From positions 1 to 37,868 of the forward strand of contig WOUW01000020.1 in the NCBI GenBank assembly GCA_009773055.1: a DNA stretch of 37,868 bases, written 5' to 3'. Position numbers and translations under genes: made by a program. Of the stretch, positions 1 through 37,868 are shown one piece after another. A model generated the notes under the pieces. The model saw only the letters and a list, made by a program, of their open reading frames with translations. It did not search any database and had not been told where the DNA came from. How positions within the stretch are numbered: position 1 is the first letter of the stretch; each line of letters begins with the position of its first letter. This DNA comes from Paracoccaceae bacterium. GTDB taxonomy: Bacteria; Pseudomonadota; Alphaproteobacteria; Rhodobacterales; Rhodobacteraceae.

Positions 1-1976
1 GGATTTTCGCCGGATTGCAGCGGGTCATCATCGACGAAATCCACGCCCTCGCCGAATCCAAACGCGGCGACCAGCTCGTCCTCCAGATCGCCCGACTGCA
101 GTCACTGAACCCCACCCTCCGCCGCATCGGCCTTTCCGCCACCGTCGAAAACCCGCCCGCCCTCGCCCGCTTCCTAAGCCCCCAGACCACGATCCTCGAA
201 GCCGATCCCGGCCCAGACCCTGACATCTCCATGCTGGACACCGACGCTCCCCCACCGTGGAGCGGCGGCGGCGGTCGCTACGCGATCCCCGCGATCCTGA
301 ACGAAGTGACCCGACACAAGACGACCCTGATCTTCCACAACACCCGCGCCCAGGCCGAGCTTTTCTTCCACGACCTCTGGCTTGCCAACACCGAAGACCT
401 GCCCATCGGCATCCACCACGGCTCCCTCTCCCGCGAACAACGCGAACGCGTGGAACAGGCCATGACCGCAGGCGCTTTGCGCGCCGTCGTCTGCACCGGC
501 TCTCTCGACCTGGGGCTAGACTGGGGCGACGTCGACCTCGTCATCCAGGTCGGCGCCCCGAAGAACGTGAAACGCCTCGTCCAGCGCATTGGCCGCGCCA
601 ACCACCGCTACAACGCCCCCTCCAAGGCGCTCCTCGTCCCCGCCAACCGCTTCGAGGTCGTCGAATGCCAGGCCGCCCTCGACGCCGTCCGCGACCACAC
701 CCTCGACGGCGAACCCCGTGGCCCCGGCCCGCGCGATGTCCTCTGCCAGCACATCCTCGCCACCGCCTGCGCCGGTTCCTTCGTTGCCGAAGACCTTTAT
801 GCCGAAGTCATCACCGCCGGTCCCTATGCAGCTCTGACGAAACAGGAATTCGACGCCTGCCTCGACTTCACCGCCACCGGAGGCTACGCGCTCAAGGCCT
901 ACGACCGCTGGCAGCGCCTCAAACTCACCCATGGCAAATGGCACCTCCGCGACCCCCGCGCCGCCGCCCTCATCCGCCAGAACCTCGGCACCATCATCGA
1001 CATCGAGACGCTGAAAGTTCGCCTGCGCAACCACGGGACCCCCTTGGGTGAGGTCGAGGAAAGCTTCGCCGCCACCCTCACCCCCGGCGATACCTTCCTG
1101 ATCGGCGGCCAGATCGTCCGTTACGAAGGCCTGCGCGAGATGACGGTCGAGGTCTCGAAAACCCCCGGCCGCGACCCGAAGGTCGCCGTCTTCAACGGCA
1201 CCAAGTTCGCCACTTCCACCCTCCTCGCCGACCGCATCCTCGAAATCTTCCAGCAACCCAGTTGGCCAGACCTCCCCGCCAATACCGCCTGGTGGCTGGC
1301 CAAACAGCGTGAGGTCTCCCGCCTGCCCGACCCTCAATCCCTGCTCCTGGAATCCTTCCCTCACGACGGCCGCGAACACCTGGTGATCTACGGCTTTGCA
1401 GGCCGCAATGCCCAGCAGACCCTCGGCCTCCTCGTCACGAAACAGATGGAATCCCAAGGCCTTGCCCCCCTTGGCTTTGTCGCCACGGACTACGCCACCC
1501 TGATCTGGGGCCTCGACCCCGTCACCGACCCCACCCCGCTTTTCGACATCGAAACGCTCCGCGACGGCCTTGACACCTGGCTCTCCGGCAACGCCGTGAT
1601 GAAGCGCACCTTCCGCGCGACCGCCATCATCGCGGGCCTGATCGAACGTTCCCACCAGGGCCGCCGCAAGACGGGCCGCCAGGCCACCTTCTCCACCGAC
1701 ATCCTCTACGACACGCTCCGCCGCTACGACCCCGACCACCTCCTCCTGCAGATCACCCGCGAAGAGGCGCTGCGCGGCCTCATCGACTTTTCCCGCATCG
1801 AACAGCTTCTCGCCCGCGTCGGCCCGAACATCGACCTCGTCCGCCTCTCCCGCGTCACCCCCCTCGCCGCACCCCTGTTCTTCGAACCCGGCCGCATCCC
1901 GGTCCACGGCGAAGGCCGCGATCGTCTCGCCACGACGCAGGCCCAGGCCCTGATGGAAGCCGCCGGCCTCGCTTGA
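1..1976 (+). CDS. Ligase-associated DEXH-box DNA helicase (Lhr-core type), 5' partial
   Basis: ATP-dependent 3'-5' DNA helicase of the Lhr-core family. Such genes cluster with an ATP-dependent DNA ligase, an exonuclease and the PdeM phosphoesterase as a DNA repair set. The frame is open to the window edge (it reads IFAGLQRVIIDEIH), so the TTG at 15 is internal and the Walker A half lies outside the window. Visible in order: motif II DEIH, motif III LSAT, motif IV TLIFHNTRAQAE, motif V (GSLDLGLDWGDVD), motif VI QRIGRANHR, then winged-helix and Lhr-core C-terminal regions. The last 653 residues are present, of about 800 usual for the family. The next gene, pdeM on the same strand 150 nt downstream, supports the ligase-associated subtype rather than the longer Lhr. 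The ligase and exonuclease are expected upstream but cannot be seen. Confidence 0.9.
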   Translation, partial: IFAGLQRVIIDEIHALAESKRGDQLVLQIARLQSLNPTLRRIGLSATVENPPALARFLSPQTTILEADPGPDPDISMLDTDAPPPWSGGGGRYAIPAILNEVTRHKTTLIFHNTRAQAELFFHDLWLANTEDLPIGIHHGSLSREQRERVEQAMTAGALRAVVCTGSLDLGLDWGDVDLVIQVGAPKNVKRLVQRIGRANHRYNAPSKALLVPANRFEVVECQAALDAVRDHTLDGEPRGPGPRDVLCQHILATACAGSFVAEDLYAEVITAGPYAALTKQEFDACLDFTATGGYALKAYDRWQRLKLTHGKWHLRDPRAAALIRQNLGTIIDIETLKVRLRNHGTPLGEVEESFAATLTPGDTFLIGGQIVRYEGLREMTVEVSKTPGRDPKVAVFNGTKFATSTLLADRILEIFQQPSWPDLPANTAWWLAKQREVSRLPDPQSLLLESFPHDGREHLVIYGFAGRNAQQTLGLLVTKQMESQGLAPLGFVATDYATLIWGLDPVTDPTPLFDIETLRDGLDTWLSGNAVMKRTFRATAIIAGLIERSHQGRRKTGRQATFSTDILYDTLRRYDPDHLLLQITREEALRGLIDFSRIEQLLARVGPNIDLVRLSRVTPLAAPLFFEPGRIPVHGEGRDRLATTQAQALMEAAGLA

Positions 1977-1981
1977 GGCTA

Positions 1982-2004
1982 TTGCTCATTTCCCAAATAC
2001 TCCC
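1982..2004 (+). repeat. Short dispersed repeat, copy 1 (TTGCTC...AAATACTC)
   Basis: This 23-nt string starts 6 nt after the helicase stop and matches 20 of 23 positions with a second copy at 18181-18203. It is followed by a small hairpin (CTCC-CGCC-GGAG) and, at 2028-2041, a TGGCGC-TG-GCGCCA inverted repeat. It probably belongs to the 3' end of the helicase transcript, although there is no U-run typical of an intrinsic terminator. The remaining bases to 2125 hold no gene that I can see. Confidence 0.5.
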
Positions 2005-2125
2005 GCCGGAGGCGATACCGAGCCGGTTGGCGCTGGCGCCAGAGGCGAGACCCAAACTTGTGCGAAGCACTCAATATACCAGCCGCCCCTTGCCACCCGA
2101 CCCATCGCCGGGGCATTGATCCCCC

Positions 2126-2773
2126 ATGCACCACTCGCTCTTCTTCCACGGCGAAACGCTCCGCCTCTTGCCCTCTGGCGCGCTTTACTGGCCCGCCCGG
2201 AAAACCCTCACCGTCTCCGACCTGCACCTTGGAAAGTCCGAACGCCTCGCCCGCCGGGGCGGGTCGCTTCTGCCCCCCTACGAGACCCGGGCAACCCTGG
2301 AAAAGCTTGACCGCGACCTTGAGGCAACCTGCGCGGAGTCCGTGATCTGCCTCGGCGACAGCTTCGACGACCTCGCCGCCGCGGACGGTATCGAAGAGGC
2401 CTCCCGGCTCTGGCTCGCCCGTCTCATGGCCGGGAAAAGCTGGACCTGGATCACCGGAAACCACGACCCGGGGCCCATCGAGATCGGCGGCACGCACCGC
2501 GATGCGCTGAAGCTCGCCCCCTTCACTTTCCGCCACATCGCCGAGCCTTCGGAGGCCGCTGAAATCTCAGGTCACTACCACCCCAAGGCCAGTCTTGCCG
2601 GGCGGACAAAGCCCTGCTTTCTGGCCGATGCTGCGCGTCTGATCCTGCCCGCCTACGGCGTCTACACCGGGGGCCTGCGCGCCCATGACCCGGCGCTGAC
2701 CGCCCTGATGGCAAAAGACGCGCTGGCCATTCTCACCGGCTCGCGCGTCCTCGCAATTCCGATGCCCCGGTAG
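2126..2773 (+). CDS. pdeM: Ligase-associated DNA damage response phosphoesterase PdeM
   Basis: Calcineurin-like, metal-dependent phosphodiesterase/endonuclease that accompanies the Lhr-core helicase, exonuclease and DNA ligase in bacterial repair clusters. Its 215 residues carry the full metallophosphoesterase motif set: DLHLGK (32-37), GDSFDD (77-82), GNHD (111-114) and GHYHPK (149-154). Together these supply the His/Asp/Asn ligands of the two-metal centre. There is no signal peptide, so it acts in the cytoplasm. No strong Shine-Dalgarno precedes the ATG, but this start gives the usual family length. The stop codon TAG is the first three bases of a dispersed palindrome at 2771-2793 that also contains the stop of the convergent folD gene. 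Confidence 0.92.
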   Translation: MHHSLFFHGETLRLLPSGALYWPARKTLTVSDLHLGKSERLARRGGSLLPPYETRATLEKLDRDLEATCAESVICLGDSFDDLAAADGIEEASRLWLARLMAGKSWTWITGNHDPGPIEIGGTHRDALKLAPFTFRHIAEPSEAAEISGHYHPKASLAGRTKPCFLADAARLILPAYGVYTGGLRAHDPALTALMAKDALAILTGSRVLAIPMPR

Positions 2774-2793
2774 GGTGCGCTACAGCGCACCTA
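2771..2793. repeat. REP-like palindrome shared by two convergent stop codons
   Basis: Inverted repeat with arms TAGGGTGCGC and GCGCACCTA around TACA. Its first TAG is the pdeM stop on + and its last three bases read TAG as the folD stop on -. Sister copies lie at 25530, 29787 and 30154. The GC-rich stem between convergent genes could work as a two-way transcript end, but it has no U-run, so this is inference. Confidence 0.75.
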
Positions 2794-3681
2794 CGCGGTC
2801 AATCCCTCGGGTTCGGCCAGTCCGTTCGCCCGGCAGCACGCCGTCAGCGTATTCGCCAGAAGGCAGGCGATTGTCATCGGCCCCACCCCGCCCGGCACCG
2901 GGGTGATCGCCCCCGCCACGGCCGCAGCACTTTCATAGTGGACGTCGCCGACCAGCTTGGCCTTGCCGTCGCGAAGGGTCCGGTTGATGCCGACGTCAAT
3001 CACCGTGGCCCCCGGTCGCACCATGTCGCCAGTGATCATCTCGGGCCGCCCGACTGCCGCCACGAGGATATCCGCCCGGCGACAAACCTCGGCCAGGTCC
3101 TTGGTCCGGCTGTGCGCAATCGTCACCGTGCAGCTGTCACCCAGCAGAAGCTGCGCCATCGGCTTGCCGACGATGTTCGACCGGCCCACGACGACCGCGC
3201 TCAGCCCGGCCAGCTTGCCATGGTGATCCCGCAGCATCATCAGGCAGCCCAAAGGCGTGCAGGGCACCATCGACTTCTGCCCGGTCCCCAGCAAGCCGAC
3301 GTTCGAAATGTGGAATCCGTCCACGTCCTTGGCAGGGTCGATCCGGTTGATCACCAGCTCGGAGTTCAGATGTCCCGGCAGCGGTAGTTGCACCAGAATC
3401 CCGTGCACCTTGGGGTCCGCGTTCAGTTGATCGATCAGCGCAAGCAGCTCGGCCTCACCGGTCGACGCGTCCAGCCGATGTTCGAAAGAGGCCATTCCAA
3501 CCTCGATGGTCGAGGCGTGCTTGTTCTTGACATAGACCTGGCTTGCCGGGTCTTCCCCCACCAGCACTACGGCAAGGCCGGGCTGGATGCCGCTTTCTTC
3601 CTTCAACCGTGCCACATGCTCTGCCACTTCGGCCCGCACCCTGGCCGCAAAGGCCTTGCCGTCGATCACCTTGGCCGTCAT
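2791..3681 (-). CDS. folD: Bifunctional methylenetetrahydrofolate dehydrogenase / methenyltetrahydrofolate cyclohydrolase
   Basis: Interconverts 5,10-methylene-THF, 5,10-methenyl-THF and 10-formyl-THF using NADP in the cytoplasm, feeding purine, formyl-Met and thymidylate synthesis. The 296-residue product shows the YxxxK catalytic motif (Tyr50, Lys54), the Asp121-containing DVDGFH segment, the Rossmann segment GRSNIVGKP (166-174) and the PGGVGPMT signature (263-270). The start at 3681 places GGAAGG 7 nt upstream. A second ATG at 3687 overlaps the chorismate mutase stop as ATGA and would add two residues; either could be used. It follows fhs and the chorismate mutase on the same strand. Fhs makes 10-formyl-THF from formate, so the two enzymes form one pathway. 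Length and motifs are normal. Confidence 0.97.
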
Positions 3682-3683
3682 CG

Positions 3684-3995
3684 TCATCCCTTCCGCAAAC
3701 TGTCCGGCCCAAGCCGGTTTTCTTCCCGCGCGATGGACCAGTCGATCAGCCGCCGCCACAACTTCTCCACCAGTTCAGGCGGCAACCCGTAGGTTTCGGC
3801 ATGGCGGCGGACATTGCTGACCACCTCTTCCACCCGGCTCCCGATCCGCGCAGGCAAATCGACCTCGGCCTTGATCTCGGCTGCGCGGTCGATGTAACCC
3901 GCCCGCTCGGCGAACAACCGGACCAAATCTTCGTCCAGCCGGTCTATTTCGGCGCGGATCTGGGCCATGGACGTGCAATCGACAGGCTTCGGCAT
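3684..3995 (-). CDS. Chorismate mutase, AroQ class (type II fold)
   Basis: Small all-helical enzyme predicted to convert chorismate to prephenate on the route to phenylalanine and tyrosine. In 103 residues it has the AroQ N-terminal helix pattern [21 protein letters not shown], with Arg14, Arg31 and Lys42 at the spacing expected for the active-site basic residues, and a helical C-terminus. AAGGAG lies about 8 nt before the ATG. The gene lies between fhs and folD, and its stop overlaps the upstream candidate start of folD, so the three are probably translated from one message although the pathways differ. The related PchB-type isochorismate pyruvate lyases have the same fold and cannot be excluded by reading alone, but no salicylate genes are nearby. 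Confidence 0.85.
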
Positions 3996-4060
3996 CTCGG
4001 TCTCTCCTTGCAGGCTGCCCCGGAGATAAGGGGACAGCCCGCGAAGGGCAATGCGACCCC

Positions 4061-5737
4061 TTAGAACAGGCCTTCGACGTTGCCCTGGTCGTTCAGCCGG
4101 ATCACTTCGGCCGAGGGCACCTTGGGCAGGCCCGGCATCGTCATGATCTCACCGCAGATCGCGACGACGAAGCCAGCCCCTGCCGACAGCCGCACTTCGC
4201 GGACCGGGACGGTGTGGCCCGTGGGCGCGCCGCGCACGGTCGGGTCGGTGGTAAAGCTGTACTGGGTCTTGGCCACGCAGATCGGCAGGTGGCCGTAACC
4301 GGCGGCTTCCCAGGTCTTCAGCTGGTCGCGGATCGACTTGTCGGCGATCACGTCATCGGCGTGGTAGATCCGCTTGGCGATGGTCTGCAGCTTCTGGAAC
4401 AGCGGCATGTCATCAGGATAGAGCGGCGCGAAGTTCGCAGCACCGGACTCGGCCATCTGCACCACCTTCTTCGCCAGATCCTCGATCCCTGCCGAGCCAT
4501 TCGCCCAATGCTTGCACAGGATCGCCTCGGCGCCCTGTTCGGCGACATAGGCCTTCACCGCGGCAATCTCGGCATCGGTGTCGCTGAAGAAGTGGTTGAT
4601 CGCGACCACCACTGGCACACCGAACGACTTCACGTTGCCGATGTGGCGGCCAAGGTTCGGGCAGCCCTTCTTCACGGCCTCCACGTTCTCGGTCCCAAGA
4701 TCGGCCTTCGCCACCCCGCCATTCATCTTCATCGCCCGGACCGTGGCCACGATCACCGCGGCCGAGGGTTTCAGCCCCGCCTTGCGGCACTTGATGTCGA
4801 AGAACTTCTCGGCCCCAAGGTCAGCCCCGAAACCGGCTTCCGTCACCACATACTCGCCCAGCTTCAGCGCGGTTTTCGTGGCGATGACCGAGTTGCAGCC
4901 ATGCGCGATGTTGGCAAACGGGCCGCCATGCACAAACGCCGGGTTGTTCTCCAGCGTCTGCACGATGTTCGGCTGCATCGCGTCCTTGAGGAGAACGGTC
5001 ATCGCGCCGTCGGCCTTGATGTCGCGGCAGTAGATCGGCTTCTTCTCGCGGGTGTAGGCCACGACGATGTCGCCCAGCCGCTTTTGCAGGTCTTCCAGAT
5101 CGTTCGACAGGCACAGGATCGCCATGACTTCGGACGCAACCGTGATGTCGAACCCGGTCTGGCGCGGGAAGCCGTTCGATACGCCGCCAAGGTTCACCAC
5201 GATATCCCGCAGAGCGCGGTCGTTCATGTCCATGACCCGGCGCCAGACGATGCGGCGCTCGTCGATGGCCAGTTCATTGCCCCAATAGATGTGGTTGTCG
5301 ATCATCGCCGACAAAAGGTTGTGGGCCGAGGTGATCGCGTGGAAGTCACCGGTGAAGTGAAGGTTCATCTCCTCCATCGGCACGACCTGAGCCATCCCGC
5401 CGCCAGCCGCCCCGCCCTTCATCCCGAAGTTCGGGCCAAGGCTCGCTTCACGGATGCAGACCACCGCCTTCTTGCCGATCCGGTTCAGACCATCGCCCAG
5501 ACCCACCGTGGTCGTGGTCTTGCCCTCGCCCGCAGGCGTCGGGTTGATCGCGGTCACCAGCACCAGCTTGCCATCCGGGCGGCCCGCCAGCGACTTGATG
5601 AATTCCTGGCTGACCTTCGCCTTGTCATGGCCGTAGGGCAGCAGATGTTCGGACGGAATGCCCAGCTTGGCCCCGATCTCCATGATCGGCTTCTTCTTCG
5701 CTTCGCGCGCAATCTCGATGTCGGTCTTGAAGGCCAT
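4061..5737 (-). CDS. fhs: Formate--tetrahydrofolate ligase
   Basis: Cytoplasmic enzyme that uses ATP to join formate and tetrahydrofolate into 10-formyl-THF. The 558-residue product has the family P-loop [14 protein letters not shown] (67-80), followed by conserved blocks such as [19 protein letters not shown] and the C-terminal [14 protein letters not shown]. Length matches the usual 555-560. The ATG at 5737 has GGGAG about 7 nt upstream; an in-frame start at 5758 would add seven unconserved residues. It probably heads the fhs-chorismate mutase-folD message. A plausible promoter lies at 5775-5803. Confidence 0.97.
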
Positions 5738-5774
5738 GTTGCGTCTCCCAGGGGGCAAATTGTTCGTTTGCGAC

Positions 5775-5803
5775 GTGATACCGGGCCAGACACACTTGTC
5801 GAA
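5775..5803 (-). promoter_or_regulatory. Candidate sigma-70 promoter for fhs
   Basis: On the minus strand, TTCGAC and TATCAC are separated by 17 nt, about 40 nt before the fhs start. Each hexamer departs from consensus at two or three positions. The call rests on spacing and position only. Confidence 0.35.
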
Positions 5804-5899
5804 GGTGTTTTGCGACCTAAACCCCGCGAAATTCGCCAGACCCTGTTTCCGATACGAAACTACGGAACGTTCATGTGGAAATCGTTGGTCGTGGAACTT

Positions 5900-6505
5900 T
5901 CATTCCACAGCGTGACCCCGACTCGCCGCCCAACTCCGCTGCGCTGGAAGGTGTAGCCGGACCTCGTCGCCCAGCCGCAACACGCCTTCCCTTTCGACCC
6001 AGGCAGTGACGCCACGCTTGCCTTCGGCGGCGCGCTTGAACCCCTTGCCCTGACCCGGCAGCGCCTTTTCGATGGTCACGGCGGGCTCCTGGCAGGGCAG
6101 GTTTTCCATGTCCACAACCAGCGTAACCCCGTCCGGCCCTTGCAACCGGCTGGAAGGCGGCAGATGCGTCAGATCGGGAATGCCCTCCAGCACCAAAGAG
6201 GCCCCGACCCAGGCATAATCCATCGCCGAAAGCCCCATGTCGCGGGCGACCTCGGCCATTTCCTCGGCACTGACGACGCACAATTGACGCACATTCCGGA
6301 TCACCGTGTTGCGCGGATACTGCTTCAGCACCCGGCTGCAAGAAGGCCGCGTCTCCCCGGCGTGAACCTCGCCCTCATAACCCGCAAAACCCAGCGGCAT
6401 CACCTCCAGCGGAACCGAGGTGATGACAAGCTTCTCCACCGGCACCGGCTGGTAGCCCAGCCAGACGACGCGGGCGGTGTAATCGGTCGGGATCAGCGCA
6501 GGCAT
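5900..6505 (-). CDS. MOSC domain-containing protein
   Basis: Member of the MOSC family (molybdenum cofactor sulfurase C-terminal domain), beta-barrel proteins thought to carry or transfer sulfur or to bind molybdenum cofactor. The 201 residues open with MPALIPTDYTARVVWLGYQ and include the GETRPSCSRVLKQYPRNT segment, which holds a Cys in the usual MOSC position. There is no signal peptide or membrane segment. Its ATG follows the stop of the upstream methyltransferase directly, so the two are translationally linked. Its substrate cannot be read from the sequence. A short hairpin (GTGGAA/TTCCAC) overlaps its 3' end at 5891-5908 but lacks a U-run. Confidence 0.8.
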   Translation of the reverse strand: MPALIPTDYTARVVWLGYQPVPVEKLVITSVPLEVMPLGFAGYEGEVHAGETRPSCSRVLKQYPRNTVIRNVRQLCVVSAEEMAEVARDMGLSAMDYAWVGASLVLEGIPDLTHLPPSSRLQGPDGVTLVVDMENLPCQEPAVTIEKALPGQGKGFKRAAEGKRGVTAWVEREGVLRLGDEVRLHLPAQRSWAASRGHAVE

Positions 6506-7279
6506 TCAGGAACGCTCCAGGACAAAGAAGACGCGGGTGAATGGAAAAAGCACGCGGCCGTCGGGCAGGGCCGGGTAAGCATCGGCCAGGGCAGCGTCAT
6601 AGGCCGATAGATACGCACGCACCTCGTCAGGCGTCATGCCCGCCACAAAGGGCCGCATCGCCGTGGCCTCGGTAAAGGCGCGGACCGGGTGGCCCTCGGC
6701 CACTGGGTCAAGCAACTGAAGGTAATCCGTCGTCCAGCCCCGCACCTCGCCGAAGGCCATGAGCAGTTCCACATACTCCCCCGCTTGCAGCACGGGTGAC
6801 AACGGCGGCAGCTCGCGCTCCGGGAAAAGCGCCTGCGCCACCGTCCGCAGCAGACGATGCGACGGCGCACCGGCTTGCTGTGGCATCTGCACGGCCAACA
6901 CCCCGCCCGGCGCAAGCATCAACGCAAGCCTAGGCATCAGCGCCGCATGATCCGGCAGCCAGTTCAGCGCGGCGTTGGAAAAGATCAGCGCCGGGGGCCG
7001 CTCGGGCCGCCAGTCGGCAATGTCCGCCAGCGTCAGCCGTTCGTAGCAGCGCCGCAGGACGGCATTGCTCAGCATCGCTTCGGACGCGTCCATCCCGACC
7101 AGGCAGCGCGTCGGATACCGGGCCACCAGCGCCGGCCCCACCGCCCCGTCGCCACAGCCAAGGTCGATCACCTCGCCTTGCGGCAACTCCGGCACCTGTG
7201 CCAGCAGGTCCAGCGCCGGGCGCAGCCTCAGGTCGCGGAACGCGCCATAGCGGCCAGGGTCCCAGTCGGTCAAAGCCAC
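6506..7279 (-). CDS. tam: SAM-dependent methyltransferase, trans-aconitate 2-methyltransferase type
   Basis: Class I methyltransferase resembling Tam, which monomethylates trans-aconitate, a spontaneous inhibitor of the TCA cycle. The family opening (here LTDWDPGRYGAFRDLRLRPALDLL) and the SAM-binding motif VIDLGCGDGAVGPAL are both clear. ALIFSNAALNWLPDH matches the motif after the acidic loop. The GTG at 7279 gives 257 residues, close to the usual 255. A TTG at 7273, better spaced from GGAAG, is an alternative. Either start overlaps the end of corA, so the gene is translationally coupled. The in-frame reading further upstream within corA lacks family features. Substrate specificity is inferred from family resemblance only. 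Confidence 0.82.
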   Translation of the reverse strand: MALTDWDPGRYGAFRDLRLRPALDLLAQVPELPQGEVIDLGCGDGAVGPALVARYPTRCLVGMDASEAMLSNAVLRRCYERLTLADIADWRPERPPALIFSNAALNWLPDHAALMPRLALMLAPGGVLAVQMPQQAGAPSHRLLRTVAQALFPERELPPLSPVLQAGEYVELLMAFGEVRGWTTDYLQLLDPVAEGHPVRAFTEATAMRPFVAGMTPDEVRAYLSAYDAALADAYPALPDGRVLFPFTRVFFVLERS

Positions 7280-8247
7280 TTCTTCCAGCGGAACAGCACA
7301 TAGGGCACCAGCGCCGACAGCACCATCAGCCCCAACGCCATCGGATAGCCCCAGCTCCACTCCAATTCTGGCATGTGTTTGAAGTTCATGCCGTAAATGC
7401 TGGCGATCAGCGTTGGAGGCAGGAAGACGAAGGCCACGACCGAAAAGATCTTGATCACGTCGGATTGCCGGATGTTGATCACGCCCAGCGTGGCATCCAG
7501 CTGGAAGCGCACCTTGTCGGCTTGCGCCAGCGCCACCTCGCGCAGGGACCGGATGTCCTGCAAAAGGGTCCGCGCAACCGGCTTTTCCCCCGCACTCAGG
7601 GTCAGTCCGTCCGGATGCTCGGCTGAGGCCGTCAGATAGCCCACCAGCCGGACCAGCGTTGCCAGGCTTTCGTTGATCTTGCCATTCAGGTCCTCGGCGC
7701 GGCCGATCCGCTGCAGCACGACCGGCAGCGTCTCCGCCTTCCCCGTAGGCCGGTGCGCCGCAAAGATCGCCTTCGACAACGCGTCGTGCTTGCGTGCCTC
7801 GCCCTCCAGGATATCGGCCAGCCGGTCCACCACTGCCTCCAGCAGGGCCAGCAGCGTATCAAGGCCCGAGGCCAGCGCAGTGTCATGCCGCGCAGCCCAG
7901 TCCGCGAAGTATTTCAGCGATCCGGGGTGATGGTAGTGCACCGTCACCAGCCGGTCGGGCCGCACGACAAAGGTGACGGGGCCGATCTCGGTGTCTCGCC
8001 CATCATGGCTGGCAACGATCTGCGCCGTCAGGAACAACGCGCCGCCCTCGCGGTAGATGCGCGACGACACCTCGATCTCCTGCATATCCTCGCGGGTCGG
8101 GATATCCAGGCCAAGGGCCGCTTCGACCGAGTCCTCCTCGGCCTCGGTCGGGCAGTCGAGGTCGATCCAGATCGCGCCGCTCAGGTGCTGGTCCGACAGG
8201 TCAAGCTTTTCCAACCGGTCATGCGAAGACCTGTATGCCGTGATCAT
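7270..8247 (-). CDS. corA: Magnesium/cobalt transporter CorA family protein
   Basis: Inner-membrane divalent metal channel of the CorA family, normally a homopentamer. Its 325 residues have a long, mostly helical cytoplasmic domain and two C-terminal transmembrane helices. The first ends at the selectivity signature YGMN (GMN 286-288) followed by FKHMPE; the second is the YPMALGLMVLSALVPYVLF segment. The chain ends in a basic RWKKWL tail, as in CorA proteins. GGAGA precedes the ATG. The tam-like gene overlaps its 3' end by ten bases. A strong terminator separates it from ftsH upstream, so corA likely has its own promoter in the short 8248-8298 gap. Metal preference (Mg, Co or Zn efflux) cannot be told from sequence. 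Confidence 0.92.
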   Translation of the reverse strand: MITAYRSSHDRLEKLDLSDQHLSGAIWIDLDCPTEAEEDSVEAALGLDIPTREDMQEIEVSSRIYREGGALFLTAQIVASHDGRDTEIGPVTFVVRPDRLVTVHYHHPGSLKYFADWAARHDTALASGLDTLLALLEAVVDRLADILEGEARKHDALSKAIFAAHRPTGKAETLPVVLQRIGRAEDLNGKINESLATLVRLVGYLTASAEHPDGLTLSAGEKPVARTLLQDIRSLREVALAQADKVRFQLDATLGVINIRQSDVIKIFSVVAFVFLPPTLIASIYGMNFKHMPELEWSWGYPMALGLMVLSALVPYVLFRWKKWL

Positions 8248-8298
8248 GCGCTGTCTCCGTCGGGTGTCGCGGACAGACTAGCCGTTGGCCACCACAAG

Positions 8299-8326
8299 AA
8301 AAAGGCCCCGCAGTGCGGGGCCTTTT
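8299..8326 (-). terminator. Rho-independent terminator of the tol-tilS-ftsH run
   Basis: On the minus strand AAAAGGCCCCGCA and TGCGGGGCCTTTTT form a near-perfect hairpin with a minimal loop and a T-run, starting about 6 nt after the ftsH stop. It marks the boundary between ftsH and corA. The symmetric A/T flanks could let it work in both directions. Confidence 0.9.
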
Positions 8327-8331
8327 CGGGA

Positions 8332-10257
<1,926 letters not shown>

Positions 10258-10340
10258 GGTAAGGGATCTCCTGAATGATCCGCCATGCCGAAATCGGCAC
10301 TCGCGGCTTGGAACCTAAGATAAACCTTTGCAGGCTGTGT

Positions 10341-11540
10341 TCAATCCACTACTCGGAAAAGGTGGAACGGTCGGTCCAGTTTCGCCTGCCACTCTGCCGA
10401 AAGACCCGCAACAGGCGCTGCCAGCAGCGTTTCGTCCTGCCAGACAGCCGGGCTGACGACCAGAACCTCGCGCGGGACGCCGCTCTTGCGCCAGTCTTTC
10501 ACCTGCGCCAGCCCCTCGGCTCCCAGCGCCCGCACCTGCGCCTCAGGTCCCGTCACCCGCCAGCGCCCGTCCCACAGCGCCCCCACCGGAACCAGAGCGC
10601 CCACGGCGCGGGGTTCGCGCATCAGCCAGCCTTTCCGCGCCCGGCAGCCCGCCAGCGTCGCATCCCGCCCCGCCGCCATCGCCAGGCCCAACCGCTCGAC
10701 CTCGGCGGCGCGGGGGGAATATTCCGCTCCGGACAGCCAGTCCAGACTGCCAAGCAGCACCTGCCGCCGCACTTCCACCGGCTCTTGCCACAGCCCCGGA
10801 TCAATCCGCAGCGCGCCCGCTTCGATCCGCAGCCAACGCGCCGCGACTTCGGCGACTCGGGCCGCCAGCGCCTCCTGCACAGATGCCAGGTGCCCGGCGA
10901 CCTCGGCCAGACGCGCGCCGGTGATCCCAAGCGGGGTCAGGACCGCCAGCGCCCTGCGCGCCTTGATCCGGGTGAAGCGGTCGTTGTCATTGGTCGGATC
11001 GTCGACCCAGGCAATCCCTTCGGCCCGCAGCCAGTCCCGCAACTCCTCGCGCCCGGCCCCCAGCAAGGGCCGCAGGAGCCGCACGCCGCCCTCATCCCAG
11101 GCCGGTCGCATCCCGGACAGACCGGCAATCCCCGCTGACCGGGCTAGACCCATCAGCACCGTCTCGGCGACGTCGTCGCGGGTGTGGCCCAGCGCCACCA
11201 CCCCGATCCCGCGCTCCCGCGCCCAGTCGCCGATCAACCCCATCCGTGCCCGTCGTGCTGCGTCCATCAGGTTGCCCTTGACGGGACCATGGTCCCAGAC
11301 CCGCACCTCATGCCGAACCCCCAGCCGGGCACAAGCCACACCTGCAGACGCCGCCTCGGCCGCACTTTCAGGCCGCAAGCGATGATCCACCGTCACCGCC
11401 TCGACCCGGAACCCGGCCCGCAGCGCAAGATGCAAAAGGGCGGTGGAATCCCCACCGCCCGAAAGCGCAATTCCGATGATCTCGCCCGCAGGCAGCCCGG
11501 TCGCAATCAGCCCGACCAGCCGGTCTGTCCCTACTGGCAC
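10341..11540 (-). CDS. tilS: tRNA(Ile)-lysidine synthase
   Basis: Modifies C34 of the tRNA-Ile CAU anticodon to lysidine, which changes it from Met to Ile decoding and charging; normally essential. The PP-loop ATPase signature SGGGDS lies at residues 27-32, followed by the ALGHTRDDVAETVLMGLARSAG block typical of TilS and a divergent C-terminal half. The length of 399 is normal. The start is GTG at 11540; its first bases overlap the cpoB stop by ten nt, so the genes are coupled. The cpoB-tilS-ftsH order is common in Alphaproteobacteria and indicates a continuous transcript from the tol cluster. Confidence 0.94.
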   Translation of the reverse strand: MPVGTDRLVGLIATGLPAGEIIGIALSGGGDSTALLHLALRAGFRVEAVTVDHRLRPESAAEAASAGVACARLGVRHEVRVWDHGPVKGNLMDAARRARMGLIGDWARERGIGVVALGHTRDDVAETVLMGLARSAGIAGLSGMRPAWDEGGVRLLRPLLGAGREELRDWLRAEGIAWVDDPTNDNDRFTRIKARRALAVLTPLGITGARLAEVAGHLASVQEALAARVAEVAARWLRIEAGALRIDPGLWQEPVEVRRQVLLGSLDWLSGAEYSPRAAEVERLGLAMAAGRDATLAGCRARKGWLMREPRAVGALVPVGALWDGRWRVTGPEAQVRALGAEGLAQVKDWRKSGVPREVLVVSPAVWQDETLLAAPVAGLSAEWQAKLDRPFHLFRVVD

Positions 11541-12373
11541 CCGAATCCCTGCATCGCCACGGTCGCCTGCGTCGACGCCATGCTGCCCGGGAAACGTGTG
11601 CCAACCTCGGCCAGCGTCACGCAGGCCTCGGGCACCTGGCCCAATGCACCCAGGCCCTCACCCAGCTTCAACAGCGCGTCCGGGGCAAACGGCCCCTCGG
11701 GTGCTGCGGAAAACGCATCCAGATAGGCGCGCGCGGCATTGCCGGTATCGCCCTGCTTGGTCAGCGCCTCGCCCCGCAAGTAATGCGCCTCGGGGACTAG
11801 CGGCCCGCCAGGATAGGATTGGGCATAGGTCGCAAAGAGCGCTGCAGCTCCGGGAAAGTCACCGGACCCGAGCACCTCCTTGGCCCGGTCAAAGTCTTCC
11901 TGCTCGGCCACCGCCAATTCGGTCCCACCCGTCGCCGGGGCAGCGCTCGTGCCAGTGCCCGTATCGGTCGCCACCGGAGCCACCGCCCCGCCGCCCGCAT
12001 CGCCCAGCGTCGGCGTGGCCCCCAGCGTTGCCGGGTCGCAGCCTTCAGTCGCTTCGCACAACCGGTATTCGATGTCGCCGATCCGGTTGGTGCCATCCGA
12101 CACCACCCGGTTCAGCTTCAGCTCGACCTCTTCGGTGCGCGCGGTCAGGCGGGCAAGCTCGGCCTCGATCGTGTCCATCCGCTGCAGCGCGTCGCCCCCC
12201 GCCGCCCCGGTCGCCGCCGCGCCCGAAGACACAAGCTCGGCCTTCAGCGCGTTGAACTCGGCCGCCAGTGCCCCCAGCTCGGTGCGGATATCGGCCAGGG
12301 TCTGTGCCCGGTCCTGGGCGTGACCCAGAACCGGCAAAAGACACAAGGCAAGCGAAAGGCCAAGCAGCCGCAT
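11531..12373 (-). CDS. cpoB: Tol-Pal system periplasmic protein CpoB (YbgF)
   Basis: Periplasmic coordinator of Tol-Pal and peptidoglycan synthesis during constriction. A signal peptide (MRLLGLSLALCLLPVLGHAQ, cut near residue 20) leads into a predicted coiled-coil trimerisation segment to about residue 100, a low-complexity Gly/Ala/Thr linker, and a C-terminal tetratricopeptide region (about 155-280) with repeats such as FPGAAALFATYAQSYPGG. The 280 residues fit the family. It sits 4 nt after pal, the standard position at the end of tolQRAB-pal, and overlaps tilS downstream. Confidence 0.92.
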   Translation of the reverse strand: MRLLGLSLALCLLPVLGHAQDRAQTLADIRTELGALAAEFNALKAELVSSGAAATGAAGGDALQRMDTIEAELARLTARTEEVELKLNRVVSDGTNRIGDIEYRLCEATEGCDPATLGATPTLGDAGGGAVAPVATDTGTGTSAAPATGGTELAVAEQEDFDRAKEVLGSGDFPGAAALFATYAQSYPGGPLVPEAHYLRGEALTKQGDTGNAARAYLDAFSAAPEGPFAPDALLKLGEGLGALGQVPEACVTLAEVGTRFPGSMASTQATVAMQGFGCQ

Positions 12374-12377
12374 CAGG

Positions 12378-12902
12378 TCAGACCCCGGCGCCGGCCGACA
12401 GCACGGTCACCGCCCGGCGGTTCTTGGCGTAGCAGGCCTCTTCCGAGCAGACCTCAAGCGGGCGCTCTTTGCCGTAGGAAATCGTGCGCAGACGGCCCGC
12501 TGGCACGCCCTGGCTGATCAGGAAGTTCTGCACCGCCGCCGCGCGCTTGGCACCGAGGTTAAGGTTGTATTCCCGCGTGCCCTGCTCGTCGGCATGGCCC
12601 TCGATGATCGCGGCATAGCCGGTGTTGGTCATCAGCCACTGCGCCTGCCCCGCCAGAACGGCGCGACCTTCGGGTGAAATCGTTGCCTGATCAACGGCGA
12701 ACAGCACCCGGTCGCCGACCGTCTGGTTGAAATAGGCGATCGAGGTCGGGTTCGATGGATCACCTAGCCCCGTGGTGTCGATCCCGCCCGCGCCGCCTGC
12801 GCCACCGGCCCCACCGGCACCCGCACCGTAACGGTCAGGGTTGTTGCAGGCCGCCAGTCCAAGGACGGCAATCAGAAGCAGGGATTTTGCAGCAAGGGTC
12901 AT
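12378..12902 (-). CDS. pal: Peptidoglycan-associated lipoprotein Pal
   Basis: Outer-membrane lipoprotein that anchors the outer membrane to peptidoglycan and interacts with TolB. A lipoprotein signal peptide ends in the lipobox LAAC with the acylated Cys19. A Gly/Ala-rich tether with AGGAGGAGG repeats follows. The OmpA-like domain includes EGHADEQGTREYNLNLGAKRA, carrying the Asp and Arg that bind diaminopimelate. The 174 residues are normal. AAGGATGATCCC precedes the ATG. The gene lies between tolB and cpoB, as in most Proteobacteria. Confidence 0.96.
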   Translation of the reverse strand: MTLAAKSLLLIAVLGLAACNNPDRYGAGAGGAGGAGGAGGIDTTGLGDPSNPTSIAYFNQTVGDRVLFAVDQATISPEGRAVLAGQAQWLMTNTGYAAIIEGHADEQGTREYNLNLGAKRAAAVQNFLISQGVPAGRLRTISYGKERPLEVCSEEACYAKNRRAVTVLSAGAGV

Positions 12903-12982
12903 GGGATCATCCTTCTTATTGGCTCGATTGCGATCAGGTTAACAGCTTTGACGGCCTCTGTGAATCAGCGGCGCGTCACATT

Positions 12983-14335
12983 TCATGGCAAAAGCGGCGA
13001 CCAGGCCGGGTCACTGGCAGGGCCGTCGGTCGGGATCTGTTTCAGGTTCCGCCCGGTGATGTCCACCGACCACAGACTTGTCTGCCCGCCCGCACCGCTG
13101 GTTTCGCGGGTGAACATCAGCACCCGCCCGTTCGGGGCCCAGGTCGGGCCCTCGTCCAGGAAGCTGGCGGTCAGCAGGCGTTCCTCGCTGCCGTCCGTGC
13201 GCATCACGCCGATGTGGAAACGCCCGGCGTTTTGCTTGGTGAAGGCGATGTAATCGCCGCGCGGGCTCCAGACCGGGGTGCCATAACGCCCCTCGCCGCC
13301 CGAAATCCGCGTCCCCTCGCCCCCGCCTGCAGGCATCACGTAGATCTGCTGCGCACCGGACCGGTCGCTTTCAAAGACGATCTGGCTGCCATCCGGGCTA
13401 AAGCTCGGCGCGGTCTCGATGGACGGCGAATTGGTCAGCTGGCTCAGCGCCCCCGACCCGAGGTCCAGAAGATAGATGTCGCTGTTTCCGCCCCGCTCCA
13501 GGCTGAAGACCACAGTTCGGCCATCCGGGGAAAAGCGCGGCGCAAAGGTCATCGTGCCCGGCTGTTCCTCTAGTGCCCGCCGGTCCAGGCTGGCCACATC
13601 CATCAGGGTGATCCGCGGAAAGCCGGTCTCGAAGCTGGTGTAGACGATCCGGTCGCCTGCTGGCGAAAACCGCGGCGCCAGCACGATCGAGTTGCTGTCC
13701 GTCAGGTATGCCACGTTGGCCCCGTCATAATCCATCACCGCCAGCCGCTTCAGCCGCGCGTTCTTCGGGCCGCTTTCGCTCACGAACACCACCCGGCTGT
13801 CGAAATAGCCGCCCTCGCCGGTGATCTTGGAATAGATCACATCCGCCACCTTGTGCGCCATCCGCCGCCAGCCGTCTGTCGTCCCTGCAAACTGCAGTGC
13901 TGCGCCTTCCATGGTGTTGCCGTTGAAGACGTCATAGGCCCGGAACTTCACCGTGATCCGGTCACCCGCCACGCTGACCGCCCCCGTCACCAGAACCTGA
14001 GCGTTGATCGCCTTCCAGTCCTCGAAGGCCACGCCGCCGTCAAAGCTCGTCACCTTGCTGATATGCGCCTCTTCGCCGATGTTGCGAAAGAACCCGGTGC
14101 CTTCCAGGTCCGAGATCACCACCCGGCTGATCTCGCGCGCATAGTCGCCCGCACCGCCCTCGTCGATGAAGGTCGGCACCGCGATCGGCATCGGCTCGAT
14201 CACCGCCGACCCGATCACGATCCGCGGCGGCTCCTGCGCCAGAACCGGGGCGGTCGCCATGCCCAATGTCAGGGCCAGCGCCAGGGCCACCACTACGGCC
14301 AGGGATTTCATCATGGGTCTCAACATCGGCCTCAT
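12983..14335 (-). CDS. tolB: Tol-Pal system beta-propeller protein TolB
   Basis: Periplasmic protein that switches between Pal and TolA. After the signal sequence (hydrophobic stretch [20 protein letters not shown], cut near AQEPPR) come an N-terminal TolB domain and a six-bladed beta-propeller. The blades are visible as repeated RFSPDG-like cores ([44 protein letters not shown]). The 450 residues are within range. Several ATGs lie close together (14335, 14326, 14314, 14311), so the signal peptide start is uncertain by up to eight residues. Placed between tolA and pal as expected. Confidence 0.95.
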
Positions 14336-14408
14336 GCTCCGTTCTTTTGGTTTTGCTTGCCCGCCGCAAGGGCGAGAAAAAAGGGGAAATCGCCTGTCTT
14401 GTTCCCGG

Positions 14409-15578
14409 TCATCGTGCCCTCATTCCATTGGCATCGAAGACGAGATCAAGCACCTGCCAGGTGTCATACTTGTCCGGCGGCAGCGGAAGTCCGCCGTCCT
14501 GATGCGCCCGGTTCACCGCACGCTGTGCGGTTTCATAAAGCTTGTCGATCCCGGTCTGGGTCGGTCCATCGGATTCGATCAGCTTGAAATCAATGGGCGT
14601 GCCGTCCTGCGAAAAGCTCACCCGGATCGTCACGGTCGAGCTCATCGCATCCGTCGAAGCGGCCCCAAGGTTCCACTTGCGTGCAATCGACGACGAGATG
14701 TTGCCCATTTCTCCCCCCGTAAGCGGCGGTCCCTGCGGCAGGTCCTGACCGCCGGTGTCGGCAGGGGTATCCGACGCCACGTCCTCGGTCACTGGCACCT
14801 CCGCAGCCGCGCCGAGCAGCGCGTCGATGGCATCCTGCGTCGCGGCGTCATCCACCGGCTGCACGGTCAGCTGCGCCGAGTCCTGCGGCGGAGTTTCTGC
14901 GGGCTGGGTTTCTGCCGCCGCGACGTCCGGTGCCGGGGCAGGCCGCTCTGGCCGCGATTTCGGACGGATCGAGGTGGTCATCCCGGTTTCCGCCGTCTGA
15001 TCCTGGTTCGCCTCGGTCAGCGTCACATCGCCGGTATCCTTCGGCACCGTCGCGTCGGTCGGCGGCAAGGTCTCGACCGGCGCGTCGGTCGGCTGGTCGC
15101 TGACCGCCGGCGCAGCCACATCCGCGGTCGTTACGACGGTCTCGGGCTGCACCGGATCTGGCGCGATGATCTTCTCGGCCTCCGGCGCTGGCTGGATCTC
15201 GGTCGAATCCGACTGGATTGCCTGTTCCTCAGCCGCCTGAGGCGCGTCGCTGGGCGGCGGCTCCGGTGTCGGCACCGGGTCTGGCACCGGGTCTGGCAAT
15301 GGGTCTGGCACGGGCTCGGGTGTCGGCACCGGTTCTGGCTTAGGCTCGGGCTTCGGCTCGGGCTTGGGCTGCGGCCGCACCGGCTCCTTGGCTGGGGTCG
15401 GCGTCGCCGCTGCCTGCAAGGCGTCGAACTCGGCGCTGGTCACGGTCGAGACCGTCATGACGATCGTCTCGGGGGGCTTCACCGCCGCGAACAGCCAGTC
15501 GCCGACCAGCACCCAGAGGATCACCCCCAGATGCCCGACCGCCGATACCACCGTTCCCGTCTGGAACCGCCTCTCCAT
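14409..15578 (-). CDS. tolA: Tol-Pal energy-transducing protein TolA
   Basis: Couples the proton-driven TolQR motor to the outer membrane. An N-terminal membrane anchor (about residues 10-32, [20 protein letters not shown]) is followed by a long Pro/Glu/Lys/Asp-rich spacer with [11 protein letters not shown] and PDPVPDP tandem units. In this protein a rigid Pro-rich rod replaces the Ala/Lys helix of enterobacterial TolA. The C-terminal domain (about 285-389, with [20 protein letters not shown]) resembles the TolA/TonB C-terminal fold. The gene sits 6 nt after tolR. Identity rests on architecture and context, as the spacer is not conserved between lineages. Confidence 0.9.
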
Positions 15579-15583
15579 CCGCC

Positions 15584-16078
15584 TCAGCCGCCGCCATTTC
15601 CAGAGTTGGACGCACCATCCGCTCCAAGGCTTGGGGCCGCTGCATCGGTCACAAAGGCAATCTCGTTGAACCCACCGGCGTTCAGGGCGCCCATGACCTG
15701 CGCCACACGCTCATAGGCAACGGCCCCGTCTGCCCGCAGGAAGATCTTCTTCGATGTCCGCTCGGCCGCGATCGCCGTCAGCTTCTGGATCAATTCGGAC
15801 CCGGATACTTCGGTCGTCTGGATCGACAGCCTCCCGTCCGCAGTGATCGTCACTGTCAGCGGCTCCTCCTTCTCGGTCGGCAAGGCCGCGGCCGCTGTCT
15901 CTGGCAATTTGACCGGCACGCCCACAGTCAGCATCGGGGCCGCCACCATGAAAATGATCAGCAGCACCAGCATCACGTCGACCATCGGCGTGATGTTGAT
16001 CTCGTGCATCGACGCCGAGCGGCGACCGCGCCTGCGCCGCCCTCCGCCGCCTGCCGATCCTGAAACCCCCATGCCCAT
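15584..16078 (-). CDS. tolR: Tol-Pal proton-channel protein TolR
   Basis: Inner-membrane stator partner of TolQ in the ExbD/TolR family. After a Gly/Arg-rich cytoplasmic start, the segment HEINITPMVDVMLVLLIIFM holds the single transmembrane helix with the proton-carrying Asp34. A periplasmic domain follows. The 164 residues are slightly longer than usual because of the Arg-rich N-terminus (GGGRRRRGRR) and the Gly/Asn-rich tail. The gene begins 3 nt after tolQ ends. Confidence 0.95.
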   Translation of the reverse strand: MGMGVSGSAGGGGRRRRGRRSASMHEINITPMVDVMLVLLIIFMVAAPMLTVGVPVKLPETAAAALPTEKEEPLTVTITADGRLSIQTTEVSGSELIQKLTAIAAERTSKKIFLRADGAVAYERVAQVMGALNAGGFNEIAFVTDAAAPSLGADGASNSGNGGG

Positions 16079-16081
16079 CGC

Positions 16082-16777
16082 TTACGCGTCCAGTTGGCGC
16101 GACAGGATCGTCGCAAATTCGTCGGCAAAGCTTTCATATCCGCCCAGCACCCGGTCGATATCGGCGGACAGCTTGTTGTAAAAGACCGCCGCCGGGATCG
16201 CGGCCACAAGACCCACCCCCGTCGCAAGCAGCGCCTCGGCAATGCCGGGGGCCACGACGGCCAGGCTGGTGTTCTGGCTGATGGCGATCTGCTCGAAGGA
16301 ATGCTTGATCCCCCAGACCGTGCCGAAAAGCCCGATGAAGGTCGCGGTTGACCCTGTCGTCGCCAGGAAACTCAATCCCCGGTTCATGAACTCGCTTTCC
16401 CGCGCGATCGCCACGTTCATTGCCCGGTCGATGCGCGACTGCGCCCCCGCGATCAGCCCGCCGTCCTGCTTGTGGCTGCGCCGCCATTCCAGCATGCCCG
16501 CCGCGAAGATCTTCTCGCTCTGCCCTTGCGGCTCGGGTCCGATCTTCTCGTAAAGCTCGTCCAGAGGCTCGCCCGACCAGAAGGCCCGGTCGAAGACGCT
16601 GGCCTCGCCCTTCGCCTTGCGCAGCATCATGTGCTTCTGGACGATGATCGCCCAGGACCAGAAGGACATGATGAACAGCATCAGCATGACGATCTTCACC
16701 GTCAGGGTTGCACGTGCAAAAAGGGCGAACATGGAGAAATCAATCTCCTGCGCCATCGCAAGGGTGTTGGTATCCAT
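16082..16777 (-). CDS. tolQ: Tol-Pal proton-channel protein TolQ
   Basis: MotA/TolQ/ExbB family subunit that surrounds TolR and drives TolA with the proton motive force. The 231 residues contain three membrane helices: one near 20-40 (VKIVMLMLFIMSFWSWAII), then GLSFLATTGSTATFIGLFGTVWGI and ALLATGVGLVAAIPAAVFYN, which carry the conserved Gly/Thr/Pro pattern. The ATG at 16777 follows AGCAGG. The open frame continues further upstream, but the extra residues are unconserved and cover a good promoter, so the shorter start is chosen. Confidence 0.96.
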   Translation of the reverse strand: MDTNTLAMAQEIDFSMFALFARATLTVKIVMLMLFIMSFWSWAIIVQKHMMLRKAKGEASVFDRAFWSGEPLDELYEKIGPEPQGQSEKIFAAGMLEWRRSHKQDGGLIAGAQSRIDRAMNVAIARESEFMNRGLSFLATTGSTATFIGLFGTVWGIKHSFEQIAISQNTSLAVVAPGIAEALLATGVGLVAAIPAAVFYNKLSADIDRVLGGYESFADEFATILSRQLDA

Positions 16778-16825
16778 ACGCCTGCTCTTGTTGATCGGGC
16801 CGCATTCGGGCTCCGTTAACGCTGA

Positions 16826-16855
16826 TTCTATCAAGATTGCAGGGGGAATGCCAAC
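16826..16855 (-). promoter_or_regulatory. Probable sigma-70 promoter for tolQRAB-pal-cpoB
   Basis: On the minus strand TTGGCA and TAGAAT are separated by 18 nt, with the -10 ending about 49 nt before the tolQ ATG. Both hexamers are close to TTGACA/TATAAT. This suggests tolQ can be transcribed independently of ybgC, which lies 187 nt upstream. Confidence 0.6.
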
Positions 16856-16964
16856 ACATGTCTGTGGCCGGCAGGGATTCGCCGCCAGATGACGGCATTT
16901 GTCATTGTCACCGCGTTCTTGGCCCGCATCTGCGGTAAGGTCGGCAATCTGCCCGTGCACTCTC

Positions 16965-17369
16965 TCAGTGCAGCGGTCCCGACAGCCGCGCCCTTACCTC
17001 GGGCGGCAACCGCGCCGCGTGGCCGTCCTCGCTCATGCAAACCAGCGTCACCACGGCAGCGAACAGCCGCTCACCTCCGCGCTGCACGACCTGATCCAGC
17101 ACGATCCGCGCCCCGCCCAGCATCTGCAGGCTCGTCTCCACCACCAGATCGTCGCCGAACTTCGCCGGGCGCAGGAAATCCGCCTCGACCCGGCGCACGG
17201 CAAAGACGATCCCGTCGCGCGCCTTCAGGGCCATCTGGTCGACCCCCAGCGAGCCGACCCATTCCGTTCGCGCGCGCTCGATGAACTTCAGGTAGTTGGC
17301 ATAGTAGACAATCCCGGCCAGATCGGTGTCCTCATAGTAGACGCGGGTCGTGAACTGGTGCGGGGTCAT
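16965..17369 (-). CDS. ybgC: Acyl-CoA thioesterase of the Tol-Pal cluster (YbgC)
   Basis: Hot-dog fold thioesterase of the YbgC/4-hydroxybenzoyl-CoA thioesterase family. It usually starts the tol-pal cluster, where it is linked to phospholipid metabolism. The family signature is clear near the N-terminus: RVYYEDTDLAGIVYYANYLK, with the catalytic Asp, then FIERARTE. The 134-residue length is typical. The ATG at 17369 has GGGAG 5 nt upstream; in-frame starts at 17381 and 17423 would add unconserved residues. The next gene downstream is tolQ after a promoter-bearing gap. Confidence 0.93.
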   Translation of the reverse strand: MTPHQFTTRVYYEDTDLAGIVYYANYLKFIERARTEWVGSLGVDQMALKARDGIVFAVRRVEADFLRPAKFGDDLVVETSLQMLGGARIVLDQVVQRGGERLFAAVVTLVCMSEDGHAARLPPEVRARLSGPLH

Positions 17370-17501
17370 GCGCTCTCCCATAGGGCTTTCGGGCAGGCTA
17401 GGCCGTCGGACATGACGCGGCAAGCGGTTAAGGAACCCTGAACGCCTGCAAGCAAGTCCTTGAAATCCTTTGCACCGGACAAGCGCCCGCGCGTGGGCAG
17501 G

Positions 17502-18122
17502 TCAATCCACCCGCACCCGCGCCGCCAGCCGCAGCGCGTGGGACGGATCGCGCGCCATCGCCGGCAGCACCGGATCATACCCCGCCCGGATCACCGCCCC
17601 GATCTCCGGCCGCAGGATCACCCGCTCCCCCACCCGGGCCAGCGGCGAGGTTCCATCGAACGCCCGGTCCGACCACAAGACCACCGTCTGCACCGCCTGC
17701 GCCAGGGCCAGTGTTTCCGCCTCCATCTCGGCCAGCGCCGCATCCATCTTCAGAAAGACAAAGGCCGCCTTGATCGCGCCCGAAGCCTCGAACCGGAAGA
17801 TCCGGTACTGGTTCGCCCCCGCCGCCTGCAGCCGCGCCACAAGACCCGGCAGTTCCGGAACCAGCCGCCCCAGGTCCTTCACGTCCAGAAGCTCGTCCCA
17901 GTCCCGAAAGGCAAAAACCAGCAGGTTCGCCCCCAGCTCCCCATCAGTCTCGGCCATCCGGTGCCCCGCCAGAGCCACCACCGCCTCGAACGCCCCTTTG
18001 AACACCCCAAGGCTCGCCGCATCGACGCCAAACACCACCGGCACGATCGGCCGCTCCCAACGGGCAAAAAGGTAGGTCCCGTCTCCCCGGGTGAACAACG
18101 CCTCGATCCCGTCCGGTCCCAT
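17502..18122 (-). CDS. Conserved protein of unknown function between ruvB and ybgC
   Basis: I do not recognise a family for this 206-residue protein. It is acidic, has no signal peptide or membrane helix, and opens MGPDGIEALFTRGDGTYLFARW. The body alternates strands and helices (PIVPVVFGVD, NLLVFAFRDWDELL, QYRIFRFEASGAIKAAFVFLKMD), suggesting a compact alpha/beta fold. Codon use matches the neighbours, so it looks resident. The ATG at 18122 removes a basic, unconserved N-terminal extension that would run to 18194. It interrupts the usual ruvB-ybgC adjacency on the same strand. From memory, a protein in this place occurs in other Rhodobacteraceae, but I could not verify that. A role in recombination or envelope division is guesswork from position. 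Confidence 0.75.
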   Translation of the reverse strand: MGPDGIEALFTRGDGTYLFARWERPIVPVVFGVDAASLGVFKGAFEAVVALAGHRMAETDGELGANLLVFAFRDWDELLDVKDLGRLVPELPGLVARLQAAGANQYRIFRFEASGAIKAAFVFLKMDAALAEMEAETLALAQAVQTVVLWSDRAFDGTSPLARVGERVILRPEIGAVIRAGYDPVLPAMARDPSHALRLAARVRVD

Positions 18123-18180
18123 GCCCGTCTCCCCGCTGACCCGGCACGGGCTAGCATTCCGGCCAACCCGGGAACAAGCC

Positions 18181-18203
18181 TTGCTCTTTTCCAAAATACT
18201 CTC
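18181..18203 (+). repeat. Short dispersed repeat, copy 2 (TTGCTC...AAATACTC)
   Basis: Matches the 1982-2004 copy at 20 of 23 positions. It lies between the start of the 206-residue protein and the end of the broken ruvB, antisense to both, and is followed by a G-rich tract (18204-18218). No gene ends here on the + strand, so a simple terminator role for this copy is doubtful. Confidence 0.5.
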
Positions 18204-18260
18204 AGGGGGTTTGGGGGCAGAATGCCGCCATCGACCGGGAAAGCGCGCTAGCGCTCCGCC

Positions 18261-19272
18261 TTACTTCCCGCCGAACAGGTCCGCCTGACCCAGTTTCGTG
18301 GATTCGGGCACCTTGGGTGCTTCCAGCCCCAGATGCCGCCAGGCCTTCGCCCCCAGCATCCGGCCCCGCGGGGTACGCAGGATCAGGCCCTGCTGCAGAA
18401 GATAGGGCTCGATCACCTCCTCGATCGCATCCCTCGGCTCGGACAACGCCGCCGCGATCGTCTCCACCCCGACCGGCCCGCCGCCGTAGTTCTCGGCCAG
18501 CAGGATCAGATACCGCCGGTCCGCGCCATCCAGCCCCAGATGGTCCACCCCCAGCCGCGTCAGCGCCCGGTCGGCCAGCGCGCGGCTGATCCGCCCGCCC
18601 TCCTCGACAAGTGCAAAGTCTAGTCCCTCGCGCCCGCCGCGCGATCTCGCGGCAGCCCTCCGGTTCCGCCTGAACCCCCATCAGCCGCGCCCCGCGCGTC
18701 ACGATCTCGAACAACTCCGCCTCGGAATAGAACTCCAGCCGGGTCGGAATCCCGAACCGGTCGCGCAGCGGTGTCGTCAAAAGCCCCAGCCGCGTCGTCG
18801 CCCCGACCAGCGTGAATGGCTGCAGGTCGATCCGCACCGTCCGCGCCGCCGGCCCCTCGCCGATCACCAGATCCAGCGCGAAATCCTCCAACGCGGGATA
18901 CAGCACCTCCTCGACCACCGGGCTGAGGCGGTGAATCTCGTCGATGAACAGCACATCCCGCGGCTCAAGGTTGGTCAGGATCGCCGCCAGATCGCCCGGC
19001 TTGGCCAGCACGGGACCCGAGGTCATCCGGAACCCCACCCCCAGCTCTCGCGCCATGATCTGCGCCAGCGTGGTCTTGCCCAGCCCCGGAGGCCCGTGGA
19101 ACAGCGTATGATCCATCGCCTCGCCCCGCATCCGGGCGGACTCAATGAACACCGCCAGATTGGCCCGCGCCTCGGCCTGACCGATGAACTCGGCCAGCAT
19201 CTGCGGGCGCAGCGCCTTGTCGGTGTCCTCGGGCAGGCGCTCGGGCCGCAAGTCGGGGTTGGGATCGCTCAT
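18261..19272 (-). pseudogene. ruvB: Holliday junction helicase RuvB, disrupted by an internal deletion
   Basis: RuvB is the AAA+ ring motor that drives RuvA-bound Holliday junction branch migration. Codons 1-217 are normal: Walker A GPPGLGKT (60-67), Walker B VLFIDEIH (107-114), then [10 protein letters not shown]. Family proteins continue with PRIAxRLLRRVR and then DFA. Here GGGACT is followed by A and then GACTTTGCA (junction 18621-18622), so those 12 residues, part of sensor 2 with its catalytic Arg, are gone and the frame shifts. The proper C-terminus (DFALVEEGG through [20 protein letters not shown] to GQADLFGGK) resumes from 18620 in another frame and stops at 18261. Unshifted reading continues to a stop at 18202. 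Restoring 35 nt would give about 348 residues, near the family length. The ATG overlaps the ruvA stop. A strain deletion or an assembly error are both possible. Confidence 0.88.
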
Positions 19273-19943
19273 TTCGGTGCCAGCAGCTTCAGCGCCGCCC
19301 GGATCACCACCGCCGTTTCAGCCTCGGGCGCATCGCCCATCACCGTCGCCACCGCCTGCGCCGCATCGCCCTGACCATACCCAAGGTTCACCAGCGCCGA
19401 CAGCGCATCGGCCGAGGCGGAAGCCCGCCGCGCAGCACCTTCGTCACCCTTCGCCGCCTTGCGCGGAGCGGGAGCGGCCTCCTCAATCACCACATCCTCC
19501 GCCGCTGCTTTTGCCGACAGCCCGACGCCCGCAGCCATAACCCCCGGCGCTTTCGCCTTCAGCTCCAGGATCACCCGCTGGGCAAGTTTCGGACCGACCC
19601 CCGGCGCCGCCTGCACTGCCCGGGCATCACCCAGCGTGATCGCCCGGCCCACGCCTTCCGCGCCCAAAGTCCCCAGAATCGCCATCGAGGCCTTGGCCCC
19701 AACGCCCTGAACGGTCATCAGAAGCTTGTGCCACTCCTTCTCCAGCATGGTCGGAAAGCCGAAGAGCTGCAGCAGATCCTCGCGCACAAGAAGGTCGGTA
19801 TACAAGCTGACCGCCTCGCCGACCCCCGGCATTCCGGCCAGCGTCCGGTCGCTGACGTAGACGATGTAGCCCACCCCGCGAACGTCGATCAGCACATGGT
19901 CCGGCCCGCGCCAATCCAGCCGCCCCGAAATCCTGCCGATCAT
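19269..19943 (-). CDS. ruvA: Holliday junction branch migration protein RuvA
   Basis: Tetrameric protein that binds Holliday junctions and loads RuvB. The 224 residues show the N-terminal OB fold ([26 protein letters not shown]), two helix-hairpin-helix motifs ([17 protein letters not shown] and [17 protein letters not shown]), an Ala-rich linker, and the C-terminal RuvB-contacting domain ([20 protein letters not shown]). The linker is a little longer than in E. coli. Both ends overlap neighbours in ATGA fashion: its ATG with the ruvC stop and its stop with the ruvB start. RuvA itself looks intact even though ruvB is disrupted. Confidence 0.96.
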
Positions 19944-20449
19944 TCCGCCGCCCTCAACGCCGCCGCAAGTCGGCCCGCAGATTGCACATGGTGCGCATGG
20001 CAGATCGCCACCGCCAGCGCGTCCGCCGCATCGGCCCCCGCGATCTTCACCCCCGGAAACTGCAGCTTGACCATGTGGTCGACCTGCACCTTCGCCGCGT
20101 GCCCCACGCCCACCACCGTCTTTTTGACTGCGTTCGGCGCATATTCCCCCACGGCCAGCCCGAACTGCGCCGGCACCAGTAGTGCTATCCCCCGGGCCTG
20201 GCCCAGCTTCAGCGTCGCCACGGCGTCCTTGTTGACGAAAGTATGCTCGACCGCCGCCGCTTCGGGCAGCCAAAGCTTCAGCACTTCGGTCAGCTGCGCA
20301 TGCAGCGACAAAAGCCGCACGGCCAGGTCACCGTCGGCACCGTCGGAATGGCAGATGCCGTTCGCCACATGGGAAAGGCGCGAGCCCGCCACGTCGATCA
20401 CGCCCCAGCCCAGGTTTCTAAGCCCCGGATCGATGCCAATGACCCGCAT
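19940..20449 (-). CDS. ruvC: Crossover junction endodeoxyribonuclease RuvC
   Basis: Resolves Holliday junctions by paired nicks. The 169 residues carry the RNase H-like opening [18 protein letters not shown] with the first catalytic Asp, an internal [21 protein letters not shown] block with a catalytic Glu, and the C-terminal [15 protein letters not shown] with the last catalytic Asp pair. The ATG at 20449 has a GGGGG run just upstream; an in-frame start at 20500 would add residues not found in the family. First gene of ruvCAB here, overlapping ruvA. Confidence 0.96.
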
Positions 20450-20769
20450 CTTGCCCCCGTTCTTCTTATGGCCACAAGGGCTAGCACGAAAAGGGAACAT
20501 CCCTCAATGACTTTCGCGCCGCGCACCCGGCACCGTCCCTTTATTCTGCGCTTGCAAAATACGACGAATCGCGCAAGAAAAGCGACGCGGCCCGGACTGC
20601 TCGCCGGAAACGCCTGAAAAAGATGACAAAATTTTGCCACACGTCATGCAGCCGCTGCATGGCGGCCTTGCTTGTTCTGTGATTGCTTTGCACATGCAGC
20701 ACGACTATCTGGCAGAACATGAGGGAATAAGCCCTCGATTTGTGCAGTAAGAGAACAAGGATGAAAGCC
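20450..20769. other. Divergent intergenic region, ruvC to DUF1127 gene
   Basis: About 320 nt without a credible gene, markedly richer in A/T than the flanks. It contains a palindrome CAAAATTTTG near 20627, a perfect inverted repeat ATGCAGC-C-GCTGCAT at 20646-20660, and a weak promoter for the rightward gene (TTGCTT at 20683-20688, 16-nt spacer, CTATCT at 20705-20710). The ruvC promoter must also lie here, but I cannot place it. The inverted repeat is a possible operator. Confidence 0.4.
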
Positions 20770-20973
20770 ATGGCCGCTGTCGAGACGACCCGCCCGGCGC
20801 CCTTCGGCGCCATCACCACCTACCGTGCCATCAACAGCCTGTCGAACGTCGTTCTGGCGTTCCGGGCCTGGAATGACGCCCGCGTCACCCGCAAGTCGCT
20901 GAGCAAGCTCTCGGATCGCGAGCTTGACGATATCGGCCTGTGCCGTGGCGACATCGAGCTTCTTGGCCGCTAA
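20770..20973 (+). CDS. DUF1127 domain small protein
   Basis: Small basic protein of 67 residues with the C-terminal DUF1127 core: FRAWNDARVTRKSLSKLSDRELDDIGLCRGDI, in which L-x-D-x-x-L-D-D-I-G-L-x-R-x-D-I is the signature. The Arg-rich helix resembles that of the DUF1127 protein CcaF1 of Rhodobacter sphaeroides, reported to bind RNA and act in RNA maturation and turnover. The ATG at 20770 has AAGGA 8 nt upstream; an ATG at 20761 is an alternative adding three residues. In R. sphaeroides the ccaF1 gene is followed by repeated CcsR sRNAs with anti-SD loops. No such repeats follow here, only a terminator at 21021. Confidence 0.85.
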   Translation: MAAVETTRPAPFGAITTYRAINSLSNVVLAFRAWNDARVTRKSLSKLSDRELDDIGLCRGDIELLGR

Positions 20974-21020
20974 GCGGTTGACGGCCCCAGGGACCGGTTC
21001 CTGACGGAAGACACGAAAAC

Positions 21021-21044
21021 GGGCCGCATCAAACGATGCGGCCC
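21021..21044. terminator. Bidirectional terminator between convergent genes
   Basis: GGGCCGCATC and GATGCGGCCC form a perfect ten-base-pair stem with an AAAC loop. On the minus strand the stem is followed by GTTTTC, and on the plus strand by TTCGTAAC. It lies between the DUF1127 gene (+) and the unknown membrane protein gene (-). Confidence 0.8.
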
Positions 21045-21131
21045 TTCGTAACTCAATACTTGACGCACTATGCTTTCAGACCAGCCGAGCTTTGACGCCG
21101 GCGGGGCTTTCGGACCAGCGCAGCCTTTCGG

Positions 21132-21479
21132 TCAGCGCGGAAGCAAGGACTGCAACTGTCCGGACACCCAAAGCGTCGCCGGATCGGTGTACATCAGCCA
21201 GGCACCCACCGGATCGAAACCACTGCCTGCCGCCAGAGCGCTAACACGGTTCTCGTAGGTCTGGGCGCCAACAAAATAGTGGATCACGCCCTTCACTCCG
21301 ACACCCATTGCCAGCACCAGCACGGCCGGTTTGGCAAGTTTCAGGATGCGGCTTCTGCCGCGCCCCGAGGCCTTGCGCCCCACAGTGCCCGCCGCCTCGA
21401 AGCCGTAGCCCTTGGCATGCGATTTCTCGATCCGCGAAACGCGGCTGTAGAAGTCGTTAAGATTTGGATCAACCCACAT
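21132..21479 (-). CDS. Small predicted single-pass membrane protein, unknown function
   Basis: I do not recognise a family. The 115 residues begin MWVDPNLNDFYSRVSRIEKSHAKGYGFEA, a polar and basic N-terminus. A hydrophobic helix near residues 48-66 (LAKPAVLVLAMGVGVKGVIHYF) follows, then a region of about 45 residues ending in LWVSGQLQSLLPR. This predicts a cytoplasmic N-terminus with one membrane pass. The ATG at 21479 has GGTGAG 4-5 nt upstream; a GTG at 21488 is possible. Immediately past its stop, 21071-21135 holds three imperfect CTTTCxGACCAGC units of unknown meaning. Base composition matches the chromosome. Confidence 0.7.
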   Translation of the reverse strand: MWVDPNLNDFYSRVSRIEKSHAKGYGFEAAGTVGRKASGRGRSRILKLAKPAVLVLAMGVGVKGVIHYFVGAQTYENRVSALAAGSGFDPVGAWLMYTDPATLWVSGQLQSLLPR

Positions 21480-21598
21480 TTTTCTCACCCAGAGTAGCAG
21501 CTCTGACCATTAATTTCTGCCGCATGGTTATGGCGAAAATGCGGCGCATCTTTCAGGCTGTGGACTCTCGACGCTTTCGTCAAGGATTGTCCACGATT

Positions 21599-22471
21599 TC
21601 AATTCCTTTGTAGAACCAGCGTCGACCATTCGCCGATATCATCACGACTGTTCAGACGAAGCCCCGCTGCCACATAGGCAGCCGTAACCGAATCTGCTTG
21701 CACAGCGAGAAGACCGGACAGGATAGCTCTACCCCCAGTTGCAAGGTGAGTCGAAATCGCCGGTGCAAGCTCGATCAGGGGGCCTTTCAGGATGTTGGCG
21801 AAGATCAGATCGAAGGGGGCGGCTGCCTTAATTCGTTCATGATCAACGCCGGCGGCCTCCAGACATTCGACCCGTCCGATCAGCCCGTTGATCGCGACAT
21901 TGGCCTCGGCCACGTCCACCGCCACCTGGTCAATGTCGCTGGCGATGACCAGAGCTTCGGGCAGCGTTGCCGCTGCGGCCATGGCCAGGACTGCCGTGCC
22001 GCAGCCAATGTCGGCGACCTTTGCAGGCCGTTCGCCCGCGGTCAGCAGCCGGTCGAAGGCCAGCAGGCAGCCCAGCGTCGTGCCGTGATGCCCGGTGCCG
22101 AATGCGACCGTCGCCTCGATCTGCAACGGCACCCGGCCCGCGGGCACCTTGTCCGCGTCATGGCTGCCAAAAACGAAGAACCGCCCGGCATCGACCGGCG
22201 ACAGCTCGCGCCGCACATGCGCGACCCAGTCGACCTCCGGCAGTTCCGACAGCGCGAACGGCCTCGCCCCGAAGGCCGTCGCCAGCACTTCCAGCATCAC
22301 CGCGTCCGGCGGCTCCAGGAAATAGCCACCAACTTCCCACAGGCCCGAGCCGTCCTCGATCTCGAAGACGCCCACGCCCGTGGGTTCAGGTGTCATCCGC
22401 TCCATGGCGGTTGCCAGGGACTGTGCGGGTTCCTCGCCGGGAAGGGTGGTCAGGGCGGAATAGGTGGGCAT
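21599..22471 (-). CDS. prmA: Ribosomal protein L11 methyltransferase
   Basis: Trimethylates several amino groups of ribosomal protein L11 using SAM. The 290 residues have an N-terminal recognition domain, the PrmA-specific FGTGHHGTT (124-132), the SAM motif ADIGCGTAVLAMA starting near 153, an acidic ASDIDQVAVDVAEANVAING segment, and the catalytic-loop motif NILKGPL. Length is normal. Its neighbour msrA lies 58 nt upstream on the same strand, so cotranscription is possible. The gap 21480-21598 before the unknown membrane gene holds nothing I can name. Confidence 0.95.
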   Translation of the reverse strand: MPTYSALTTLPGEEPAQSLATAMERMTPEPTGVGVFEIEDGSGLWEVGGYFLEPPDAVMLEVLATAFGARPFALSELPEVDWVAHVRRELSPVDAGRFFVFGSHDADKVPAGRVPLQIEATVAFGTGHHGTTLGCLLAFDRLLTAGERPAKVADIGCGTAVLAMAAAATLPEALVIASDIDQVAVDVAEANVAINGLIGRVECLEAAGVDHERIKAAAPFDLIFANILKGPLIELAPAISTHLATGGRAILSGLLAVQADSVTAAYVAAGLRLNSRDDIGEWSTLVLQRN

Positions 22472-22528
22472 CGGCGTTCTCCAGGGTTCAGGGCCGGATA
22501 GTCCCCGGCCCCGCCCCGGTCAAGCCGC

Positions 22529-23182
22529 TCAGGCGCGGACGCCGGTCCCGATCGGGCAGGTGACCCCGGTGCCACCGATCCCGCAATATCCGCCGGGGTT
22601 CTTCGCCAGATACTGCTGGTGATAATCCTCGGCAAAGTAGAACACCGGCGCGGGAACGATCTCGGTCGTGATCGGTCCCATCCCCGCCGCCTTCAGCGCC
22701 TGCTCGTAGACGACCTTCGAGGCCTTCGCGGCCTCCTCTTGTTCCGCGTCGTAGGTGTAGATCCCCGACCGGTAGGTCGAGCCCACGTCATTGCCCTGCC
22801 GCATACCCTGCGTCGGGTCATGGCCTTCCCAGAACAGCTTCAAGAGGCCCTCGTAACTGATCACCGCCGGGTCATAGATCACCCGCACCACCTCGTTGTG
22901 GCCGGTCAGTTGCGTGCAAGTCTCCTTATACGTCGGGTTCGGAGTGAACCCGCCCGCATAGCCGACCATGGTCAGCCAGACCCCCGGGGTCTGCCAGAAC
23001 TTGCGCTCCACGCCCCAGAAGCAGCCCATCCCGAACATCGCCTCGGCCATGCCCTCGGGCACATCCGATTTCAGAGGAAGACCGGACAGGAAATGCGTCT
23101 CTGCCGTCGGCAACGGCTCGACCCGTCCCGGCAGGGCCTTGTCCGGCGTGACCATTTCCATCGACTTGCGGGTGAAGAACAT
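22529..23182 (-). CDS. msrA: Peptide-methionine (S)-S-oxide reductase MsrA
   Basis: Repairs oxidised methionine (S epimer) in proteins. The catalytic motif GCFWG is at residues 53-57 (Cys54). The family pattern continues through [33 protein letters not shown], and the Cys-containing C-terminus [15 protein letters not shown] supplies resolving cysteines. The 217 residues match the longer MsrA class with an N-terminal extension. No signal peptide is seen, so it is cytoplasmic. The gene has its own upstream gap of 81 nt from the MFS transporter. Confidence 0.95.
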
Positions 23183-23263
23183 GTGGGGACCTCCGTTTCC
23201 ACCGCTGAATATAGCGCCCCGGGCCGGTTTCCCAACCCGCGTTACAGTCGCCTCACCTCAGGG

Positions 23264-24499
23264 TTACTCGGCCGCCTGCGGCAATCCCCGCGAAAACACC
23301 GTCTCATGCCCCGGCGCGGGGTGCCTCGGGATCAGGCAGATCAGCGCGAACGCCACCAATGCCATGCCGGCCCCCAGAAGGAAGACATAGTCCGGTGATT
23401 TCGCCCAAAGGTATCCCAGGGACGCCGGCAGGAAGACCGCCGCGATATGGTTGATCGTGAAGGCCACCGCCGAGGTCGGCGCCATGTCCTTCGGGTCTGC
23501 GATCTTCTGGAAATAGGTCTTCAAGCTGAACGAGAGCGCAAAGAACAGCTGATCCAGGATATACAGTCCCCCCGCGATCACGATCCCCCAGCCGAACCAG
23601 TAGATCCCGCCATAGGCCAGGAACACCAGGGTAAGGCCGATATACTCGAACCCCATCACGTTGCGCTCGCCATACTTGCCCAGCGCGCGGCCCATCGACG
23701 GCGCGACCAGCATGTTGATCAGGTAGTTGGCCAGCAGCAGAAGCGTCATCTCGGAAACCTTCATCCCGAAACGCTCGACCATCATGAAGCCCGCGAAGAC
23801 GACGAAAATCTGCCGCCGCGCCCCGGCCATCAGTTGCAGGGCGTAATAAAGCCAATACCGCCGCCGCAGCACCATGTGCTTGTGCTGCACATGATGCCCC
23901 TCGAACTGCGGATAGGCGAAGGTCGCAAATAGGACGATCAGCAGGGTCAGCCCCCCCGCCGCCAGATAGACCGTGTTGTAGTCTAGCCCCAGCCGGTCCC
24001 ACAGCAGCACGATCGCGCCATAGGCCGCCAGCGACGCGCCCGCCCCTGCCGCCACGATCCGCCCCAACACCCGCGGAGCATCGCCCTTCTCGATCCACTG
24101 CAGCTGCAACGACTGGTTCGCCGTCTCGAAGTAGTGAAATCCGATCGAAGACAGCAGCGTCATCACCAGAATGCCGGTGTAGGACGGAAACCACGCCGTC
24201 ACCGCCGTCGCAGCCCCAAGAAGCGCCAACGCCACCAGCGCCAGCACCTGCTCGCGCAGGACCAGCAGCACCAGGATCGCCCCCACGGCCAGCAGCCCCG
24301 GAACCTCCCGCACCGTATGCAGCCAGCCGATCTCCTTGCCCGTGAACCCCGCCATCTCGATCACGAAGTTGTTCAGAAGCGCCGTCCACGTGGCAAAGCT
24401 GATCGGCTGCGCCGCCGCCATCAGGAACAGCAGCGACTCCGGCCGCCGCCAGCGCGGCAGGGTGTGGGCTTGCGTAAGAGGCATGGTAGTGCGGGACAT
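23264..24499 (-). CDS. MFS transporter, substrate unknown
   Basis: Integral inner-membrane protein of about 411 residues with about twelve hydrophobic helices and an Arg-rich central loop (HKHMVLRRRYWLYY), the usual MFS layout. Conserved-looking features are FHYFETANQSLQLQW after the fourth helix and RQIFVVFAGFMMVERFGM at the start of the second half. Nothing identifies the substrate. The ATG at 24499 is chosen; a GTG at 24505 and an ATG at 24484 are alternatives, and no convincing Shine-Dalgarno decides. It runs divergently from the stub ORF and GNAT-like gene to its right. Confidence 0.85.
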   Translation of the reverse strand: MSRTTMPLTQAHTLPRWRRPESLLFLMAAAQPISFATWTALLNNFVIEMAGFTGKEIGWLHTVREVPGLLAVGAILVLLVLREQVLALVALALLGAATAVTAWFPSYTGILVMTLLSSIGFHYFETANQSLQLQWIEKGDAPRVLGRIVAAGAGASLAAYGAIVLLWDRLGLDYNTVYLAAGGLTLLIVLFATFAYPQFEGHHVQHKHMVLRRRYWLYYALQLMAGARRQIFVVFAGFMMVERFGMKVSEMTLLLLANYLINMLVAPSMGRALGKYGERNVMGFEYIGLTLVFLAYGGIYWFGWGIVIAGGLYILDQLFFALSFSLKTYFQKIADPKDMAPTSAVAFTINHIAAVFLPASLGYLWAKSPDYVFLLGAGMALVAFALICLIPRHPAPGHETVFSRGLPQAAE

Positions 24500-24594
24500 G
24501 GCCACGGGCTTACAGGGGAAGCTCCGGACCGGAAAGCGAAAGCTTGTGCCAGGAACAATCCCGCGCCACCCTGCCCTGACAGAAGGGATCGCCC

Positions 24595-24660
24595 ATGTCT
24601 GAAAAGATCACCGTCCAGAACGTCGGCCAGCCCGGAAAGACTTGCCTTGCGGCATCGTGA
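24595..24660 (+). pseudogene. 21-codon stub with a good RBS, probable remnant of a small gene
   Basis: ATG at 24595 is preceded by AAGGG at workable spacing and encodes MSEKITVQNVGQPGKT, then CLAAS and a stop. The first 16 residues resemble, from memory, the start of a family of roughly 90-residue alphaproteobacterial proteins (DUF6958-like, opening with K-I-x-V-x-N-V/T-x-x-P-G). Nothing of the rest is found downstream in any frame, so a deletion or frameshift after the Lys-Thr is likely. It could instead be a short leader for the next gene, whose ATG is 14 nt beyond the stop. Family assignment is unverified. Confidence 0.4.
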
Positions 24661-24673
24661 AGGGCCCAGCCGG

Positions 24674-25480
24674 ATGAAAGACGAATTCTTCGGAAGCGAC
24701 GATCAACGCGCGCTGCTGAGACGTGGCCGAGGGATGGCCGCCGTGCTGGGCCAGAACCAGCGCTACAGCTACTACGGTCGCACGGTCGGCTTGCCCGGAC
24801 CCGAGGACGGCGACATCGACCACCTTGCCGCCCTGGCCACCGTTCAGGGCAGCGCGACCTATTTGACCGTCCCGTTGAACCAGGTCGAAGACATCAAGGC
24901 GTCGATCGAGGCGCGCGGTCTGGTGCCTATGGTCTATGACAAGTGGGAGGGGGCGCGCTCTGCCCTCGCAGCGGCCCGACAGCTTGTCGCGACCCTGTCC
25001 CTGCCCGAAGACCTGACGATGGTGCAGCTGGATGCGTCGACCTCGGATGGGCACGTCGCCTCTCTGGCCGAAATGGCCTTGGGCTGCGGCGTCCTGCCGC
25101 CCTGCGGCGAGGTGCTGCGCGGCCTGTTGCGACCTGCCGTCTGTCTGGTGGCGATGGACCGCAGCTCGAAAGTGGTTTCCTGCGCGGCATCCTCGGCTTG
25201 CGCCCACAAAGATCACCCCAGACATGGCGGGCAGGCCTGGTGGGGCATGCTGGCCACTGACCCTGCGCGGCGAGGTCAACGATTGTCTGTTGTTCTTGGG
25301 GCACAGGCACTGCTCGAAATGGAAACGCGCTTCGGATTTGGCGATTTCATGACCGGGGTCGAGCCGGGGAACGCGCCATCAGAAGTCATCTGTGCCCGAT
25401 TGGGGCTGTCGCGGGGGAGCTTTGCGATCATCGGATGCACCGACCCGCGCGCCTTGGCCAGCGGACGCATGACGAAATAG
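24674..25480 (+). CDS. GNAT-like N-acetyltransferase domain protein
   Basis: Protein of 268 residues with an acyl-CoA N-acyltransferase-like C-terminal half: a strand with AMDRSSKVVSCAASSACAHK, then GQAWWGMLATDPARRGQRLSVVLGAQAL. Here the ATDPARRGQ segment matches the acetyl-CoA pyrophosphate-binding loop (R/Q-x-x-G-x-G/A). VEPGNAPSEVICARLGL matches the last GNAT motif. The N-terminal 120 residues are unusual and may bind the substrate. The ATG at 24674 follows GAAGGG by nine nt. The open frame extends far upstream but covers the stub ORF and the MFS start, so it is rejected. Substrate unknown. Same strand as the stub, divergent from the MFS gene. Confidence 0.72.
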   Translation: MKDEFFGSDDQRALLRRGRGMAAVLGQNQRYSYYGRTVGLPGPEDGDIDHLAALATVQGSATYLTVPLNQVEDIKASIEARGLVPMVYDKWEGARSALAAARQLVATLSLPEDLTMVQLDASTSDGHVASLAEMALGCGVLPPCGEVLRGLLRPAVCLVAMDRSSKVVSCAASSACAHKDHPRHGGQAWWGMLATDPARRGQRLSVVLGAQALLEMETRFGFGDFMTGVEPGNAPSEVICARLGLSRGSFAIIGCTDPRALASGRMTK

Positions 25481-25529
25481 AGCATCCGGTGGCCACGCAC
25501 GGCGAACAAACGCAACGGCCTCCATATCG

Positions 25530-25550
25530 TAGGGTGCGCTACAGCGCACC
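25530..25550. repeat. REP-like palindrome copy
   Basis: TAGGGTGCGC and GCGCACC arms around a four-base loop, the same 21 nt as at 2771 and 30154. The flanks CA-ATCG before and CCA after are also shared with the 30154 copy, so those two share a longer unit. Confidence 0.8.
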
Positions 25551-25616
25551 ACCCGACGGTACGATTGCCACGGGTTTGATACGCACACCACGCCCATTCG
25601 CAGTCCCCTACCTTCG

Positions 25617-25739
25617 CCCGGAATCAAGGCGCGAATGCGCCGCCGGGCAGCGCCCGACCGCCCCCTCGGGCGGGCGCTTTTGCACCGTCAGCTCGCAGAA
25701 CCTCGGTGGGAGGGGTTGCACCATAAAGTGCCCAGAACG
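25617..25739 (+). repeat. Composite repeat, copy A
   Basis: Shares two blocks with the reverse complement of 29914-30105. The first is CCCGGAATCAAGGCGC to TGCGCCGCCGGGC. The second runs from GGGCGCTTTTGCA through CTCGGTGGGAGGGGTTG and ATAAAGTGC to CAGAAC. Copy A lacks about 75-95 nt present between these blocks in copy B. It ends 40 nt before the stop of the low-GC COG3904-like gene. Confidence 0.75.
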
Positions 25740-25778
25740 GATGTTGCTGCGCCCACCCGGCGGTCAGGCGTTGCCTCC

Positions 25779-26807
25779 CTACTTCTTGTGGTTCGTGAAG
25801 AACGTCCTAAGCTTTTCTTGGCCTTCTTTTGTATCCATGGCAGCAATGCCAAGAAACATGCTCGCATCAGATGCAAATCTAATCTGAACCCCAAAGCTAT
25901 CGGAAAACGCTATCTGCTTTGCTTCATCCTCCGATATCCTTGCCAAAATATTCGTATAAATACCCTCCTCCTTCCGTTCTGCACGGGAGCTAATGTCTAG
26001 CCTCTTGCTTTCCCCATTGAGCACGACCTCTACCAGCGAAAAGCCTAGCAGCTCTCTTGCTCTACCCTGTGTCTCGATAACTGCCCAGAAAACGAAACCG
26101 ACCTCATTGTTGAAACCAAGCATCACCTTGTGGTACCCATAGAGTGAGTCTCTTTCCCCCTTTACATATGAAAGTCCGTTCTTTCCCTCTATGCTCCATT
26201 TGACGTCAGTCTGCCCTCCGGTAACAGCGCCAATTCCTTCCAACTCTTCACGGCTTACAAATCGCATTTGATCACTTGGTGTGGCGACCGAAAGCATAAG
26301 GAACTGTGGCGAAATTCCCATGTCGACAACGTACTCGAACATTTTGGCAGATAATGTTTGCGAGTGAGCCAAATAGTTTCGTGGAATCTCCTCTCCCTGC
26401 GCTTGAGGAAAATCAAATTGGTGAACTCCGAATTTGGACCTGTCGTCGAAGTACCTGAGTCGCCCGCCAAGGAACACAAGAGTTGCAGCGCTTAGGCATT
26501 GGCCAGGCAGCTTCTTTCGATGCATTAGCTGTATGCTGTTTGGGCTTTGGAAGTCGATTTGGTACTGTCCAACATCCGTTGCAAACCATGAACTCCGAAT
26601 GAGGCGTCCAATCCCAATAGCTGCGTCCACATCGCCGCCACTTGAGTCAATGTAGACGACACAGCGCGGCGGCGGCTCTGCTGACTTCAAGAATAGTTTG
26701 AAACTCTGGTCGTCGCCGGGCCGAATCTTTCCGATGGCGTTGACACAAAAGTAACCGCCAAGCATCTTCTCCAGCTCAGTCTGTGGGGGTGTGTAGTGAA
26801 ACTGCAT
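25779..26807 (-). CDS. ClpP/COG3904-like serine-protease-fold protein, low GC
   Basis: The 342-residue product shows the ClpP/crotonase-type pattern seen in COG3904 proteins. DSSGGDVDAAIGIGRLIR (54-71) supplies the Gly-Gly oxyanion strand. LPGQCLSAATLVFLGG (100-115) places a candidate nucleophile Ser106. FGVHQFDF (127-134) places candidate His129. There is no signal peptide or membrane helix, so it is probably cytoplasmic. The C-terminal 150 residues (about 195-342) are unfamiliar. A 60-base sample I counted is about 52% GC, against roughly 70% in priA, suggesting recent acquisition. It follows priA by 25 nt on the same strand with a weak RBS (AAGTAAG next to the ATG), so priA read-through may transcribe it. 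Whether it is proteolytic and what it cuts are unknown. Confidence 0.72.
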   Translation of the reverse strand: MQFHYTPPQTELEKMLGGYFCVNAIGKIRPGDDQSFKLFLKSAEPPPRCVVYIDSSGGDVDAAIGIGRLIRSSWFATDVGQYQIDFQSPNSIQLMHRKKLPGQCLSAATLVFLGGRLRYFDDRSKFGVHQFDFPQAQGEEIPRNYLAHSQTLSAKMFEYVVDMGISPQFLMLSVATPSDQMRFVSREELEGIGAVTGGQTDVKWSIEGKNGLSYVKGERDSLYGYHKVMLGFNNEVGFVFWAVIETQGRARELLGFSLVEVVLNGESKRLDISSRAERKEEGIYTNILARISEDEAKQIAFSDSFGVQIRFASDASMFLGIAAMDTKEGQEKLRTFFTNHKK

Positions 26808-26832
26808 CTTACTTGTTCGCCCCTCTTACAAA

Positions 26833-29022
26833 TTAGAGAAAACTCTGCGGATCAATATCCACCGCGAGCCTCAAATCCCTCGGCAGCTTGAACCCCGCCA
26901 GCCACTCCGCCAAGGCCGCCTGCAACGGAGCCCCCTTCTCCGCCTTCACCAGAAGCCGCACCCGGTGCCGCCCCCGCACCCGGGCAATCGGCGCAGGGGC
27001 AGGCCCCCAGACCTCCGCTCCGATCCGCTTCAACGGCTCACACCGCCGCGCCAGTTCCCCCCCGAAATCGAACACCTGCGCCACATCGGTCGACGACAGG
27101 ATGATCCCCGCCATACGCCCATAGGGCGGCACGCCCGAGGCCCGCCGCTCCGCCGCCTCGGCCCGCCAGAACGCCTCCTCGTCGCCGCCAAGGATCGCGC
27201 GGATCACCGGATGCTCCGGCTGGTGGGTCTGCAGCCAGGCCTCCCCCTTCCGCTCTGCCGTCCGCCCCGCCCGGCCCGCCACCTGCCGCATCAGCTGGAA
27301 CGTCCGCTCCGCCGCCCGCAGGTCCGACCCTTGGAGGCCAAGGTCCGCATCGATCACCCCCACCAGCGTCAGCAGGGGAAAGTTGTGCCCCTTCGCCACG
27401 ATCTGCGTGCCGATGATGATGTCGGCCCCGCCCTCGGCAATGCCCGCGATGGCCTCTTTCAGTGCGCGGGCCGACCCGAACAGGTCTGACGACAGCACCA
27501 CCACCCGCGCCTCCGGAAACCGCGCCGCCACCTCTTCGGCCAGCCGCTCCACCCCCGGCCCGACGGCGGCCATCCGGCCTTCGACCCCACAGGAGGGACA
27601 AGCCAAAGGCACCGGCTTCGTCGCGCCGCACTGGTGGCAGACCAGCCGCTTCTGGAACCGGTGCTCCACCATCCGCGCGTCGCAGTGGTCGCAGCCCACC
27701 TGATGCCCGCAGGCCCGGCACAGCGTCACCGGAGCAAACCCCCGCCGGTTCAGGAACAACAGCGCCTGCTCCCCCCGCGCCACCACCGCGCTGACCTTCC
27801 CGGCCAGCGTCTCCGAAATCCACCGATCCCCTGGCAGCTTCTCCGACCGCATGTCGATCGCCCGCATCTCCGGCATCTCTGCCGCACCGAACCGGGACCC
27901 CAGATCCAGCCGCTGATATTTCCCCGCCTCGACATTGGCCCAGGTCTCCAGCGACGGCGTCGCCGAGGCCAGCACCACCGCGCAGCCACAGACCGCCGCC
28001 CGCAAGACCGCCATGTCCCGCGCGTTGTAAAGAACCCCGTCCTCCTGCTTGTAGGAGGTGTCGTGCTCCTCATCGACAACGATCAGCCCCAGGTCCTGGA
28101 ACGGCAGGAACAAGGCCGACCGAGCGCCCACCACCAGCCCCGCCTCTCCCTCCGCCGCCATCTTCCACAGCCGCCGCCGCTCGGTCATCGTGACGCCCGA
28201 GTGCCACTCTGCCGGCTTCGCGCCAAACCGAGCCTCCACCCGAGTCAGAAACTCCGCCGTCAGCGCAATCTCCGGCAACAAGACCAGCGCCTGCCGCCTG
28301 GCCCGCAACGTCTCCGCCACCGCCTCCAGGTACACCTCGGTCTTCCCCGACCCCGTCACCCCCTTCAGAAGCGTCGCCGAATACCTCCCCAGCGCCACGG
28401 CGGCCACCAGCGCGTCCCCGGCCGCCACCTGATCGCCCTCCAGCTTCATGCCCCGATCGGCCCGCATGCGCGGATAGGGCGTATCGCGCGGCGCATCCTC
28501 CTCGGCCACTACCCCCAGCTTGACCAACCCCTTGACCACCGACGCGCCACAGCCCGCCGCCTCGGCCAGCTCGCCCAACGTGACCGGAGCCCCCCCGAAC
28601 TCCCGCAACGCCTCCACCACCCGATGCCGCGCCTCCGTCAGCTGGTTCGGCACCGCCCCCGCCAGCCGGTAGACCCGCCGCGTCGACGGCGGATCGCCCA
28701 ACCCTGGGGTCCGCGTCGCCAGCCGCAGCATCGACGGCAGCGGCGTCAGCGTATACTCCGCCGCCCGCGCCAGGAACGTCCGCAACTCGGCCCGCATCGG
28801 CCGCGCGTCCAGCACGCGGGTGACAGGCCGGATCTTCGTCGGATCCCAGCCCCCGGCACCCGGCCCCCAGACCACGCCCAAGACCCGGCGCGGCCCCAGC
28901 GGCACCTCGACGAAATCCCCGTCGCCGCAGCCGCCTTCCGGCGCGCGATAGTCCAGCACCCGACCCAAGGGTTCCGTCGTCAGCACGCCCACCAGATCGC
29001 CCGCCCGATAGACCCGCTCCAC
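26833..29022 (-). CDS. priA: Primosomal protein N' (replication restart helicase PriA)
   Basis: 3'-5' helicase that recognises stalled or D-loop forks and reloads the replicative helicase. The 729 residues show the N-terminal 3'BD (DLVGVLTTEPLGRVLDYRAPEGG), Walker A in LLKGVTGSGKTEVYLEAV, the DEEH box in LIVVDEEHDTSYKQEDG, and four CxxC pairs binding two zincs (CRACG, CDHCD, CHQCG, CPSCG). Motifs LLFLNRRGFA, GTQIVAKGHNFP and GRAGR follow. The start is GTG at 29022 with GGGGAAGG 7 nt upstream; the open frame continues to 29109 but the extra residues are not family-like. Divergent from fsa. Intact and chromosome-like in composition, in contrast to the low-GC gene after it. Confidence 0.95.
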   Translation of the reverse strand: MERVYRAGDLVGVLTTEPLGRVLDYRAPEGGCGDGDFVEVPLGPRRVLGVVWGPGAGGWDPTKIRPVTRVLDARPMRAELRTFLARAAEYTLTPLPSMLRLATRTPGLGDPPSTRRVYRLAGAVPNQLTEARHRVVEALREFGGAPVTLGELAEAAGCGASVVKGLVKLGVVAEEDAPRDTPYPRMRADRGMKLEGDQVAAGDALVAAVALGRYSATLLKGVTGSGKTEVYLEAVAETLRARRQALVLLPEIALTAEFLTRVEARFGAKPAEWHSGVTMTERRRLWKMAAEGEAGLVVGARSALFLPFQDLGLIVVDEEHDTSYKQEDGVLYNARDMAVLRAAVCGCAVVLASATPSLETWANVEAGKYQRLDLGSRFGAAEMPEMRAIDMRSEKLPGDRWISETLAGKVSAVVARGEQALLFLNRRGFAPVTLCRACGHQVGCDHCDARMVEHRFQKRLVCHQCGATKPVPLACPSCGVEGRMAAVGPGVERLAEEVAARFPEARVVVLSSDLFGSARALKEAIAGIAEGGADIIIGTQIVAKGHNFPLLTLVGVIDADLGLQGSDLRAAERTFQLMRQVAGRAGRTAERKGEAWLQTHQPEHPVIRAILGGDEEAFWRAEAAERRASGVPPYGRMAGIILSSTDVAQVFDFGGELARRCEPLKRIGAEVWGPAPAPIARVRGRHRVRLLVKAEKGAPLQAALAEWLAGFKLPRDLRLAVDIDPQSFL

Positions 29023-29120
29023 GACTTCACCTTCCCCTGCCTGCCCGATTGCGGTAAACCCCGCTCCGAGAGCATTCAACCCCCGGCGCGGCACCCCCGC
29101 AACCGGCAAGGAGACAGCCC

Positions 29121-29774
29121 ATGAAATTCTTCATCGACACCGCCGACGTCGACGCCATCCGTGAGCTTCACGATCTCGGCATGGTTGACGGCGTCACCAC
29201 CAACCCCTCGCTGATCCTGAAATCCGGCCGCGACATCATCGAGGTCACACGCGAGATCTGCTCGTTCGTCAAGGGCCCGGTCTCGGCCGAAGTGGTCTCG
29301 CTCAAGGCCGACGAGATGCTGGCCGAGGGCCGCAAGCTTGCCGCCATCGCCCCGAACATCGCCGTGAAAGTCCCGCTGACCTGGGACGGCCTCAAGGCCT
29401 GCAAGGTTCTGTCGGGCGAAGGCTTCATGGTCAACGTCACGCTCTGCTTTTCCGCCAACCAGGCGCTGATCGCCGCCAAGGCCGGGGCGACCTTCATCAG
29501 CCCCTTCATCGGGCGGCTTGACGACATCAACCTCGACGGGCTTGACCTGATCGGCGACATCCGCACAATCTATGACAACTACGATTTCAAGACCCAGATC
29601 CTCGCCGCCTCGATCCGCACCGCCAACCACGTCAAGGATTGCGCAATGATCGGAGCCGACGTGATCACCGCCCCCCCGAACGTCATCAAGGCCCTGGCGA
29701 GCCACGTGCTGACCGACAAGGGCCTCGACCAGTTCACCAAGGACTGGGCGAAGACGGGTCAGAAGATCCTCTGA
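29121..29774 (+). CDS. fsa: Transaldolase-like fructose-6-phosphate aldolase
   Basis: Class I Schiff-base aldolase of the FSA/TalC subfamily: a short transaldolase of 217 residues. It opens [31 protein letters not shown], the family signature, and the Schiff-base lysine Lys83 sits in [37 protein letters not shown] matches the later barrel strands. The family includes both true transaldolases (sedoheptulose-7-P and glyceraldehyde-3-P exchange) and fructose-6-P aldolases, and these cannot be separated by eye. AAGGAG precedes the ATG. It is divergent from priA and followed by repeats. Confidence 0.92.
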
Positions 29775-29786
29775 CACCTTCCTGAG

Positions 29787-29810
29787 TAGGGTGCGCATTC
29801 ATGGCGCACC
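29787..29810. repeat. REP-like palindrome, variant copy
   Basis: Has the TAGGGTGCGC left arm and GGCGCACC right arm, but with a longer, different loop (ATTCAT). It starts 12 nt after the fsa stop and could end that transcript. Confidence 0.7.
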
Positions 29811-29836
29811 ACACCCCACCCAAAACGACGCACCTC

Positions 29837-29858
29837 GTAGGTCGGGCTTCAGCCCGAC
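29837..29858. repeat. GTAGGTCGGGC palindrome
   Basis: GTCGGGCT-TC-AGCCCGAC hairpin preceded by GTAG. It has the same design as the TAGGGTGCGC units (a GTAG head followed by a GC-rich stem) but a different arm sequence, so it may be a second REP-like family. A single copy is present in the window. Confidence 0.6.
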
Positions 29859-29913
29859 TCTTCGACCCACGCACCACACAGGGCCGCGCCCTCCCTCGGG
29901 CGAGCGCAAACCC

Positions 29914-30105
29914 GCCGGTTCTGCGCACTTTATCCCTCAACCCCTCCCACCGAAGTTCGGGTGACTGCCGTTGCAAAAGCGCCCTCCCGGGGGGGTGATG
30001 AGCGATCAGAAATCCTCCAGTGGAGGATTTCCGCGAAGAACGCCCGGCCCGTGGCCGGGCAGTGGGGAGGGCGCGGCCCGGCGGCGCAAGCGCCTTGAAT
30101 CCGGG
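29914..30105 (-). repeat. Composite repeat, copy B (inverted relative to copy A)
   Basis: Read on the minus strand, it runs CCCGGATTCAAGGCGC, TGCGCCGCCGGGC, then an extra segment of about 75-95 nt with GGGCCGGGCG and the AAATCCTCC hairpin. It then has GGGCGCTTTTGCA, TTCGGTGGGAGGGGTTG, ATAAAGTGC and CAGAACCGG. It pairs with copy A at 25617-25739 in opposite orientation across the priA-fsa segment. Confidence 0.75.
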
Positions 30106-30153
30106 CCAAGGGGCGCTTCCGCTTGAAGCGTAGTGCCACGCCAAGTCACATCG

Positions 30154-30174
30154 TAGGGTGCGCTACAGCGCACC
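30154..30174. repeat. REP-like palindrome copy
   Basis: Identical to the 25530-25550 palindrome, including the adjacent ATCG and CCA. It lies 73 nt from the HNH stop. Confidence 0.8.
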
Positions 30175-30246
30175 ATCGCTTGCGTGCGTCAGATTTGCCC
30201 AAAGCTCATCTGATTATAACTGGCAAGGTGGCGCTTAGTTACTCAG

Positions 30247-30990
30247 TCACTTGAAGTTTTCAAATAGACTAAACTTTGGGCCGCAGCCGCCGTTGGGGGA
30301 CAGAGCCACATAGCACTTCTCATCTGTGCGCCCACAGTTCGCAGGCTCAAAGAGCCACCTAAAATTGAAGCATGGCAAATAGTCGTTGTCGTAGAACGGC
30401 CGCTCGGATTTATCGGGATGGCAAATCTCATGGCAATCCCTGCATAACGCCACAAGTTCGAAAATGAGCTCCGCACCTACGTGACGGTTGGTCGTGTGAT
30501 GCACCAAGACTGCTGGCTTCTCACAACAGCCCTCGCAAACCCCATGAGCTCGCTCAAATACCTTAAATCTCTTCTTTTGCCACTTTTCTGTCCGTCGATA
30601 TGCCTCGTACTCATCACTCCAGTCCTTCGACTTTCTGATTAGCTCATTGTCTTTCTCCTTCTGTAGTTTGACGTACTTTTTAACGATCCCCTCTCGCTCT
30701 TGTTCGCGAGTTTCCGCGTAACGCCAACGTATTGCCTCATCGAATGGTGGGTAGGTGCCAGGATGCTCAGACTGCTTCAAGGATTTTGACATATCCTTTC
30801 CACATTGGTCACAGAAGTCCTTTAGTTGAGTAGCGCCAGTATTGAGCGTCCATAGACGTCTGGTCACATTTGTATGCTGACACTCCCCATCCTCAAACTC
30901 TTCGATCTCTCTTTCGTAGGCATCTGCAATCTCTCCATACAAGAAGATTGGCTTGCCCTCGTCTTGGTCAATAACAGGTGTCCGCTTCAA
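30247..30990 (-). CDS. HNH endonuclease-like protein, low GC
   Basis: Predicted nuclease of 247 residues. The C-terminal half has the HNH beta-beta-alpha-metal core: CEGC (152-155), VLVHHTTNRH with His164/His165, and LCRDCHEICHPD with Cys183, Cys186 and His191. An N-terminal zinc-like site uses Cys37 with CDQC (60-63), and a charged helical linker with many Lys and Glu lies between. The start is uncertain: TTG at 30990 has GGAGAG about 4 nt upstream, whereas GTG at 31011 or 31005 lacks one. A 60-base sample I counted is about 45% GC, far below the neighbours, implying transfer. No methyltransferase or restriction partner lies beside it, so it may be a homing-type, mobile or defence nuclease. 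Target unknown. Confidence 0.75.
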   Translation of the reverse strand: MKRTPVIDQDEGKPIFLYGEIADAYEREIEEFEDGECQHTNVTRRLWTLNTGATQLKDFCDQCGKDMSKSLKQSEHPGTYPPFDEAIRWRYAETREQEREGIVKKYVKLQKEKDNELIRKSKDWSDEYEAYRRTEKWQKKRFKVFERAHGVCEGCCEKPAVLVHHTTNRHVGAELIFELVALCRDCHEICHPDKSERPFYDNDYLPCFNFRWLFEPANCGRTDEKCYVALSPNGGCGPKFSLFENFK

Positions 30991-31083
30991 TCCGCTCTCC
31001 AGCACAAACACATACGCAATGATCTAACAACGGCTGGCAGAATGAAAGCTGATACTGGCTCAACTCGTTTCCTACTCCCCACC

Positions 31084-31590
31084 TCACCGCACCAACGGTC
31101 CGCCAAACACCCGCGCCTCCCCCTCCGCAACCGCCTTCTGCACCCCCTCCTGTGCCTTGGCCCGAACCGCCTCCACCACTTCCGGCCCCGCATCCTCCCA
31201 CGCCTCCCCCATCGCCCGCGCTACCTCCCCGAACTGCGGCTTCTCCCCCGACCAGGCCTCCTCCCGCTCCCGGTAATGCGCCAGCGTCTCGGCCCCCCGG
31301 ATCACCCCGGCCAGCCGGGCGTGCATGTAGCTGCGCAACACGTCGTTGATCCGCGGGCCGTACCCCTCGCCCATCGACTTGAAGAACTTCAGCACATCCG
31401 CCTCCAGCGCGATGCAGACCCGCTGCTTCGCGGCCCGGGGCGTGGCCGTGGCGATCTCGTGCCATTCCTCGGGGATGCGGCCGGTCAGCTCGATGGTGTT
31501 GTGCAGGTCCCATTCCAGACGCCGCATTACATCCATCATGTAGGTCATCTGCGCGCGCTGGCGGGGGGTCTGGCGTGCAAGGTCGGGCAT
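31084..31590 (-). CDS. BrnA-like antitoxin family protein without a BrnT partner
   Basis: The 168-residue product carries the BrnA core in its middle: RVCIALEADVLKFFKSMG, then EGYGPRINDVLRSYMHARLAG. This is the ribbon-helix-helix-like segment that in type II BrnTA systems neutralises toxin and binds the brn promoter. The N-terminus (about 1-60, WDLHNTIELTGRIPEEWHEI) and the Ala/Glu-rich C-terminus exceed the usual 80-100 residue BrnA. The ATG at 31590 has AGGAG 7 nt upstream; a longer frame to 31695 would run over the palindrome at 31644. No small RelE-like BrnT toxin lies on either side. Probably a stand-alone DNA-binding regulator; composition is chromosomal. Confidence 0.72.
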   Translation of the reverse strand: MPDLARQTPRQRAQMTYMMDVMRRLEWDLHNTIELTGRIPEEWHEIATATPRAAKQRVCIALEADVLKFFKSMGEGYGPRINDVLRSYMHARLAGVIRGAETLAHYREREEAWSGEKPQFGEVARAMGEAWEDAGPEVVEAVRAKAQEGVQKAVAEGEARVFGGPLVR

Positions 31591-31643
31591 TGGCGGGCTC
31601 CTCTCGCGGCCATCATCCCGCGCAAAGGTTAACGCCGGGGCAA

Positions 31644-31659
31644 GCATACGTGCGTATGC
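31644..31659. promoter_or_regulatory. Perfect inverted repeat upstream of brnA-like gene, candidate operator
   Basis: GCATACG-TG-CGTATGC, a 7+2+7 palindrome 54 nt before the BrnA-like ATG, with two further ATACGC half-site-like copies to its right (near 31669 and 31680). On the minus strand the TATGCT inside it could serve as a -10, so a protein bound there would block transcription. BrnA proteins are known to bind their own promoters, so autoregulation is the simplest reading. Inference. Confidence 0.55.
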
Positions 31660-31756
31660 ATGGGATGAATACGCGGTGGATACGCAGTGTTGCATCCCTG
31701 CCGGTCCCCTTCGGGCTCATGTGTTAATCCTGTCGCCAAGGCCTTGGCGGCTCGCC

Positions 31757-31762
31757 TATACT
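31757..31762 (+). promoter_or_regulatory. Candidate -10 element for DUF484-xerC
   Basis: TATACT sits 37 nt before the DUF484 ATG on the + strand and is close to TATAAT. No matching -35 is found at 16-18 nt, so the promoter is weak, activator-dependent or placed elsewhere. Confidence 0.35.
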
Positions 31763-31799
31763 GCTGCCGAAGTCGCACCTGAACCCCTTGGCCCGTCCC

Positions 31800-32498
31800 A
31801 TGATCGAACCCGACCTTCGCGACCGTATCCTTGCCCAGCCCGAGAGGCTGCTTGACGACCGCGACGTGATGAACGCCCTCGTTTCCGCCAACGAACGCAG
31901 CCTCGGCGAGAACATCGTCGATCTGCGCGGCATCGCCATGCAGCGGCTGGAAACGCGCCTCGACCGGCTGGAAGATACCCATCGGTCAGTGATTGCAGCG
32001 GCTTACGAGAATCTCGCGGGGACCAACCAGGTCCACCGTGCGGTGCTGCAGCTGCTGGAGCCGACGAACTTCGAGGCCTTCATGGCCAACCTGACCGGAG
32101 AGGTCGCACAGACCCTTCGCGTGGACATGGTCCGGCTGGTGCTGGAAACCCTGCAAGAGGACAGCGAAGGCGATCCGACGCTGCGCCGTCTGGGCGACGT
32201 TCTGCAGATCGCCCCCCGCGGCTTTGTCGCTAACTATCTGACAAACGGTCGAAATGGCCCCGGCCGCCCGGTCGTCCTGCGCGCGGTCACCGGGCTCGCG
32301 GCAGGCTTCTACGGCGACAAGTCGGACGACATCCGGTCCGAGGCGCTGATGAAACTTGACCTTGGCCCGGGCCGTCTGCCGGGGCTTCTGGTCTTTGCCT
32401 CGGAAGACCCCAACCAGTTCAAGTCCACCCACGGCACCGATCTTCTGGCCTTCTTCGCAGGCGTCTTCGAACGGGCGATGCGGCGGTGGCTGGGCTAG
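31800..32498 (+). CDS. DUF484 family protein
   Basis: Protein of 232 residues from the DUF484 family, which is commonly encoded directly before xerC in Proteobacteria; its function is not established. An N-terminal helical part (EPDLRDRILAQPERLLDDRDVMNALVSANE and a coiled-coil-like RLETRLDRLEDTHRSV) leads into a GAF-like domain (about 85-232) with the VFASEDPNQFKSTHGTDLLAFFAGVFERAMRRWL ending. The ATG at 31800 is preferred over the TTG at 31788, since residues from MIEPDLR onward look family-like. Its 3' end overlaps the xerC start by 13 nt. Confidence 0.85.
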   Translation: MIEPDLRDRILAQPERLLDDRDVMNALVSANERSLGENIVDLRGIAMQRLETRLDRLEDTHRSVIAAAYENLAGTNQVHRAVLQLLEPTNFEAFMANLTGEVAQTLRVDMVRLVLETLQEDSEGDPTLRRLGDVLQIAPRGFVANYLTNGRNGPGRPVVLRAVTGLAAGFYGDKSDDIRSEALMKLDLGPGRLPGLLVFASEDPNQFKSTHGTDLLAFFAGVFERAMRRWLG

Positions 32499-33424
32499 GC
32501 GCGGACCCCTTCCTCGCGCCCGCATTGGGGGCGGCGCTTATCCAATGGCTGCAACAGCTTGCGGCCCTTGAAGGCGCGGCGGCGAACACCGTTGAGGCCT
32601 ACCGGCGCGACGTCGCCCGCTACCTGCGGTTTCTGTCCACGCATCGCGGCGGGGCCGAAGGCATCGCTGCCGTGGCGCGCATCACCCAGTCCGACCTGCG
32701 CGCCTGGATGGCCGACGAACGCGCCCGGGGCCTCTCTGCCCGCTCGCTGGCCCGGGCGCTTTCGGCAGTCAAAGGGTTCACCGCCTGGGCCGCCGACCGG
32801 ACCGGCACCGATGCCACCACCGTCCTTTCCGCCAGAGGCCCGAGGTTCCGTCGCAAGCTGCCGCGCCCGCTAAGTGAAGACAGCGCCTCGGAAATCCTGA
32901 CCGAGATCGGCGAAGACGCGCGCGAAGACTGGATCGCCGCCCGCGACACGGCGATTGCGACGCTCCTCTACGGCCTTGGCCTGCGAATCTCCGAGGCCCT
33001 GTCGCTGACCGGGGCCGACCATCCCCTGCCCCCCACGCTCCGCATCACCGGCAAGGGAGGCAAGACGCGGCCGGTCCCGGTGATCCCCGCCGCCGCCGAG
33101 GCCGTGGCGGCCTATGTCGCACTCTGCCCCTTCGATTTAACCCCGACCGAGGCGCTTTTTCGCGGGGCGCGTGGCGGTCCGGTCAACCCCCGCCTTATCC
33201 AATCTGCGATGGAGCGCGCGCGCCTTCGCCTTGGCCTGCCTGCCACAGCGACACCCCACGCGCTGCGCCACAGCTTTGCCACCCACCTTCTGTCGGCCGG
33301 AGGCGATCTTCGCGCGATTCAGGAGCTTCTCGGCCACGCCTCGCTGTCCACCACCCAAGCCTACACCGCCGTCGATGCCGCCCGTCTGATGGAAGTCTAC
33401 GAGAAAGCTCACCCCCGCGCCTGA
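32486..33424 (+). CDS. xerC: Tyrosine recombinase XerC
   Basis: Site-specific recombinase that with XerD resolves chromosome dimers at dif during division. The 312 residues have the N-terminal SAM-like core-binding domain (about 15-110) and the catalytic domain with Arg168 (GLRISEALSL), Lys190 (GKGGKTRPVP), His258 and Arg261 (HALRHSFATH), His284 (LLGHASLSTT) and Tyr293. The start is GTG at 32486 inside the DUF484 gene, so the two are coupled. The DUF484 neighbour and normal length argue for housekeeping XerC over a phage or integron integrase. No dif site is visible in the window. Confidence 0.92.
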   Translation: MAGLGADPFLAPALGAALIQWLQQLAALEGAAANTVEAYRRDVARYLRFLSTHRGGAEGIAAVARITQSDLRAWMADERARGLSARSLARALSAVKGFTAWAADRTGTDATTVLSARGPRFRRKLPRPLSEDSASEILTEIGEDAREDWIAARDTAIATLLYGLGLRISEALSLTGADHPLPPTLRITGKGGKTRPVPVIPAAAEAVAAYVALCPFDLTPTEALFRGARGGPVNPRLIQSAMERARLRLGLPATATPHALRHSFATHLLSAGGDLRAIQELLGHASLSTTQAYTAVDAARLMEVYEKAHPRA

Positions 33425-33469
33425 CGCGACCCTGTTGCACGCCGCCGTGTATTCCGCCATCAAGAGCCC

Positions 33470-34174
33470 ATGAACCCGCGTCTGAAAGCCCTTTCTGTTC
33501 ATCTCCTCACCGCGTCAGGCGCGGTCCTGTCTATGTTTGCCATGCTGGCTGCGGTCGAACAGAACTGGAGCCTGATGTTTCTCTGGCTGGTCGTCGCCCT
33601 GATCGTCGACGGGGTGGACGGCCCGCTGGCCCGGCGCTTCGACGTGCGGAAGAACTGGCCGACCTATGACGGGGTCCTGATGGACCTGATCGTAGATTAC
33701 CTTACCTACGTCTTCATCCCGGCCTTCGCGCTGTTCAAGTCCGGCCTCCTGTCCGGCTGGACCGGATGGCTCGCGATCATCGTGATCTGCTACGGCTCGG
33801 TGATCTATTTTGCCGACACGCGGATGAAGACCAAGGACAAGTCGTTTGCCGGCTTTCCCGCATGCTGGAACATGGTGGTCCTCGTCCTCTTCGCCACCCA
33901 ACCCGGAGAAATGGTGATCCTTCTGGTCGTGATCCTTCTCACGGTGACGATGTTCACCAACCTCAAGTTCATCCATCCGGTGCGGACAAGCCGGTGGTAT
34001 GAAATCTCGCTCGGCGTCTGCATCGCCTGGATCGTCCTGGCCGGCTGGGCCGCCTGGTGGGATTTCAACGAAGGCCCCGTGGTCAAATGGCTTCTGGTGC
34101 TGACCTCGCTTTACCTCTGCCTCGCAGGAATCGTCCAGCAGATCATTCCCGAAAGCATCCGCCGGGTGCGCTAG
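33470..34174 (+). CDS. pcs: Phosphatidylcholine synthase
   Basis: Integral membrane CDP-alcohol phosphatidyltransferase that joins choline to CDP-diacylglycerol to make phosphatidylcholine, a pathway typical of Alphaproteobacteria. The 234 residues carry the Pcs version of the CDP-alcohol motif exactly: Asp50-Gly51, Ala54-Arg55, twelve residues, Gly68, Asp72, Asp76. About eight membrane helices are visible, and KDKSFAGFPACWNM and HPVRTSRWYE are family-typical loops. It lies 46 nt after xerC but is probably transcribed independently in function. A hairpin terminator follows at 34179. Confidence 0.94.
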   Translation: MNPRLKALSVHLLTASGAVLSMFAMLAAVEQNWSLMFLWLVVALIVDGVDGPLARRFDVRKNWPTYDGVLMDLIVDYLTYVFIPAFALFKSGLLSGWTGWLAIIVICYGSVIYFADTRMKTKDKSFAGFPACWNMVVLVLFATQPGEMVILLVVILLTVTMFTNLKFIHPVRTSRWYEISLGVCIAWIVLAGWAAWWDFNEGPVVKWLLVLTSLYLCLAGIVQQIIPESIRRVR

Positions 34175-34178
34175 ACCC

Positions 34179-34200
34179 AAAATCCTTAAGCAAGGATTTT
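34179..34200. terminator. Bidirectional terminator between pcs and the EamA gene
   Basis: AAAATCCTT and AAGGATTTT form a nine-base-pair stem with an AAGC loop and T-runs on both outgoing strands. It sits between convergent genes, 5 nt after the pcs stop and 32 nt before the EamA stop. Confidence 0.8.
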
Positions 34201-34231
34201 GACAGATTTCTTACTCAGGAAATTTGACCCT

Positions 34232-35068
34232 TCAGATCCTTGTAAGCATCACCCCTGCCACGATGATCGCCGAAGCCAGCGCCTTTTCCCCGGTCATCCG
34301 CTCGCCGAAGGCCAGCCAGCCGATCAGCACTGCGAACAGGATCGACGTCTCGCGCAGCGCCGCCACCACTGCAATCGGGGCCAGGGTCATCGCCCAGATC
34401 GACACCGCATAGGCCCCGTAGCTTGCCACTGATGCAAAGGCCCCCATCCGCCACGCGTGCCAGTTTCGCGGGATCAACCCCCAGCCGCGCAGAGCCAGCA
34501 TTCCCAGGGTAAAGAACGTTCCGTCCGCCACGAAGACCCAGGCCACGTAGGCCGCAGGAGAGCCCGAAACCCGTGCGCCCATTCCGTCGATCAGCGTATA
34601 GGTCGCAGTCGCACAGGCCGACCCGATGGCAAAAGGCAGAAGCTTCCGGTCCTCGCCGCTGGTGAACACTCCCCGTGCCATCAGCAGGATTCCCGCCGCA
34701 AGCACCGCTATCGCCAGATACTCCCGGCCGGTCACGGCATCGGCCAGAAACGCCGCTCCGAACAGCGCGACGATCATTGGTGCGGCCCCCCGGGCGATGG
34801 GATAGACCCGGCTCAGGTCGCCACGGTCATAGGCATAGGTCAGGAAGAACTTGTAGGCGAAGTGCGTGCAGCCCGCCGCGATCACCCAGGGCACCGCTGC
34901 GCGGTTGATCGCGGGCGTCAGCATCGCCACTGCCAGCCCGATCGGCACCTCGACAATCGAAAGGATCACCATCCCGCCGACCTTGGACGTCCCCAGCTTG
35001 ATCAGCGCGTTCCACAGCGCATGCAGGAAGGCCGCGGCCAGGACCGCCAGAAAGACGCCAAAGGTCAA
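34232..35068 (-). CDS. EamA-family (DMT) transporter
   Basis: Inner-membrane drug/metabolite-transporter superfamily protein of 278 residues with about ten hydrophobic helices in two similar halves. The halves open with FLHALWNALIKLG and with AYVAWVFVADGTFFTLGML. The second half contains the conserved SIWAMTLAPIAVVAALRETSILFAVLIGW block that ends in GEKALASAIIVAGV. Substrate cannot be read. The adjacent ogt gene on the same strand starts 566 nt upstream, and the 35069-35187 gap between them has no gene or clear signal. Normal codon use. Confidence 0.87.
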   Translation of the reverse strand: MTFGVFLAVLAAAFLHALWNALIKLGTSKVGGMVILSIVEVPIGLAVAMLTPAINRAAVPWVIAAGCTHFAYKFFLTYAYDRGDLSRVYPIARGAAPMIVALFGAAFLADAVTGREYLAIAVLAAGILLMARGVFTSGEDRKLLPFAIGSACATATYTLIDGMGARVSGSPAAYVAWVFVADGTFFTLGMLALRGWGLIPRNWHAWRMGAFASVASYGAYAVSIWAMTLAPIAVVAALRETSILFAVLIGWLAFGERMTGEKALASAIIVAGVMLTRI

Positions 35069-35187
35069 GAAGCACCTGTCATGAAACCGTTACATGCAGG
35101 CCTAAGCCCCGGCGCGCGCGCAGGCAAGCAGAGCGATGAGTCCAAGGTCGGTCATTCGATAGGCCTAGAGCACCGACCCCGTGCCGC

Positions 35188-35634
35188 TCAGAGCAACAGT
35201 GCGCCCTCGTGGCGCAACAGCGCGGCCTTCGTCTCGACCCCGCCCGGGGCGGAAAACCCGCCGAACCAGTCGGTCCCGGTCACCCGGTGACAGGGGATCA
35301 GGATCGGCAACGGGTTCGCCCCGCAGGCCTGGCCGACCGCTTGCGCCGGGGCGCCAGCGACCTTGGCGATCTGGCCATAGGTCCGCGTCTCGCCCATCGG
35401 AATCTCCGCCATCGCGCGGCGCACTGCAGCGTTCAGCCCCGTGCCCCAGTCCAGCGGCAAGTCGAACCGGCGCAAGCGACCCGCGAAATAGGCCTCCAAC
35501 TGCGCGAGCCCTTCGGACAAAAGCGCGCTCTCGCCCGCTACCTCCGGCAAGCGCCAATCCAGCGCTACCAGAAGCCCGTCCCGCTCCACCAGGCTGACTG
35601 GTCCGAATGGCCCCGTGATCCCGGCCCGGATCAT
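35188..35634 (-). CDS. ogt: Methylated-DNA--protein-cysteine methyltransferase
   Basis: Suicide repair protein that moves O6-alkyl groups from guanine to its own cysteine. The 148 residues have a short N-terminal domain and the helix-turn-helix DNA-binding stretch (IPMGETRTYGQIAKVAGAPAQAVGQA). The active site IPCHRV places the acceptor Cys115, and the Asn of the hinge is in GANPLPI. The ATG at 35634 overlaps the LysR gene stop (ATGA), so it is translated with it. The open frame further upstream runs inside the LysR gene and is rejected. Confidence 0.93.
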   Translation of the reverse strand: MIRAGITGPFGPVSLVERDGLLVALDWRLPEVAGESALLSEGLAQLEAYFAGRLRRFDLPLDWGTGLNAAVRRAMAEIPMGETRTYGQIAKVAGAPAQAVGQACGANPLPILIPCHRVTGTDWFGGFSAPGGVETKAALLRHEGALLL

Positions 35635-36377
35635 CGCACCCCTTCCCGCCGCAAGGGCGCAAAGGCCGCCCGCAGCATATCTGCCATGCCTTCCACCGCA
35701 GACGAGGTGCCACGCGGGTTCCGGCGCAGAACCACCCGCGCAGAGTCGACGATGGGAAAACCGTCCTCGGTCGTCAGCTCGCGGCACCCCGCCGGGATCG
35801 TGCTGCGCGACAGGGGCGCAATCGCCAGTCCGTTCGTGACCGCCACCCGGAACCCCGCAGCGAGGTCACACTGCCAGGCAACCCGCCAGTCGAACCCCTG
35901 CCGGTTCAGCGAAGCCTCGGCGAAGTCCTTGCACCAGTCCGACCGGAAATAGAGCCCCACCGGAAGCGGGCTGCGCAGATGCTGGGCATGGGCAATCGAA
36001 GTCACCCAGACTGTCGGGTCAATGCACAGCACTTCGCCGCCTTCGGTATAGGACCAGTCGTAGATCACCGCGAGATCCAGCTCGTCTGCCTCAAGCGCCT
36101 GCATCTGTGCAGCCGAGTGGTCGCAGCGGACCGAGACCTGCACCCCTTCGTGCCGCTCGTCAAAAGCCGCCAGCGCCCGCGGCAGGACCGTGCCCGAATA
36201 CTCGTCCGGTATCCCAACCCGCACCGGCCCGACCAAGGGCTTTTCCCGCAGCGCGATCGCCGCCTCGTCCAGCAATGCGACCACCGTGCGATAGAGCCGC
36301 CCTGCCGCCGCGGTGACCGACCCGGCATCGGCCACAGCAAGGAAACTGCGCATCAGGTCACTGTCCAGCGGCTGCAT
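35631..36377 (-). pseudogene. LysR-type regulator with truncated helix-turn-helix
   Basis: The N-terminus MQPLDSDLMRSFLAVADAGSVTAAAGRLYRT is a normal LysR start through the second helix. Family members then continue QSAVSxQIxRLE, the wing and the linker helix. Here residue 31 joins directly to VVALLDEAAIALREK, which belongs to the linker helix some 40-45 residues later (junction near 36282-36290). The loss is in frame, so the C-terminal effector domain (PVRVGIPDEYSGTVLP onward) is intact and the product is 248 residues rather than about 295. Without the recognition helix it should not bind DNA as LysR proteins do. An ATG at 36389 is an alternative start. Divergent from a DUF1127 gene and coupled to ogt. 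Strain mutation or assembly error are possible. Confidence 0.8.
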
Positions 36378-36424
36378 CACTTCACCCATGAGCCAGGATC
36401 ATGTCAGCTATGAAAGCTATTCGT

Positions 36425-36452
36425 TTGTGAAATGTCAAACCCTGCCTTATCT
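36425..36452 (+). promoter_or_regulatory. Candidate promoter of the second DUF1127 gene
   Basis: TTGTGA and TTATCT separated by 16 nt, 28 nt before the ATG. The region just upstream (36405-36433) has T-N11-A type symmetry (ATTCG...GAAAT) that could be the LysR site. Both calls are by eye. Confidence 0.4.
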
Positions 36453-36479
36453 CTGGGTCTCAAGCAAAGGAGACTTATC

Positions 36480-36695
36480 ATGTTCGCCCGCCTCTTCGAC
36501 CTTCTGCAGCTGCGCCGTTCGACCGCGTTCCTGCTGGAACGCGAGGATGATCACTTGCTGGACGACATCGGCCTCACCCGCGACGATCTGCTGGCCCTGC
36601 GCCGGGGCGCAACTCTGGTTGAGGCCCGGGCCAGCACGCTGCGCTTCCGTTCGACGCCGACACCTCGCGGTCTCCCCGTGGGCGCTTCGGCCTGA
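36480..36695 (+). CDS. DUF1127 domain small protein, divergent from the LysR gene
   Basis: Protein of 71 residues: FARLFDLLQLRRSTAFLLEREDDHLLDDIGLTRDDLLALRRG is a recognisable DUF1127 core (L-D-D-I-G-L-T-R-D-D), with an Arg/Ala-rich tail. AAAGGAGA lies 6-7 nt before the ATG, a strong ribosome site. DUF1127 proteins are small basic factors; characterised members bind RNA in R. sphaeroides or act in phosphate or nitrogen responses elsewhere. Divergent placement from a LysR gene suggests LysR control in relatives, which the truncation would break here. A terminator follows at once. Confidence 0.85.
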   Translation: MFARLFDLLQLRRSTAFLLEREDDHLLDDIGLTRDDLLALRRGATLVEARASTLRFRSTPTPRGLPVGASA

Positions 36696-36697
36696 CT

Positions 36698-36733
36698 CTT
36701 CGCCGGGGGACTGGTGCCCTCGGCGAAGTCTTT
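36698..36733 (+). terminator. Terminator after the DUF1127 gene
   Basis: CTTCGCCG and CGGCGAAG form an eight-base-pair stem, extended inward by GGG/CCC, followed by TCTTTCCC. It starts 3 nt after the stop codon and also faces the convergent acyl-CoA synthetase end at 36750. Confidence 0.7.
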
Positions 36734-36749
36734 CCCGTCCCTTCCGCCT

Positions 36750-37868
36750 TCAGACCGGCAGCATCCGCCGCAGGATCTTGCCTGAGGCCGACTTTGGGAT
36801 CGCCTCGATGAAGGTGATTGTCTTCGGCAGCTTGTAATGCGCAAGCTGACCTGCCAGATGCGCCCGGATCGCGGCCTCGTCGGCCCCTTCGGCCGCCACG
36901 ACGAATGCCACCGGCACCTCGCCTGCTTCGTCGTCCGGCACACCGCGCACTGCCGCATCCTTTACCATCGGCGAGGCGAGCAGCACCGCTTCCACTTCGG
37001 CCGGGGCGACCTGGAAGCCCTTGACCTTGATCAGCTCTTTCAGCCGGTCGCGGATGAAGACCCAGCCGTCCTCGTCCACTTCGGCAAGGTCGCCGGTCAT
37101 CAGCCAGCCGTCCTCGGTCAGCGTTGCCGCCGTGGCTTCGGGCCGGTTGTGGTAGCCCGCCATCACCTGCGGCCCCCGCACCCACAGCTCCCCCGCCTCA
37201 CCCGGCCCGGCATCGCGGCCATCGACCACGATCCGGCATTCGGTCGATGGCAACGTCACCCCGACCGAGCCCTTCCGCGCCTGTCCCCGTGGGGTTGCGT
37301 GGCTCACCGGGCTCATCTCGGTCATCCCGTAGCCTTGCACCGACAGACAACCGATCCGCGACGCAACGGCATCGCCGACATCGCCGCCCAAGGGTGCCGC
37401 ACCCGAGAAGAAGCGCTCGACACAAGACAGATCGAAACCGGCAACCATCGGGTGCTTGGCCAGCGCCACGGCCACCGGCGGGGCACTGTAAAGCGTCGGC
37501 GTCCGATACTTCGCCGCGAGCGTCAGGAACTGCTCCAGGTCGAACCGAGGCATCGTCACGACCCCCGCCCCCGCTGCCAGATGCATGTTCATCAGCACAG
37601 TCTGGCCGTAGATGTGGAAGAATGGCAGGAACCCCACCGACCAGCTTCCCGCGTCGCAACAGACCAAGGCAAGCATTTGGTCCACGTTCGCCACCAGGTT
37701 TCTGTGCGTCAGCCGCACGCCCTTGGGCAGGCCCGTCGTGCCCGAAGAATAGGGCAGCACAACCACATCCGTCGCCGCGTCCACCGGCACCTGAGCTGCA
37801 AGTGCCTCGCCCATCAGTGAAGCCAGCGGAGCCGCCCCCTCGGCCTCTCCGATCACCACGATCTCCAT
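36750..37868 (-). CDS. Acyl-CoA synthetase / 4-coumarate--CoA ligase family, 5' partial
   Basis: C-terminal 372 residues or more of an AMP-forming adenylating enzyme; the gene continues beyond the window. Visible motifs are the P-loop LPYSSGTTGLPKGV (A3), YGMTEMSPVSHA (A5), WLMTGDLAEVDEDGW (A7), RLKELIKVKGFQVAPAEVE (A8) and PKSASGKILRR (A10) with the catalytic Lys. These activate a carboxylate as an acyl-AMP and transfer it to CoA. The motif set is closest to 4-coumarate-CoA ligase, but fatty-acid and other aryl substrates are equally possible. Normally 510-550 residues, so about 140 are missing upstream of the window. The ATG at 37868 is internal. Confidence 0.92.
   Translation of the reverse strand: MEIVVIGEAEGAAPLASLMGEALAAQVPVDAATDVVVLPYSSGTTGLPKGVRLTHRNLVANVDQMLALVCCDAGSWSVGFLPFFHIYGQTVLMNMHLAAGAGVVTMPRFDLEQFLTLAAKYRTPTLYSAPPVAVALAKHPMVAGFDLSCVERFFSGAAPLGGDVGDAVASRIGCLSVQGYGMTEMSPVSHATPRGQARKGSVGVTLPSTECRIVVDGRDAGPGEAGELWVRGPQVMAGYHNRPEATAATLTEDGWLMTGDLAEVDEDGWVFIRDRLKELIKVKGFQVAPAEVEAVLLASPMVKDAAVRGVPDDEAGEVPVAFVVAAEGADEAAIRAHLAGQLAHYKLPKTITFIEAIPKSASGKILRRMLPV

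Follow-up and report, generated by a model that had tools for sequence, protein, structure and literature searches.

RuvB is the helicase of Holliday junction branch migration and is described by the protein families TIGR00635 and NF000868. A cryo-EM study of RuvAB identifies Arg218, which lies in the small ATPase domain, as the sensor 2 arginine of RuvB (PMC9477746). A different kind of described case also bears on the locus presented here. According to a review, local assembly errors in metagenome-derived genomes are recognised by a want of read support and, when left uncorrected, spread incorrect protein-coding gene sequences in public genomes (PMC7111523).

We analysed a stretch of 37,868 nt (hereafter the window), that is, bases 1-37868 of contig C65 (70,448 nt), from an assembly whose 87 contigs total 2,261,068 bases, with a completeness of 59.14 and a contamination of 0.3. 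This is a draft genome and, judging from its fragmentation and completeness, probably one assembled from a metagenome. The window contains a ruvB gene in two pieces that, like known RuvB helicases, are colinear with the profiles of both families and come after ruvC and ruvA. Unlike them, the gene as assembled lacks the sensor-2 segment and has a broken frame. The locus resembles the local assembly errors of metagenome genomes in that its gaps are clean and short, conserved genes are broken and one assembly only is concerned; like cases also occur in other fragmented assemblies of the genus. Such errors are marked by absent read support (PMC7111523), and the ruvB case is judged from sequence comparison.

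Organization of the ruvC-ruvA-ruvB cluster

The three genes lie on the minus strand in the order ruvC, ruvA, ruvB, with the following features:

18261..18622, minus strand: 3' part of ruvB in another frame, 119 residues and a stop codon
18622..18623, minus strand: junction at which 35 nt with the sensor-2 segment are missing, placed by alignment with 25 relatives
18623..19272, minus strand: 5' part of ruvB, 216 codons plus 2 bases, to ARRARG(T), about 217 residues
19269..19943, minus strand: ruvA, intact (TIGR00084, 169.2 bits, cut-off 85, profile positions 1-202 of 202)
19940..20449, minus strand: ruvC, intact (TIGR00228, 132.3 bits, cut-off 100.65, profile positions 1-153 of 156)

The N-terminal part of ruvB matches NF000868 with 332.7 bits (cut-off 282) over profile positions 13-215, with the Walker A and B half present, and TIGR00635 with 288.9 bits over positions 2-194 of 305. 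It shares 92-98% amino-acid identity with the main ruvB copies of 22 genomes of the same genus. The 3' part matches the same two profiles further on, NF000868 with 120.2 bits (positions 228-328 of 330) and TIGR00635 with 104.7 bits (positions 207-304). The frame shifts at the gap, so that the C-terminal 119 residues, which are there and are conserved, are read in a different frame. An earlier reading of the same DNA (the original prediction) had described the Walker half of ruvB, ruvA and ruvC as intact and the last 119 residues as continuing out of frame. Our results agree with it on every one of these points, through the NF000868 match for the first, near-full profile matches for ruvA and ruvC, and the second TIGR00635 match for the C-terminal residues.

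Alignment of ruvB with its relatives

The window gene was aligned with 25 relatives, 22 of the same genus and 3 of the same class. Loci L001, L002, L007 (this gene itself), L031 and L034 were excluded, as were L035 and L036, which gave no BLASTN match. This multi-relative alignment shows that exactly 35 nt are absent from the minus-strand gene, between plus-strand bases 18622 and 18623. The lesion of about 35 nt that had been proposed at 18600-18650 is hence confirmed and given its precise length and place. The original prediction had also suggested comparing the gene with ruvB of relatives: the gap is found in none of the 22 alignable genes of the same genus and in none of the 3 of the same class. 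The remaining gaps in the window gene measure 1-3 nt close to its start, and several more lie around its 3' end. On either side of the 35-nt gap, identity to G015, a genome of the same genus, is 36/40 and 35/40, which shows that the gap is no accident of the alignment.

The lost segment reads PRIAGRLLRRV in 20 of the 22 rows of the same genus and PRVAGRLLRRV in the other 2, and the residue that follows is A or V. The loss of PRIAxRLLRRVR had been predicted from the window; the segment is indeed absent, but the arginine expected at its end is not what relatives carry there. The missing stretch belongs to the part common to solved RuvB chains. With the help of an alignment between the RuvB of G014 and PDB 9dx3, we place Arg218 within the missing PRIAGRLLRR. 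The 35 nt gone from the assembled ruvB comprise the sensor-2 segment, probably with its arginine.

A gap as exact and clean as this one might be a very recent real deletion of 35 nt, in this strain or in a dominant strain. RuvB would then be non-functional for want of its sensor-2 arginine, and branch migration would rest on RecG or another helicase. We regard this explanation as improbable. Part of what speaks for it is found around the junction itself, where there are five candidate pairs of inverted repeats, three of which flank the junction (18554-18690). One of the flanking pairs is perfect (11 nt, 18580-18590 and 18680-18690, 89 nt apart), and such repeats could also favour a real deletion. 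The one direct repeat near the gap, a 12-nt pair (83%), lies away from the junction.

Distribution of the gap in related genomes

The junction, allowing up to 3 mismatches, is present in 1 of 394 genomes of the family, and that one is this assembly. This weighs against a recent deletion, though the sample comprises about one genome per genus and includes a single other member of this genus (2 of 394 in all). Within the genus, ruvB scores above the family cut-off in 27 of 32 genomes, which likewise argues against a deletion; the five exceptions include this assembly, itself counted among the 32. Here the gene is in two frames, in G044 a contig end truncates it, and in G016, G017 and G042 ruvB was not found in this comparison of 32 genomes. 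In a same-genus comparison of 24 genomes, too, G016 and G017 showed at most a weak match to ruvB. That a Rhodobacteraceae lineage has truly given up the sensor-2 function of RuvB, while keeping ruvA and ruvC and using another route of branch migration, is very unlikely.

The deletion might also exist in some cells of the population only, the assembler having retained the shorter path. Drafts from communities are generally known to mix strains, and a shorter path can be kept, but the short allele is absent from all other genomes examined, and the same explanation would have to apply twice to the essential gene ileS (see below). Such a mixture is therefore extremely improbable.

In G016 (completeness 100, 820 contigs), where ruvB was not found, ileS is split across two contigs, and the missing ruvB is probably due to assembly gaps. 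The best match to a named genome, among the best 80 of 593 confirmed stretches and in a scan that may omit records of the window's own genome, has 88% amino-acid identity and belongs to a MAG of Pseudorhodobacter sp. The family is most likely Rhodobacteraceae.

Backup genes in the bin

A search of the whole genome for a second ruvB had been advised by the original prediction. In the 2.26 Mb of the bin, only about 59% of the genome, our profile search found none; the best match other than the two pieces of this gene, of 52.4 bits, presumably represents RarA. Nor was recG found in the bin, where the best match scores 35.1 bits and the cut-off is 659.4, and at a completeness of 59% its absence is most likely due to the missing part of the genome. 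This result speaks against a recent deletion that leaves branch migration to RecG, yet, with the bin 59% complete, the lack of a second ruvB or of recG says little. With no more than about 59% of the genome covered by the search for a second ruvB, the sensitivity to UV and mitomycin that had been deduced from the lesion has no firm basis.

Selection on the two ruvB halves

Both halves of the gene were compared with five ruvB genes of the same genus. Uncorrected pN/pS values before the gap were 0.064, 0.040, 0.049, 0.083 and 0.071, and those after the gap, in the same five comparisons, were 0.034, 0.087, 0.030, 0.110 and 0.117. The second value is somewhat larger than the first in three of these comparisons, a point against an assembly error. 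No stop codons were seen in the halves in these comparisons, and with pN/pS of 0.03-0.12 against five relatives neither half shows clear relaxed selection or a further lesion. The strong constraint after the gap fits an intact gene, or else a lesion too young to leave a mark. To this extent a recent deletion is compatible with the data, since a young enough lesion leaves no trace of relaxed selection.

The same values bear on genome decay, for example in a host-bound lineage accumulating small deletions in which translation or repair is somehow compensated. Decay would be in keeping with the several small gaps, described below, that break the frame of conserved genes. Yet pN/pS is low in both halves of ruvB, GC in 1-kb steps along the contig is 0.52-0.72, small frame-breaking indels relative to G015 are not in excess, and a loss of ileS is impossible, so that we find this explanation close to inconceivable.

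Other gaps in the same assembly

Past the window, at C65:38300-41260, the same contig carries ileS, and the frame of this gene is broken twice, by the loss of 29 nt at C65:40167 and of 25 nt at C65:38700; both gaps are bordered by high identity to G015. We aligned 29 rows of the same genus from 30 loci (L166 was excluded): the 29-nt gap is absent from all 28 rows that cover its site and the 25-nt gap from 27 of 27. When the bin was searched with the ileS profile, the pieces on C65 scored 472.3 and 291.8 bits. Next came, with 209.6 bits, a frame of 1058 aa on C52 that we take to be valS, and two weak matches. The C65 pieces are the only good isoleucyl-tRNA synthetase match in the bin. Isoleucyl-tRNA synthetase is essential, so a cell with ileS as assembled would not be viable unless a second gene lies in the missing part of the genome.

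Because like gaps break an essential gene on the same contig, we consider it very likely, from these comparisons, that ruvB owes its 35-nt gap to a local error in the assembly of this fragmented draft. The contig would have been closed over a short piece of ruvB, which was lost from the consensus; candidate causes are a bridge made where coverage was low or strains differed, and the wrong joining of contigs. The error would thus have arisen in assembly, and in the organism itself ruvC, ruvA and ruvB most likely form an ordinary cluster of intact genes.

E. coli can live without ruvB, so a true lesion in ruvB alone would be viable. This dispensability, should it hold here, speaks for a recent deletion, but such a deletion must coincide with gaps of similar size on the same contig, of which the two in ileS can hardly be real. 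We therefore do not regard the gap as a true feature of the organism, with near certainty, and if it is an assembly error it is biologically unimportant. The inactivation of a core recombination motor, as originally proposed, is thus unsupported: there is no clear relaxed selection, and ileS is broken twice on the same contig. The evidence favours instead the assembly artefact that the original prediction had named last.

Further gaps were seen in the same assembly. At C65:42418, 31 nt are missing from a regulator-like gene; its counterpart in G015 matches the LIC13292 transcriptional regulator family best among NCBIfam families, with a score under the cut-off. At C30:6200 a 40-nt gap shifts the frame of a gene that is presumably M20-peptidase-like. 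Other clean gaps measure 24 nt (C46), 18 nt (C30) and 11 nt (window position 3684, apparently intergenic). Within ileS, the stretch before the 29-nt gap (C65:40170-40570) has extra bases, and its first part shows 76% amino-acid identity to G015 as against 89% elsewhere; this divergence reflects either natural variation or a chimeric piece.

Comparison with other draft assemblies

Gaps were compared over stretches of three contigs, using G015 (same genus, completeness 99) as reference. Under a strict filter (at least 32 matches out of 45 on each side, and flanks otherwise free of gaps), the 98,315 bases aligned yielded six stretches missing here (on C65 35, 25 and 11 nt, on C46 24 nt, on C30 40 and 18 nt) and two extra stretches, of 17 and 9 nt, on C46. 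Considering gaps of at least 20 nt, four stretches (35, 25, 24 and 40 nt) are absent here versus none absent from G015. The 29-nt and 31-nt gaps described above failed this filter, as did a 92-nt gap in G014. Two other fragmented assemblies served as controls: in G018, over 23,040 nt, the filter gave three gaps (90, 68 and 9 nt) and no extra stretches, and in G014, over 15,081 nt, it gave neither.

Cruder measures were less useful. By tblastn against G015, genes in more than one frame numbered 6 of 83 here, 6 of 24 in G018 and 4 of 15 in G014, but this count is too noisy, since it picks up antisense frames and start extensions; as the controls were equally high, DNA alignments were used in its place. 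Raw indels of at least 10 nt (52 in 70,477 nt here versus 11 in 14,502 nt of G014) are uninformative because most fall in poorly conserved stretches. Small frame-breaking indels relative to G015 amounted to 131 in 70,477 nt here and 32 in 23,019 nt of G018, while G014 and G015 compared both ways gave 36 in 15,061 nt and 37 in 14,502 nt; these indel figures leave out the genes of G018 and G014 against this assembly and part of the G015 genes against G018. Such indels are therefore not in excess, as they would be with error-prone long reads, and in this respect the assembly does not resemble a raw long-read consensus. The overall gap rate does not separate this assembly from other fragmented ones. 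With controls equally high, our argument rests on the genes affected and on alignments with many relatives, and not on the rate.

The controls contain comparable gaps. In G018 (about 170 contigs), 90 nt, or 30 residues, are absent just before the Walker A motif of a gene that we take to be ftsH (L132, G018:C4, around 9948). FtsH would hardly work without the segment preceding Walker A, and this gap too is probably an assembly error. In G014 (about 180 contigs), a 92-nt gap destroys the frame of a gene that is presumably tolB (L134, G014:C81, around 7439). In each case the missing stretch is present in all three other assemblies examined. In draft genomes of this kind, conserved genes such as ruvB, ileS, ftsH and tolB can thus seem to have lost their function through clean gaps that measure 25-92 nt, which calls for caution; checking other core genes on the same contig exposes such false losses.

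Finally, a short contig of G011 (G011:C34; L189, 1-8735) carries a second ruvB together with neighbouring genes. Its product has 99% amino-acid identity to that of the window gene over residues 69-217, and the gene is free of the gap. At the DNA level the two genes share no more than about 82% identity, which rules out a near-identical intact copy and indicates an origin in another species; its identity to the main ruvB of G011 is also about 82%. The short contig is probably contamination from another species of the genus.
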